Program-made: the position numbers and the translations under genes
The notes under the pieces: generated by a model
Told to the model about the DNA's origin: nothing
The model's input: the letters and a program-made list of their open reading frames with translations, nothing else
Databases searched by the model: none
In this document: piece by piece, positions 1-64,000 of the stretch
Layout of the letters: each line of letters opens with the position of its first letter
How positions within the stretch are numbered: the stretch's first letter is position 1
DNA from: Sulfolobus sp. S-194
Lineage (GTDB): Archaea > Thermoproteota > Thermoprotei_A > Sulfolobales > Sulfolobaceae
DNA: 64,000 nt
Reading direction: 5' to 3'
NCBI RefSeq assembly: GCF_012222305.1
Contig: NZ_CP035730.1
Location: forward strand, 1,825,501 to 1,889,500

Positions 1-129
1 GTATTTGGTATCACACCATATGCATCTTAAATGGCATCCAGCCAGTCTAATAAAATTAGAAGGAATTCCTATAACTTCTCCTTCACCCTGAATTGAGGTA
101 AATATCTCGCTTATCCAGTATTTGATCAT
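1..129 (-). CDS. queE: 7-carboxy-7-deazaguanine synthase QueE (N-terminal part, cut by window edge)
   Basis: The minus-strand frame from the ATG at 129-127 runs open to base 1 and gives the first 43 residues of a radical-SAM protein. It shows the QueE-type opening [10 protein letters not shown] followed by [10 protein letters not shown], the CX3CX2C cluster motif (C32, C36, C39) with the Trp-Cys-Asp typical of QueE. QueE converts CPH4 to 7-carboxy-7-deazaguanine, a step in archaeosine/queuosine precursor synthesis. Its first 47 bases overlap the end of the upstream GTPase gene in another frame, which suggests translational coupling. The rest lies outside the window. Identification is strong despite the short piece because the whole cluster motif is present. 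Confidence 0.85.
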
Positions 130-1087
130 TTTGTAGTAGGTTAATAACGTGATTTAAAAGTGTATCTAGTCCTATGTTCTTCTCAGCACTTACCTCAAAA
201 ACTTTTTCAGAAATGTTTTCCTTTATTTTTTTATATAACTCCTCGTTTTTATCATCTATCTTATTCAGTACTGGGATAACCACACTTTTAATGCTTTTCA
301 CTTCTTTGTATAAATCCAATTGTTCTTTCACAGAATAAATTGAAGAATTTGAGACATCAAAGAGGAACAGTATGATTCCATTAAGGTTCTTTATTGCATT
401 TATAGCCTTAAGTTCTATGCTGTTTCTTTCACTCATAGGTCTATCAAGTATACCTGGAGTATCTATTACCTGGATTTTAACAACGCCAGTATCTATATGC
501 CCTACATGAATTTCTTTAGTCGTGAAGGGGTATGATGCAACTTCAAGTTTTGCAGATGAGATTTTACTGACTAAAGTGCTTTTACCTACATTTGGAGGAC
601 CAGTAATTATTATAGTTGGGAGATTAGGATCTATTGCCTTTAATTTTTTTAATTGACTTGTTATGTCTATAAGCCAATCAATACAATCCTTTCTACTACG
701 TAATATAGAACTTACTCTTCCAAAACATTGTCTCATTAGTCTATTTGCTTCTTTTTCATCTGAAGATTTAATTAACCTTCTATAACGTTCTATTATGTTA
801 AACGATAACTGAACTCCCCTATTTATTGCCCCTAAGCACATCTTTACCTTATCTATATCTGCGATAATCTCTATATTCTCTCTGTAAAATGGATGTAACT
901 GATCTATTCTAGGAAATTGTGATACAAAATCTTTGTATTTTTGAAGTTGTTCTTTGTAAAAAAGTATTCTTTTTATTTCTCTCTCCCTTACATTCTTACC
1001 TCCTATTTTAGGTATCCTATCTAGAACTATCTTTATTAAGTCCTCTGTCTTTGGTGGTATTCTTATATTTTCAAAGGGGTTTAACAT
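83..1087 (-). CDS. NOG1-like GTP-binding protein
   Basis: A 334-residue GTPase with an N-terminal helical region of about 155 residues and a G domain behind it. The G domain has G1 GPPNVGKST, the switch segment [11 protein letters not shown]3 DTPG, G4 NKID and a G5-like SAEK. The helical N-terminus plus an Obg/NOG-type G domain matches archaeal NOG1, thought to act in large ribosomal subunit assembly; that role is family knowledge. The start overlaps the stop of the MetRS-like gene by 7 bases and the stop lies inside queE, so the three form one minus-strand unit. The protein is shorter than eukaryotic NOG1, as usual for archaea. Confidence 0.85.
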
Positions 1088-1422
1088 ACTTTTGTTCCTG
1101 CGGGAATTTCCCCATCTACTGTAAGTATTCTCGGTTTTATTCCTTTCTCTTCATCTTCTTTACAACCAGCGGCTAATATCATCCCTTGGCTTTCAAATCC
1201 TCTTATTTTTTTAGGCTTTAAATTAGCTATTAGTATGACCCTCTTTCCAACTAATTCTTCTGGTGTGTAAAATTCAGCTATACCAGAAATAATCTGTCTT
1301 GATTCACCGCCTAAATCAACGATTAGTTTTAGTAATTTAGTCCCTTCAATCCTCTCAGCCGACTTTACAATTCCTACTCTTAAATCTAGTTTTGCAAAGT
1401 CGTCTATTGTAATCTCACTCAT
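1081..1422 (-). CDS. metG: MetRS beta / EMAP-II-type tRNA-binding protein
   Basis: 113 residues of a stand-alone OB-fold tRNA-binding domain: [11 protein letters not shown] near the start, [11 protein letters not shown] and SQGMILAAG in the middle, VPAGTKV-like IPAGTKVC at the end. This is the C-terminal domain appended to many methionyl-tRNA synthetases and encoded separately in many archaea, often annotated metG beta subunit. It is expected to bind tRNA and support MetRS rather than catalyse. It is the first gene of the minus-strand metG2-nog1-queE unit and is divergent from purC. The catalytic MetRS is not in the window. Confidence 0.85.
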
Positions 1423-1425
1423 AGG

Positions 1426-1470
1426 GGTTAAGTAAAATGAACTAGGTAATGAGTATTCGTTTACTTAACC
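1426..1470. repeat. 11-bp perfect inverted repeat between metG-like gene and purC
   Basis: GGTTAAGTAAA at 1426-1436 is mirrored exactly by TTTACTTAACC at 1460-1470, with a 23-base spacer. The left arm sits 3 bases before the minus-strand ATG at 1422. The right arm is about 30 bases before the purC TATA box. The same 11-mer TTTACTTAACC occurs upstream of argG at 10983-10993. Placement suggests a protein-binding site, but the AT-rich core could also recur by chance. Confidence 0.5.
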
Positions 1471-1499
1471 AAGTAAAAATACTGAGGTTATTAACACAA

Positions 1500-1531
1500 G
1501 TTTTTTATACTGCTCATGTAAAGTTGTCATA
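1500..1531 (+). promoter_or_regulatory. TATA box and leaderless start for the purine operon
   Basis: TTTTTTATA at 1501-1509 lies 22-30 bases before the purC ATG at 1531. That is the archaeal TATA-to-start distance, so the transcript should begin at or within a base or two of the ATG. No SD motif precedes the ATG, which agrees with a leaderless first gene. Downstream genes of the operon do have SD motifs. Confidence 0.6.
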
Positions 1532-2235
1532 TGGAATTTCTAAAGCTTAGTGAAGGTAAAACGAAAGAAGTTTACGCATATGATGATTCCCGTGTTCTTT
1601 TGAAATTCAAAGATTCTATAACTGCGGGTGATGGTGCAAGGAAAGATATACTCGAAGGAAAAGGAGTATTAAATGCACAAACTTCAGCCTTTTTATTTAG
1701 ACTCTTAGAGTCAAAAGGAATAGAGACACACTATATTGGAATGTTTGATGAGAGGACAATGATAGCTAAAAAATTAAAAATGATACCGGTTGAAGTTGTT
1801 TTAAGAAATATAGCTACTGGGAGTATAGTAAAGCGATTACCCATAAAAGAGGGTGAAGTTTTTGAGCCCCCAATTATAGAGTTTTTCTTAAAAGATGACG
1901 AAAGACACGATCCAATGCTAAATTACTATCACATGGAACACTTGAAATTAATGACAAGAAAAGAAGCAGAAAAAATAGAAGAGATTATGCTTAAGGTTAA
2001 TGAGATTTTATATCCATTTTTCAAAAGTAAAAGACTTCTCCTCTATGATTTTAAACTTGAATTTGGTAGATTAGGTGATAAGCTAATTATAGGTGACGAA
2101 CTTACATTAGACTCGATGAGAATTAGAGAAGAAGGTACTGGTAGAATACTAGATAAGGATTTATATAGAAAAGGGGCTGATTTAGAAACTGTCAAGAAAG
2201 CCTACGAGGAGTTCTTCAAAAGGCTAAGTGAGTAA
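1531..2235 (+). CDS. purC: SAICAR synthetase PurC
   Basis: 234 residues of phosphoribosylaminoimidazole-succinocarboxamide synthase, which joins aspartate to CAIR using ATP in de novo purine synthesis. Recognisable features are the N-terminal [35 protein letters not shown] and the C-terminal [13 protein letters not shown] with DKDLYRKG. Length is normal for the family. It heads the purine operon and is preceded by a TATA box about 25 bases before the ATG. The step it catalyses comes after PurE, which is not in the window, so the operon order does not follow the pathway order. Confidence 0.97.
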
Positions 2236-2236
2236 T

Positions 2237-2506
2237 ATGCTTTACCGCGTAGAACTAATAATAACTAATAAGGAAGGAGTAAGGGATCCAGAAGGAGAAA
2301 CTATTCAGCGTTATGTTGTTAGTAGATTTAGTGATAAAATTACAGAAACTAGAGCGGGAAAATACTTGATATTTAGAGTTAATTCAAATACTCAGCAAGA
2401 AGCTATGGAATTAGTTAAAAAGCTAGCTGACGAAATGAGGCTTTACAATCCAATAGTTCATAAGATTGAAATTAGGGTGAATAAGATTGAAGACAGCAGT
2501 AATTAA
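2237..2506 (+). CDS. purS: FGAM synthase subunit PurS
   Basis: A small subunit of about 89 residues of the three-part formylglycinamidine ribonucleotide synthase (PurS-PurQ-PurL). Diagnostic segments are EGVRDPEGETIQR near the start and AGKYLIFRVN in the middle. PurS bridges PurQ and PurL and supports ammonia transfer. I chose the ATG at 2237, one base after the purC stop. A GTG at 2228 is also in frame, but those bases (GTGAG) better serve as the SD motif. The purQ start lies 20 bases inside its end, so translation is likely coupled. Confidence 0.93.
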   Translation: MLYRVELIITNKEGVRDPEGETIQRYVVSRFSDKITETRAGKYLIFRVNSNTQQEAMELVKKLADEMRLYNPIVHKIEIRVNKIEDSSN

Positions 2507-3158
2507 GTTCCCTGGTACAACTTGCGAGGTCGACGTTTATAAGGCCCTCCTAGAGGCTGGAGTGGAATCTGAAATTGTAAAATATAAGGATTTTGATCCA
2601 GACAAGTATAATGCAGTTATTTTGCCTGGTGGTTTCAGTTTTGGTGATTATCTTAGAGCTGGTAGTATAGCTGCTAGTACGGAAACAATTAAGAAAGTTA
2701 AAGAAATGGCGGATGAGGGTAAAATCGTAATTGGAATATGTAACGGATTTCAAATATTGGTTGAAAGTGGTCTTTTAGAAGGTGCTCTTTTACCTAACTT
2801 AAATTTGCGTTTTATCAGTAAGTGGGTTTATTTGAGAGTTATTAGATTTGATACAGCCATAACTCGTGGATTAAATAAGAATATTCTAAAAATGCCTATA
2901 GCACATGCAGAGGGTAGATTTTATTTAAATGATATAGAAAAAGCAAAGAAATATGCTGTTATGTTATATTCTGATGAAAATGGGAATGTTAACGATAAGG
3001 TAAATCCTAACGGTTCAATTCTCAACATAGCTTCCATTGCTAACGAAGAAGGAAATGTCATAGGTATGATGCCACATCCAGAGAGAGCATCTTTCAAATT
3101 AACCTCTATAATGGGTGAAACTGATGGGTTGTTATTATTTAAGGTGTTGAGAAAATGA
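2487..3158 (+). CDS. purQ: FGAM synthase glutaminase subunit PurQ
   Basis: 223 residues of a class I glutamine amidotransferase that supplies ammonia to PurL. The nucleophile is C85 in GICNGFQIL and the His/Glu pair is in MMPHPERAS near the C-terminus; LPGGFSFGDYLRAG is the typical PurQ segment. The start codon is TTG at 2487, chosen because GGTGA at 2476-2480 is a well-spaced SD and the protein begins MKTAVIKFPG as in relatives. It overlaps purS by 20 bases and shares an ATGA junction with purL. Confidence 0.96.
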   Translation: MKTAVIKFPGTTCEVDVYKALLEAGVESEIVKYKDFDPDKYNAVILPGGFSFGDYLRAGSIAASTETIKKVKEMADEGKIVIGICNGFQILVESGLLEGALLPNLNLRFISKWVYLRVIRFDTAITRGLNKNILKMPIAHAEGRFYLNDIEKAKKYAVMLYSDENGNVNDKVNPNGSILNIASIANEEGNVIGMMPHPERASFKLTSIMGETDGLLLFKVLRK

Positions 3159-5266
3159 AAATAACCCTTTCTTCGTATGAAATGGAACTAGTAAGAAAGA
3201 AGCTTGCAAGAGAGCTTAATGAGGCTGAATGGCTAACTATAGATGCATTATGGAGTGAACATTGCTCATATAAGTCCTCTAAAGTTTTCTTAAGAAGTTT
3301 TCCTAGCGAAGGAGAAAAGGTAGTAATGGGTATTGAAGATTGGCAGGATGCAGGGGCACTAGATGTTGGAGATGGATGGGCAATTGTGTTAAAACTTGAA
3401 AGTCATAATCATCCTTCAGCTATTGATCCCTTTAATGGTGCAGCAACTGGAGTTGGAGGGATAATTAGGGATATAATAAGTAAAGGAGCAAAACCAATTG
3501 CTTTGTTAGATATGATTAGAGTTGGTAATTTATCTAATCCAAGAAATAAGTGGTTACTAAAGAATATAATTGCTGGAATTGGATTTTATGGAAACAGTAT
3601 TGGTGTACCAGTAGTCGGTGGAGAATTAGATTTTGACGATTCATATAATGATAATCCGCTAGTAGACGTTGCTGGTGTAGGTATAGTAAGAAAAGATAAG
3701 ATTGTACCAAGTGTGGTTAAGGAGCCTGGACTAAAGATAGTCATAGTTGGCTTGACTGGCTTAGATGGTCTAGGAGGGGCTTCTTTTGCTTCAAGAAAAT
3801 TAAGTGGAGAGGATGAAATAGGTGCTGTCCAAATTGCTGACCCATTTGCTGGTAAAATAGTTTTAGATGCTACTCTTGAAATCGCTGATAAAGTAGAGGC
3901 TATTAAAGACTTAGGTGGTGGGGGATTAGTAGTTGGAGTTACTGAAATGGCTAATGGCTTAGGAGCGATGGTTAATTTAGATAAGGTTCCCTTAAGGGTT
4001 AAAGACCTTAAACCAGAAGAGATTTTAGTATCAGAAACTCAGGAGAGAATGTTATTTGCTGTTAAAGAAGAAAATGTTAATGAAGTTTGTAAAGCATTTG
4101 AATATTATGATTATCCTTGTACTGTAGTAGGTGAATTCGTAAAAGAACCGTACATTAAGTTTCTTTATGAAGGTAAAGAGATTGTTTCCTTACCCTCAGA
4201 GTTACTTTTATCTCCACCTAGATTTGTATGGGAAATTAGAAAGCCTAGACTAATTAAAAGCGATAAAAAACCCGAAGTTAGATTAGAAGAAAGTATTAGA
4301 GCTATATTTTCTAGGATAATAAGTAAAGAATGGGCTTATTCCCAATTTGATTATGAAGTAGGTACTTCTACTGTTCTAAAGCCTGGAGAAGCTGATTCTG
4401 CTTTAATATCACTTCCAAATGGCAAGCTTTTAGCATTAAAGGGTGATGCTAATCCAGACTTATGTGCTGAAGATCCTTATGAATGTGGTAAATCTATTGT
4501 TGCCGAAGCATACCGTAATTTGGCATCCGTTGGTGCACTTGGTATAGGAGTAGTTGATCATCTTCAATTTGGTGACCCTAAAAAACCAGAAGTTTATTAT
4601 TCGTTTGTAGAGGCTATTAGAGGTATAGCTGAAGCATCAAAGTTCTTTTCTACTCCAATAGTTGGTGGAAAAGTATCATTTTATAATGAAAACAAAGAAG
4701 GTAAGGCAATTAAACCAACTCCTTTAATAGTCATGGCAGGTTTAATCAAGGATAAATTCTTACGTAATAAGGTCGTTGAAGATAGTTATATCACTTTAAT
4801 AGGTTTTACAAGGGACGAGATGAGGGGATCGTTATTTGGTAAAATATTTGGAAATTACGGTGAGGTTCCAAAAGCTAGGTTAAATGAAGACTATTTAGCA
4901 AGTCAGTTAGTTATAGATTTAATAAATGACGAGAAAATATTCTTTGCTAAGGACATTAATAAAGGAGGGCTAATTGCCTCGTTATTTTCAATAATAGTTA
5001 AGGGTATTGGCGTAGAGATTAGAACGTCTTCAATTCCTTCAGATTCCGATGATTGGATTCCTAAACTTTATTCTGAAAATGGTGGTAGATTTATTGTATT
5101 AACTAACGACCCAGACTATATAATACGTAAGTCCAAAGGAATTCATATATCAGTAATTGGAAAGGTAACTAAGGATCAAGGAGTTATAAAAATTGATAAT
5201 AAAGAGATTAATGTAAATAAAGAGATTGACAATTATTATAACTACTTGTATGAGGTGATGTTATGA
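3155..5266 (+). CDS. purL: FGAM synthase large subunit PurL
   Basis: 703 residues of the small-type PurL, the ATP-dependent subunit converting FGAR to FGAM with ammonia from PurQ. Visible motifs: SEHCSYKSS near residue 30, the metal/ATP segment KLESHNHPSAIDP, DLGGGGL in the first half, and KGDANPDLCA with GGKVSFYNEN in the second. The length fits the archaeal/Bacillus PurSQL arrangement rather than the 1,300-residue fused enzyme. The start forms ATGA with the purQ stop, and the end forms ATGA with the purF start. Confidence 0.97.
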   Translation: MKITLSSYEMELVRKKLARELNEAEWLTIDALWSEHCSYKSSKVFLRSFPSEGEKVVMGIEDWQDAGALDVGDGWAIVLKLESHNHPSAIDPFNGAATGVGGIIRDIISKGAKPIALLDMIRVGNLSNPRNKWLLKNIIAGIGFYGNSIGVPVVGGELDFDDSYNDNPLVDVAGVGIVRKDKIVPSVVKEPGLKIVIVGLTGLDGLGGASFASRKLSGEDEIGAVQIADPFAGKIVLDATLEIADKVEAIKDLGGGGLVVGVTEMANGLGAMVNLDKVPLRVKDLKPEEILVSETQERMLFAVKEENVNEVCKAFEYYDYPCTVVGEFVKEPYIKFLYEGKEIVSLPSELLLSPPRFVWEIRKPRLIKSDKKPEVRLEESIRAIFSRIISKEWAYSQFDYEVGTSTVLKPGEADSALISLPNGKLLALKGDANPDLCAEDPYECGKSIVAEAYRNLASVGALGIGVVDHLQFGDPKKPEVYYSFVEAIRGIAEASKFFSTPIVGGKVSFYNENKEGKAIKPTPLIVMAGLIKDKFLRNKVVEDSYITLIGFTRDEMRGSLFGKIFGNYGEVPKARLNEDYLASQLVIDLINDEKIFFAKDINKGGLIASLFSIIVKGIGVEIRTSSIPSDSDDWIPKLYSENGGRFIVLTNDPDYIIRKSKGIHISVIGKVTKDQGVIKIDNKEINVNKEIDNYYNYLYEVML

Positions 5267-6594
5267 AGATTAAAGAGCACTGCGGTATTGTTGGAGTTTA
5301 TGCTGAGAATTCTCCAGTGATTTCTTATGAATCTCTAAAGTTGTTGCAACATAGGGGACAAGAATCAGCTGGAGTTACTTACAGAAAAGATAAGAGTTTA
5401 GTTACCATGAAAGGCTTGGGTTTAGTTGAAGAGGCATTAGATCCTAGGCTTCTTCCTAATGCAAAACTATCGATAGGTCATGTTAGATACTCAACTACCG
5501 GTAAAGGTTCACTTGACGAGGCTCAACCTTTAAGTAATGGTAAAATTGCTATTGCATTTAATGGCACAATAACTAATTATTTTAAGTTTGGAACCCCTAC
5601 TGATACTGAATTTATTCTTAAAGTTCTCTCGGAGGCACCTAATGTTAAAGAAGGAATTAGGAGATTAGTTGACTTAGCTGACGGTGCATACTCACTTGTA
5701 GTTTTAACTAATGACGGAGAGCTTATCGGTTTCAGAGATCCTAAAGGATTTCGCCCTCTAGTCTTAGGTAAAATTAATGACGGCTATATAATTGCTTCAG
5801 AAGATTCCGTAATCAGACAATTAGGAGGTAAGCCTTTAAGAGACGTAAAACCTGGAGAAATGATATATATTAAAGATGGTGAAATTGAAAGTGAAATTAT
5901 TTCTAGGGATAGTGTAAGTTTTTGCTCATTTGAATATATCTATTTTGCTAGGCCAGATTCGATAATTGATGGCGTATCCGTTTATAATTCTAGAATAAAA
6001 TTAGGAGAAATTTTAGCTGAAAATCACGGAGTTAATGCAGATGTAGTTATACCAGTTCCAGAGTCCTCAATTCCGATTGCAATAGGATTCTCTAGGAAAT
6101 CAAAGATTCCTCTGGAATATGGTTTGATTAGAACACTTGTAGCAAAGAGGTCTTTTATCATGCCTACACAGGATAAAAGAAATGAGGTATTAGAAGAGAA
6201 ATTTGGTATAGTCAAAAGTGTAGTAGAAAATAAGAAAGTTGTTGTCATTGATGACTCAATCGTTAGAGGAAATACTATGAGAAAAATTGTAAGAATGATA
6301 AGGGATAATGGTGCTAAGGAAGTTCATGTAAGAATAGGCTCTCCAAAAGTAAAATACCCTTGTTATATGGGAATAGACTTTCCATTGTCTAAAGAGCTAA
6401 TAGCTAGTGAGAAAGATGAAAAAGAAATATCTAAGTATATTGGTGCTGATTCAGTTGAGTTCTTAACAGTTGAAGAAATGATTAAAGCCATAGGAAGGCA
6501 TGATTTATGTCACGCGTGTTTTTCTGGTGTTTATCCCCTTAAATTTTCATATAATTTGCAAGTATTAGAGTCTATATTTAAAAAGGTGAGTTAA
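5263..6594 (+). CDS. purF: Amidophosphoribosyltransferase PurF (catalytic copy)
   Basis: 443 residues, the first enzyme of purine synthesis (PRPP plus glutamine to phosphoribosylamine). The N-terminal nucleophile is C7 after a six-residue leader MKIKEH that should be cleaved. Glutaminase residues are intact: LQHRGQESAG, GHVRYSTTG, AFNGTITN, TDTE. The phosphoribosyltransferase half has the PRPP motif VVVIDDSIVRGNT and the flexible-loop segment RSFIMPTQDKR. C221, C367, C416 and C419 match the ligand pattern of Bacillus-type [4Fe-4S] PurF. SD GAGGTGAT at 5252-5259 precedes the ATG, which overlaps the purL stop. Confidence 0.96.
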   Translation: MKIKEHCGIVGVYAENSPVISYESLKLLQHRGQESAGVTYRKDKSLVTMKGLGLVEEALDPRLLPNAKLSIGHVRYSTTGKGSLDEAQPLSNGKIAIAFNGTITNYFKFGTPTDTEFILKVLSEAPNVKEGIRRLVDLADGAYSLVVLTNDGELIGFRDPKGFRPLVLGKINDGYIIASEDSVIRQLGGKPLRDVKPGEMIYIKDGEIESEIISRDSVSFCSFEYIYFARPDSIIDGVSVYNSRIKLGEILAENHGVNADVVIPVPESSIPIAIGFSRKSKIPLEYGLIRTLVAKRSFIMPTQDKRNEVLEEKFGIVKSVVENKKVVVIDDSIVRGNTMRKIVRMIRDNGAKEVHVRIGSPKVKYPCYMGIDFPLSKELIASEKDEKEISKYIGADSVEFLTVEEMIKAIGRHDLCHACFSGVYPLKFSYNLQVLESIFKKVS

Positions 6595-7806
6595 ATGGCT
6601 GGAATAATAGGTGTATATGCGTTTGATAAAATTTGGAATATAAGTAAATTTTTATATTATGGTCTAATAGGCTTACAAAATAGAGGGTACAGTCACTCTG
6701 GAATTACAATACTGAAGGAAAACTTCCAATTAATAACTAACGAAGGTGCACCAGAAGATATTGAGTTACCGTCAAATATAGAAGGATGGGCAGGGATAGG
6801 TTATACTGGAACTAAAATAGGATATCCAATAATAACAGATTTTGGCACTTTAGTAGTAGATGGAATTATAAAGGGAGATTTAAATGAAATCGCAAAAGGA
6901 TTATATAAAGATCCAGAGAATACTTTAAAAGAAATCAATGGTGTTTTCTCATTAATATTCTTAACAAAAGATGGAAAGATGATGGGTTATAGAGATCCTT
7001 ATGGAATAAAACCTCTAGAAATAGGAGGTTTTGGTTTTGATTTAGCTATTCTATCTTCAGAGACCTCGGGAATTACGGTTATAGGTGGAGAATTTAGAAG
7101 AGAAATCAAACCCGGTGAAGCAGTATTTATTGATGCTTATGAAATTTCTTACAGCCAGATAAATGAGAGTAAACATAATTACTGTGCGATTGATTTAGTT
7201 TATCAATCCAGAATAGACAGTTTTGTATTTAATAAAAATATTTATGAAGTAAGAGTGAAGATTGGAGAGCAGTTAGCTGAAGAAAAGAAAATTGATGCTG
7301 ATGTTGTGATTGGTGTTCCAGATACTGCTATACCTTTTGCAATAGGCTATTCTAAGAAGTCTGGTATACCTTATGATTTAGGTTTTACTAGAACTGGAAG
7401 TCCAATTAGAACAATGTTAGCTTCAGATGATTTCTTAAAGATCATAGGAGTTCAACTAAAATTAAATCCTATTAAATATGTAGTCAAAGGCAAAAGAGTA
7501 ATACTAATTGATGATTCTATGGTCACTGGAAGAACTTTAAAAAATACTGTTTTTGCTTTGAGAAGTTTAGGTGCTAAGGAAGTCCACGTTTTAATTGGTA
7601 GTCCTAAGTTAATATCAAAATGTCCTTATGGTATGGAAGTTCCAGAGGAAAAAGACTTAATCGCTGCTAATCTCTCAGACGAAGAAATAGCTAAGGTGAT
7701 TGGCTCAGATTCAATTTACTGGTTAAGTCTTGAAGGTCTTTATAAAGTTCTAGGTAAGAACATATGTGTCGGTTGTATGACTAGAAACTATCCTAAGGTG
7801 ATATAA
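6595..7806 (+). CDS. PurF paralog without glutaminase nucleophile
   Basis: 403 residues, alignable with the preceding PurF from end to end but degenerate at both active sites. The protein opens MAGIIGVYAF, so Ala replaces the catalytic Cys. LQHRGQESAG has become LQNRGYSHSG, and the RYSTTG, FNGT and TDTE motifs are gone. In the second half the PRPP-type motif is kept as VILIDDSMVTGRT, but the flexible-loop segment (SFIMPTQDKR) is lost. Four cysteines (C197, C343, C391, C394) keep the iron-sulfur spacing of the catalytic copy. It follows purF directly with its own SD (GGTGAG, 6585-6590). A structural or regulatory partner of PurF is the likeliest role; independent catalysis looks doubtful. Confidence 0.85.
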   Translation: MAGIIGVYAFDKIWNISKFLYYGLIGLQNRGYSHSGITILKENFQLITNEGAPEDIELPSNIEGWAGIGYTGTKIGYPIITDFGTLVVDGIIKGDLNEIAKGLYKDPENTLKEINGVFSLIFLTKDGKMMGYRDPYGIKPLEIGGFGFDLAILSSETSGITVIGGEFRREIKPGEAVFIDAYEISYSQINESKHNYCAIDLVYQSRIDSFVFNKNIYEVRVKIGEQLAEEKKIDADVVIGVPDTAIPFAIGYSKKSGIPYDLGFTRTGSPIRTMLASDDFLKIIGVQLKLNPIKYVVKGKRVILIDDSMVTGRTLKNTVFALRSLGAKEVHVLIGSPKLISKCPYGMEVPEEKDLIAANLSDEEIAKVIGSDSIYWLSLEGLYKVLGKNICVGCMTRNYPKVI

Positions 7807-7807
7807 G

Positions 7808-10194
<2,387 letters not shown>

Positions 10195-10250
10195 CATTTA
10201 ATGAAGTCCTTTTAAACTCTGGTGATAATATAGCCTTCTAGTGATTAAAT

Positions 10251-10697
10251 ATGAAACAAATGGATACAAAATCTTTGGTAAATTATATAGCATTAAAGAT
10301 ACTAGGTGGTAGTGACTATATACTAGATGCACTAGAAGAATATTTAGTCAAAGGAGAAGGACCGGCATCAGTCGCATATAAGTATCAAATATCAAAGCAT
10401 CAGCTTAGGGGATATGCTCAAAGGATTATTGAAAAGAGCGGTAGTGAGGCTAGAGCTAGAAAAATCATTCCTATAATTAAGCAAATTGCAAGCGATATTA
10501 AACCAATAATTAAGAAAAATGAGAAAGATCTTTATGTATGTGAAATATGTAAAGTTACAATTCCAAAAGAGGACACGGAAGAACATGTGAGAAAATATCA
10601 TAAAGATATTCTTACAACAACAATGAAGACAATGCTTGAAAGACTCGAAGAATATAAGAAAGAAAAACAAACCGTAATACTTACTTCAGCAAGTTAA
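10251..10697 (+). CDS. HTH plus C2H2 zinc-finger protein, putative regulator
   Basis: 148 residues, function not known to me. The first about 65 residues look like a helix-turn-helix (EYLVKGEGPASVAYKYQISK then HQLRGYAQRI). A single zinc finger follows around residues 99-120: CEIC, then HVRKYH, i.e. two Cys and two His. The C-terminus is helical and charged. The architecture suggests a sequence-specific DNA-binding protein. A GTGAT SD-like motif lies at 10241-10245 and a TATA-like CCTTTTAAAC near 10208-10217. It sits alone between the purine and arginine/pyrimidine operons and could regulate either; that is inference from position only. Confidence 0.65.
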   Translation: MKQMDTKSLVNYIALKILGGSDYILDALEEYLVKGEGPASVAYKYQISKHQLRGYAQRIIEKSGSEARARKIIPIIKQIASDIKPIIKKNEKDLYVCEICKVTIPKEDTEEHVRKYHKDILTTTMKTMLERLEEYKKEKQTVILTSAS

Positions 10698-10795
10698 TGA
10701 ATTTTTATGTGTTTACTCCGTATTTTAAAACTTGTTTATTTTTTCTTCTTAGCTTTTACTCTTATATATAATCTCGGTATTACTATTATGAGAAT

Positions 10796-10942
10796 ATGAA
10801 GAAGGTTGTTAGCGTAAGACTAAGAGAGGAAATTATTGCAACAATTGATGAATACAGCAAAAAAATGAGTTATCAAAGTAGAACTGATTTTCTTAAAAAA
10901 GCTCTAGAATTTTACATGAAGAAAAGATTGGGAAAGAGCTAA
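10796..10942 (+). CDS. Small ribbon-helix-helix (CopG-type) protein
   Basis: A 48-residue ORF beginning MKKVVSVRLREEI and ending YMKKRLGKS. The N-terminal beta strand (VVSVRL) followed by two helices, with SQ-SRTDFLKKALEFY-like spacing, is the ribbon-helix-helix DNA-binding fold. CTTATATATAA near 10761-10771 is a TATA box placed about 25-30 bases before the ATG, so the message is probably leaderless. An ATG at 10788 is followed at once by a stop in its frame, so 10796 is the start. It may be a transcription factor, or an orphan antitoxin, since no toxin gene adjoins. The next gene is argG. Confidence 0.7.
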   Translation: MKKVVSVRLREEIIATIDEYSKKMSYQSRTDFLKKALEFYMKKRLGKS

Positions 10943-10982
10943 AGGACTCCTTTACCATTCTATTTATCGAGAAATACCTTTT

Positions 10983-11010
10983 TTTACTTAACCTCATACT
11001 TTTTAAGTAA
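10983..11010. promoter_or_regulatory. Inverted repeat in the argG promoter
   Basis: TTACTTAA (10984-10991) and TTAAGTAA (11003-11010) form a perfect 8-bp inverted repeat with an 11-base spacer. The left arm is part of TTTACTTAACC, the 11-mer found upstream of purC. The right arm overlaps the likely TATA element (TTTTTAAGTAA) about 25-30 bases before the argG ATG at 11034. A protein bound here would cover TATA, so repression is the natural reading. Confidence 0.45.
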
Positions 11011-11033
11011 TTTCTTATATCAACAAAGCCGAT

Positions 11034-12206
11034 ATGAAAATAGTCCTTGCATACTCTGGTGGACTTGATACTACAGTATCGATTAGATGGCTAAAGGAAA
11101 CCTTTAACGCGGATGTTATCACAGTAACGGTAGATGTAGGGCAGAAAGATAATTTTGAAGACATAGAAAAAAGAGCATACATAGCAGGTGCTATAAAACA
11201 TTATACCATAGATGCAAAAAAGGAGTTTGCTGATAATTTCATATCTTACGCAATCAAGATGAACGGATTATATGAGGATGTTTATCCGTTGTCAACGGCA
11301 TTGGCAAGACCATTAATAGCAGAAAAAGTAGTTGAAGTTGCAAAAAAGGAAGGAGCTGAAGCCGTAGCTCACGGTTCTACATCTAAGGGAAATGATCAAG
11401 TGAGATTTGACCTTGCAGTTAAGGCATTATACCCTGACGTTAAGATAATAGCACCAGCTAGAATATGGAATATGACTAGAGAGAAAGAGATAGAGTTTGC
11501 AAAAGCCAGAGGAATTCCTATTAAAAGTGAAAGCAGTAAATATAGTATTGACGAGAACTTATGGGGTAGAAGTATTGAGGGTGATGATATTTCTGATCCG
11601 TCAAAAGAAGTCCCAGAAGATGCCTTTGAATGGACTAAAAAGAAAAATAATGGTAAAATTACTCTCTCCATTGAATTTGAAAAAGGTATTCCAATTGCTA
11701 TAAATAATGAAAAAATGGATTTAGTCAAGATTATTCAAGTGCTAAATGAGGTAGTAGGTTCTTATGGGTTTGGAAGGGTAGAACATATAGAAAATAGAGT
11801 TGTTGGATTTAAGTCTAGAGAGGTATATGAAGTTCCTGCAGCGTTAGTTTTGATAAATTCACATAAAGACTTAGAAAAGACTGTGTATTCTCCATTAGAA
11901 TTTAGATTTAAGAAATATATAGATTCGCAATGGTCTGATCTAGTATATCAAGGATTATGGTTTGAGCCACTAAGAGAAACTATACAATTAGCTGGTGATA
12001 ACTTAAATAAATGGGTTATTGGAGAGGTGAAAGTAGAAATAGAAGGTAATGGAATGAGAATATTAGGCAGAACTTCAAGGTACTCTCCATATTCTGAAAA
12101 AATTGCTAGTTATAACAAAGGATGGTATCCAAGCGACGAAATGGCTAGGGGATTTATTGAAATATATGGCATGCATTCATTGCTAACCAGACAGGTGAGA
12201 GAGTAG
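11034..12206 (+). CDS. argG: Argininosuccinate synthase
   Basis: 390 residues of the enzyme joining citrulline and aspartate with ATP. The N-terminal [14 protein letters not shown] is the N-type ATP pyrophosphatase loop; [15 protein letters not shown] and [15 protein letters not shown] are the substrate-binding segments typical of ArgG. Length is standard. It heads argG-argH-carA-carB-argX, and its stop overlaps the argH GTG by one base. The promoter carries the inverted repeat described at 10983-11010. Confidence 0.97.
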
Positions 12207-13546
12207 TGGTATTATATAGAAGATGGGGTTCAGAAAAAGATTTTGTGTCTACTTATACTTCTTCCATAGATAGTGATAAGGAAATAGTGGAAGAAGTAAA
12301 AATTGTGATGAAAGCTCATGTTATAGAACTTTATCTCTCTGGTTATATGACAAAAGATACTACTAAAAGAATTTTATTAGCAATAAACTCTTTTCATGAA
12401 TTGAAAGAAGGATACGAAGATATTCATGAGGCTTTAGAAGATCATATAATAAAGACAGTTGGTGAAGAAGGCGGATGGGTAGGATTTGGAAGAAGTAGGA
12501 ATGATCATGTAGCTACAGCACTAAGACTTAAGATGAGAAAATATCTTATTGAAATTTTATATGATCTCATATCTTTGAGAAAAACCCTTATTGAGAAAAG
12601 TAAAACGTCTACAGAAATTTTATTTCCTACTTATACTCACTTTCAACCAGCTCAACCCTCAACATTAGCTCATTATTTCTTGTATATTGAAGATGAATTA
12701 GCTACAATCTGGAATTATATTTATTCTTCTTTACTTATGGTAAATAGATCTCCATTAGGAAGCGGGGCCATTGTAGGTACTAATGTTAAATTAGATAGAA
12801 AAAGAGAAGCTGAATTACTAGGATTCGATGACATTATATATAACACAATATCTGCTACTTCATCACGATTAGATCTAATAAATGCAGTATCAAATTTGTC
12901 TTTGCTAATGTTATTTTTTAGTAGAATAGCTGAAGATTTGATTCTTCTTTCATCCATGTTTGTTAATATAATAAAATTACCTGACTCTCACGTTAGTACT
13001 AGTAGTTTAATGCCACAAAAGAGAAATGCAGTTACATTAGAGGTTCTCAGAAGTAAGGCTGGAGAGTGCTTTGGTGATCTATCCTCTCTTTTTAACATTT
13101 ATAAAGGTTTACCATCTGGCTATAATTTAGATTTACAAGAAATGAATAAGCATTATTGGGATTGCACTAAAATTGTTATTTCTTCAATAGAAGTAATAAA
13201 TTCAATATTAGAAGGTATCGAAGTTCTAAGCTTTCAATTAAACGACAAGACTACAGCTACTGATGTTGCTGAAGACTTAGCTATTACTGGAATACCATAT
13301 AGAAAAGCTTATATGGAGGTAGCAAACAGAATTAGAGCGGGCACTTTTATATCCGAAATTTCTCCAAAAACTTCTATATATAAGAAGGCTGTTATAGGCT
13401 CTCCTAATCCTGAGTTAATAAAAGAAGAAATAAAAATTAAGGAAAATAGAATAGCAGAAGAAGAGAATAAATTAAAACAATATGAAGAAAAAATAATCGG
13501 AAAAATGAATGAATTAAAGGTGATCGAAGATGACCTTATATTGTAA
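12206..13546 (+). CDS. argH: Argininosuccinate lyase
   Basis: 446 residues of the fumarase/aspartase superfamily, cleaving argininosuccinate to arginine and fumarate. The signature STSSLMPQKRN near residue 270 is intact. GFGRSRNDHVATALRL and TYTHFQPAQPSTLAHY are the other conserved segments. The start is GTG at 12206, sharing one base with the argG stop. The C-terminus is a charged helix extending past the usual end of the fold and overlaps carA by 17 bases. Confidence 0.95.
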   Translation: MVLYRRWGSEKDFVSTYTSSIDSDKEIVEEVKIVMKAHVIELYLSGYMTKDTTKRILLAINSFHELKEGYEDIHEALEDHIIKTVGEEGGWVGFGRSRNDHVATALRLKMRKYLIEILYDLISLRKTLIEKSKTSTEILFPTYTHFQPAQPSTLAHYFLYIEDELATIWNYIYSSLLMVNRSPLGSGAIVGTNVKLDRKREAELLGFDDIIYNTISATSSRLDLINAVSNLSLLMLFFSRIAEDLILLSSMFVNIIKLPDSHVSTSSLMPQKRNAVTLEVLRSKAGECFGDLSSLFNIYKGLPSGYNLDLQEMNKHYWDCTKIVISSIEVINSILEGIEVLSFQLNDKTTATDVAEDLAITGIPYRKAYMEVANRIRAGTFISEISPKTSIYKKAVIGSPNPELIKEEIKIKENRIAEEENKLKQYEEKIIGKMNELKVIEDDLIL

Positions 13547-14648
13547 AAGAGGATATAAAGGGTATTTATATCTAGAAGATGGAACATTAATAGAAGGCTG
13601 CGGTTTTGGAGCTAAAGGAATTAGAGCTGGAGAAGTAGTTTTCACCACATCAATGAATGGTTATCCAGAGAGCTTAACTGATCCTTCATATAGAGGACAA
13701 ATTCTTGTAGTAACTCATCCACTGGTAGGAAATTATGGAGTCCCGGAAAAACAAAGAGTAGAAGGAATATTAACCAACTTTGAATCAGAACAAATACAAA
13801 TTGAAGGTCTTGTAGTAGCTGAAGAGACAGATCCCTTTAAATGGAATTCGTCTAAAAGCCTTCACGAATGGTTACTAAGTGAAGGGATTCCTGGTATTTC
13901 AGACGTTGATACTAGAAATATCGTTAAAAAAGTAAGAAGTAGAGGAGTCATGATGGGAGTAATAGCATCTGGTTATGAGATAGAAGATCCAAAGAAGTTC
14001 CTAGAAAAGAAGTATGATGAGATCGATTTTACACAGTTTACATCACCAAAAGCTCCCATAGTTCATTTGGGTAATACTGGCGAAACAATAGTAGTGGTAG
14101 ATTGTGGGGTAAAGCATGGCATACTCTATCAACTCCACCAAAGAGGATTCACAATTGTAAGAGTTCCTTGTAAGTTTAGTGCAAGTAAAATAATGGATTA
14201 TTATCCTAAAGGTGTAGTTTTTGGTAACGGTCCAGGTAATCCAAACTTATTGCAAGAAGTTATAGAGAATTTTAAAGAATTAACAGAATATAAAATCCCA
14301 ATTCTAGGAATTTGCTTAGGGCATCAAATAGCAACTCTAGCACTGGGAGGTAAAATTAAGAAAATGAAATTCGGACATAGGGCAATAAACAAACCAGTAA
14401 TTGATGTCTCATCAAATAAATGTTATATAACAACGCATAATCACGGTTATGGTATTCTTTCAAAAGAAGATTTGCCACCAAACAGTAAATTGTGGTTTAT
14501 TAACCCAGATGACGGAACAATTGAGGGTTGGATACATGAAAAATTACCAATTATCACTACACAATTTCATCCTGAAGCTAGACCAGGTCCTTGGGATACA
14601 ACTTGGGTATTTGATAAATTTAAGAAGATGGTGAGTCGTAATGCGTGA
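13530..14648 (+). CDS. carA: Carbamoyl-phosphate synthase small subunit CarA
   Basis: 372 residues, the glutaminase subunit delivering ammonia to CarB. The N-terminal CarA domain shows [12 protein letters not shown] and [16 protein letters not shown]. The class I amidotransferase triad is C262 in GICLGHQIA with His/Glu in [18 protein letters not shown] at 13519-13525, inside argH, precedes the ATG, so translation is probably coupled. Carbamoyl phosphate serves both arginine and pyrimidine synthesis; placement between argH and argX ties this copy to arginine. Confidence 0.96.
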
Positions 14649-17600
14649 GAGTGTAAGAAAAGTATTAGTTATTGGATCTGGACCTATAAAAATAGCTGAA
14701 GCTGCAGAGTTTGATTACAGTGGAAGTCAAGCGTTAAAGGCATTAAAAGAGGAAGGAATAGAGACAGTATTAGTAAATTCTAACGTGGCAACAGTACAGA
14801 CTAGTAGAAAGTTCGCTGATAAACTTTATATGATACCAGTAACTTGGTGGGCGGTTGAAAAAGTAATTGAAAGAGAAAGACCAGACGGAATTATGGTAGG
14901 ATTCGGAGGTCAGACAGCACTGAACGTAGGTGTAGATTTATACAATAAGGGAATACTTCAGAAGTACGGTGTTAAAGTTTTAGGTACCCCCATAGAAGGA
15001 ATTGAGAGAGCATTAAGTAGAGAGAAATTCAGAGAGACAATGATTAATGTAGGTTTACCAGTACCTCCAAGTCTTTCAGCTAGAAGCGAGGAAGAAGCGT
15101 TAGAAAAGGCAAGGCAAATTGGTTATCCAGTAATGGTGAGAGTAAGCTTTAATCTAGGCGGAAGAGGCTCTATGGTAGCGTGGACTGAAGAAGAGTTAAA
15201 GAGAGATATTGGAAGGGCTTTGAGCCAAAGTTATATTCATGAGGTTCTAATAGAGAAATATTTACATCATTGGATAGAATTAGAATATGAGGTAATGAGA
15301 GACAAATATGGAAATTCAGCAGTAATTGCTTGTATTGAAAACTTGGATCCTATGGGTGTTCACACTGGTGAATCTACTGTAATTTCACCTTGTCAAACAT
15401 TAGATAATAAAGAATTTCAGGATATGAGATTTATGTCTATGGATGTTGCAAAATCTATTGATTTAATAGGTGAATGCAATGTACAATTTGCATTAGATCC
15501 AAAAGGTTATAATTATTATGTAATTGAGACAAATCCAAGAATGTCAAGATCGAGTGCGCTAGCGAGTAAAGCTACAGGATACCCATTAGCCTATGTATCA
15601 GCAAAGTTAGCATTAGGTTATAGTTTATATGAGGTTTTGAATAAGGTATCTGGAAGCACTTGTGCTTGCTTTGAGCCCAGTTTAGATTACATTGTAATAA
15701 AGATTCCTAGATGGGATTTAGATAAATTTGAAAATGTAGAGGTTAGCTTAGCTTCAGAAATGAAAAGCGTTGGAGAGGTAATGAGTATAGGTAGGTCATT
15801 TGAAGAATCCTTACAAAAAGCTGTGAGAATGTTAGATATTGGTGAGCCAGGAGTCGTAGGAGGGAAGATATATTTCTCTAAAATGACAAAAGAAGACGCT
15901 CTTAAAAATCTTAAAATGAGAAGGCCTTATTGGTTCCTTTATGCTGCTAAAGCATTTAAAGAAGGCGCAACTATTGATGAAGTTTATGATGTCACTGGAA
16001 TTAACAAATTCTTCCTAAATAAGATAAAAGCATTAGTAGAGTTTTATGAGATGCTAAGAAAGCAAAGAAACATCGATAAGGATACTTTACTTAAGGCTAA
16101 GAAATTAGGGTTTAGTGATCTTCAGTTGGCAAAGGCACTAGGAGTGAAGGAAAGTGATATTAGAAAACTAAGAGAAAAATGGAATATTGAGCCTAAAGTA
16201 AAACAAATAGATACTTTGGCCGGAGAATGGCCTGCAGTTACTAATTACATGTATTTAACATATAATGGTACGGAAGATGATATAGAATTCTCACAGGGGA
16301 ACAAATTACTAATAATTGGTGCAGGAGGTTTTAGAATAGGAGTTTCAGTTGAGTTTGATTGGAGTGTAGTGTCACTATTAGATAGTTCATTAAAGTACTT
16401 TAATGATGTAACCATACTTAATTATAATCCGGAAACTGTCTCAACTGATTGGGATATTGCGAGGAAGCTTTATTTTGACGAAATTAGCGTGGAAAGAGTA
16501 TTGGATTTAATCAGGAAAGAGAAATTCACTTATGTAGCTACATTTACTGGAGGTCAGATAGGAAATAATATATCTAAAAAATTAGAAGAAGAAGGAATAA
16601 GATTGTTAGGAACTTCTGGTAGAAGCGTAGATACAGCGGAAGATAGAGAGAAGTTCTCTAAATTGCTTGATAAACTAGGAATTAAACAACCCGAATGGAT
16701 TTCTGCAAGATCAATGGAAGAAGTAAAGGAATTTATTGGCAAAGTAGGTTATCCAGTTTTGATAAGACCAAGTTATGTACTGAGCGGTGCTGCTATGAAA
16801 ATAGTAAATAATGATCTAGAATTAATGGAATATTTAAAGAGGGCTACAGAAGTATCATCAGAACATCCAGTTGTTATATCAAAATACTTAAACGACGCTA
16901 TTGAGGCTGAGATTGATGCTGCTGGAGATGGTAAAGGAGTATATGGGGTAGTAATTGAGCACGTAGAAGAGGCTGGAGTCCATAGCGGAGATGCAACCAT
17001 GTCAATTCCCTTTAGAAAATTATCAAGTAATGTAGTTAATAAAATGAAAGAGAATGTGCATATGCTAGTAAGAGAATTAGAAATTAAAGGCCCCTTTAAT
17101 GTACAGTTTGTAATAAAGAATAATGAACCATATATTATAGAGCTTAATTTGAGAGCAAGTAGATCAATGCCATTTAGTAGCAAAGTGGTTAGTAAAAACA
17201 TAATTTCGTTAGCACTTGATGGGATATTAAATGGTTTTGGATTTGATGAGTTTATTGAATTAAAATCAAAATCATGGGGAGTAAAATCTCCACAGTTTTC
17301 ATGGGCTCAGTTAAAAGGTGCTTACCCATTTCTAGGACCAGAAATGAAGAGTACGGGTGAAGCTGCATCTTTAGGTACCGATTTTTACGATGCGTTATTA
17401 AAAAGCTGGTTATCGTCTAGTCCAAACAGAATACCTAACAAAGGAGGGATTGCCCTTGTATATGGTACTACAAATGTTGAATACCTAAGAATTGCAGCTA
17501 AGAATTTAATTGATTATGGAATGAATACCTATACTTTATCTGAAGCTAGCATAGGAATCGAAGAGAAAAATATTAGAGATACAATAGAACTTATTAAGAA

Positions 17601-17787
17601 CAGAAAAGTTGAAATTGTTGTAACTGATGGATATCTTAAGCATATAGATTATGAGGTGAGGCGTATTGCCGTGGATTATAATATACCTATAATATTAAAC
17701 GGTAGATTAGGAGCTGAAGTTACAAGAGCTTTTTCTCATCCAAATATTACATATTACGAAATGAGTGAATATGGTGCGGGAATATGA
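14641..17787 (+). CDS. carB: Carbamoyl-phosphate synthase large subunit CarB
   Basis: 1,048 residues with the two homologous ATP-grasp halves expected of CarB, making carbamoyl phosphate from bicarbonate, ammonia and two ATP. The first half starts [20 protein letters not shown] with NVNP-like NSNVATVQT and [20 protein letters not shown]. The second half repeats the plan from about residue 555 ([34 protein letters not shown]), ending in an MGS-like allosteric domain of about 120 residues. SD GGTGAG at 14630-14635 precedes the ATG, and the stop forms ATGA with argX. Confidence 0.97.
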
Positions 17788-18632
17788 GAGTAGCATTAAT
17801 AGTTGATATTGTAAGACAAGAAGAGAAATTAATAGCAAAAGCACTAGAGGAAAATAAGGTTCAGTACGATATAATAAATGTTGCCCAAGAACCTTTACCA
17901 TTTAATAAAGCACTTGGTAGATACGAGGTAGCGATAATAAGACCAGTTAGTATGTATAGAGCATTATATTCTTCTGCTGTACTTGAAGCTGCTGGTGTTC
18001 ATACCATAAACTCAAGTGATGTAATAAATGTATGTGGAGATAAAATATTAACATACTCTAAATTGTATAGAGAAGGAATTCCAATTCCAGATTCAATAAT
18101 TGCTCTTTCTGCAGAAGCAGCATTAAAAGCTTATGAACAAAAGGGATTTCCATTAATAGATAAACCACCAATAGGAAGCTGGGGCAGACTAGTCTCTTTA
18201 ATTAGAGATGTATTTGAGGGTAAAACAATAATTGAACACAGAGAACTAATGGGTAATTCTGCTTTAAAAGCTCATATAGTTCAAGAATACATTCAATATA
18301 AAGGTAGAGATATAAGATGTATAGTAATAGGTGATGAGCTATTGGGATGCTATGCAAGAAATATTCCACCTAATGAGTGGAGGGCCAACGTTGCTCTAGG
18401 AGGTACTCCTTCAAAAATTGAAGTTGATGATAAATTAAAGGAAACTGTAGTAAAAGCTGTAAGTATTGTCCATGGCGAGTTTGTTTCAATAGATATACTA
18501 GAGCATCCAAATAAGGGTTATGTAGTTAATGAATTAAATGACGTACCAGAATTCAAAGGTTTTATGGTGGCAACTAATATAAATGTAGCACAAAAGTTAG
18601 TCGAATATATAAAAGAAAATTATTCTAAATGA
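17784..18632 (+). CDS. argX: Glutamate (or aminoadipate)-carrier ligase ArgX/LysX
   Basis: 282 residues of an ATP-grasp enzyme of the RimK/LysX type, attaching glutamate or alpha-aminoadipate to the C-terminus of the carrier LysW (ArgW). Seen: [24 protein letters not shown]-like [42 protein letters not shown] and [14 protein letters not shown]. As the last gene of argG-argH-carAB, sharing ATGA with carB, it is most likely the arginine-specific ArgX acting on glutamate. LysX on aminoadipate is the alternative. The carrier LysW and the downstream ArgBCDE-type enzymes are not in the window. Its 3' end overlaps the convergent translin gene by 13 bases. Confidence 0.85.
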
Positions 18633-19207
18633 GCTAGGAATAGATCGTGATTTGTTTCTTCTAAAAGTCTTCTAAGACTGTCAATTTTTTGTCTTAATCC
18701 AGGAACAACGGCCTTTGGATACTCTAAAGTCCACAATATTTCATATAACTCTTCCATCATTTTATAAGTATTCTCGGCTTCATTCTTATCATCTTTTCTA
18801 AGTAATTCTAGTACTCTTCTACGCATCTCTCCAATAGCATCTGCAATACCCAGAATATAATAAATCTCTGGGATGCCCAAATCTTCTGCAGTCTTTAGTT
18901 TTTCTCCAAAGTACATTGAAAAGACTATACTAGCCTCAGAAATTTCTTGGTATGCAGTTCCTACATCACCATATAACAGCTCTGGGTATTCATTTATTAT
19001 TTTCTTTAATTCTTCTAACTTTTGTAATGCAATCCTATATTTTTCTTCGGCTTCTCTCTTTTTTAATCTATGAGATAAGGATATAGTCTCTCCAGAATAT
19101 CTTATTACTTCTCTTGCCACAAGTAGGACTTTTTCTCTCTTATCGAACCTTTCTTGTAGTTTAGGAGTTATCTTATCTATATACTCTTTGATTTCTTCAA
19201 TAAGCAT
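18620..19207 (-). CDS. Archaeal translin-family protein
   Basis: 195 residues, all helical. The C-terminal half carries the translin pattern: [17 protein letters not shown] followed by [20 protein letters not shown]. Translins form nucleic-acid-binding octamers, and with TRAX act as RNases in eukaryotes; the archaeal role is unsettled. Such genes were sometimes mis-annotated as haloacid dehalogenases. It is a single minus-strand gene whose tail overlaps argX, with its promoter facing the hydroxyacyl-CoA dehydrogenase gene. Confidence 0.8.
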
Positions 19208-19306
19208 AGGATAGAATTCGAGTTAAATAATTAAAACTATTTGTTAATATAGAGATTCTCATCATTCAAAGAAAACTACTTATACTACTTATACTTTTTA
19301 AATCCT

Positions 19307-20263
19307 ATGAGACAAATAAAGACAGTATCCGTAATTGGTGCTGGTGTAATTGGTGCTGGTTGGAGTACATTATTAGCTCTAAAAGGGTATGAAAATTGGT
19401 TTTATACAGAAAAGAAAGAGACATTAGATAAAGGGCTAGCAAAAATTAAAGGGTATCTTAACGTTTTGTATGAGTATAAGTTAATCGATAAGGAACCGGA
19501 TCACTACATGCAGAAAATTCATCCTACAACTAAGTTTGATGAGGCAATTAATAATACAGACTTTGTATTGGAAGCAATAATTGAAGAATATGGAGCTAAA
19601 AAAGCGTTATTTAAACAACTCGACGAAAAACTTGACAAAGATGTAATTTTAGCTAGTAGTACTTCTGGTTTATTAATGACTGAAATCCAAAAAGCTATGA
19701 TAAGATATCCAGAAAGAGGAGTAATTGCTCATCCGTGGAATCCCCCACATCTTTTACCCTTAATTGAAATTGTTCCAGGGGAGAAGACTTCTCAAGATAC
19801 AATATATGCTACTAAAGATTTTATGGAAAATAAACTTGAAAGAGTTGTAGTAGTTTTAAAGAAAGAAATACCAGGATTTATAGGAAATAGATTGGCCTTC
19901 GCTTTATTTAGAGAAGCGGTGAATTTAGTTGATGAAGGAGTAGCCACAGTTGAAGATATAGATAAAGTAATGACAGCTGCCATAGGTCTAAGATGGGCAT
20001 TTATGGGGCCATTCTTAACTTATCATTTAGGTGGAGGTGAAGGAGGAATCGAATACTTCTTTAGTAAAGGATTCGGATATGGTGCAAATGAATGGATGTA
20101 TACATTAGCTAAATACGATAAATTCCCATATACTGGTGTAGTAAAATCCGTGCAACAAATGAAAGAATATGAATTTCTAAAGAACAAGACATTTCAAGAG
20201 TTATCTAAGTGGAGAGACGAAAAATTGATATCATTAATAAAGTTATTAAGAGGAAAAATTTAA
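19307..20263 (+). CDS. 3-hydroxyacyl-CoA dehydrogenase family protein
   Basis: 318 residues of an NAD-dependent L-3-hydroxyacyl-CoA dehydrogenase. The Rossmann motif is [11 protein letters not shown] at residues 9-19. The catalytic His region reads [13 protein letters not shown], followed by [16 protein letters not shown] and [15 protein letters not shown]. The single-domain size is that of 3-hydroxybutyryl-CoA or L-gulonate/carnitine dehydrogenase-like members, so the exact substrate is open. TATACT-rich sequence around 19280-19295 precedes the ATG and no SD is visible, consistent with a leaderless monocistronic gene. Confidence 0.85.
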
Positions 20264-20266
20264 TTT

Positions 20267-20824
20267 TTATTCTTCTTCTTTAAATTCTAGGATTCCTAAG
20301 TTTTCTAATAACCCAGAATCCGTAACGTCAAATAATATTGCTTCTTCTGTCTCTGAAACGTTAACGTGATAGTGAACCATATTTGCTGGCACTACAAATA
20401 CATCTCCTTCTTCCCAGTCTAGCTTCTTACCTCCAACTACTGAATAACCTTTTCCTTTAACTACTAAATAGATTGAAGCCATGTTATGTGAATGAGGTTT
20501 AGTTTTAGCATTTGGTGATAGATATTGAAATCCTGGCATCATAGTTGGTGTTAATCCCCTAGATCTTCCCGTACTAGGTGAGTATAGCATAACTTTTGCT
20601 ACTCCTTTTTCAATAGGATTATCTATAGCTAATAACCTCAATAATTCCAAAATTTTATTAAACTTTATTACTTTAGGGCTTACTTGTGGTGGTGGTGTTG
20701 TATGTTCCATAAAAGCAACTATTCTAAGATCTTCAGTTTCATTTTCAATTTCCTTTATTATTTCTCTAGCTTTCTCCTTTATTATTTCAGACTGTTTATC
20801 AATTCGTTGAAGCGTTTTAGACAT
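20267..20824 (-). CDS. Cupin-domain protein
   Basis: 185 residues with an N-terminal helix of about 45 residues and one cupin barrel. The metal-site motif reads [18 protein letters not shown], with the second motif [15 protein letters not shown]. These give H-x-H, a downstream Glu-poor strand and a last His, so metal binding is likely but the Glu of the classic motif is not obvious. The layout resembles gentisate/homogentisate-dioxygenase-type or sugar-isomerase-type cupins; no reaction can be assigned. It is convergent with the dehydrogenase gene, only three bases apart. Confidence 0.75.
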
Positions 20825-20866
20825 ATGTATAAATTGTATAAGTAATTTAAAAAGGTTGTGGTTAGA

Positions 20867-21052
20867 ATGAAATGCTATTTATTATTTGAAGGAAAAAAAT
20901 GTGTGGAAATATGTGGTAGAATAGTTTGTGATGAAGAGACAGTAAAAAGTTACGGTGAAATGTGCGAGAAATGTGAAAAAGGGGACAAGCAGTCCTGTAT
21001 TAAACTTTATGAAAGGTATGGTTGTTGGAGTACTACAGGATGGTGGTTATAA
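20867..21052 (+). CDS. Small cysteine-rich protein, unknown function
   Basis: 61 residues containing eight cysteines: the start [12 protein letters not shown], then [13 protein letters not shown] and later QSC and YGC. Such density suggests metal or cluster binding, or disulfides. No family recognised. The ATG at 20867 was preferred to an in-frame GTG at 20858, because the TATA-like AGTAATTTAAAAAGG (20841-20854) lies about 20-25 bases before the ATG. Its last 20 bases overlap the convergent membrane protein gene. Confidence 0.55.
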
Positions 21053-21587
21053 GGATTGAGAATAAAGATGCTACTATACCGGCTATGACCATGAGAATTA
21101 TTGTAAATATTTTTTCTTTTATTTCTCCTTCGTAAAACACTCCTAAGATTGAAAGTGATCCAGCTGATAGTATTATAGTTAAGTTAATATTTTTTAATAT
21201 TATATAGATTAGTAGTGGTATTAATCCTATAAATGGAGAGAGAGTATGAGCGATAGTTGATAGAATAACACTTATTTTATAACTATAGTCGTAAACTGTT
21301 CCTTTCAGTGATCTCATCATTTGTTTTTCAAGTTCTTTTAATTCTTCTTCTTTTTCCTTAAGCTCTACTACTATCGTATTCCACATTGAGGAAAGAGAGA
21401 CTCCTACAATACCAGATAAGGTTAACGGAATTAACTTAGGAATTGGTGTTTTAGCTAATGCTGATGAAACAATTATACTTAAAGCTACAAGTAAACCATC
21501 AAATGCCCCTAAAACAAGATACCTACGAATACTAGATTTATCATTTTTTACAACAATCTTAAATGCGTCTAAAAGTTTCTGTGACAC
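21033..21587 (-). CDS. VIT1/CCC1-like membrane protein
   Basis: 184 residues with about five hydrophobic segments. The first carries GAFDGLLVALSIIV, the hallmark of the CCC1/VIT1 iron/manganese transporter family. A charged, coiled-coil-like stretch (KEKEEELKELEKQ) separates the first pair of segments from the last three. That matches the VIT1 layout with its cytoplasmic metal-binding loop. It lacks the ferritin-like N-terminus of the second VIT-type gene at 40760-41803. Likely a divalent metal transporter, moderately sure. Confidence 0.65.
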   Translation of the reverse strand: MSQKLLDAFKIVVKNDKSSIRRYLVLGAFDGLLVALSIIVSSALAKTPIPKLIPLTLSGIVGVSLSSMWNTIVVELKEKEEELKELEKQMMRSLKGTVYDYSYKISVILSTIAHTLSPFIGLIPLLIYIILKNINLTIILSAGSLSILGVFYEGEIKEKIFTIILMVIAGIVASLFSILITTIL

Positions 21588-21631
21588 AGTAATACTTTAG
21601 ATTGAACTTATATATTAGGTTTATTTAAAAA

Positions 21632-22027
21632 ATGTCGATGAATAAAAACATATACCTTGCTTTGGCAATAGTAGTTATAATAATAACAGCTCTTGGTGTT
21701 TATGTTTTTAGTTCGTATAAAACTACAATAAATGTACAAAATTTAGGAGGAAGTTCAGTAAATGGGGAATATAAACTTGTTGTCAAAATTTTAGTAAATT
21801 ACGGACCATTTGGAGGTGTGCATCCTCTAGGTTCAGCAGATGTGTGGATTTATTATAATGGTAAGTATTATAATCAATCACTAACAAACAGCGACGGTGT
21901 AGTGACTTTCTATTTGCCACCAGGTAATTACACATTACTTTTTACAGTGTTTCATATAAAGTATAATATAAACTTGAACTCCAATTATGAAGTAACATTG
22001 AATTATGCATACCTAAAATCTACATGA
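21632..22027 (+). CDS. Membrane-anchored beta-sandwich protein, unknown
   Basis: 131 residues. Residues 6-27 form an N-terminal transmembrane or signal-anchor segment (IYLALAIVVIIITALGVYVF). The rest is a beta-rich extracytoplasmic domain with ADVWIYYNGKYYN and FYLPPGNYTLLF, resembling carboxypeptidase-regulatory or CNA-B type sandwiches (the GNYT-L turn). Asn-x-Ser/Thr sites are frequent, typical of glycosylated archaeal surface proteins. CTTATATATTA (about 21608-21618) is a TATA box. With it the second ATG (21638) would be an almost leaderless start, so 21632 and 21638 are both possible. Confidence 0.6.
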   Translation: MSMNKNIYLALAIVVIIITALGVYVFSSYKTTINVQNLGGSSVNGEYKLVVKILVNYGPFGGVHPLGSADVWIYYNGKYYNQSLTNSDGVVTFYLPPGNYTLLFTVFHIKYNINLNSNYEVTLNYAYLKST

Positions 22028-22076
22028 TGTAAATGGGAGTACATCTGAAAAGTGATGAAGTGGTCCTCGTCTGAAA
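22022..22076 (+). ncRNA. Box C/D guide sRNA candidate 1
   Basis: All four boxes occur in order with canonical spacing. C box ATGATGT is at 22024-22030 (one mismatch to RUGAUGA), followed by a 14-base guide and D' box CTGA at 22045-22048. A three-base linker leads to the perfect C' box GTGATGA at 22052-22058, then a 12-base guide AGTGGTCCTCGT and D box CTGA at 22071-22074. Total size is about 55 bases, the archaeal norm. It would direct 2'-O-methylation at the target base paired five positions upstream of D or D'. The C box overlaps the stop codon of the upstream gene, so the sRNA may be processed from that mRNA. The target is not identified. Confidence 0.75.
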
Positions 22077-22107
22077 AGTTTTTACCTTGTTTTTCTAACT
22101 ATATAGT

Positions 22108-22596
22108 ATGAGTGTAAAAATTGATGTAGTAAGGGTTGAAATACCAGAAGGGACTAATGTTATTATTGGACAATCCCATTTTATAAAAACAGTAGAAGAT
22201 TTATACGAAACATTAGCTTCCTCAAGTCCTCATCTAAAATTTGGTATAGCGTTCTGTGAAGCTAGCGGTAAAAGATTAATAAGATGGGATGGAAATGATG
22301 AAGAGCTCATCAAGTTAGCCCAACAAACAGCATTAAAAATTGGTGCAGGACATACTTTTGTAATTTACATCAAGAATGGATTCCCGATAAACGTCTTAAA
22401 TAGAATAAAAAATGTAGAAGAAGTTGTGAGAATATTTGCTGCTACAGCAAATCCATTACAAATTCTTGTTGCAGAGACTGATCAAGGTAGAGGAGTAATA
22501 GGAGTAGTTGATGGTTATACGCCTCTAGGTATCGAGACAGAAGTTGATATAAAAGAAAGGAAGGAGCTCCTCAGGAAGTTCGGATATAAGAGATAA
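22108..22596 (+). CDS. Adenosine-specific kinase family protein
   Basis: 162 residues matching the archaeal adenosine-specific kinase fold family: [20 protein letters not shown] at the start, [32 protein letters not shown], and the C-terminal [11 protein letters not shown]. The family was named from a structural and binding study of a Pyrobaculum member; activity here is inferred. TATA-like GTTTTTACC near 22078-22086 lies about 25 bases before the ATG, directly after the D box of the sRNA. The last 72 bases are overlapped by the convergent DUF309 gene. Confidence 0.8.
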
Positions 22597-22965
22597 AGCC
22601 CTATTTAAAAGCGAATCAGAAATCTCTATTTGTCCTTTACAATATTTTATCATTGAAGCCGAAATAAGAATAAGAGCTTGTAAATATTTTTTCTTTTTCT
22701 CATCTTTTTCAATTCTCCATTTTTCCTCTAGTATTTCATGTGATTCCCAAAATCTGCCATTAAAAAATAATTTCTCAAATGGTAATTTCTCACTTGTAAA
22801 TAACGGTTTACCTAATATAGAAATTATCCTTTCATCTTCATAAAAATCAATTTCAACATATTTGCAAATTCTTATATCAATAACACTAATACCCATTTGT
22901 CGTAATTTATCTTTAATTGTGTAGTCACAACAATCTCTAGGATAGAAGTAAATTACTCTTTTCAT
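22525..22965 (-). CDS. DUF309-domain protein
   Basis: 146 residues. The C-terminal part has the DUF309 helical motif [17 protein letters not shown] with the spaced His/Glu, followed by [14 protein letters not shown]. The N-terminal about 60 residues ([15 protein letters not shown]) are a separate alpha/beta piece with two adjacent Cys. An 11-residue longer version starting at 22998 is possible, but the TATA-like TTTTTTATTTC about 24 bases before the ATG at 22965 favours this start. The function of DUF309 is unknown; the conserved His and acids suggest metal or nucleotide handling. It overlaps the adenosine-kinase gene by 72 bases, tail to tail. Confidence 0.7.
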
Positions 22966-23078
22966 TATATTAATATTGTGGAAAGAAATAAAAAACAATT
23001 ACAAATTACGAGTTAACTTACCATGTTTAAAACAAATAAAAATTTTAGCCTAATGCTATAATTATCCTAACTGGAATT

Positions 23079-23429
23079 ATGTTTAGGAAATTTTATCAAG
23101 AAGGAAAAGAAATTGATTATGAGATATCGCAACCAATTAGTTTAGATGAAATTTGGAAAGTACTCGATGAAATATTCTTAAATTTAAAAGATATTAACGT
23201 TGTGGACGTTTACTATAAAGAAGTTGAAATTGATGAAAAAACCTCTTATCCTACAGTAATTGTAGATGTCTACAATAATGATGGCACTAATCCCGTTTAC
23301 TTAATTTATGTTAAAGATTTAGATGAATATTCGTGGAAAGAGTTGAAAGAAAAGATTGTTAATAAATATAAAAGCGATAAACTTAACGTATGTGATGAAG
23401 ATGAAATGTATGTTTCATTTTGTTCATAG
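23079..23429 (+). CDS. Acidic protein of unknown function
   Basis: 116 residues, strongly acidic ([14 protein letters not shown] end; [14 protein letters not shown]), with an alternating alpha/beta pattern and no membrane segment. No family recognised. GCTATAATTATCC around 23054-23066 may be the TATA element about 20-25 bases before the ATG. The stop lies just before the TATA box of the AmmeMemoRadiSam gene, which is on the same strand but seems to have its own promoter. Confidence 0.55.
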
Positions 23430-23458
23430 TTTTTATTTTTGCATTCAGAGTATTTCAT

Positions 23459-24514
23459 ATGGGAAAAGAAGCTGTATTATATAAAGTAGAAGGAAACAAA
23501 ATTAGATGTTTAGCTTGTGCAAGAAGGTGTTTGATTGGCGAGGGTCAGGTTGGCTTTTGTGGTGTTAGATCTGTTCATAATGGTAAACTTTATTTAGATG
23601 TTTATGGTAAAGTTGCTGCCGCACATGTAGATCCAATAGAGAAAAAACCTTTAGTGCATTTTTATCCAGGCTCTAAAGTGTTCTCCTTTTCTACTTTCGG
23701 ATGTAATTGGATGTGCATGTACTGTCAAAACTTTGATATAAGTCAAAGAAGAAGAGCTGAAGGTACTGAAGTTACTCCAGAAGAATTGGTAGAAATGGCT
23801 ATAGCTTATGATGCTGAAGGTATGACTTATACTTATAACGAACCAGCAATATTTGCAGAATTTGCTCATGACACTGGAGTTATAGCCAGAAAGAGAGGCC
23901 TATTCAATACTATGGTTACCAACGGATATTGGACTCCAGAATTAGTAGATTATGTTAAAGACTTTCTAGATGCTGTAACTATTGATTTTAAAGGAAATGG
24001 TGAGCCAAAATTTATGAGGAGATATACTGGGGCTTCTGGTCCAGAACCAATTATTGAGACTATAAAAGAGCTTAAGGGCGAAGGCATTCATGTAGAAATT
24101 ACAGATTTGATAATTCCTCAAATTGGTGATAGCTTAGAAGCTGCTAAAAAACTGCTTAAACAATTATATGATATTTTAGGACCTGATGTTCCTATTCATT
24201 TTCTTAGATTTCATCCAGATTACAAACTGGATTATCTTCCATGGACTCCAGTAAAAACTCTCGAGGAACATTATAAAGTAGCTAAAGAGATTGGTTTCAA
24301 CTACGTATATATAGGTAATGTCCCTGGACATCCTTATGAGAATACATATTGCCCAAACTGCGGTAGAATGGTTATAAGAAGAGAAGGATTTAGAATACTT
24401 GAGTGGCATCTAACAGAAGATATGAGGTGTAAGTATTGTGGTTATAAGTTGCCAATAGTTGGTAAACTTTCAAAACATGCATTTGAAGATAGGTTTGAAT
24501 CAGTATATATTTAA
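23459..24514 (+). CDS. amrS: AmmeMemoRadiSam-system radical SAM enzyme
   Basis: 351 residues of a COG1180-type radical SAM protein. C82, C86 and C89 in [12 protein letters not shown] bind the SAM cluster. An N-terminal Cys set (C17, C20, C24 and C33, CLACARRC...GFCGVR) and a C-terminal CPNCGRM / CKYCGYKL pair are typical of AmrS. The family co-occurs with AMMECR1 and MEMO proteins, not seen here; its reaction is unsettled. The start was set at [20 protein letters not shown] (23430-23440) is a TATA element about 25 bases before that ATG, and the longer version at 23420 would start upstream of it. Confidence 0.85.
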
Positions 24515-24528
24515 AAAAGGAGAAAGTA

Positions 24529-25368
<840 letters not shown>

Positions 25369-25395
25369 TTAAGATCTTGATCAGTAAAGATAATT

Positions 25396-25953
25396 ATGAA
25401 AAAAGACATTAGACCACTATTATATTCCGCTATTGCTATTATTCCAATAGGAGGTAGTTCTATTTCTTCATATTTATTATCAGATTATTTACGAGATTTC
25501 TCAGAGACTTTAAGATATTTACCCCTAGTATGGGGTCTCTCCTCTTTATCTTCCATTCTGGTTGGGTTTTATTATTTTAAACAATTTCTTTTCGAAATTT
25601 TAGCTATTGTAGTAGCTGCTCCACTTCTTATTTCATATTTAAATTATAAAAAATATGAGAATATAAAAATAGAAGTTAATGAATACTACTTAGAAATTAA
25701 ATTTGAAGTGCCTATGAAGAGACTATCATTTGATAACCCTTCCGCTTTATTTGAATATGTTTTTGAAAAAGCATTGAAGAAAATAAAGCCCCCTTACTTA
25801 TTTAAATTAAGAAATTTAGATAATTGTGGAAATTTAAAAGTAATTCCGAGAGAGAATTCAATAATATTAAGGAAAAGATGTGGAGATACAGTAGTTGAAA
25901 TAATAATATCAAACAATGATAAGGCTGACTTAAAAGTCACAATGCCATATTAA
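25396..25953 (+). CDS. Membrane protein of unknown function
   Basis: 185 residues. Two to three hydrophobic segments occupy residues 8-85 (IPIGGSSISSYLLSDYL; LAIVVAAPLLISYL). A soluble alpha/beta domain of about 100 residues follows with two Cys (LDNCGNLKV, RKRCGDTVVE). No family recognised. It stands alone between two minus-strand genes, with AT-rich flanks and no SD. Confidence 0.55.
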   Translation: MKKDIRPLLYSAIAIIPIGGSSISSYLLSDYLRDFSETLRYLPLVWGLSSLSSILVGFYYFKQFLFEILAIVVAAPLLISYLNYKKYENIKIEVNEYYLEIKFEVPMKRLSFDNPSALFEYVFEKALKKIKPPYLFKLRNLDNCGNLKVIPRENSIILRKRCGDTVVEIIISNNDKADLKVTMPY

Positions 25954-25999
25954 TCTTATTTTCAACTAAATATTATAAAATACTAAAAAATTTTAAGTA

Positions 26000-26875
26000 T
26001 TAAAGAAGTTTTACTATAATTAACGTTAGCAAGATTATTGCAAGATAAGGTGAGGATAATTTAAATGATTCCCAAGCTTCATCTGCCGTAGGATTAAGAT
26101 AAAGTTTAACTGAGACATAGAGTAGGAATGTGGATGTTATTGCACTTACAATCAAATATATTAAACCGGCATATAATCCTATTAGCAAAGCAAATGGCAC
26201 CATCAATGCATTTGATATAGCAATAGCTTTAGCAGAAGTTCTCTCACTTGTCAAAACTGGTAACATAGGAATTTCAGCATTTTTATAATCATCCTTGAAC
26301 CTTAATGCTAAAGACCAAAAGTGTCCTGGAGTCCACATAAAGATTAAAAAGCCTAATAAAAATGAAAGAAATGTGAAAGAATCACTACTTGCTGCAAAAC
26401 CAGCCCATGCTGCTGCACTTCCAGCAAAACCACCAATCACAATATTCCACCAAGTTCTTGGTTTTAGCCAAATTGAATAAATAACTACATATATAAAAGC
26501 TCCTAAAGCAATAAATAGGGCTGTAAGAGGATTTGCAAGAAAGCCAATAAGTGTACCAACAACTATAAATATCGAACCTATTGCATAAGCCTCTCTTCTT
26601 CCTACTTCGCCTTTTACAGTTGGTCTCCAAGAAGTTCTCTTCATTTTCTTGTCTTTTTCTATCTCTAGACCTCCATTAATTATCATTCCTCCACCAGAAG
26701 CAAGGCTACCTCCTATAATTACGGCAAGAAAACTTACTATGATAGAAGTAATATTAATAACCTTAGGTAAACCAAGTACAAATCCCGCAATAGCAGCAAG
26801 ATCTAAGAGGCTAATAACTCGAGGTTTTGAAAGCTTAATATAGTCAATTAACTTCCTAGATAAACTTAATGCCAT
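26000..26875 (-). CDS. ctaB: Protoheme IX farnesyltransferase (heme O synthase)
   Basis: 291 residues of the UbiA prenyltransferase family, with about eight to nine transmembrane helices. It transfers a farnesyl-type group to heme B for the terminal oxidases. The first prenyl-PP/Mg motif is [15 protein letters not shown], with the N-x3-D-type spacing and following RTSWRP seen in CtaB/CyoE. KLSKPRV near the N-terminus is the family start. I set the start at MALSLSRK (26875), because ATATTTAAAT (about 26907-26917) is the TATA element and an upstream ATG at 26905 would lie before the transcript start. Confidence 0.88.
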
Positions 26876-26944
26876 AAGTCTCACGTATATTCTCGTAATT
26901 TTCATATTTAAATATTCTCTTAAATAATTACAAATAGAGAAAAA

Positions 26945-27859
26945 TCATAAACAATTTCTCTTTAGAAGAATTAAATCAGATAAAGCTCCATAGGCTGCAT
27001 TTACTGGTCCAGCACCTGGTCCTCTTATTAAAATAGCCTGGATATCTGTAGTAATCTCAAGCGCGTTTTCAACACCGTCAACATTATATAGAGGATCATC
27101 TTGAGAAAGAGAAAGGGGTTTTACCCAAACTTCTTTTTCGTCAGCATATGCTATTAACTTTATTTTCTCGTTTTTTGGCAAATCCCTATTTATACCCTCA
27201 AACTTTATATCTTTAATCGTCACTTTCTTTCCTATCATAAAGTTGGCTAAAATAGTAATTTTTGCTGCTGCATCAAAACCGTTAATGTCTAATGTAGGGT
27301 CTTCTTCAGCATAACCTCTTCTTTGAGCCTCTTTTAATGCCTCTTCAAAACTTACTCCTTTATTCATGAGGGTTAATATGAAGTTTGTTGTCCCATTTAG
27401 AATCCCCCTAATCTTTATCACTCTACTTCCCGGTAGAACTCTGTATAAATTAATTGATGGTGTTCCGCTCATTACAGTTCCTTGAAATCCAATTTTTACA
27501 CCTTTTGATTTAGCTAAAGAAAAGATCTCGTCAAAGGCTAAAGCTAAAGGAGCTTTATTTGTAGTTATTACGTGTACACCATCTTTTATCGCATCCTTAT
27601 ATAGAGAAAGTGAAGGTTCTCCATCATTATAATTTGCAGATGAAACATCAACTATGACATCTGGTTTAATCTTTTCATAGGCTTTAAATACATCTCCTTC
27701 AATATCTGGTTTAAAATCTTCTTTATCTTGTAACATTATTCCTCTTCTGGTAACTATTCCTCCGATTGTTACCTCATTTAACTCTGGAGCTCTTTTTTCG
27801 TGAAGTAATTTTCTAAATGCTTTTCCTACATTTCCGTAGCCAAAGAGTAATAATTTCAA
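26945..27859 (-). CDS. hom: Homoserine dehydrogenase
   Basis: 304 residues from the TTG at 27859. The nucleotide motif is [13 protein letters not shown], followed by [10 protein letters not shown] and the catalytic/substrate region [12 protein letters not shown] with [14 protein letters not shown]. It reduces aspartate semialdehyde to homoserine for threonine and methionine. It is the short, single-chain form without an ACT domain. An in-frame ATG at 27883 would add eight residues (MGWNGEVR). I prefer the TTG because GGTGA lies seven to eight bases before it and TTGA overlaps the stop of the B3/B4 gene; the ATG is not excluded. Confidence 0.9.
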
Positions 27860-28527
27860 CCTAACTTCACCATTCCATCCCATTTTCCATTAGCATACTT
27901 AACTAATAACTCTGCTGTAAGTCTAGCAGCGTAAAATACTAAGTCTTTTTCCACTCCAGGTACTCCAGCTGAAACAATTAAAACATTTTTAGTTTCTAGT
28001 GTAATACTTGTAAGTACTGAATCTCTATGGGGATAAATATGCATAACTTTTCCACTTTCATCAACCATAATTGGTATCCCTGGACTAACTTTTTCTGGTT
28101 CTTTCTTTCCAATTCCATAAAATAACTCATTTCCTTTACTAATTATAATCCTCGGATTTCCTACTATTTTATCCATATCATACAATCCTATTGGCACTAA
28201 AGTTTCTGTACTTGGTATATTTCCAGAGTCTACTACGTTATTTATTCTTGGTAATTTTCCGTTTCTTGATACTCTTCTTCTTAATGCTTCTCCACTAGGT
28301 CTTATTTTAGTCGGATCAATCCCTATTTTCCAATAAAAATCTCTATAAGCCCTAACTACAGGATTATCCTTTAAGGTTTCAGGATTTTCCACCTTATACT
28401 TCTCTTCTATTCTCTGCAATTCCATTTCAATCAGTTGACTATTCTTTTCTACAGTAACGGAGTGAACTTCAGTAAAACCAATAAAAATACCCAGCTTCTT
28501 AGCATCTTCACCTACTTTAACAAACAT
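27856..28527 (-). CDS. B3/B4 tRNA-binding-domain protein
   Basis: 223 residues of the stand-alone B3/B4 domain, the editing-type fold of phenylalanyl-tRNA synthetase beta (COG3382). Typical segments are [26 protein letters not shown] and [12 protein letters not shown], then [13 protein letters not shown] at the end. Function is presumed to be tRNA or amino-acid quality control, unproven. The ATG is 3 bases from the NikR-like stop, and its stop overlaps the homoserine dehydrogenase start, so these three genes form one operon. Confidence 0.8.
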
Positions 28528-28530
28528 ATA

Positions 28531-28914
28531 TTAAGTTTCTGGTGTCGAAACAATAAACCTTACTTTTTTTACACCCCTAAGCTGAGATAGTTTGGCTGTC
28601 AATTCCACTAAATCCCTTTTCTTTCCTTTCACCGCTAATGCTTCTATGCATTCATTTCCCACATGGATATGCATGACCGAAATTATCTTATCTTCATGCT
28701 CATGTTGGAATTTAGTAACTTCAGAAGCATTTTCATCGTAAACTAGGTTTATTATACCATAAACGAATGTATCACTACCCTCATTTTCATCAAGGAAATT
28801 TCTTATAGCGATCTGGAAAATTTTACTTCTATCTACTATTTGTTTCTCTTTTAAATATCTTTCTAATCTTTCATATAATTCCCTAGGTATTGATATACTT
28901 ATTTTTTCGCTCAT
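28531..28914 (-). CDS. NikR-like metal-responsive ribbon-helix-helix regulator
   Basis: 127 residues. The N-terminal ribbon-helix-helix ([19 protein letters not shown]...[14 protein letters not shown]) is followed by an ACT-like sensing domain. H71, H82, H84 and C89 ([15 protein letters not shown]) correspond to the NikR nickel ligands. The H71-H82-H84 spacing equals that of bacterial NikR, while the loop to Cys is one residue shorter. It should repress in a metal-dependent way, with nickel or cobalt likely. It is first in the operon with the B3/B4 and hom genes and only 30 bases from divergent tldD. Confidence 0.82.
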
Positions 28915-28944
28915 TTATATAAACCTCTCGGAAAAGTAAAATAT
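28915..28944. promoter_or_regulatory. 30-bp divergent overlapping promoters, nikR-like / tldD
   Basis: The whole intergenic region is 30 bases. On the plus strand TTATATAAA (28915-28923) sits about 25 bases before the tldD ATG at 28945. On the minus strand the complementary AT-rich stretch near 28934-28944 (ATATTTTAC when read minus) sits about 25 bases before the regulator ATG at 28914. Each TATA box thus lies at the other gene's start, both messages are leaderless, and the two promoters cannot be occupied together. Confidence 0.55.
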
Positions 28945-30291
28945 ATGGATTTATTAAAAAAGGCTGAGGAATTAGGGGCTACATTTGCTGATTTAAGAAT
29001 AATGAAAATTAAAGAACTTTCTTTGACCGTAACTGAAGATAGGGAACTGATAACCACTAATGGAATTGACCAAGGGTTCTCATTGAGAGTGCTTTATAGA
29101 GGTAATTGGGGATATAAATCTAGTACTGGTGAAGTAAGTTATGATGATGTTAAAGATGCGATTAACGTAAGTTATGGAGATGAAAAAACAAATATCATTT
29201 ACATGCCACCAAAAAAGGATAATGTTGATATAAAAACAAAATATGATTTTAATAAATCAATTGAGGAAAAATTCAAAGATTTAAGAAAAATAAGAGAAAG
29301 CGTATTTTCTCTATCTGATAGGATAAAAAGTGTAAACATACGATATTATGAATCACACTATGAAAAAGAATACTATAGCACTGAAGATAGAGAGATTAAG
29401 CAAAAATATGTAATAAGTGGATTTTCTATTGTAGCAGTAGCTAGAGAAAATGACATTGTCGCATCAGCCTATGTTTCAAAATCTACTTTCCAAGGTTATC
29501 CACTAGAAATATTCGATATTAATGATATTTTGCAAACATTAAAAATAAGGATAGAAGGACAACTTAAAGGTAAGCCACCAAAAGCTGATAAATACCCTGT
29601 CGTATTAGCACCAGAAGTTGTTGGAGTTTTCGCTCATGAGGCTATAGGTCATTTAGCTGAAGCTGATTTAGCTATAAATGGTATTCTTTATGAATTAAGA
29701 GGAAAGCAAATAGCTCCAGAATCTGTAAATATAATAGATTCTCCAGCAGTGGATTATCCTATGGGTATAGGAGTTACCATTTATGATGATGATGGAATAG
29801 AGGGAAGAGATGTTTATATCATAAAAAATGGAGTGGTAAACGAATTCCTTACTGATAGATTTTACTCCTCATATCTTGGTCAGAGACCTACTGGCAATGC
29901 AAGGGCAGAAGACTTTAGAAATCCTATTATAATAAGAATGAGAAATACTTACATATCTCCCGGTTCTTATTCTTATGACGAGATGATTAAAGAGATTAAA
30001 CAAGGGATATTATTGGTTTCTCCCCGTGGTGGTCAAACCAGTCCAGATGGGACTTTTCAGTTTGGAATACAAGAAGCATATAAGATAGAAAATGGAGAAG
30101 TTAAAGAACCTTTAAGAAATGTCGGAATTTCTGGGTATACAATTGAAACGTTAAGAGACATTAAGGCTGTATCTAAAGAGTTTAATGTTTCCCCTGGCTA
30201 TTGTGGAAAAGAAGGTCAAAGTGTTCCAGTAGGTGTCGGTGGACCATACGTTTTAGTTGAAAATATGAAGGTTGGTGGTATAATTGACTGA
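28945..30291 (+). CDS. tldD: TldD metalloprotease subunit
   Basis: 448 residues of the TldD/PmbA family, with the zinc motif HEAIGH starting at H231 followed by LAEAD. Other conserved parts are [14 protein letters not shown]-like [13 protein letters not shown] and [15 protein letters not shown]. With TldE it forms a heterodimeric peptidase degrading small unfolded peptides; in enterobacteria it matures microcin B17 and degrades CcdA. The stop overlaps the tldE start by 8 bases. Leaderless start directly after the shared 30-bp promoter region. Confidence 0.92.
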
Positions 30292-31528
30292 TGTGTACAC
30301 TATTATTCAAAAAGGAAAGGAACTAGGCTATTCAACTGAGGTCTTTATGGCGGAACTTAGAGCCGTTCAAATTAAAAGAGAAAGGCAGTATCAGAATATG
30401 AATATCTTAGATAGAGGATATGGCATTAGAATAATAAAAGATGGTAAGTTAGGCTTTGCATACGGTAATAGACTTGGTAACCTTTTAGATTTAGCAATTG
30501 ATAGCCTTCATGCATCTAAAGAAGATAAATTTAATGTTTTACCATCTCCAGAAAAGATCAGTAAATTAAACTTGAAAATGTTTGATGTAGCAAATGCACA
30601 AACTAAGATTAGTGATTACTTATCCTTTGGTAATGAGATAAGAGAACATGTTAACGTTGTAGCTGAGTATTATGATATTATGAACTTAAAAGTTAAGATT
30701 GTTAGTTCAGAAGGAATAGATGTAGAAGAAGAGAGAAGTCTTTCCTCAATAAGTTTAAGTTTTAATGTAAAAAATGATACGGAAATAAGCCCAGAAATAT
30801 ATGAATATGTAACGAGTAGATCCTTAGATATTAACTTAGATAGTATTAAGGATAGGATTTTGAAAATGAAAGAAATATTTAGCAAGAGGAGAGTAAAGTT
30901 AGAAAAACCTATGTCAGAGGGAATTTTTACTCCTAAAGCTCTTTCAGAGTTGTTCTCTCCGTTATTTTCTCATGCTATCTCTTTAGAGAATTATTACAGA
31001 GGGAAATCGCCGTTAAAAGAAGGAGAAGTAATAAATGAGAAACTAGAAATAACTGATAATCCTTTAATACCTAATGCTCCTTATAGTAGATCTTTTGATG
31101 CTGAGGGATTACCATCCAAGATAAATTACTTGATAAAGGATGGAAAAATTTATCAATTCCTATCAAATACCTATTGGAGTTTAAAGACCAATAGAGAAAA
31201 TACGCATTCAGCTACTAGGAACTACTCAGTTCTTCCTTATATTTCGCCTACGATATTAGATATAAATGTAAAAAGCAGTTCTAACAATGAAGGAATATTT
31301 ATAGATCAAGTACAAGGAGTTCATACTAGTAATTTCGATACTGGAGAATTTTCAGTAGTGATTCCTATAGCATGGAATGAAAAAGAAGGCATAGCGTACA
31401 AGGAATTAACTTTATCTGGAAATCTAAAGGATTTTATTAAAGGTATTGAAAGTAGCGTAGGAGATAAGACAATTTATGGTAATTTGAGTACTTCAGCACT
31501 CAGAGTGAAAAACGTTACCATCGTATGA
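30284..31528 (+). CDS. tldE: TldE/PmbA protein
   Basis: 414 residues of the same family as TldD, but without an HExxxH motif, as expected for the non-catalytic partner. Shared family segments are [18 protein letters not shown] near the start, [22 protein letters not shown] and [14 protein letters not shown] near the end. The start codon is TTG at 30284 (AATTGACTG context), within the tldD end. With tldD it forms a two-gene unit. Confidence 0.88.
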
Positions 31529-31569
31529 AATATTTAAATTCTATCTATTCCATAAGAAAAGTGATGAAT

Positions 31570-31998
31570 ATGTTCAAAAAGATCCTCGTAGCTTATGATG
31601 GTTCGGATCATGCAGCCAGAGCATTAGATATTGGGATAGATTTAGCTAAAAGATATGAAGCAAAATTAGATATTGTGGAAGTTGTAGATACAGCAGCACT
31701 ATTAGGCATGGGTGTAGCACCTATTCCAGGAGAAGTAATTCAACAAGTTTACAATAAAGCAAAAAGCGATATTGACAACGCTAAAGCAAAAGCACAGAAT
31801 CAAGGTGTTAAAGACGTTGAAGGTGTGGTTCTTGAAGGTGATCCAGCAACAGCAATTTTAGAATATGCTGGGAAAAACGGTGTTGATTTGATAGTTACTG
31901 GAAGTAGGGGGCTTTCAACATTTAAGAGAATAATTTTAGGTAGTGTGTCTACAAAACTAGTTCAGGAGGCTAAAATACCTGTATTAGTCGTAAAGTAA
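31570..31998 (+). CDS. Universal stress protein (UspA fold)
   Basis: 142 residues with the Usp signature: KKILVAYDGSDHA at the start, and the ATP-binding end GRSRGLSTFKRIILGSVSTKLV seen here as GSRGLSTFKRIILGSVS, then PVLVVK. Intact G-2x-G-9x-G-S pattern, so ATP binding is expected. Longer in-frame versions begin at 31525 and 31564. AAATATTTAAAT (31528-31539) inside the tldE end looks like the TATA box, giving a start near 31561-31570, with GTGATG as an SD just before the ATG at 31570. Confidence 0.85.
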   Translation: MFKKILVAYDGSDHAARALDIGIDLAKRYEAKLDIVEVVDTAALLGMGVAPIPGEVIQQVYNKAKSDIDNAKAKAQNQGVKDVEGVVLEGDPATAILEYAGKNGVDLIVTGSRGLSTFKRIILGSVSTKLVQEAKIPVLVVK

Positions 31999-32009
31999 AA
32001 ATCTTCTTT

Positions 32010-33804
<1,795 letters not shown>

Positions 33805-33869
33805 TTATGATGTCTGGGGCGCTCTATACTGATTTATTTGAACGATGATAGGTGAGGTGATCGCTGAAA
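33805..33869 (+). ncRNA. Box C/D guide sRNA candidate 2
   Basis: C box ATGATGT at 33807-33813 is identical to that of candidate 1. A 15-base guide is followed by D' CTGA at 33829-33832, a 12-base linker, a degenerate C' (ATGATAG, 33845-33851), the guide GTGAGGTGATCG (33852-33863) and D box CTGA at 33864-33867. Total about 62 bases. The D guide contains GAGGTGATC, complementary to the conserved GAUCACCUC of the 16S rRNA 3' end. The same bases would equally serve as a strong SD for a 11-codon ORF at 33871-33906. C' and linker are irregular, so confidence is lower than for candidate 1. Confidence 0.5.
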
Positions 33870-33870
33870 A

Positions 33871-33906
33871 ATGATGATGGGTTTAAAAACCCATACTAGA
33901 ATTTAA
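33871..33906 (+). other. Possible 11-residue leader ORF with strong SD, containing a 7-bp hairpin
   Basis: ATGATGATGGGT begins a 12-codon reading frame (MMMGLKTHTRI, stop at 33904-33906). It lies eight bases after GAGGTGATC, the strongest SD-like sequence in the window. TGGGTTT (33878-33884) and AAACCCA (33887-33893) form a 7-bp perfect inverted repeat inside it, with a two-base loop gap. It may be a regulatory leader for nuoB 107 bases downstream, or simply the 3' flank of the sRNA candidate. Confidence 0.25.
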
Positions 33907-34013
33907 AATTGCGTAGAAATGTATATACACTTTTTTCCATTGCAACACAAATTGTACGACTTTTATTAACAAAAGGATTTTAAGAATGCGACTAATTGTA
34001 ATATGGGATTATA

Positions 34014-34535
34014 ATGACTGAAGAACTACTTTTAACAGGGAACTTACAAGAAGCGTCCAAGAAAGCAATCCAATGGTTAATAAATAGGAAACCGATAAAG
34101 AGCTTAATAGATTGGGGTATTTCCTTTTCACTATGGCCTCCGCATTTAACAACTAGTTGTTGTGGAACAGAATTTGGAGCTTTTGCCGCAGCCAGATTCG
34201 ATTCTGAGAGATTTGGCGTTCTTCCATTCTCTTCCGCAAGACAAACAAATTTACTAGTTATTGAGGGAACTTTAACTAGAAAAATGGCAAGAGCTGCAAA
34301 AATTGTCTATGATCAAATGCCAGAACCTAAATGGGTAATAGCTATGGGAGCTTGCTCACTCGAAGGTGGAATATTTTGGAACTCCTATAATACTGTCTTA
34401 CCCTCAGAAATCGGAATTCCAGTAGATATTTATGCTCCTGGATGTCCAACTAGACCAGAAGCATTAGCAAGAGCTATAATAACACTTCAAAAAAGAATAA
34501 GAGGTAGTCAAACAGTAAAAGCTAAATCTGCATAA
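34014..34535 (+). CDS. nuoB: Complex I subunit NuoB-like, solitary
   Basis: 173 residues. The N2-cluster ligands are all present: tandem C49-C50 (TTSCCGTEF), the Cys of MGACSLEGG and that of APGCPTRPEA. NuoB carries the terminal iron-sulfur cluster that reduces quinone in complex I-like enzymes. No other nuo gene is near: the next gene is convergent and overlaps its 3' end by 28 bases. The rest of the complex must be encoded elsewhere. A TATA-like GATTTTAAG occurs about 30 bases before the ATG. Confidence 0.88.
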   Translation: MTEELLLTGNLQEASKKAIQWLINRKPIKSLIDWGISFSLWPPHLTTSCCGTEFGAFAAARFDSERFGVLPFSSARQTNLLVIEGTLTRKMARAAKIVYDQMPEPKWVIAMGACSLEGGIFWNSYNTVLPSEIGIPVDIYAPGCPTRPEALARAIITLQKRIRGSQTVKAKSA

Positions 34536-35035
34536 TCTACATCTAATATTTTTCCTTTTGCTGGAATCTTGTATTCTGGTTTAACTATAGCAGGTAGATC
34601 TGAGATTTCAATACCGTTCCAAAGCTTAAGATATTCTCTTATACCATTAATTAATTCCTCCCTATTACTTCCAATTACTGGAACATCATGTAAGATTAGA
34701 ATCTTGTCAAGATTATCTTTTCTAAAACCTAAGAATCGAAGCTCTGCTGTTAAGAACTTTTCTAGTTTCTTTGCTCTTAGGGCTATTATTACTTTATCAT
34801 CGTCAACTAGTGATGTTAGTCTACCGTCTTCGTTTACTTTAATAGAGTATTTATAACCAGTATATATTCCTTTTTTGTTAAGTATAATTAATTCTCTCAA
34901 TTTTATACCTAATTCATTGTATGATATAAAATCTGGATACTCTTCAGCTAGTGATGATATAAATTTCTTGGTAAGTATTACGTATTTAGCCTCTGGCTTA
35001 AGTACTGATGAGATATCTATTCCTTGGAGTTTCAT
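34508..35035 (-). CDS. Protein of unknown function
   Basis: 175 residues, mixed alpha/beta, no membrane segment. KKLEKFLTAELRFLGFRKDNLDKI and an NREELINGIREYLKL helix are the clearest features; no family recognised. It overlaps the end of nuoB by 28 bases, tail to tail. Upstream (minus reading) GTATTTATAC lies immediately before the ATG, so the true promoter may use the AT-rich run near 35055-35068 instead, or translation may begin downstream. Confidence 0.5.
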   Translation of the reverse strand: MKLQGIDISSVLKPEAKYVILTKKFISSLAEEYPDFISYNELGIKLRELIILNKKGIYTGYKYSIKVNEDGRLTSLVDDDKVIIALRAKKLEKFLTAELRFLGFRKDNLDKILILHDVPVIGSNREELINGIREYLKLWNGIEISDLPAIVKPEYKIPAKGKILDVDYADLAFTV

Positions 35036-35340
35036 GAGTATAAATACGTTTTAGTATCTTATCTATTTTTCATTTAATCAAACTTTAATTTGCTTATAAG
35101 CTAAATGAACAATTTAAAATATAGAAATAAATTCGAAATTATTTCCTTTACTTATCAGTGTTGAAATAATTAGTATTATTTAGTGGTGAATATTTATCTA
35201 AAAGATAATTATAAATATCGATGTGAAAATAAAAAATGTTCAATTTTAACATTTTATCTAAATACTCTATGTCTTTTAGCATTTATTTTCTATTTTTCAT
35301 AATATTAAATCCTTTTAATCTGCATGCTCAAAAGTAACTT
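35036..35340. other. AT-rich divergent intergenic region
   Basis: About 305 bases without an ORF or RNA pattern that I can recognise. It holds the promoters of the minus-strand unknown gene and the plus-strand M20 peptidase: CCTTTTAATC at about 35311-35320 lies 25 bases before the peptidase ATG. The rest is low-complexity A/T sequence. Confidence 0.5.
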
Positions 35341-36489
35341 ATGGAATTAGAAGAATTAACCTCAAAATTAATCCAATTTCCTACTGTAAATCCACCGGGA
35401 GAAAATTTAAGCGAATGTGCCTCATTTATAAAGGATTATCTTTTATCTCATGGTTTTTCCGCACAAATTATAGAATTCGAAAAGGGTTGGCCCGTAGTAA
35501 TTTCAGAAAATAAAAAGAATAGTGAAAAAACAATATTATTGAACGGCCATTATGATGTTGTCCCTACGGGGGATGTAAGTAAGTGGAAGCACGATCCTTT
35601 TTCTGGAAAGATTATTGATGATAAAGTTTACGGCCGAGGAAGTACTGATATGAAAGGAGGTTTGGCTGTTTTCATGAAAGTATTTACTGAAATAGCCGAT
35701 AAAGTTAATTATAACATCATTTTTACAGCTGTCCCAGATGAAGAAAGTGGTGGTGATAAAGGGTCAAAATATTTAGCTGATAAATACAGGCTAGATTTAG
35801 TACTTATCTCTGAACCCTCTGGGTCAGACTCCATAAACATTGGTGAAAAAGGGTTATTACAAGTAAAATTAATCGCTAAAGGTAAGGTTGCTCATGGAAG
35901 TTTACCGTCTTTAGGCGAGAACGCGATAATGAAACTCGTTAAGGATTTAATTCAACTTGAAAAAATAAAGGAGATTGAGATAAAAATCCCAGATAATCTA
36001 TTAGAAGCCATGACTATAAGAATACCTTCTGAAATTGCTAAGAATGATGTATTAAGGATTTCCTTCAATCCCGGTGTAATTAAAGGTGGGGTTAAGGTTA
36101 ATGTTGTTCCAGACTATGCTGAAGTTGAAGTTGACATGAGAATACCTCCTGGCATAAACAGTGATGAAGCATTAAATATTGTAAGGAGCCTCGTGAAACA
36201 AAGCGAAATAATACCTCTTGACGTCTCAGAGCCTAATTATACTTCACCGGATAATGAGTTCGTGAAAAAATTGGAAAATACTATCCTTAGGCATCTAGGA
36301 ATTAAACCTAAGAAATACATTATTACTGGTGCTACAGATGGTAGATATTTTAGATATAAAGGGGTTCCAGTAATAGTTTACGGCCCAGGAGAGCTAGGCA
36401 TGGCTCATGCTTACGATGAATTTATTTCTCTAAAAGAGCTAAGAAATTCTTACACTGTTATGAAGGATTATTTATTAACCCTCTTCTAG
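35341..36489 (+). CDS. M20-family peptidase / deacylase (ArgE-DapE type)
   Basis: 382 residues of a di-zinc amidohydrolase. The first metal motif is NGHYDVVPTGD, the bridging Asp segment is YGRGSTDMKGG, the catalytic Glu pair is PDEESGGDKG, and a late His lies in GMAHAYDEF. The central dimerisation domain is present (GEKGLLQVKLIAKGKVAHGS). Members remove acyl groups from N-acyl amino acids or succinyl-diaminopimelate, and the substrate cannot be read from sequence. Leaderless-type promoter. The last 15 bases overlap the convergent MFS gene. Confidence 0.85.
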   Translation: MELEELTSKLIQFPTVNPPGENLSECASFIKDYLLSHGFSAQIIEFEKGWPVVISENKKNSEKTILLNGHYDVVPTGDVSKWKHDPFSGKIIDDKVYGRGSTDMKGGLAVFMKVFTEIADKVNYNIIFTAVPDEESGGDKGSKYLADKYRLDLVLISEPSGSDSINIGEKGLLQVKLIAKGKVAHGSLPSLGENAIMKLVKDLIQLEKIKEIEIKIPDNLLEAMTIRIPSEIAKNDVLRISFNPGVIKGGVKVNVVPDYAEVEVDMRIPPGINSDEALNIVRSLVKQSEIIPLDVSEPNYTSPDNEFVKKLENTILRHLGIKPKKYIITGATDGRYFRYKGVPVIVYGPGELGMAHAYDEFISLKELRNSYTVMKDYLLTLF

Positions 36490-37725
36490 GTATCTAAAGA
36501 TTAATGATGAGATGAATAGTAAAATTCCAGCTGTTATAAAGTCAATTCCATAACTTAAATAATGAGTTATGTATCCAGATAGGAGACTTCCTAGGAAAAG
36601 TGCAATTCCAACTACAGTGCTATACACACCAAGATTCTTACCTTGTGATCTCTCTCCAACTATCTTAAATATCAGGGTATTTGATGATGAATAGTAAATT
36701 GCAAAAGCTATACCCGCTGCAAGAGGATAAAATATTAATCCCAAAATCAGAATTAGTGGGCCATAAAATAATAATGTAGCAATACCAAGTATAAAGTACG
36801 AGCCTCCTCTAAGAAGCAGAGATTTATGAGCAAGTTCAGTCTCATTCTTATCTTTAATCAATTTCTCACTTATTCTAAACCCTATAATTTGGAATATCAT
36901 TCCCATAGTTATAACTAAAAGAGCTTCAGATTTATCTAAACCTTTTACGTAAAGACTTGCTGGATAAACTGTGTTAAAGATTCCACTACTAATGTAAAAG
37001 ATAACTATAGCAATATAAAGTAAGGGAACGTAATTTATTGGCTTTTTCAAGAGTCTACTAAGTTTAAATAATTTAAAATGATGAGGATTAGGCAAATGTA
37101 AAAACATTAATGGTAAATGAAGTAATCGTGTAAAGAAGGACTCTTTGTGGTGAAGTATTGCTGTTCTTTCAAAAGTTAGGATTGGTTCTGGCAGAATTTT
37201 GATAGAAATAATTGAAGTTATTGCCATAATTACAGCCAATATGAAAATTATTTGAAATATTCTCATATATATTACAAGAAACGTTGATATTAACAATCCG
37301 ATTAGTGTTCCTATTGATGAAAGGAATGAATATCTAGAAAATAGTGTTCCCCACTCTTTTTTGCTGGCAGATTCCATAACTAAAAGATTGAATGGTGTTG
37401 TAGATGCTGTGGATGTAAAGATAAGCAAGGAATATCCTAAAGCTATAATCTGAACATTCCTAGAGTAAGATAAAAGGAAGAGAGAAAGTGCAGTACCAGA
37501 GAAACTAGTGATAATTTGTTTTCTTCTACTAATCCTGTCAGCTGTATAACCCCAGAAGATCGACGAAGGAATTAATATCAAATTACCTAACGATATCACA
37601 TAAGCAACTTCAAGCGCGTTTCCTCCTAGAGAAATAATTTGTAGGGTTATAAGAGTAGATATTGGACCTATAGTAGCGTTATAAGGCAAAGTAAGGTAAA
37701 GCCATTTTGTATTTCTTCTTATCAA
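36475..37725 (-). CDS. MFS transporter
   Basis: 416 residues with about twelve hydrophobic helices in two blocks of six, separated by a hydrophilic loop around residues 190-225. The loop between helices 2 and 3 reads GYTADRISRRKQI, the major facilitator A-motif (GxxaDrxgRr). The first loop of the second half is also basic. Substrate unknown; single-gene unit, 129 bases divergent from porG. Confidence 0.82.
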   Translation of the reverse strand: MIRRNTKWLYLTLPYNATIGPISTLITLQIISLGGNALEVAYVISLGNLILIPSSIFWGYTADRISRRKQIITSFSGTALSLFLLSYSRNVQIIALGYSLLIFTSTASTTPFNLLVMESASKKEWGTLFSRYSFLSSIGTLIGLLISTFLVIYMRIFQIIFILAVIMAITSIISIKILPEPILTFERTAILHHKESFFTRLLHLPLMFLHLPNPHHFKLFKLSRLLKKPINYVPLLYIAIVIFYISSGIFNTVYPASLYVKGLDKSEALLVITMGMIFQIIGFRISEKLIKDKNETELAHKSLLLRGGSYFILGIATLLFYGPLILILGLIFYPLAAGIAFAIYYSSSNTLIFKIVGERSQGKNLGVYSTVVGIALFLGSLLSGYITHYLSYGIDFITAGILLFISSLIFRYLEEG

Positions 37726-37854
37726 CTTGAGCTTATACAGTAGTATTTATTTTTAAAATTACCTTTCTAATGTTTAACAAAGTTAATTATATTAACGTAG
37801 GGTTTTAATAAGTTAAAATTTTTTCGTCATAAGAGAAAAATTAAATGTGAAAAA

Positions 37855-38400
37855 ATGCTTATCGAAATAGCCCTAAGAGGTAGAGGAGGACAAGGAGTAG
37901 TTACTGCAGGAGAATTAATGGTTAAAGCAACAGTTCTTGAGGATAAGTACGCGCAGTCAATTCCCTTTTATGGGGGAGAAAGAAGAGGTGCCCCAGTTGT
38001 ATCATTTTTACGTCTCTCAGATAAACCGATTCTTTTACATAGGGAAGTATACAATCCAGATGGAGTAGCGATTTTTGATCCTTCCTTAACTAAAATTATG
38101 GATGTAACACAGGGTATAAAAGAAGACGGTTTCTTATTAATTAACACACCAGAAGCAAAGAAAATTTGGAAAAATGAGTATATTGTGGATGCAACATCAA
38201 TTGCTAAAGATCTAGGTTTAGTAATAGCAGGATGGGCAGTAGTTAATACTACAATGATTGGTGCTTTAGCTAAAATTTTAGGAATGCCTTCTTTAACCTC
38301 TTTAGAGGAGGCGATAAAAGAAGAATTCAAAGGAAAACTTGGTGAATTAAATGCTGAGGCTATTGAAAGGGGATATAAGGAGGTGAAAAGGGTTGATTAA
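37855..38400 (+). CDS. porG: Pyruvate:ferredoxin oxidoreductase gamma subunit
   Basis: 181 residues of the gamma domain of 2-oxoacid:ferredoxin oxidoreductases: [20 protein letters not shown] at the start and the conserved [17 protein letters not shown]. First gene of porG-porD-porA-porB, the four-subunit archaeal/Thermotoga type that decarboxylates pyruvate (or a related 2-oxoacid) to acyl-CoA and reduces ferredoxin. AAGTTAAAATTTTTT upstream serves as the AT-rich promoter element. Its end overlaps porD by 8 bases. Confidence 0.93.
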
Positions 38401-38659
38401 AGTCCCAGAAGGAATCCCAATTGCACGACCAAAAATTGGCTCAGCTGGAAATACTGGACTATGGAGAGTTGAAAGACCTGAAATTCATTATGACAAATGC
38501 ACTAAATGTAGACTATGTGTGCTATATTGCCCAGAAAATACAATAGATTTGTTAGAGAATTTATTCCCTAAAATTGATTATGATTACTGCAAAGGTTGTG
38601 GCGTTTGTGCACAAGTTTGCCCACCTAAGGCTATAGATATGGTTAGGGAGGTGAAATAA
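38393..38659 (+). CDS. porD: Pyruvate:ferredoxin oxidoreductase delta subunit (2x[4Fe-4S])
   Basis: 88 residues with two ferredoxin motifs, [12 protein letters not shown] and [12 protein letters not shown], carrying electrons from the PorB cluster to ferredoxin. The start codon is TTG at 38393, fixed by the strong SD GGAGGTGA at 38379-38386 seven bases upstream. The N-terminal [13 protein letters not shown] is typical of PorD. Confidence 0.93.
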
Positions 38660-38662
38660 ATA

Positions 38663-39820
38663 ATGCAAGTTTTAAAGAGGAAAGTTCTAGCTTTAGTCGG
38701 TAATCACGCAGTTGCTTATGCTGTTAAGCAAGCTAAACCCAAAGTTTTAGCAGTATTCCCAATAACTCCTCAAACTACAATGTTAGAAAAACTCGCTGAA
38801 TATATAAGTTCAGGTGAACTAAAGGCAGAGCTTGTAAGAATAGAGAGTGAGCATTCAGCATTAGCTTCAATTTATGGTGCAGCATTAGCTGGTGCTAGAG
38901 TTTTCACTGCTACTTCTTCTCAAGGACTTCTATACATGACTGAAATGATATATTGGGCCGGAGGTCAAAGAGTTCCTATTGTTGCTGCAGTTGCAACTAG
39001 AGCTATAGCTGAGCCATGGAGTATTTGGGATGATCATCAAGATTTCGTAAGTAAAAGAGACGCCATATGGATTCAAATAATGGCAGAAAACGTGCAAGAA
39101 GCTTACGATATGACAATACAAGCTTTTAGAATTTCAGAAGATGAGAGGGTAATCTTACCAGTCATGATGGGATTTGACGGCTTCATATTAACTCATACAA
39201 TGGAAAGAGTTGAAGTGCTTGAAGACTATGAAGTTGATTCGTTCTTACCTCCGAGACAATTTAATTTAATTGATTTTTCCGATCCGGTAGGAGTAGGCCC
39301 AATAGCGCAACCAGATGAGTATATGAAAATAAAATTTGAAGCTATGAAAGCCATGGAGAGAGCAAAAGGAGTTATTGAAGAAATAATGAGAGAATATGAG
39401 AAAATCTCTGGAAGAAAGCAATACGGACTTGTTGAGTGTTATAAATGTGAAGATGCTAAATACGCTTTTGTAACTATGGGCGCATGGAGCGGAGATGCGA
39501 AAGTTGCGGTAGACAGATTAAGAGATCAGGGTATTGAGGCAGGATTATTAAAGATTAGAGTATTCAGACCATTTCCAAAGGAGAAAGTTGAGGAGTATTT
39601 AAGGTCAATGAAAGGTGTAATAGTATTTGATAGAGCCGTATCTTTCGGCTCTGGAGGCATTTTAGCAAATGAAGTAAAATCTTCTCTTTACGGGTTAGAG
39701 GTTCCAGTTTATAATGTTGTAGCCGGTTTAGGTGGTAAAGATGTCAGGCCTTTACACTTCCAAAAGGTAATGGAAGATCTAGTTGAAGGTAAGTTAGAAG
39801 AGGAGAGGTGGTTGTTATGA
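38663..39820 (+). CDS. porA: Pyruvate:ferredoxin oxidoreductase alpha subunit
   Basis: 385 residues with [18 protein letters not shown], the ITP motif of the alpha subunit, [24 protein letters not shown]-type region and [12 protein letters not shown]. The domain-II part ([24 protein letters not shown]) completes the fold. SD GGGAGGTGA (38646-38654) nine bases before the ATG. The stop TGA overlaps the porB ATG as ATGA. Confidence 0.94.
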
Positions 39821-40710
39821 GTTTGATCACTCAGGTTAAAAGAATTCCCAAATTCTACAGAGGAAATGCTGCTTGTCCAGGCTGTCCAATTCCAAGGGAA
39901 TTGGACATACTAATTGAGGAATTAGGAGAGAAAACTGTACTAGTCGTTCCAGCATCATGCTCTACAGTAATTTTAGGAGATACTTCTGGGATGCCAGCAA
40001 CAGTACCAGTGGTTCACAGTGCTTTTGCTGCCTCAGCTGCAATAGCTTCTGGTATTGTTAGGGCTTTAAGAATGAGAGGAGACAAGGATGCAATAGTTAC
40101 AGTATGGGCTGGTGATGGTGCCACTGGAGATATAGGTTTCGCTACTTTAAGTGGCGCAGCTGAGAGAAATGAGGATATCCTTTACATATGCTATGATAAC
40201 GAAGCTTATATGAATACTGGAATTCAGCGTTCAGGCTTAACTCCTAAGGGGGCTTGGACTACTACAACTCCTGAAGGTAAGAGAGAGGTTAAAAAGCCTT
40301 TACCATTCATCATTGCAGAACATAAAGTACCATATGTTGCCACTGCGTCAATTGCTTACATATATGATTATGAAGCTAAGATGAGGAAAGCTAAACAGAT
40401 TCGAGGATTTAGATATATACACTTATTGTCCCCATGTCCACCTGGTTGGCGGTTTGACTCAAGTCTAACAATTGAGATTGCAAAGTTAGCAGTAGAAACA
40501 GGTGTTTGGCCATTGTTTGAAATAGAGAACGGAGAATTTAGATTAACAAGTGTTAGTAAGACACTACTTGATAAGAAGAACAGAAAAGCTGTGGCAGAAT
40601 ACTTGAAATTACAAGGTAGATTTAATAAACTCACTGAGGAACAAATTAAAGAAATTGAGGAGTCAATAGATGAAATGTGGGAACAAATTAAAGAAATGAT
40701 CAAAAAATGA
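39817..40710 (+). CDS. porB: Pyruvate:ferredoxin oxidoreductase beta subunit
   Basis: 297 residues, the thiamine-pyrophosphate subunit. The TPP motif is [13 protein letters not shown] extending to [10 protein letters not shown]. Cluster cysteines are in [18 protein letters not shown] and LSPCPPGW. The ATG at 39817 (MSLITQ) overlaps the porA stop and follows GAGAGGTGG. A GTG at 39808 would add three residues and lies within that SD, so it was rejected. The operon ends here; the next gene is convergent. Confidence 0.94.
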
Positions 40711-40759
40711 TGACAAAAGGACAACAAGCCTAGTCCTTCAGGGTTAGTAAGAAGGTCAG

Positions 40760-41803
40760 TTAAATGTGTAAGTAATAAGAAGTTAGCAAACCTAGTATAT
40801 GTGTCCCAATAGCAGCAAATATTCCTAGACTCAACATCTCAACACCTTTTTTAACTGGTTTTACCGAACTTAGCAAACCTATTAAGTAACCTACGATAAA
40901 TATCGCTATTCCAGAAATAATATATGAAGAAATAACCCCGGTTAATCCCCCAATACCCAGTAAATAGGGAATTACTGGGATTACTGCACCAGATATATAA
41001 GATAATGCTGTAACCCCAGCACTCTTTTTTGGATTTTCTTCAACTTTTGGTGCAATTATCTCCTCAGCAACATCAACTAGCTGGGGGGAGATATCAGTAG
41101 CAATATTTTCTTTGATTCCTAGTTCTGTTAATATCATAGAAAGTTTCTTTGCAACTTCTTTTCTATCTACAAGTTTTTGAATCTCTATTTTTCTTCTCTT
41201 ATGTTCGTTAATTTCTTTCTCAGATTTCGTAGATAAATAAGCACCAATAGCCATGGATAAAGTACCAGAAGCACCAATTATTAAACCGGAAATTCCAACG
41301 AGAAATGGGATATTAAAAGCGCCAGAAAGACCGGAAGTTGCTGCTAGTACTTCAACTAATCCATCACTAATTCCATATACAAAATCACTAACATCCTTAG
41401 ATTTTACCGTAGATATCATTTCTTCATGTACAGCTTCATCAATACTCAATTCTCTCATTTTTTGTCTTTCTTCTTCACTTAGTTCTTCGCTCTTGGAAAG
41501 TTCATAGTATTTTTTAATATCACTCTCTTCCCCGTTTTCTAATAATTTTGTCGTAAGCTCTAATCCAAATATTTTTCTAAAAATAACATAGAAATTTATT
41601 TTCAACTTATGGTACCATTTCAGTTTTCCCACTTTTACGCCTCTGCTTGTTGCAATTTCTTTCCAAATCTCAGAATGTTTTCTTTCCATTTCTGATAGCT
41701 TATAAAGATAGATTTTTGTAACCCTATCTTTCTCTACATCTCCTAATTTTCTATAAACTTCACTATCAAACAATTCTTCAATATAATTCTTATTATAGTC
41801 CAT
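40760..41803 (-). CDS. Ferritin-like domain fused to VIT1/CCC1 transporter
   Basis: 347 residues. The first about 135 are a ferritin/rubrerythrin-like helical bundle with ExxH-type ligands (EMERKHSEIW; SIDEAVHEEM). Residues about 140-347 are a VIT1/CCC1 membrane domain starting VYGISDGLVEVLAATSGLSG, with five helices and a charged metal-binding loop in the middle. This is the membrane-bound-ferritin (MbfA-like) architecture, linked to iron or manganese export or storage in other organisms. TTTTTAAGTA about 25 bases before the ATG is the TATA box. Confidence 0.82.
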   Translation of the reverse strand: MDYNKNYIEELFDSEVYRKLGDVEKDRVTKIYLYKLSEMERKHSEIWKEIATSRGVKVGKLKWYHKLKINFYVIFRKIFGLELTTKLLENGEESDIKKYYELSKSEELSEEERQKMRELSIDEAVHEEMISTVKSKDVSDFVYGISDGLVEVLAATSGLSGAFNIPFLVGISGLIIGASGTLSMAIGAYLSTKSEKEINEHKRRKIEIQKLVDRKEVAKKLSMILTELGIKENIATDISPQLVDVAEEIIAPKVEENPKKSAGVTALSYISGAVIPVIPYLLGIGGLTGVISSYIISGIAIFIVGYLIGLLSSVKPVKKGVEMLSLGIFAAIGTHILGLLTSYYLHI

Positions 41804-41952
41804 ACTTAATTTATAGTAACTCTTACTTAAAAATGTTTCTAATTAGATTGTAACTCTTTTACGTAACTACATGTTATTTTTAATTGCTTCTAAATATTGT
41901 TTTGATCTAAGTCATGTTTATATAGAATTACCGGAGTATTTTATATCGATGA

Positions 41953-42152
41953 TCTCCTAACTGATGAAGTGCTCTGCTCACGAGAGTGGTAGTGAAGAGA
42001 AGGTGGATGGGAGGGTAGTGGCGTTCAGTAATAAATCTTTCGGTCATATTTCAAGCATAGTATTAGCTAACATTGCCACGTGGGTCCTTTCAACCTATAT
42101 AGGGTGCCCGTGACGGAATTAAAAGTAAGGATAAGTTACGCAACGGGTAAAT
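41953..42152 (+). pseudogene. Relic of a tnpB 3' end (IS607-type)
   Basis: Three blocks match the 3' third of the tnpB at 48042-49366. CTGATGAAGTGCTCTGCTCAC (41961 on) resembles 49107 onward. A 22-base block at 42000-42021 is identical to 49229-49250. The final block from GGGTGCCCGTG (42102) to ACGGGTAAA (42152) matches the last 50 bases of tnpB with a few changes. Compared with the full copy, about 80 bases are missing between the first two blocks, and the stretch before the final block is replaced. No open frame survives. It is a decayed copy that keeps the right end of the element. Confidence 0.8.
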
Positions 42153-42783
42153 ACTTCCTTGTAAAACAATGTGTTAGTCAATTTCTATTTTATTTATTGA
42201 TATAAAATAAATCTATATAAAATGTAACTTTAGAGTTATTTTGTGAATTTGAGATTAAATAATTGATTGTATATTCAGAAATTATAAAGATAGTTGCAAG
42301 TTATACCATGGAACTGAATCCTTTTTTATGTTAACAGAAATCTTTTTATATTGTTATATTAAAATTTTGTAATAGAGAACGACATAGATAATCCCTCATA
42401 CCGTGTAAGACAAAAAGGGTTAAGGAAGATAATGGAGATGTGAGCTCATTGCTGTTAGAGTCCTATGATCCACCTACAGGCTTGTTGTGAGCTAAGTCCT
42501 ACACTCGATTATGAATGAGTTAAATGAAAGTGCAAGAACAAACAGCAACTTAAGATGGATGCCTTAATAGGAGACAATGGTAGATCTTTTATTTTCTATA
42601 CTCCTACCGTCCTGAAGTACTTCTGCAATAAGCAATAAATTGATGATGAGGCTAAGAAATTAGTCCTTGGAAATATAGATAAGATAATCCAAAGTACGTT
42701 ATGGTTAAAGAAATTAAAGTAAGAATTTTAATTAGGTTCTATGTTATAGATAATTAGCTAATAAAAGTTCTATATAAAAAAGT
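42153..42783. other. Gene-poor AT-rich stretch
   Basis: About 630 bases between the tnpB relic and the AbrB relic. All frames are broken by many stops. The part 42420-42640 is less AT-rich than the rest and may be a decayed gene or insertion sequence, but I recognise no protein family in any frame. No tRNA, CRISPR repeat or C/D pattern is seen. Confidence 0.4.
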
Positions 42784-42939
42784 CTAAAGGCTTAAATTCT
42801 TCTTATTTGTGCTTAAATATAGATTTAGTGCAAACTTTACCAAGAAAGTTTTTATGACTTCATCACCCTCTTTTATATTAAACTTCTATCTAATCTCTTT
42901 AGGGATTACTATGATTCCCTTCTTATGAACTTTAGAGTA
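42784..42939 (-). pseudogene. Relic of an AbrB/SpoVT-type (antitoxin) gene
   Basis: In one minus-strand frame the sequence reads KVHKKGIIVIPKEIR, then a TAG stop (42888-42886), then KFNIKEGDEVI and a further unrelated tail to a TAG at 42786-42784. This is the core of the AbrB/MazE/VapB swapped-hairpin domain interrupted by one in-frame stop. No start codon lies upstream before another stop. It is a dead antitoxin or regulator. No PIN or other toxin remnant is recognisable beside it. Confidence 0.75.
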
Positions 42940-43180
42940 TAATTAGTATTATAACATTTAAGTTTAACTTTATGTAACGATAAGTTTAACAACATTCCTT
43001 ATATTACAATTAAGCTCTACTAGAACGCAGAAGTTTTATGATAAGTGTCACAGCTAATTATTCATCCTTATGTGGCACAAAACTAGTTTAGTGTATCATT
43101 ATCATTCACTATCCTCATCTATTTAAGCATAAACATTCAGTAGTTAATTTTTTATTGATTAATCTAAAATCTATTATAAA

Positions 43181-43564
43181 ATGGAATTTAGTATTAGTTT
43201 ATATGGTGACTTTGAAAATCCAACGGTGGAAATATTAGGCAGGAGAGAAAAAGCTAGCAAATTATATTTGGAGGCACCATTATATGCATTTCTTATCTCA
43301 ATACCTCATTGTATAGCTGAAGCTTTTGAAAGTATAGCTAAAAAAGAGGGGATTAAGATTAAGGATTGTAAAGTTAGGGCTGTATATGAAATTGATGAAA
43401 AGCAATTTATGTTAGGCTATCCGGTCATAAAGAAGATAAAAATCTTTATATATAATAGTGGCTGTACATTAGAAGAATTAGAAGAAATAATACGTAAAGT
43501 AAAGAAAGAATGCCCAATATATCTAAGTTTTTCAGAAAAAATAGAAATTTTGGCGGGTAATTAA
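43181..43564 (+). CDS. OsmC-like protein
   Basis: 127 residues. The C-terminal half has an OsmC/Ohr-type layout: IPHCIAEAFESIAKKEGIKIKDCKVRAVY, then EELEEIIRKVKKECPIYLSFS with the second conserved Cys before a proline. The first Cys sits in PHC rather than the usual SC, and the N-terminal strands are shortened. If active it would reduce organic peroxides through the Cys pair; family placement is by pattern only. It converges with the acyl-CoA synthetase gene, overlapping by 4 bases. Confidence 0.6.
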   Translation: MEFSISLYGDFENPTVEILGRREKASKLYLEAPLYAFLISIPHCIAEAFESIAKKEGIKIKDCKVRAVYEIDEKQFMLGYPVIKKIKIFIYNSGCTLEELEEIIRKVKKECPIYLSFSEKIEILAGN

Positions 43565-45540
43565 TCAAACACTATTCTTACATCTACAGCAAAGGCCCCT
43601 CTCTCGTTCACAAATAAGGGGTTAATGTCCATTTCTTTTATATCCAAATCAACTATCATCCTAGAAACACTTATTATTGTCCTTATTAACGAGTTCTCGT
43701 CGTAACCCCTCTTCCTAGCAGTTAACATAGCATGAATCTTACTCTCTATTAAGAGTTCTTGTGCTTCATCTTCATATATTGGTGATAAACCATAAGCGAT
43801 ATTCTTTAAAACTTCAACATAAATTCCGCCACTTCCTACTAAAACTACGTGACCAAATACAGGATCCCTTATTCCTCCAATATAAATTTCTAAACCGTTT
43901 AACTGTTCCTGAATCATTACTCTTCTAGTTATTTTAGATAATTGCGAGTAAACATCCTTTACTTGGTCTTTCTCCACATTAACAACAACTCCTTTCATCT
44001 CCGTCTTATGTACTGGCTCATCTGGTGAAATTTTCATAACAACGGGGTAACCAATAGAGTCTGCGACTCTCTGAGCCTCTTCTGCACTTTCAGCAATTCC
44101 CCACTTAGGGGTTCTTATTCCGTAAATTTCCATAAGTTTCAGAGCTTCAAAATCCTTGAGAGTCTTTTTCCCCTTAACTAGTTCTATAGCACTCTCAATC
44201 GGTTGTATTGTCCTGATTTTCTTTCTTGGGATAGGTTTGTTTACAAGATATTTAATCGCTTTTACAGCATCCTCTGGAAAAGTATATCCTGGAATTCCGG
44301 TCGTTTCCAATATTTTTAATGCCATATCCTCATCAAGTCCCATAGTAATCCCGATAACTCCTTTTCCCTTAAAATTCGAGATCACTCTAGCAACATCTGT
44401 ACAGCTAACCATTGGTAAAGCTTGCACTATAACTAATTTGGTAGAATTTAGCTCACTAACAATCTTTAATGCTGAATAGTATCTTTCCCTGTTGGCATCT
44501 CCGGTTAAATCTAAAGGATTTCTGGGTACTGAAGTTGGAGGCAAAATCTTTCTTAAAGTCTCTTTCATCCAATCTGGTATTTCAACCATTCTTAATCCAT
44601 TTTTCTCTATTTCGTCTGAGGTAAGAACTCCATGGCCGCCAGAATTTGTAATTACAAGTAATTCTTCAGTAACTGGTTCGGAATACATTAAGAGCTTTGC
44701 AAGATTTAACATATCATGTAGATTATCCACCAGAATTCCTCCAACAGTCCTAACTGCTGCTTTGAAAACTTCAAAAGAGCCAGCCAAACTACCAGTATGT
44801 GTTTTAGCTGCTGCTGCACCATTACTTGTGGTACCTCCTTTTAAGAATACTATCGGTTTTCTCTTTGTGGCTTCTGGCAAAGTTTCTAAGAAAGAATTAC
44901 CGTCTGAGACTCCTTCTAGGTAAACAAATATTGCTCTTGTTTCTGGGTCTCTTGAAAGATATTCGATAACTTCATACTCTTTTACATCAGCTTGATTACC
45001 TAAACTTACCATGTAACTTATTCCTACTCTATATTTCTGTGCCCAATTTAGCATGTAAACTCCTAGACCACCGCTTTGAACAACTAATGCGATATTTCCT
45101 CTTTTAACGTCAGTATAGGCAAAAGTTGCATTAAACTCTGGGGTGATGATACCAAAAGTATTAGGACCTAAAACTCTTATCCCTCCTTTCCTAGCAATAC
45201 TTATTACCTTATCTTCTAATTCAGCCTCACCAACTTCTTTAAATCCAGCAGTAATTACAATTGCTGCTTTCACATTTTTTTCAACAGCCTCTTCCATTAC
45301 TTGTGGCACAGCTTCTCTAGGTACTGTAATTACTACCATATCTATAGGATCTGGAATATCTTTAACACTCTTATATGCCTTTATGCCTTCAACATCTTCA
45401 GCTTTTGAATTTACTGGATAAAGTTTTCCGTGATAAGTATATAGAAGATTTCTGAATACTACATTTCCAACTTTCTCTTTATAACGAGAAGCTCCAATAA
45501 CAGCTATACTCTTTGGTTTAAAGAGATACTCTAATGACAT
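43561..45540 (-). CDS. Acyl-CoA synthetase (NDP-forming), alpha-beta fusion
   Basis: 659 residues. The alpha part (1-~450) has the CoA-binding domain (KPKSIAVIGASRYKEKVGNVV), two succinyl-CoA-ligase domains and the phospho-histidine H248 in AKTHTGSLAG. The beta part (about 455-659) is an ATP-grasp domain (GYPVVMKISPDEPVHKTEMKGV, MDINPLFVNERG). Such fused enzymes interconvert acyl-CoA plus ADP/Pi with acid, CoA and ATP; substrates range from acetate to hydroxy acids. Which one is used here cannot be read. Confidence 0.88.
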   Translation of the reverse strand: MSLEYLFKPKSIAVIGASRYKEKVGNVVFRNLLYTYHGKLYPVNSKAEDVEGIKAYKSVKDIPDPIDMVVITVPREAVPQVMEEAVEKNVKAAIVITAGFKEVGEAELEDKVISIARKGGIRVLGPNTFGIITPEFNATFAYTDVKRGNIALVVQSGGLGVYMLNWAQKYRVGISYMVSLGNQADVKEYEVIEYLSRDPETRAIFVYLEGVSDGNSFLETLPEATKRKPIVFLKGGTTSNGAAAAKTHTGSLAGSFEVFKAAVRTVGGILVDNLHDMLNLAKLLMYSEPVTEELLVITNSGGHGVLTSDEIEKNGLRMVEIPDWMKETLRKILPPTSVPRNPLDLTGDANRERYYSALKIVSELNSTKLVIVQALPMVSCTDVARVISNFKGKGVIGITMGLDEDMALKILETTGIPGYTFPEDAVKAIKYLVNKPIPRKKIRTIQPIESAIELVKGKKTLKDFEALKLMEIYGIRTPKWGIAESAEEAQRVADSIGYPVVMKISPDEPVHKTEMKGVVVNVEKDQVKDVYSQLSKITRRVMIQEQLNGLEIYIGGIRDPVFGHVVLVGSGGIYVEVLKNIAYGLSPIYEDEAQELLIESKIHAMLTARKRGYDENSLIRTIISVSRMIVDLDIKEMDINPLFVNERGAFAVDVRIVFD

Positions 45541-45797
45541 ACATAAATATAAAGAGAAGTTGAAATATATATTTAACTTAGCGAATCAGATGCAATTGCT
45601 CTTATTTAAATAACTAGATGCATTATTGTAATTTGTCACTCAAAATAGTTAATATATGCATAGTCTTTAAGCGTAATCTTTCTCCTTAATTAATTCTTTA
45701 AAATTATATTATAGTTTACTAAAAATTCTTATTTGTTTATTCGAAACATATATAGCAAAACATTGACTTAGTACGTGAAATTATATCAAGAAAAATT

Positions 45798-46406
45798 TTA
45801 AATAAATGGAGACCATTTTGCAAAAGCAGATAGGTGTTCTCCTACAGCTTCAAGCCCTATGTACCCAGCTAATAATCCGGCTAATATTAGCAATACTGCA
45901 TCTACTATTAACCATATTTTACTCCACTTTCCATTATCTAGGAATATGGAAACGGGATAGAAGAATACTGCAGCCAATCCAGTTAATGTGTACAATACCA
46001 ATAATGCAGAGGGTTCAGCAGTCATATTATGCAGATACCCTTGTATGCCATAATATATTGTCACTAATCCGAATAATAACCCCATGAAGCCTAAGTGCTC
46101 AAGTTTATACTCATTCTTAATGCTTAAGGCTATCCCGATAATTCCCAAACCTAATACTGCATATAAGTCGTAGAATAATATATTATAGCTAGATGGTAAG
46201 GGCCAAACAAGCATTCCATAAAATCCAGTAATAGACATAAGTACACCTAGTAATAATTGTGGTATATATTGCGGTCTAATTGCATTTCTATAGTCTTGTA
46301 CTGTAGAATGAACTAGGAATGTCTTAATTAGTCCGTAAGCAAAGGTTAAGAAACTTACACCCATAGCAATTAACTGAATAGTCAATATATCTATGAATAA
46401 TGCCAT
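45798..46406 (-). CDS. DUF981-like integral membrane protein
   Basis: 202 residues with about six to seven transmembrane helices. The N-terminal FIDILTIQLIAMGVSFLTFAYG and the interior RPQYIPQLLLGVLMSITGFYGMLVWPLPSSYN resemble the archaeal DUF981 membrane family, as far as I can judge by eye. Function unknown. GGTGAT (SD) lies about six bases before the ATG and GTTATATAATTATAA further upstream. The flanking intergenic regions (45541-45797 and 46407-46711) are AT-rich and hold no gene that I can see. Confidence 0.6.
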   Translation of the reverse strand: MALFIDILTIQLIAMGVSFLTFAYGLIKTFLVHSTVQDYRNAIRPQYIPQLLLGVLMSITGFYGMLVWPLPSSYNILFYDLYAVLGLGIIGIALSIKNEYKLEHLGFMGLLFGLVTIYYGIQGYLHNMTAEPSALLVLYTLTGLAAVFFYPVSIFLDNGKWSKIWLIVDAVLLILAGLLAGYIGLEAVGEHLSAFAKWSPFI

Positions 46407-46711
46407 TTTTTATCACCAATTATAATTATATAACTCCGGCGATATAAACAGAATATGTTAAGGTATATACATTTGTAGATGGGTATTAATGATAAATAAT
46501 CATTAGAAAAATCTTAAACTTTTTTAACTTCCTCACTTAAAATCATTTATTTATAATTAATTATAAATTTCTTGGCCTTATTAGATCAAAAATATAAATA
46601 CATATGGCATACTTTATTTCACGCTCTCATACATATCCATACATCTGTAAATGAAAATGAACTAATTTTGAACTCTCTATTTTCTTAAATTTCTAGTAAA
46701 ACGCTTGCTCA
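46407..46711. other. AT-rich intergenic region
   Basis: About 305 bases between two minus-strand membrane protein genes. It contains the promoter elements of the downstream gene (TATATAATTATAA, about 46421-46434) and otherwise only low-complexity A/T sequence. No ORF, RNA motif or repeat recognised. Confidence 0.5.
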
Positions 46712-47257
46712 TTATCTTCGAGATGCATCTAAAAACGAAAGTATTACCCAGATGTCAATTATCGAAATTCCCCACGCTTCAATTGTTGCTGCAGAAGGCC
46801 ACTTAACTACTCCAGCTACGACGTTTCCGATAATAAAGAGAATTAATATATAAATCCCTAATTTTCTCCTTTCTGTTAATAAGCCTATTCCGTATGTTAG
46901 GATAGCAATATCAAATTGTATGAAAAACCATGTGGAAACAAATACATGCGGATAAGTTCCTTCATGAAATATTCCTATTAAGGCTAGAAACATTGCGGCA
47001 ACCATTACAAAAGCTGACGCTATTATCAAAATTTTATTTGTATTTACTTCTACTAGAAAGATAGCATAAAGAAAGGCAAAGAAGGAAACTATTATAAGGC
47101 CGTAATTATATAGCCAAGGATCCCTTGCCAAAGGTCCTCCTAAATCACTAAAAGCGTTTTTAATAAAATCAAACCACGGGTTAAGTCTAATACTTGCAAA
47201 TATTACTATCCAGGCTAGTATTACGCTAATGAACCCTGAGTATTTTAAGATTCCCAC
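46712..47257 (-). CDS. DUF998-family membrane protein
   Basis: 181 residues with six predicted transmembrane helices. The signature after helix 1, NPWFDFIKNAFSDLGGP, is that of DUF998 proteins; GIFHEGTYPHVFVSTWFF is the matching middle motif. Biochemical function unknown. Single gene next to the IS607 element, whose left end lies in the 204 bases upstream. Confidence 0.78.
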   Translation of the reverse strand: MGILKYSGFISVILAWIVIFASIRLNPWFDFIKNAFSDLGGPLARDPWLYNYGLIIVSFFAFLYAIFLVEVNTNKILIIASAFVMVAAMFLALIGIFHEGTYPHVFVSTWFFIQFDIAILTYGIGLLTERRKLGIYILILFIIGNVVAGVVKWPSAATIEAWGISIIDIWVILSFLDASRR

Positions 47258-47461
47258 AATATTGGTTAAGCTTTTTTATTTCATTAAGTTTTTTGGGTGA
47301 AGTTATTTTAAAGAACTTTTCAAATGTCAGACAACTCCTATTTTAATCTAATTTATAGATTTTTTCATAATATTTGTAAAGGGATAGAGAGATCGGTTTT
47401 TAACTTAAGACTGTAACACATTTGCATAACTTTTAAATACTTTTATTTACTTCTAATTACT

Positions 47462-48070
47462 GTGGAAAGGTATTTAACGCCTAGTGAAGTTGCTGAGATC
47501 TTTGGAATGAGTAGGAGCGGTGTTATTAAGTGGATTAGGGAAGGGAAAATAAAGGCTGTTGAAATTAACGGTAGGTGGAGGATACCTTACAGTGAGGTAG
47601 AAAGGTTAATAAGTGGGGGTGGGAAAGCCAAACAAGTAGCGATTTACTCTAGGGTTTCATCAAATACACAGAAGGACGACTTGGAGAGACAATTAAACGC
47701 GTTGAAGGAATGGGTTAAGAAAACTTTCGGGGAAGTGAGTGTGATAGAAATTAAGGACATAGGTTCTGGGTTGAAAGAAGATAGAAGAGGGTTAAAGAAA
47801 CTCATAGAGTTAGCCAAGAGGAGGCAGATCGATGTGGTAGTAGTAGCATACAAGGACAGGCTAACACGTTTCGGTTTCGAATACCTCGTAGAGTTATTCA
47901 AAGCTTACGGAGTAAACATCATCGTAGCATTTCAAGATGAGCCAAAGGACTACATGCAAGAGTTAGTGGAGGACTTTGTAGAAATCGTAAAGTCCCTTGC
48001 TTCAAGAATTTACGGCCATAAGTACGAGAAGGTGGTTAAGTGTGTTGAAGACATTGAAAAGGACAGTTAG
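47462..48070 (+). CDS. tnpA: IS607 serine recombinase TnpA
   Basis: 202 residues. The N-terminal MerR-like HTH (YLTPSEVAEIFGMSRSGVIKWIREG) is followed by a resolvase catalytic domain with the nucleophile Ser in YSRVSSNTQ (about residue 66) and the Arg-rich DRLTRFGFEYL. This is the compact IS607 transposase with the DNA-binding domain in front. The start is GTG at 47462, with TTTTAAATAC about 25-35 bases upstream. The frame is intact. Confidence 0.92.
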   Translation: MERYLTPSEVAEIFGMSRSGVIKWIREGKIKAVEINGRWRIPYSEVERLISGGGKAKQVAIYSRVSSNTQKDDLERQLNALKEWVKKTFGEVSVIEIKDIGSGLKEDRRGLKKLIELAKRRQIDVVVVAYKDRLTRFGFEYLVELFKAYGVNIIVAFQDEPKDYMQELVEDFVEIVKSLASRIYGHKYEKVVKCVEDIEKDS

Positions 48071-49366
48071 GTTAGAAAGCGACCCCTTGAACAAGTGGAA
48101 GTACCACGTTCTTAGAGAGATTGAGGGATACCAAAGAAACATGGTTAATGAAATGATTGACGTAATACTCTCAGAGGGCCTGCCCACAACAAGGAAGAAG
48201 TTGCACGAGAGGTTTTACAACTACTACAAGGAGAAGTACCCCTTCCTACCCTCAAGGGTAATTGAAGGATCCTACATCGTAGCTGGTAGGATAGTCAAGA
48301 GCTTTAGGGAGAGGAGGAAGAAAGGGCTGACAAGGAAGGATAAGCCAGAGTATAAGAGAGTTGTAATCACAATTCCAAACATGGTTAATTGGAGGTTTAA
48401 CAAGATATCCGTCAGCGTTTTAACTCACAAGGGTTGGGTTGAGATCCCCCTCAAGTTCACTAAACAATTTATCCACTATTTGTATGAGGGTTGGAGGGTT
48501 TCTCAAGAACTTAAGTTAAGGCTAGTGGGTAGGAAAGTACTAGTCTGGTTAACTTTCGAAAAAGATGTGGAAGTTGAAACGAAAGAAGGCAATTACGTTT
48601 CTATTGACGTTAATGAGAATAACATCACGTTAGCAGTGTTTGAGGGTTTTAGACTAAGGGAGTTGATGCGTTATGAGACTGGTTTAGGGAGGATTGTCAT
48701 AAACTACTCCTTGAGGAGGGAGGAGATCACTAAGGGGCACTCAACGAAAGACGACTGATTAAGAAGAAGTTGAAGAAGTTGAGGGAGAGGGATAGGAAGC
48801 TTGATGTGTTGAGGAAGACTGTTAAGAGGATTGTTGAGTTGGCTAGGGATTTAAATGCCAAGATTGTGGTTGGTAAGTTTTCCTTAAAGGCTAAGGAGGG
48901 GATGGAGGGTAACAAAAGCTCTAAGCTTAGGAATAGGGTTCACCAGTGGAGTGTTGTTAGGTTCGTTGAATTGCTTAAGGCTCAGCCAATAGAGGTTGAG
49001 GAGGTTTCAGAATCCTATACTTCCTCAATAAACCCGTTTGACGGTAAGAGGTTAAGGAAGGGTGAGCAAGTAGTTGAGAAGGTTGTCAAGGTTTTAAACC
49101 CCTACCTGATGACGGGCACTGCTCACGAGGGTGGGGGTATTAGAGTATTTAAGGTAACTGCTAGGTATTTAGATGGTGGGAGCGTTTTACTCGAAAGGGA
49201 TTCAATTGCACCTCTTAACCTTGTAAGGAAGGTGGATGGGAGGGTAGTGGTGTTTCCCTCGACTAGCCCCAATGAGTTGAGGGTGAGTGTGTATGAGCCC
49301 TCAAGAGGGGTGCCCGTGGCGGAATTAGAAGTGGTTAAAAGTAAGCAGAAGTTACGCCACGGGTAA
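48042..49366 (+). pseudogene. tnpB: TnpB, frameshifted
   Basis: The first part (from GTG 48042 to the stop at 48756-48758) has the RuvC-I Asp in YVSIDVNENNITLAV. It ends in a frameshift around 48741-48757. The second part, in another frame and open to 49366, continues as ERRLIKKKLKKLRERDRKL, then KIVVGKFSLKAKEGM, the LRNRVHQWSV segment, SYTSSINPFDGKRL and LERDSIAPLNL. The usual Glu of the IVVE motif is Gly here and no CxxC zinc ribbon is seen, as in some Sulfolobus ISC1904-type TnpBs. TnpB would be an RNA-guided nuclease; this copy should be dead unless the shift is bypassed. Start overlaps tnpA by 29 bases. Confidence 0.85.
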
Positions 49367-49772
49367 ACACGTTGAATATGAACAAGTTAATCAAATGAAC
49401 CAGTATACCTCGTAAATGCGATTTTCCCTTTGCGTTTACTACTCTTTTTCAGAGCTCACATATGTAACCTTAACTCACTAGAGTTGACCGTAGAAACTTA
49501 ACTTCTTATGGAGAATTACTGCGATGATACCTGATGCTTTGTGGATCAGTTGAAATAGGATAAGAGAAGCAAAATAAATTCTAAATCTTTGAATTAAAAG
49601 CAGACCATTTTTCCTATTCAGGAAAACAAAGAATTCTACAAAGCAGTTACTTAGATCAAATGAAAATAGAGAATTAATATTTTAAACTACTCAATTCTAC
49701 TCTGAGGAAATAAAATTATGAAAGTCTCTATAGAGAAAAAGAAGAAAGTTAAATAAGGTAGAAAGTATAATT
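49367..49772. other. Gene-free region between IS607 and vapBC
   Basis: About 400 bases. The left part contains the right end of the insertion sequence, and any TnpB guide RNA would extend a short way into it. The rest shows no open frame of note; a 12-codon frame at about 49718 is not supported. GTTAAATAAGG near 49748-49758 is the probable TATA box of the antitoxin gene. Confidence 0.45.
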
Positions 49773-49919
49773 ATGGAGAAGACAATTAAAGTTAAGGAAA
49801 CTACACTCGAAATGTTAAAGAGGCTTGAAGAGGAGAACAATTTCTCGTCAATAGATGATACAATCACGTACTTAATAAAGCTGTATAGAGAAGAAAAGTT
49901 AAAAAAGTATTCGGTGTAG
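49773..49919 (+). pseudogene. vapB: VapB-type antitoxin, frameshifted in a poly-A run
   Basis: The open frame gives 48 residues: MEKTIKVKETTLEMLKRLEE at the start and EEKLKKYSV at the end. Directly after the A6 run at 49901-49906 another frame reads VFGVDKGKITPFTRDDR and VEDRDG, then a TAG at 49976-49978. That is the C-terminal toxin-neutralising tail expected of archaeal VapB antitoxins. One extra A would join the two into a protein of about 68 residues overlapping the vapC start. So this is a frameshifted antitoxin, or one rescued by slippage, or a sequencing error. TATA-like sequence about 20 bases before the ATG. Confidence 0.75.
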
Positions 49920-49949
49920 ATAAGGGTAAAATAACTCCCTTCACTAGAG

Positions 49950-50363
49950 ATGACAGGGTTGAGGATCGTGATGGATAGTTATGCTTGGATAGAATTTTTT
50001 ATAGGTAGTAAAAAAGGAGAGAAAGTGCTTGAAATCCTATCTTCTGCAGATGAGGTGATAACGCCAGCTTTAGTCCTTGCTGAATTAGCTAGAAAATATA
50101 TTAGAGAGGGAGTTGATGAAAATACACTTAAAGATAGACTTAAGTTTGTTGAAGAGAATAGTATAATTATCTGTATTGATAGAGAGTTAAGTATTCAAGG
50201 TGCTAAAGCGTATGTTGAGTTACTGGACAAGGCAAAAAGAGAAGGTAAAAATAAGCCGGGCATAACAGATAGTATACTTCTTGCATTAAGTAGAAAGTAT
50301 AACGCAAAAGTAATTACTGGAGATGAGATAGGTGAAGGCATGAAGGAGGTAATATTTCTATAG
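49950..50363 (+). CDS. vapC: VapC-type PIN-domain toxin
   Basis: 137 residues of a PIN RNase. The acidic residues are in place: D9 (IVMDSYAW), E45 (LAELARK), D107 (GITDSILLAL) and D125 (ITGDEIGEG). VapC toxins cleave tRNA or rRNA in the cell when free of VapB. The start is uncertain: ATG 49950, TTG 49959, GTG 49968 or ATG 49971 are all in frame and upstream of the catalytic Asp. The later ones match the usual short PIN N-terminus and would overlap the restored antitoxin frame. The toxin frame is intact. Confidence 0.88.
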   Translation: MTGLRIVMDSYAWIEFFIGSKKGEKVLEILSSADEVITPALVLAELARKYIREGVDENTLKDRLKFVEENSIIICIDRELSIQGAKAYVELLDKAKREGKNKPGITDSILLALSRKYNAKVITGDEIGEGMKEVIFL

Positions 50364-50777
50364 TTACAGAAGAAATTAATATTAAAGTTTTCTAGAATTC
50401 AAATTTCATCTCAGATTGAGCAGTAAGCCAGATATCTAATCCGTAATTAATGTCAGTAGTTTCCTTCAACTTCTAAATCTTGTTAGAGCCTTAAATTTTT
50501 ACTATACCAGAATTGTCAGTATAAAGATCTATATTAAAACATGTTAGCATCTTTGTGATTATTATGAAACATATTAAATAATATTATCTTATTAATTTTT
50601 TTGACTAGATAATGTATCGAGATTGCTAAATGTTCTTTATCTTCCTATAAGCAAGTAAACCTAAAAATTTGGTACTCTGAGATTCTGTTATGATTTATGA
50701 GTACAACATTATACGTAATCTCTAACTCAAAACAGATTTTCGGATAAAAATAAAAAGTATAATAATAATTTCTATTT
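50364..50777. other. Gene-free region after vapBC
   Basis: About 414 bases of AT-rich sequence. Short stop-interrupted frames occur on the minus strand around 50400-50480, but nothing that I can assign to a family. The last 30 bases (AAAATAAAAAGTATAATAATAATTTC) provide AT-rich promoter sequence for the following membrane protein gene. Confidence 0.4.
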
Positions 50778-51215
50778 ATGCATTTATTCGTAATAGCCGT
50801 TATACTAATAATTCTTGGAATCTTGTTTCTTTCTCTAATACCTTTAGCATCTCAAAACTCTATAAGGATAAGTGATAAGGTTGTAATTTTTCCTCATGAA
50901 TCCTATACTGTACCATATAGTGGTGGTTCTGAAGTGCTTTTTTCTTATAATTTTTCTAATCCAATTAAGGTTTATGGTTATCCTTCTGGTGCTACAATTA
51001 CTAATGATAGCATGGTATATGTTATTTGTTTCTTTTCCTCTTCTCCTGGCAATTTTACACTATACAATGGTAATAATATCTCTTCCACAGTATATTTCAC
51101 TCTTTACGAGGCTTACGGCTTAGCCTTAGATATTGAATATATGTTTGTCATTTCTCCTATCTTAATAGTAGCTGGAATAGTCCTCATTCTCTATTCTAAG
51201 TTAATAAAGCGATAA
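50778..51215 (+). CDS. Two-helix membrane protein, unknown
   Basis: 145 residues. A hydrophobic N-terminal segment (residues 3-26, LFVIAVILIILGILFLSLI) acts as signal or anchor. A beta-rich extracytoplasmic part of about 90 residues follows, with several N-x-S/T sites. A C-terminal transmembrane helix (about 121-140, FVISPILIVAGIVLILYS) ends in a KLIKR basic tail. No family recognised. Its last 25 bases overlap the convergent CHAD-domain gene. Confidence 0.6.
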   Translation: MHLFVIAVILIILGILFLSLIPLASQNSIRISDKVVIFPHESYTVPYSGGSEVLFSYNFSNPIKVYGYPSGATITNDSMVYVICFFSSSPGNFTLYNGNNISSTVYFTLYEAYGLALDIEYMFVISPILIVAGIVLILYSKLIKR

Positions 51216-51823
51216 TGAAACTCATCTTGTTCTTTAATAATTTTTATTATTGCGTTAATTGCTTCCTCCTTGTAAACACTTACGTTAATTTCTGGCGGAG
51301 CTAGTCCATTACATTCCATTTTTAGTATGTTATCCCTTACATCGCCCATCTTTTTTGCAATAATTTTTACCTCTTGAGAGTTATAACCTAATGCTTCAGT
51401 CAAGTTTCTTATGATTCTCACTCTTTTTCTGATTTCATGAAAATCATCCAACCGAGGAATTAACTCATATAAACTGTAAATTCGCCTAAACAGGAGTAAT
51501 CTACTTCCATAGATTTTCACCGGTAGATAGCATATTTTTAGTTGTCTAAATTTCTTTATAGTATCGTAAGCCAGTTCATCTCTTCTCCTACTTCTTAATC
51601 CACAAATATCCATATCTCTTATTCTTCCTAGGTTTCCTATAATTTCATTTGAAATGAAAGCACATTCAGAATTTTCATAAATAGGATAAAGAGAAATTAA
51701 AACATCGTAATACTTTCTTAAGTTAACTCTAGCATCATGAATACTCTCTTCATCAATTTTAGTTATTAATAGTACTTCTTTAAGATTAAGGTTTGCATAT
51801 TCTTCAGGGCGTAATGTTTTCAA
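51191..51823 (-). CDS. CHAD-domain protein (likely polyphosphate-binding)
   Basis: 210 residues, helical. It carries the CHAD pattern twice: ESIHDARVNLRKYYDVL with LGRIRDMDIC, then DDFHEIRKRVRIIRNL with KKMGDVRDNI. The conserved His and many Arg/Lys would line a basic pore; CHAD domains are known to bind inorganic polyphosphate and often adjoin polyphosphate enzymes. It is the last gene of sixA-ppx-tmk-tmk-CHAD, overlapping the preceding kinase-like gene by 20 bases. The location next to an exopolyphosphatase makes a polyphosphate role likely. Confidence 0.8.
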   Translation of the reverse strand: MKTLRPEEYANLNLKEVLLITKIDEESIHDARVNLRKYYDVLISLYPIYENSECAFISNEIIGNLGRIRDMDICGLRSRRRDELAYDTIKKFRQLKICYLPVKIYGSRLLLFRRIYSLYELIPRLDDFHEIRKRVRIIRNLTEALGYNSQEVKIIAKKMGDVRDNILKMECNGLAPPEINVSVYKEEAINAIIKIIKEQDEFHYRFINLE

Positions 51824-52421
51824 TTTTATTCACTATCTCCTTATGTACTTCATCAAAATCTCTATCCGTGTAGATAATATTTTCCTTTGAAGATAGGGAA
51901 ATCAGAACTTTCTGAAATCCATTAATATAGTCTTCATAAGCTGCAAACACGTCGTCTTTTATACAAATATCTATTCCGGCACTAAGGGGGTCTAAGAATC
52001 CTCTTTTCTTTATTATTCTCTTTATGATTTCCTCTGGTCTTGAAATAAGAGAAAAGTATACGGCTGGTCTGGGGAAAATAGATAGAACGTCATTCATCCA
52101 ATCTCTCTCTAATCCCCTTACCAGTCCCCATGACATCAAAGTCAATATGTAACCATCAGCTAATGCAATAAAACCAGAGTCTAATGAAGGTTTAACATAG
52201 TTCTCAACCTGATCTGCCAAATCAGTGACATAAGCTAAAAATAATGTCCTTCTCTCAAATACTATATTCCTTTTTACTTGCGAAATTCTCTCACCTATCA
52301 ACTTTGACATTTGCAAACCAAAAGTTATCGTTCCATAACCTTCTTTTTCTAGGTAGCGTTTAACAGCTTCTAAGTGTGCTGTTCTACCAGATCCCTCAAT
52401 TCCTTCAAAAGCTATTATCAA
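51804..52421 (-). CDS. Thymidylate-kinase-like protein with degenerate active site
   Basis: 205 residues, clearly related to the next gene but altered at key residues. The P-loop reads [10 protein letters not shown], so the invariant Walker A Lys is Arg (R13). The DR(Y) motif of thymidylate kinases is ADGYILT (D89-G90). The overall fold spacing (Walker A, DxY, LID region RIIKKRG) is kept. It may be a non-catalytic partner of the neighbouring kinase, or have shifted to another phosphoryl chemistry. Overlaps of 17 and 20 bases with its neighbours show tight translational coupling. Confidence 0.75.
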
Positions 52422-53046
52422 CTAACTCACCTACAAACTTTCTAATTTGAATTTGTATTTCCTTTGGAGTTTTAGTTCCGTCAATTACTATAAAATTCTC
52501 GTCCTTAACTAATTTATCGTAAACCTCAGTAATTAGTCCTTGGTATTTTAAGAATCCATCCTCCGGTGATAACGCTGGAAATATATCAGCACCAGCCTCT
52601 TGAGGTTTTATTTTCCTTTTTGATTTCTTTATCCTCTCCAGAGCTATTTCTGGTGGAACCCTAATGTAAAAAGTGATATCTGGCTTAACAGCAAATGAGT
52701 ATAGCTTTTTAACCCAATTAATGTCTACACCTCTAACGCTATCCCTAGCATAAGCCGTGTAAATATACCTATCAGAAATAACTATAAAACCGGACTTAAG
52801 CATCGGCAAAATATACCTCTCATATCTGTCAGAAAAATCAGTAGCATGTATTAAACTAAAAGTTAAAGGAGTAAGTAAATCCTTCTTTTTTGCCTCTTTA
52901 ATTATGTCATGGATCCAGTCCGAGGAGTTCCACTCTGTTAGATAAACATCTCTTTTTAATTCTATCCAATCCTTAAGTAGTGTAGCTTGGCTTGATTTAC
53001 CAGATCCATCAATTCCTTCAAAAGCTATTAGAACTCCTTTTGTCAT
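52405..53046 (-). CDS. tmk: Thymidylate-kinase-family P-loop kinase
   Basis: 213 residues with an intact Walker [12 protein letters not shown] (K17), the DRY motif [12 protein letters not shown] (D92-R93) and a LID-like [10 protein letters not shown] segment. Classical Tmk phosphorylates dTMP. Placement between an exopolyphosphatase and a CHAD gene raises the alternative that it uses or makes polyphosphate. I have an unverified recollection of a Tmk-like polyphosphate kinase being proposed in Sulfolobales. The ATG overlaps the ppx stop (ATGA). Confidence 0.8.
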
Positions 53047-54296
53047 AGTCTAACACCATTAACATACTTCTCAACAGAATTTTTCACTATATTTCCATAA
53101 GATAATAACTCTTTTTTACTTATTTTTTCACTTAAAAATTTAATATGTTTCTTCTTTACTTTATTATATGCAGATTTACATATAAAGCCTATTATTAAGG
53201 CTTCTTCTAAGAGAAATCCTGGTAAGACGGAATTCTTGATAAACCTATAGCAAGCTTCATAAGGATTAAGATAACCACACATCTTAAATATTAGAGACAA
53301 ATAAGCTGCCGAAGCAATATAGAACGAATATTTTCCACCCACACTATCCATTATATCTTTAAATATTTGAATTGGTGGTTCTAATGCGTTAAAATAAGCT
53401 ATTCCGTATAACCAACTCTCCCTATTTAGCCTTCTTCCTTCAGTTAATGCCCCTTCTCTCATCCCATAAGCGGAGATAACAAGTCTTTCTGAATTAAAAT
53501 ATTTCATTAACTCATCTATGATGATTGACGCCGTATGTATTGTGAAAGCTCTTTCTTTTCCAATACCTGGTAGGGAGGCTCTTGCATCTAAATCTAACGT
53601 ATGAAGAAGTGAGGAATATTTAGTTATTTGTTTTGATGAAATTGAGTAGCCATGAATTGATCTTGTCGGATAAGATGAAAGCTTTAAATCCATCTTTGCT
53701 AAAGCCCTTGCATTACCTCCAGATCCTACTAAAATACCTTGTTTTTTCATAGAGAGTGTTGATAACTGATCTTTAACTGCTTTTCTTATCTCTTTTTCTG
53801 GGTAATGTAAAAGTTTTAATGCTCCTATAGGTAACTGGTAGAGTTTACCAATATTTCCCTCGTTAACCTCAATCAGTTCGAGGGAGCCTCCACCAAGCTC
53901 AAAAAGTATACCACCAGAAATGGGTAAAGTATTTAGAATTCCTATCCCGGAAAATCTTCCCTCTTCTTCTCCAGAAATAATTCTCATTTCATATCCTATG
54001 AGTTTACTTAATCTTTGAGCAATCTCATTACCATTAGTAGCATATCTAAAGGCACTAGTAGCAATTATTTTAACGTCTTCTACTTTCTCTTTATCAATAA
54101 TCTTCTTGAAAATTGAAAAAGCTTCTTCAGCCTCTCTAATCTTACTCTCTCCTATGGGTTTTCCTTCTTCTAATCCTTCACCTATTCTCACAAAAGACTT
54201 AACTGAGCCTATAATTCTAAAAGTTCCATTGGGAAAAACTTGATATAGAACTAGACGAAACGAATTAAAGCCCGCATCAATAACAGCTGATAACAT
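53043..54296 (-). CDS. ppx: Exopolyphosphatase Ppx/GppA
   Basis: 417 residues of the actin-fold Ppx/GppA family: [17 protein letters not shown] at the start, [26 protein letters not shown] and [15 protein letters not shown], with the catalytic Glu in GEEE. A helical C-terminal domain (about 300-417) follows. It degrades polyphosphate from the end (or hydrolyses pppGpp in bacteria, unlikely here). It is second in the operon, two bases after the sixA stop. Confidence 0.92.
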
Positions 54297-54298
54297 AA

Positions 54299-54778
54299 TT
54301 AAATCATCTTAAGCACCTTCTGAGTTAAAAGCATTTTTAAAACACCTTTATTTTCTTTTAAATCATAATCAATCATAGCTATACCTCCTTTCTTAATTTC
54401 GATGTTTGCACCGGTTAACAATTTAATCAAACCAGAGAGATATGGCTCATGACCCACAATTAATACTGTCAAATTGTCTGGGAACTCTTTTATTTTTTCT
54501 AAAAACTGAGAAGGATCCTTATCTGGTATTAAATCATCGTAAGTCTCTATTTTTAAGCTATCTACCCCTATTTTATCTAATATAGCTTCTGCTGATTGAT
54601 ATGCTCTCAAGTAGGGGCTAGAAACGACTTTATCAATTTTTACCCCTATTTCATCAAGAAAACTAGCAACTCTTTTCATTTGCTTTAGTCCTTTCTTCAC
54701 TAATCGTCTATCTTTATCATCCTTTCCCTCAATTTGAGGTTCCGCGTCTCCATGCCTTACTATAATTAAACTAAGCAT
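54299..54778 (-). CDS. SixA-type histidine phosphatase
   Basis: 159 residues of the histidine-phosphatase clan: IIVRHGDAEP at residues 5-14 (phospho-His acceptor), SSPYLRAYQSAEAI in the middle, and IVGHEPYLSGL with the second His. The compact size matches SixA, which removes phosphate from protein phospho-His. It leads the sixA-ppx-tmk-tmk-CHAD unit, so a small phosphate ester or polyphosphate-related substrate is equally possible. Confidence 0.85.
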   Translation of the reverse strand: MLSLIIVRHGDAEPQIEGKDDKDRRLVKKGLKQMKRVASFLDEIGVKIDKVVSSPYLRAYQSAEAILDKIGVDSLKIETYDDLIPDKDPSQFLEKIKEFPDNLTVLIVGHEPYLSGLIKLLTGANIEIKKGGIAMIDYDLKENKGVLKMLLTQKVLKMI

Positions 54779-54902
54779 GCTATCTATATTTTCAGCTATT
54801 ACTATTTAAGGTTTTCTATATAAACTATATAACAGTATAAGGTTATATTATCATATGCGACGTCTATATATGTATAATTTTACTTCATTAAGTATTAGGA
54901 TG

Positions 54903-55685
54903 TTAGTTACTCCAGGCTTCATATTTACTTAAGTACCTTAATCTCTCTGATAATGAAGGATGAGTTCTGAAAATACTTCTACTGTTATTACTCATTAGTT
55001 GTTGTTTTATAAAATATAACTGAAAGTCCGGAATATCTCTAAGTAGGTAAGAAGGTATACTTCGACCCAAATAACCAATTTTTATTAATGCATTCTCTAA
55101 ATAGATTGTTAACCACCTATTATTCTTAACCGCAGTTAAATCAGCCTTTTTTTCTAGCATTCTATGTATGAAAATGAAAAGAGGATAAGCAAGTGCAAAA
55201 GTAACTAAGCCTAATATAAAGTCGATATTAAAAAGATAAAGATATAGAATATTGTAAAGAATTAGGCCGAGAACTTGAATCTCCATATCATGATTTTTTA
55301 AATGTGCTAGCTCATGAGCTGTAACGCCAATAATCTCGTTATCTTGTAAAGATGACAAAAGCCCAGAAGTATATCCAATAGCCTTATAAAAGAAATTTCC
55401 GAATGCAAAAGCATTAGAATAATCTGTATTTGCTACATAAATGATAGGTTTGTTCATTCTAAATATTGAGGCTGTGTAAGAGATTAGCGAATTCAATCTT
55501 TCGTCTTCACTTCTTCTAAGTTTAAACGAAAATATCATAATCAATGGAGATAATAAATACCATATGAAGAAAATTAACGATATTTCACCGCATTCTAGAT
55601 AGAAGTTTAAAGGAACAAAATTCGAGAGAATAAGAGAGAGTGCAAGGAGTATAGCAAAAGAGATAAAGTAATATCTCCACCACAT
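54903..55685 (-). CDS. M48-family membrane metalloprotease (HtpX-like)
   Basis: 260 residues. Two N-terminal transmembrane helices (about 5-22 and 34-53) precede the zinc motif VTAHELAHLKNHD (H124-H128). A further hydrophobic pair follows, then the third-ligand Glu in MLEKKADLTAV, and a C-terminal RTHPSLSERLRYL, the HPS motif of HtpX. This is the layout of HtpX-type quality-control proteases of the cytoplasmic membrane. The 124-base gap upstream toward sixA is AT-rich and holds nothing else. Confidence 0.88.
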   Translation of the reverse strand: MWWRYYFISFAILLALSLILSNFVPLNFYLECGEISLIFFIWYLLSPLIMIFSFKLRRSEDERLNSLISYTASIFRMNKPIIYVANTDYSNAFAFGNFFYKAIGYTSGLLSSLQDNEIIGVTAHELAHLKNHDMEIQVLGLILYNILYLYLFNIDFILGLVTFALAYPLFIFIHRMLEKKADLTAVKNNRWLTIYLENALIKIGYLGRSIPSYLLRDIPDFQLYFIKQQLMSNNSRSIFRTHPSLSERLRYLSKYEAWSN

Positions 55686-55727
55686 AAGAGATTTTTAGAA
55701 TAAAAGATAATATTTATTGTGCATTAC

Positions 55728-56525
55728 TTAGCCGAATATTTTTTCTAGGCCTTTTCTCTTTATAAAATCATAAATTTTATCATCTATTTCAGAGTCAAAT
55801 AACAGAACTTTTACTGACTTCTCATAATTTAATAATTCATAAAGTGCATTGATACCAGTAGATCTCTTCTCCCCTATTGTTAACTCACCGTTATCTAATT
55901 CACCATCTATAATAGTATAAATTCCTTCAAGGTTTTCTCCATATATGTAAATTCCACCAAACTTTATTACTGGAATATATTTTTTAGCTTCTTTTATAGC
56001 ATTAATTGGTATTCCCTCGATTTTACCCAAAAATCTTAGATGAATATGTTGTTGTCTTCTTAGTTGTCGTAAATAAGGGAGTACATGATCTTCAAAGATA
56101 TGCTCTGGGCTCGCATACTCAAACACTTTTTTCTTACCAAAAAATGATTTAACTTCTTCATCTTCTACTTTAATTCTTAAAATAGTATTTTCCCCATCTT
56201 GCTTTATAAAGAAATCTATTTGAGCTGTTTCCCCATTTTTGTCAGATAGAATATACTCTATCTGAGTAGAACTTGTTATAGTCTGAGTTACAGAAAGTAG
56301 TTCTACCTCAACTTTTTCTTTTTCTGTATCTGGAATATTAAGATAAGCAACAATATATTTCCCAGTCTTATTCTTAACTTTAGATGGTGGTAACAATTCT
56401 CCACTCTTATCTTCAGCTAGCAATACTGCAAAGTGTCCAGATATTCCTGCAAGTAACACAATATCTGATAAAATACTAAGCACCTGTTTAGAGTCAACGT
56501 AAAGCGTGAATTCTCTTTCATACAT
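55728..56525 (-). CDS. SRPBCC-like protein of unknown function
   Basis: 265 residues, no membrane segment. The first about 145 residues follow the alternating strand/helix pattern of the START/SRPBCC lipid-binding fold (VDSKQVLSILSDIVLLAGISGHF at the start, SPEHIFEDHVLPYLRQLRR helix at the end). The C-terminal about 110 residues (IEGIPINAIKEAKKYIP...ALYELLNYEKSVKVLLFD) form a second alpha/beta domain resembling DUF4388-like effector domains. Both placements are tentative. Single gene, 42 bases from the M48 protease gene on the same strand. Confidence 0.5.
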   Translation of the reverse strand: MYEREFTLYVDSKQVLSILSDIVLLAGISGHFAVLLAEDKSGELLPPSKVKNKTGKYIVAYLNIPDTEKEKVEVELLSVTQTITSSTQIEYILSDKNGETAQIDFFIKQDGENTILRIKVEDEEVKSFFGKKKVFEYASPEHIFEDHVLPYLRQLRRQQHIHLRFLGKIEGIPINAIKEAKKYIPVIKFGGIYIYGENLEGIYTIIDGELDNGELTIGEKRSTGINALYELLNYEKSVKVLLFDSEIDDKIYDFIKRKGLEKIFG

Positions 56526-56576
56526 TGAGTGAAGTATTAACGTAAAAACTAATAATTTTTTTCTTTGTTAAAAAAT

Positions 56577-57275
56577 TTAGATAAAATAATAGGCGTTGTA
56601 TTCATGCAATATTTCTCCATGATAAGGTATTAGAACTCTAAAAGGTAAGGAAAGTAAATAGTTGAAAGATCTTAATGCTTTTTCGTAGTCCCAACAGAAA
56701 AACCTTATAGGTGGTTTTATTCCGTTAACGTTTCTTATAGCATCACCCACTATCAAAACCCCTTCACCCATTAAAGCTATATGCCCTTTTGTATGTCCAG
56801 GCACATGAATTACTCTAAATCCACCTAATTCTTCTCCACCTTTAAGCGTAACATCAACGGTAGGAATTTCAACTTTCATATTATTTATCCTATCTAGTGT
56901 CTTTTGTATCTCTGCGTCGTTTACACTATTAAATTCCTTTTTGACATCTTCGAACTTAACTTTTCTTATTTTAAATTCCTCTTCTTCATGGGCATAGATT
57001 TTAGCTTTTGCTTCTCTCTTTATTCTTTCAGCATTTCCAAAATGGTCCGGGTGAGCGTGAGTAATTATTATATCTGAAATATCCTCTATTGAATAGCCCC
57101 ATGATTTTAAATATTTCTCTAGATTATCATAATTCTCAGGTAGGCTAGTATCTACGAGCATTAATCCACCACTAGGACCTTTTTCTATTATTACGACATT
57201 ATGGTTTAATATTGTTCCAAAGAAATCTGGTTCAAGTAGCTCCGCAATCCTTATCCTATCTGTTATCTTCACCAT
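56577..57275 (-). CDS. Metallo-beta-lactamase-fold hydrolase
   Basis: 232 residues with the zinc motif [14 protein letters not shown], the later ligands VPGHTKGH and GDAIRNVNG, and a final YHGEI. Glyoxalase-II-like MBL hydrolases have this set; substrate unknown. The start MVKITDR at 57275 is preferred to an in-frame ATG at 57296, since both lie inside the U32 gene end and family members begin near the first strand. Confidence 0.85.
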
Positions 57276-58398
57276 TGTCAACAAACCTCGGAACAAGTTC
57301 TATTGGTGGTTTAAGCTTCTCTTGCTGTTGGAAGAAAGGTTTACCATCAATCCTTATGACCTTTTCGGCAACTATATCACAATATCTACATTCCTCACAA
57401 CTCCTTTCTTCACACCTATTGTACTTGAAATAACTCAACCAATTAGTCGGAAATTGAGTATTATCTACATATACTTTCATTAATATTTCGTAGTTCGACG
57501 AGTCATTAATTCTCCTTAGTGCGGAAGTAGTTGCTCTACCCTGGACATAACTTAAAATATCTAACAAGTTTCCCTCATATTTCCTTTCTGAATAAGCTCT
57601 TACAACATTTACTAACCAATCAGTTTTCTTATTTCTTCCTGCAATCTTAAATCTATCAATTCCAATTTCTTCATAATAACGCAAATCTTCTGGCCTAATC
57701 CATCTCATTCTGATAATATTAGCAAAATCATTCCTAACTTCAGTAGCGCAAAACAAAACAGGATATTCAAACCAAACATTTTTGACTCCATCTTTAGCTG
57801 AAAGATAAGAAGTTACTTGATCATGAGTTAATTTATAGGGGCAACCCCATAGGCAAGTATTATTTGTAATTACCTCAATATCAGCATTATACTTCTTTGC
57901 TAATTTTGCAGAAGCCTCTAATAGTGTAAAATTCCTATTAGTATCTTCATCCATAATAATAGTATTTGCCCCCATCTGCAAATACTCTTCAACTTTCCTA
58001 ATGTTAGTTATTCTTGCAAAAGAAGATATGGAAACCTCTATGTCTGGATGTTCTTTTCTGATAAAATAAACTAGAAAGGGTAAGGCTACTATAAATCCAT
58101 CAACACCAAAATTTATTAATTTTTCTATCTCATTTCTTAATTTACCTAGAAAATATTTATCATATTCTTTACCATGAAGGTTTGCTGTATTCATCGTATA
58201 TAGAAATTTTATCTTATAAGAATGGGCTATAGAGACATGCTCCTTAAGTTTTTCATCGTCAACTTTAGGTAAAATAAAAGAAGCCCTACCATGACCAGTT
58301 AACGTCTCTGTTTGACTACCGTAGACATACTTTACTGGATATTTTGAAATTTTCTCTATTAATACATTATCGAAGTTTGTCGCAACAACTAGTCGCAT
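57256..58398 (-). CDS. U32-peptidase-family protein
   Basis: 380 residues of the U32 family, whose better-known members (YhbU/UbiU, RlhA, TrhP) act in hydroxylation with a [4Fe-4S] cluster rather than as proteases. Seen: [19 protein letters not shown], the paired cysteines [41 protein letters not shown], and a C-terminal Cys cluster [14 protein letters not shown]. The four-plus-four Cys set supports cluster binding. It shares 20 bases with the MBL gene downstream. Confidence 0.8.
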
Positions 58399-59271
58399 AA
58401 AATAATTTTGTAAATCAATAAATTTAAGCTTAGTGTATTTATTATTTGTATGTTATAATCGAAAATAATATATAGGACATATGCCTAAAATAGTGATATC
58501 AGTCTAACATCTTGTTTCTTACTAATTTAGAAAAGTTATATTGTTAAATGAAAACTTCGAATTTTAAATGTAAAATTACTAGTTTCATGAAATTTCAGGG
58601 TTAGTTTTAAAATTTCGAAATATTAAGTATTTATTATAAACCATCATCACTCTTATTTCTTAAACCAAGCTCATTTGGCATAGTTTTAAGCTTTCTCAAA
58701 GAATGAAGTAAAAATCAATGAAGAATTTAAAATATAGGTCTTATCATATACTATTTTCGCATCAGAGTAGAATATTAATAACTGTTAACTCTATTATTAT
58801 AAAAATAAACTCAATCGCTAATTATTATAAAGCGTATGAAACCTTAATTTACACTAATTCTCCAAAGAAAAAGTTTATTACTTGCATAGCAGTTTACGTA
58901 AATCCTTCGTTGGATTTTTTAAATAAATGCGATTTTTATAGTATAAAGTTTTTCATTCAACGGATAAACTTGTTCCCTTCGCGATGAGATATAGTATAAC
59001 CATCTACGATACCTTTTCAAAATAATTATTAACTGCCAGGATTTTCCGATAAATGCTGACTTGTTCTTGTTAGTAGCTTCATGTTCCATCCCGTACAAAA
59101 TTTTTTAAGGTGTAACAATTCAAAGACAAAAAGTTATATCAAAATAGAAGGTAAAATTACCATATAGAGCAAATTATTTCTGAAAGAGAAAATTATTTTC
59201 AAATAATTTGTAATAACTTTTTAAAAATAATGGGAATTAATAAGACTTTACTGAACTTTTCCTAGCCAAAA
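58399..59271. other. 870-bp gene-poor region with an inverted repeat
   Basis: AT-rich stretch between two minus-strand genes. The longest plus-strand frame (58718-58987, 89 codons) has lysine/isoleucine-rich random-like composition and no clear promoter, so I do not call it. CAAATTATTT (59170-59179) and AAATAATTTG (59201-59210) are a 10-bp perfect inverted repeat located 60-100 bases downstream of the ferredoxin-protein stop; it could be a termination or regulatory element. No RNA gene recognised. Confidence 0.4.
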
Positions 59272-60519
59272 CTAGGTTTTTGATCTTCTTATTTCACCGA
59301 ATTTTGCTTTCCAATTCTTCAGAATATCTTCCGATGTAATAAGCTGTTTACATTCATTACAATATTCTAATTCCTCAATTGGTTTATTTAGAAGTTTTGC
59401 TACTCTCAATATTCTTTTCTTGTTATCAAATGGTTTTCCGCATCTTCTACATTTAACTATTTCATCCTCAGTTAAAATATAAGAGTAATCCTCATTTAAG
59501 CTTTGATAGTTATAATCTTTTAGAATATATATTGCACCCTCCTCACATAAATTTACACACATATTACATCCTACGCAATTAGCTGGACTAAATTTAATGT
59601 ATACTTTACTTTCTTTTATTTCATACTCTAAAGCTTTAGTTGGGCATCTTCTTACGCATACACCACATAATGTACACTCCTCAGTTATTACTGCTCTATA
59701 AGCATGAATATCTATTACTGCTTTTCCTTCAACTCTTAAAGATGTAACTACTTTCGTATAATCTTTTCTCTTAATACCACTTAAATTAATACTAGGCTTT
59801 TCTTTTGGTATTTTTTCTTTAACTTCATCAAATATTGACATAGTTTTTTCAGCAATCTTTTTATTTACACATTCATCATTAGAGCAAAAGAGCTCTACAT
59901 CATATAGTGACTGCAATATAAATAATTCTTCGGGTCCCAGAACTCCTATACATGGTACTATAAGGTCCGCATCTCTGCAACTTACCTTAATTTTCTCTCC
60001 TTTATTTCTAAACTTAGTAAGTAATGTTATTGCAGACCAATTGGGGTAGGATAAGTTAATGGCCCCAATAGGGCAAGAAGATGTACATAATCCACAGTTA
60101 GTACATTTTTCTGCATTTATAGATATTTTTCCATCAACAATATTAATTGCATTAAAAGGACAACTTGTAACACATTGAATGCATCCAAATGGTGCTAAAC
60201 AATTTTCGTTAACTATAGGTGATTTTACGAATTTTTCAGTCATTTTTCCAGTCAATAACGTTCTAGCACTAGTTGTTTTTTCTGTCAGAGCAAAATTTAG
60301 TTCAATAGCCTTAGTAATTATATCTTTAGGCTCAGGTTTAGCTTGAAAATATGCGCAATCTAATTTTTCGTCCTTGCCTACTAAGATAAAAGGTTCAGAA
60401 TCGCACGTAATCTCATTAACAATTTCTATTTTAGGCTTAGGCAAGTATATAGGCCAAATACTCATTACTTCTTTTGCGATCTCTTCCGCGTTGTTTAATC
60501 TATAGAATTTTATTTTCAT
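59272..60519 (-). CDS. Four-cluster ferredoxin protein of the molybdoenzyme operon
   Basis: 415 residues. Four [4Fe-4S] motifs occur: CIQCVTSCP, CTNCGLCTSSCP, CTLCGVCVRRCP and CVGCNMCVNLC. The two pairs are separated by a domain with VPCIGVLGPEELFI and FCSNDEC, similar in pattern to MvhD/FlpD-type electron-transfer modules. A C-terminal zinc-ribbon-like part has CRRCGKPF and CNECKQ. It probably passes electrons to or from the molybdoenzyme encoded upstream. It is last in the operon, 3 bases after the TorD-like gene. Confidence 0.8.
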   Translation of the reverse strand: MKIKFYRLNNAEEIAKEVMSIWPIYLPKPKIEIVNEITCDSEPFILVGKDEKLDCAYFQAKPEPKDIITKAIELNFALTEKTTSARTLLTGKMTEKFVKSPIVNENCLAPFGCIQCVTSCPFNAINIVDGKISINAEKCTNCGLCTSSCPIGAINLSYPNWSAITLLTKFRNKGEKIKVSCRDADLIVPCIGVLGPEELFILQSLYDVELFCSNDECVNKKIAEKTMSIFDEVKEKIPKEKPSINLSGIKRKDYTKVVTSLRVEGKAVIDIHAYRAVITEECTLCGVCVRRCPTKALEYEIKESKVYIKFSPANCVGCNMCVNLCEEGAIYILKDYNYQSLNEDYSYILTEDEIVKCRRCGKPFDNKKRILRVAKLLNKPIEELEYCNECKQLITSEDILKNWKAKFGEIRRSKT

Positions 60520-60522
60520 ATG

Positions 60523-61137
60523 CTAGACCTCCTTTTTTATGCATTTTAAAGCTTCAGATAGGAAATCTCCTAGAATAGTAAAGTATGATAAGTTGCTTTT
60601 CTTTAAATTTTCTGCTAATTGCGGTACCCAATTATCTATATGGCTTTCCATAAAATACTCAAGTATCTCGTTAACCTGATTGTTCCCTATAGCTTTATTG
60701 AAATATAAGAACGACAGGAACCCTAATTCCACTGGTAGTAAATCTGGCTCCTCTTTCGGATCTACACCAAGTTTATTGTAAATACTTCTGAGTTCACTTG
60801 CTATAACTAGATCGTAATATCCTTGCCTGTTTATACTCTCATATAAAGATAAGTGCAAATTATATGGTTTATCTAATTCTACGAATTGTATTTCTATTTC
60901 AGTTAATTTATCTATATTATCAATCGAATATATGAATTTTTTCGATTCTTCAAATTTTTTAATAGTATTTTCATCACAAAAAATAGTTATTAAATCTTCT
61001 ACTTTCCTAGCTCTCTCTTTTAAATCTTGTACATCTCTTAGTTTATAGGGATAATGAAATGCTTCTGCTAAAAAATCTAATAGTAAATGTTTAAAAAAAG
61101 ATAAATTATCTTTAATTTCTATTTGCATGATTCTCAC
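60523..61137 (-). CDS. TorD/DmsD-like molybdoenzyme chaperone
   Basis: 204 residues, all helical, with the family plan: FLAEAFHYPYKL near the start, ELDKPYNLHLSLYES around residue 85 (the place of the E-x-DHP region) and EPDLLPVELGFLSFLY, the EPDHIxxEL-type motif. Members hold the apo-form of DMSO-reductase-type enzymes for cofactor insertion and export. Start MRIMQIEI overlaps the FeS subunit gene by 4 bases; an in-frame second Met at residue 4 is possible. Confidence 0.8.
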   Translation of the reverse strand: MRIMQIEIKDNLSFFKHLLLDFLAEAFHYPYKLRDVQDLKERARKVEDLITIFCDENTIKKFEESKKFIYSIDNIDKLTEIEIQFVELDKPYNLHLSLYESINRQGYYDLVIASELRSIYNKLGVDPKEEPDLLPVELGFLSFLYFNKAIGNNQVNEILEYFMESHIDNWVPQLAENLKKSNLSYFTILGDFLSEALKCIKKEV

Positions 61138-61943
61138 AACGGTAATACATTTTTCTCATTTCTCTTATATCCTCTCAAATCATCTACAGTTAATCCTAGT
61201 TTCTGAGCGTCTTTCATAACATTTTGGGGTGCATTATCAATTGCTCCAGTCCTCTCAGCAAATCTCTCTTCTAATGGTAATTCTGCCTCATTATGAAAAG
61301 GTCCTTTAGAAACTCCTCTTATCGGTAGATATTCCTCCTCTGGTTTAGTTCCATACTGTTCGCCGAGAACGAAACCTCCATACTCTGAAACAATTCTGCT
61401 AACTTCACTATTAGGATCGCTAAGATCTCCAAATATTCTAGCTCCTGCTGGACATCCTCTTACACACGCTGGAATTCTTTCATATTCTGGGAGTGATTCG
61501 TCATAAAGTCTATCTACACATAATATGCATTTTTTGCTTACACCTTCTACTGGGTCAAAATCTATATTTCCATATGGGCATGCGTTTATACAGTATCTAA
61601 ATCCTTGACATATCTCATAGTCTATCACAACGACTCCGTCAACTAGTCTTTTATATATTGCTCCAGTAGGACACACTTTTACACATGGTGCATCTTCACA
61701 ATGGAAACAGCTAATTGGTATAGGTATAGTTCTTACGTTAGGATATTCACCTTCTTCGGTTCTAATGACTCTCATAAAATATAATGAATAGGGTTCTGCT
61801 CCCCATGGGTCTAAATCTGTCATTGGTCCAAATATTGAACTAGTATGCCAAGATTTACAATTAAGCTGGCAAGCATTACAACCAAAACATTTGTTTAAAT
61901 CAGTTATTATAACTAATTTATGCAGGGGTTTGGATGTAGACAT
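61134..61943 (-). CDS. DMSO-reductase-type FeS subunit (DmsB/NrfC-like)
   Basis: 269 residues of a four-cluster ferredoxin subunit. Motifs in order: CFGCNACQLNC, CFHCEDAPCVKVCP, CQGFRYCINACPYG and CILCVDRL with CVRGCPAGAR. The WGAEPYSLYFMR segment is usual in such beta subunits. It would wire the molybdenum subunit to the electron donor. A SD GAGGTGA (minus reading, 61954-61948) precedes the ATG. No signal peptide is seen; export would occur with the alpha subunit. The C-terminal 60 residues are an extension without Cys. Confidence 0.88.
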   Translation of the reverse strand: MSTSKPLHKLVIITDLNKCFGCNACQLNCKSWHTSSIFGPMTDLDPWGAEPYSLYFMRVIRTEEGEYPNVRTIPIPISCFHCEDAPCVKVCPTGAIYKRLVDGVVVIDYEICQGFRYCINACPYGNIDFDPVEGVSKKCILCVDRLYDESLPEYERIPACVRGCPAGARIFGDLSDPNSEVSRIVSEYGGFVLGEQYGTKPEEEYLPIRGVSKGPFHNEAELPLEERFAERTGAIDNAPQNVMKDAQKLGLTVDDLRGYKRNEKNVLPL

Positions 61944-61977
61944 TTTTTCACCTCTTTTCTTTTTTTTAAAAAAAGAA

Positions 61978-64000
61978 TTAACTTGAATTATTCAAAGGTC
62001 TAATCACTTGCTTTTGTTTTTGCCATGAATAGTATGTCTGATTCACTGAGTACCATGTTAGTCCTATCTCCTCTGGTGTCTTATATGCATTATACTGCAT
62101 ATATGGTAAGTTCGGTGGCTGATTATACGGTGCTTGTGCAGGAGTCAGTACATAGGGATCTGATAATCCGTAGCTTACAGTGTAATTGCCTTTACCTAAT
62201 ATAGAACTTATCTTAACCCTTAAATCTCCCCATGAGGTTTTTCCAGTAAACGGATCATAGTTTAATAGTGCTGGATTTGGTCCTTGTTTTCCTATTAATA
62301 CATCTTTATTTAGGTTATTATAATCCGTTGGACTCGCCCCTCCTAGACTTGGAGGTAGTACCATAGAGTAGATGTCATTAAACATTATGGATATAGTAGC
62401 TTCTGGGCTATTTGGCGGAATCGCTAATGTACCTGGACGTATATTCTTTGCCTTCCAATACCATATTACTCCAGGCCTTGTTGTTTCATCACAAATTACT
62501 ATTGCTCTTGCTTTTTCTCCAGTCCAAGATTCAAACTCAACCCAATCGAAGTCTGTTATCCCGTATTTCTTGCAATCTTCGGTACTCATAAATACTGGTG
62601 TGAATCTTAATAATGGTCTTAACCACGGGTTATGATTCTCCCAATGATGATAGAACCATGGTGTTACATGTCTGTGCTCAGTTAATAATGGATATTCGCT
62701 TGGATTATCTCCGTCCGTAGTCCATGATAATGGTAGGTACCACTTAGGAATAGGCCAGAACGCTATCCTCTTAATCCTGGCTATATACTCTCCGTATTGG
62801 TCATTTGGTACATTAGCATTGCTTTGAGCTAATTGTAAATAGTTTTGGTCTCCAGTCTTTTTATACACATAATAGAAGTAAGCATTATATCCATTCCACA
62901 TTCTATATGCAGCTAATCTAAATCTAGCTATAACTTCTGAGTATATTTGTACAATTATAGGTTTAACATAAGGTATTAATCCCATACTATGGGCCCATTC
63001 AAGGTAGTACTTGTTTACATGACGATAATATCTTATGTTTATTGGCAATTCGTATTCTCCTTCTGCATGTCCTATTTTTTGGGTGCCTTTAGGTATAAAG
63101 GATGGTAGTTCACCGTTTGTTACTGGAAGCTCTTGCAAACCTGGATAAGACTTAGAATTTCCATATTTATATGCAAGTATCTTACCTGGGTATATGTATA
63201 GGTTTACTTGATTGGGATTAGGGTCTCCTTTACAACACTGAGTTCCATCTTTTCCTCTACCTGCTATTAACATTCCTACGCCTGGTGCTATTTGCCATTT
63301 CCATAAGAAATCTCCAAAACCATTAGGATATTTTGGACTTCCATCTGGATTAGCGAATGCTGACAATCCCAATAAGTAACCTATTTCTATTTCCACATCA
63401 CTAAATGGTCTTGAATCAAACAATGGTGGCAATATAGGATGCTCAATATTGTCTGCAACAATATCTGGAGTAGTTATAGGCCTGTCTAGAGTACTATGCT
63501 CACCGTATCTCTCTAGGAAAGTCGTATCTGGTAAAACTAGATCAGCAAAAGGCACACTATTTCCATAAAATGTATCAACTATAGCAATAAATGGTATTAC
63601 ATATGTTCCGTCAGAGTTTTTCATTAAAGCTAGCCTTATATCCTTATCTAAATCGTAACTATTGTCCCAATAAGGATTAGTAATGTGCCACAATAAGAAT
63701 TTAACTGGGTACGGGAACTGAAAACCAGCATCCCACATTGTCACATTATATGATCTGTGTTGAGCAAATGGAAACTCCCAGCTATAACCCCTATCTATTA
63801 ATAATGGTCTTCCATTTTCATCAATAACTAATTGATCTGGCGTATAAACGAACGGATTTGTTGTTGATGTAATTACTGTTGGATAGTGAACTTTAGCTAC
63901 ATTTAAAACCTCTACCGTCCCATCATTATAAACTCTTTCATTGATTAATATTCCACCTAATGTATTAACATAGCTCTCTCCATTAGGTCCTGTTGCCGGT
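61978..64000 (-). CDS. Molybdopterin oxidoreductase, DMSO-reductase family (C-terminal part, cut by window edge)
   Basis: The minus frame is open from the stop at 61978 to base 64000, giving at least 674 residues of the C-terminal part; an internal GTG at 63744 is not the start. Typical segments are FADLVLPDTTFLERYGEHSTLDRP (the LPDxT motif) and the C-terminal dinucleotide-binding domain with TEHRHVTPWFYHHWE and VEFESWTGEKARAIV. It resembles sulfur/thiosulfate/tetrathionate-type reductases, but the substrate cannot be read here. The N-terminus with the FeS motif and any twin-arginine signal lies outside. Operon order: this gene, FeS subunit, TorD chaperone, four-cluster protein. Confidence 0.85.
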   Translation of the reverse strand, partial: PATGPNGESYVNTLGGILINERVYNDGTVEVLNVAKVHYPTVITSTTNPFVYTPDQLVIDENGRPLLIDRGYSWEFPFAQHRSYNVTMWDAGFQFPYPVKFLLWHITNPYWDNSYDLDKDIRLALMKNSDGTYVIPFIAIVDTFYGNSVPFADLVLPDTTFLERYGEHSTLDRPITTPDIVADNIEHPILPPLFDSRPFSDVEIEIGYLLGLSAFANPDGSPKYPNGFGDFLWKWQIAPGVGMLIAGRGKDGTQCCKGDPNPNQVNLYIYPGKILAYKYGNSKSYPGLQELPVTNGELPSFIPKGTQKIGHAEGEYELPINIRYYRHVNKYYLEWAHSMGLIPYVKPIIVQIYSEVIARFRLAAYRMWNGYNAYFYYVYKKTGDQNYLQLAQSNANVPNDQYGEYIARIKRIAFWPIPKWYLPLSWTTDGDNPSEYPLLTEHRHVTPWFYHHWENHNPWLRPLLRFTPVFMSTEDCKKYGITDFDWVEFESWTGEKARAIVICDETTRPGVIWYWKAKNIRPGTLAIPPNSPEATISIMFNDIYSMVLPPSLGGASPTDYNNLNKDVLIGKQGPNPALLNYDPFTGKTSWGDLRVKISSILGKGNYTVSYGLSDPYVLTPAQAPYNQPPNLPYMQYNAYKTPEEIGLTWYSVNQTYYSWQKQKQVIRPLNNSS

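Follow-up and report, generated by a model that had tools for sequence, protein, structure and literature searches.

A conserved five-gene operon of Sulfolobaceae with a thymidylate-kinase-like candidate polyphosphate kinase and its degenerate paralog

Neither PPK1 nor PPK2 has been found in Crenarchaeota (PMC6864096), and their absence from the genome studied here rests on that paper. Binding of polyphosphate has been described for SsCHAD of S. solfataricus, which holds the polymer via H29, R32, R36 and R69 (~45 nM; PMC6537752). In excerpts of PMC10892726 (2024), a SixA-PPX-dTMP kinase-CHAD cluster is drawn for biomining archaea (Fig. 2), and the crenarchaeal polyphosphate synthase is given as then unidentified. 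A crenarchaeal family of polyphosphate kinases ('family 3') is credited to Hofmann et al. (bioRxiv 2024; JBC 2026) by the papers that cite it (PMC11677633, PMC13318637).

A tightly packed operon and its conservation in Sulfolobaceae

We analyzed a stretch of 64 kb, referred to here as the window, from a Sulfolobaceae genome of 2.79 Mb. The ORF listing reveals five tightly packed genes on the minus strand at positions 51191-54778, in the order SixA, PPX, TmkA, TmkB and CHAD:

54779-54816, minus strand: possible BRE/TATA promoter, GAAAACC TTAAATA, roughly 25-37 bases ahead of the start codon (ATG) of SixA, recognized by eye
54299-54778, minus strand: SixA-type histidine phosphatase, gene 1 (159 aa; TIGR00249, PF00300)
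53043-54296, minus strand: PPX exopolyphosphatase (417 aa; PF02541)
52405-53046, minus strand: TmkA, thymidylate-kinase-like, candidate polyphosphate kinase, putatively of the PPK3 type (213 aa; PF02223)
51804-52421, minus strand: TmkB, degenerate paralog of TmkA, candidate non-catalytic partner (205 aa; TTG start; PF02223)
51191-51823, minus strand: CHAD protein, putative polyphosphate binder (210 aa; TTG start; assigned from orthology and residues)

The junctions measure +2 (SixA/PPX), -4 (PPX/TmkA), -17 (TmkA/TmkB) and -20 bases (TmkB/CHAD), which agrees, as do the coordinates, with a sequence-only reading that had described five minus-strand genes with 2-base gaps or overlaps of 4-20 bases. 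We consider it quite probable that polyphosphate is synthesized, bound and broken down by the products of the operon, with TmkA as the kinase and TmkB as its degenerate partner.

The first protein scores 94.3 bits against the SixA model TIGR00249 (cut-off 74.5), matches PF00300 and contains the RHG motif in the form VRHG; the motifs VRHG and VGH.P are kept in the Sulfolobaceae orthologs. Its substrate is perhaps a phosphohistidine on one of the operon's proteins. PPX, which would hydrolyse polyphosphate, carries the Ppx-GppA domain PF02541 (139.9 bits, cut-off 27) and scores 221 bits against TIGR03706 (exo_poly_only), under the cut-off of 307. The last protein reaches 18.5 bits against PF05235, below the cut-off of 25.6, and is called CHAD because of its ortholog alignment and its binding residues. 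H29, R32, R36 and R69 occupy the same positions as in SsCHAD and are conserved in 26/26 Sulfolobaceae; binding was measured for SsCHAD, whereas the window protein would bind the polymer to judge from its sequence. The 3' end of the CHAD gene overlaps, at 51191-51215, a convergent plus-strand ORF (50778-51215) without a family match. Upstream of the operon, two proteins are encoded at 54903-56525, one an M48 (HtpX-like) protease and the other of no confident family.

An adjacent TmkA-TmkB pair is present in 26 of 31 Sulfolobaceae genomes. Because the order SixA-PPX-TmkA-TmkB-CHAD recurs with near-identical overlaps in 26/26 of these pair carriers, the arrangement is well beyond chance, and the conservation that the sequence-only reading had proposed as a check holds for the pair carriers of this family. 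In four of the 26 carriers at least one gene is broken (G002, G012, G025) or incompletely matched. In G012 (locus L076, 5022-7784), tmkB is interrupted by an insertion of about 2.8 kb that carries transposase-like ORFs, PPX is frameshifted and CHAD contains a stop; tmkA is intact. The pair is absent from the remaining five of the 31 genomes, three of which (G004, G021, G022) likewise lack CHAD and PPX, and a fourth (G005) retains a divergent PPX. The fifth (G003, locus L069) retains SixA, but PPX and CHAD survive there as remnants with the kinases gone from between them, a deletion having fused part of PPX with part of CHAD. In 166 genomes from other families of the same order, the matches were all weaker and of canonical type.

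The two thymidylate-kinase-like proteins

TmkA exceeds the cut-off of PF02223 (100 bits) and contains a P-loop and a DRY motif. It is 96% identical to its ortholog ST1543 of S. tokodaii (PDB 2PLR/4NZY/4RZX/5H70), deposited as a dTMP kinase, and in one relative TmkA is, by eye, the same as the PDB sequence of ST1543. The genome studied here therefore probably belongs to Sulfurisphaera. The NCBI dTMP-kinase model TIGR00041, an equivalog model, takes in TmkA with 109 bits (cut-off 83.25). TmkA lacks the AYQ motif of the dTMP site: canonical Tmk proteins have Tyr (30/30) and Gln (29/30) at positions 101 and 102, whereas Arg101-Asp102 is found in 106/106 TmkA homologues among the matches listed. 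Within these 106 listed sequences, K17, W39, N40, S41, K53, R74, R93, R101, D102 and R105 are invariant.

A separate canonical tmk (145 bits) was found elsewhere in the same genome (G000:C1:712026-712538), as a search for a second, unlinked copy proposed from the sequence alone had envisaged. TmkA is therefore not the needed dTMP kinase of the genome, and the TmkA-TmkB pair is free of that duty. Most of 50 other carrier genomes likewise contain at least three Tmk matches, among the matches listed. The dTMP-kinase name of ST1543 is probably a misnomer, and since TIGR00041 scores TmkA over its cut-off, TmkA-type genes have probably been mislabelled in this way in many genomes.

Neither PPK1 (PF02503) nor PPK2 (PF03976) was matched among the five operon proteins. 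TmkA and PPK2 are both P-loop kinases, and after other PPK2s ST1543 was the structure closest to FtPPK2 (PMC4748334). Membership of TmkA in PPK2 was nevertheless rejected: the protein has no PF03976 match, its motif is DRY rather than DRS, and its PPK2 profile match is weak (3e-4, versus 1e-45 to canonical Tmk). On sequence grounds, TmkA is likely the polyphosphate kinase of the operon. We infer a reversible, nucleotide-dependent reaction, NTP + polyP(n) = NDP + polyP(n+1), that would take place on a thymidylate-kinase fold. The nucleotide would be the task of the P-loop and the DRY arginine. The dTMP site would be remodelled for the phosphate chain, with Arg-Asp in place of Tyr-Gln together with Arg74, Arg105 and Lys53.

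TmkB scores 50 bits against PF02223, over the cut-off, and 48.7 bits against TIGR00041, under 83.25. Its predicted fold (pLDDT 84) has ST1543 as the closest PDB structure, and a profile search of the PDB returned essentially Tmk structures, again headed by ST1543. The P-loop lysine is replaced by arginine in 83 of 103 TmkB sequences among the matches listed and is kept in the other 20, which include those of Gastranaerophilales; the DRY arginine is kept in 77 of 78 listed sequences from outside Sulfolobaceae. Within Sulfolobaceae, R74Q, R93G and R101W occur in 25/25 proteins, and the P-loop K to R change in 16/25. When TmkB is compared with two near relatives, dN/dS is 0.04-0.07, and it is 0.20 when these relatives are compared with each other; the low values indicate strong purifying selection, and the reading of TmkB as a pseudogene was rejected because of them. 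In a tree with 30 canonical Tmk proteins, TmkA and TmkB stand apart (support 1.0) and TmkA is monophyletic (0.985); canonical Tmk attaches inside TmkB, so the TmkB root is not placed. The pair is Tmk-like and very likely polyphosphate-linked, as had been proposed, but its members are not equivalent, the P-loop of TmkB being degenerate. It is plausible that TmkB is a degenerate partner, which would bind or orient the polyphosphate chain as the non-catalytic subunit of a presumed TmkA-TmkB heteromer.

Distribution of the pair and of known polyphosphate kinases

A scan of genome contigs with TmkA returned at least 543 relatives, of which 80 were kept for analysis. The matches listed include Acidobacteria, Nitrospirae, Chloroflexi, Gastranaerophilales, Planctomycetes, Verrucomicrobia, Thaumarchaeota and others; the first four of these groups have the A-B tandem, as do the Thaumarchaeota. 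The pair thus reaches far beyond the crenarchaea. A sample of the phylum places TmkA in Sulfolobaceae and two other families, both with the pair, three weak single matches (107-114 bits) aside. No TmkA relative was found in the viral contigs searched. A TmkB-type partner lies within 2.5 kb downstream of TmkA in 78 of 80 listed loci, and the distance matrices of the two proteins correlate (r=0.88); TmkA and TmkB are co-inherited.

Among the matches listed, 79 loci are from outside Sulfolobaceae. PPX, SixA or CHAD is found within about 5 kb at 48 of them (two of the three in 24, all three in 10) and PhoU near seven; 26 have no phosphate gene within that distance. The gene order of the operon is reproduced exactly in a Nitrososphaerales archaeon (L117), and at L150 a CHAD-PPX-HD fusion sits between TmkB and TmkA. 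At five Chloroflexi loci (L149, L153, L160, L165, L166), the pair directly follows phosphate-regulon genes (PhoU, in some PstB) and precedes CHAD.

Among the matches listed, PPK1 was found in 10 and PPK2 in 35 of 50 TmkA-carrier genomes. In a sample of 297 genomes of the acidobacterial phylum, PPK1 is present in 5 of the 38 TmkA carriers and in 162 of the 259 genomes without TmkA (Fisher p=7e-9), a value without phylogenetic correction that overstates independence because the genomes are related and partly incomplete. Depletion of PPK1 among the pair carriers, together with the frequent presence of PPK2, would leave polyphosphate synthesis vacant.

Alternative readings and relation to described systems

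A polyphosphate function for the TmkA-TmkB pair is very likely, and the reading of the operon in these terms from sequence alone gains support from the spare canonical tmk and the conserved neighbourhood. That TmkA is instead a second dTMP kinase or a broad NMP kinase, placed in the operon through general phosphate metabolism, would account for its scores over the PF02223 and TIGR00041 cut-offs and for the deposition of ST1543. This is very unlikely given the separate canonical tmk, the Arg-Asp substitution throughout the listed homologues, and the recurrence of PPX, CHAD and PhoU as neighbours across phyla. The pair might also use polyphosphate rather than make it, with TmkA phosphorylating nucleotides from the polymer in the PPK2-like direction as an energy buffer. 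The title of Hofmann et al. (2024), with its reference to polyphosphate as an energy buffer when energy charge is low, is in keeping with such a role, as is the PPK1 found in ten of the 50 carriers among the matches listed; the PPK1-poor, PPK2-rich carriers, in which synthesis is left vacant, speak against it. We regard use in place of synthesis as rather unlikely, and it overlaps with our preferred reading because the TmkA reaction may be reversible.

For TmkB, strong purifying selection, the P-loop lysine in a fifth of the listed sequences and the DRY arginine in nearly all listed ones from outside Sulfolobaceae would also suit an active kinase with another substrate, in which case there would be no degenerate partner. 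Such an activity is unlikely: the P-loop lysine has become arginine in most listed sequences, R74, R93 and R101 are lost from every Sulfolobaceae protein compared, and TmkB almost always adjoins TmkA, with which it is co-inherited. The fuller form of the partner reading, an obligate heteromer of one catalytic and one degenerate subunit that replaces PPK1 in many bacterial phyla, ammonia-oxidising archaea and Sulfolobaceae, is a tentative proposal that we put at somewhat below even chance.

If the proposed function is correct, a likely polyphosphate synthase can be named for Sulfolobaceae, ammonia-oxidising archaea, Nitrospirae and Anaerolineae, in which polyphosphate accumulates or PPX is present but PPK1 is lacking. 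A solved "dTMP kinase" structure would be explained as a polyphosphate enzyme, and the dTMP-kinase annotation would probably be wrong for genes of this kind across many genomes.

The cluster in the available part of PMC10892726 is the same as that of the window, with its kinases labelled dTMP kinase there and given no functional proposal, and the Sulfolobales operon itself is thus already known. The enzyme of Hofmann et al., known through citations of that work as a distinct polyphosphate kinase of Sulfolobus acidocaldarius, is most likely the TmkA ortholog. The Tmk-like polyphosphate kinase of Sulfolobales that the sequence-only reading mentions has a counterpart in a published crenarchaeal family, whose identity with TmkA we infer. 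The degenerate partner, the bacterial and archaeal range of the pair and the anti-correlation with PPK1 are apparently additional to the literature found.
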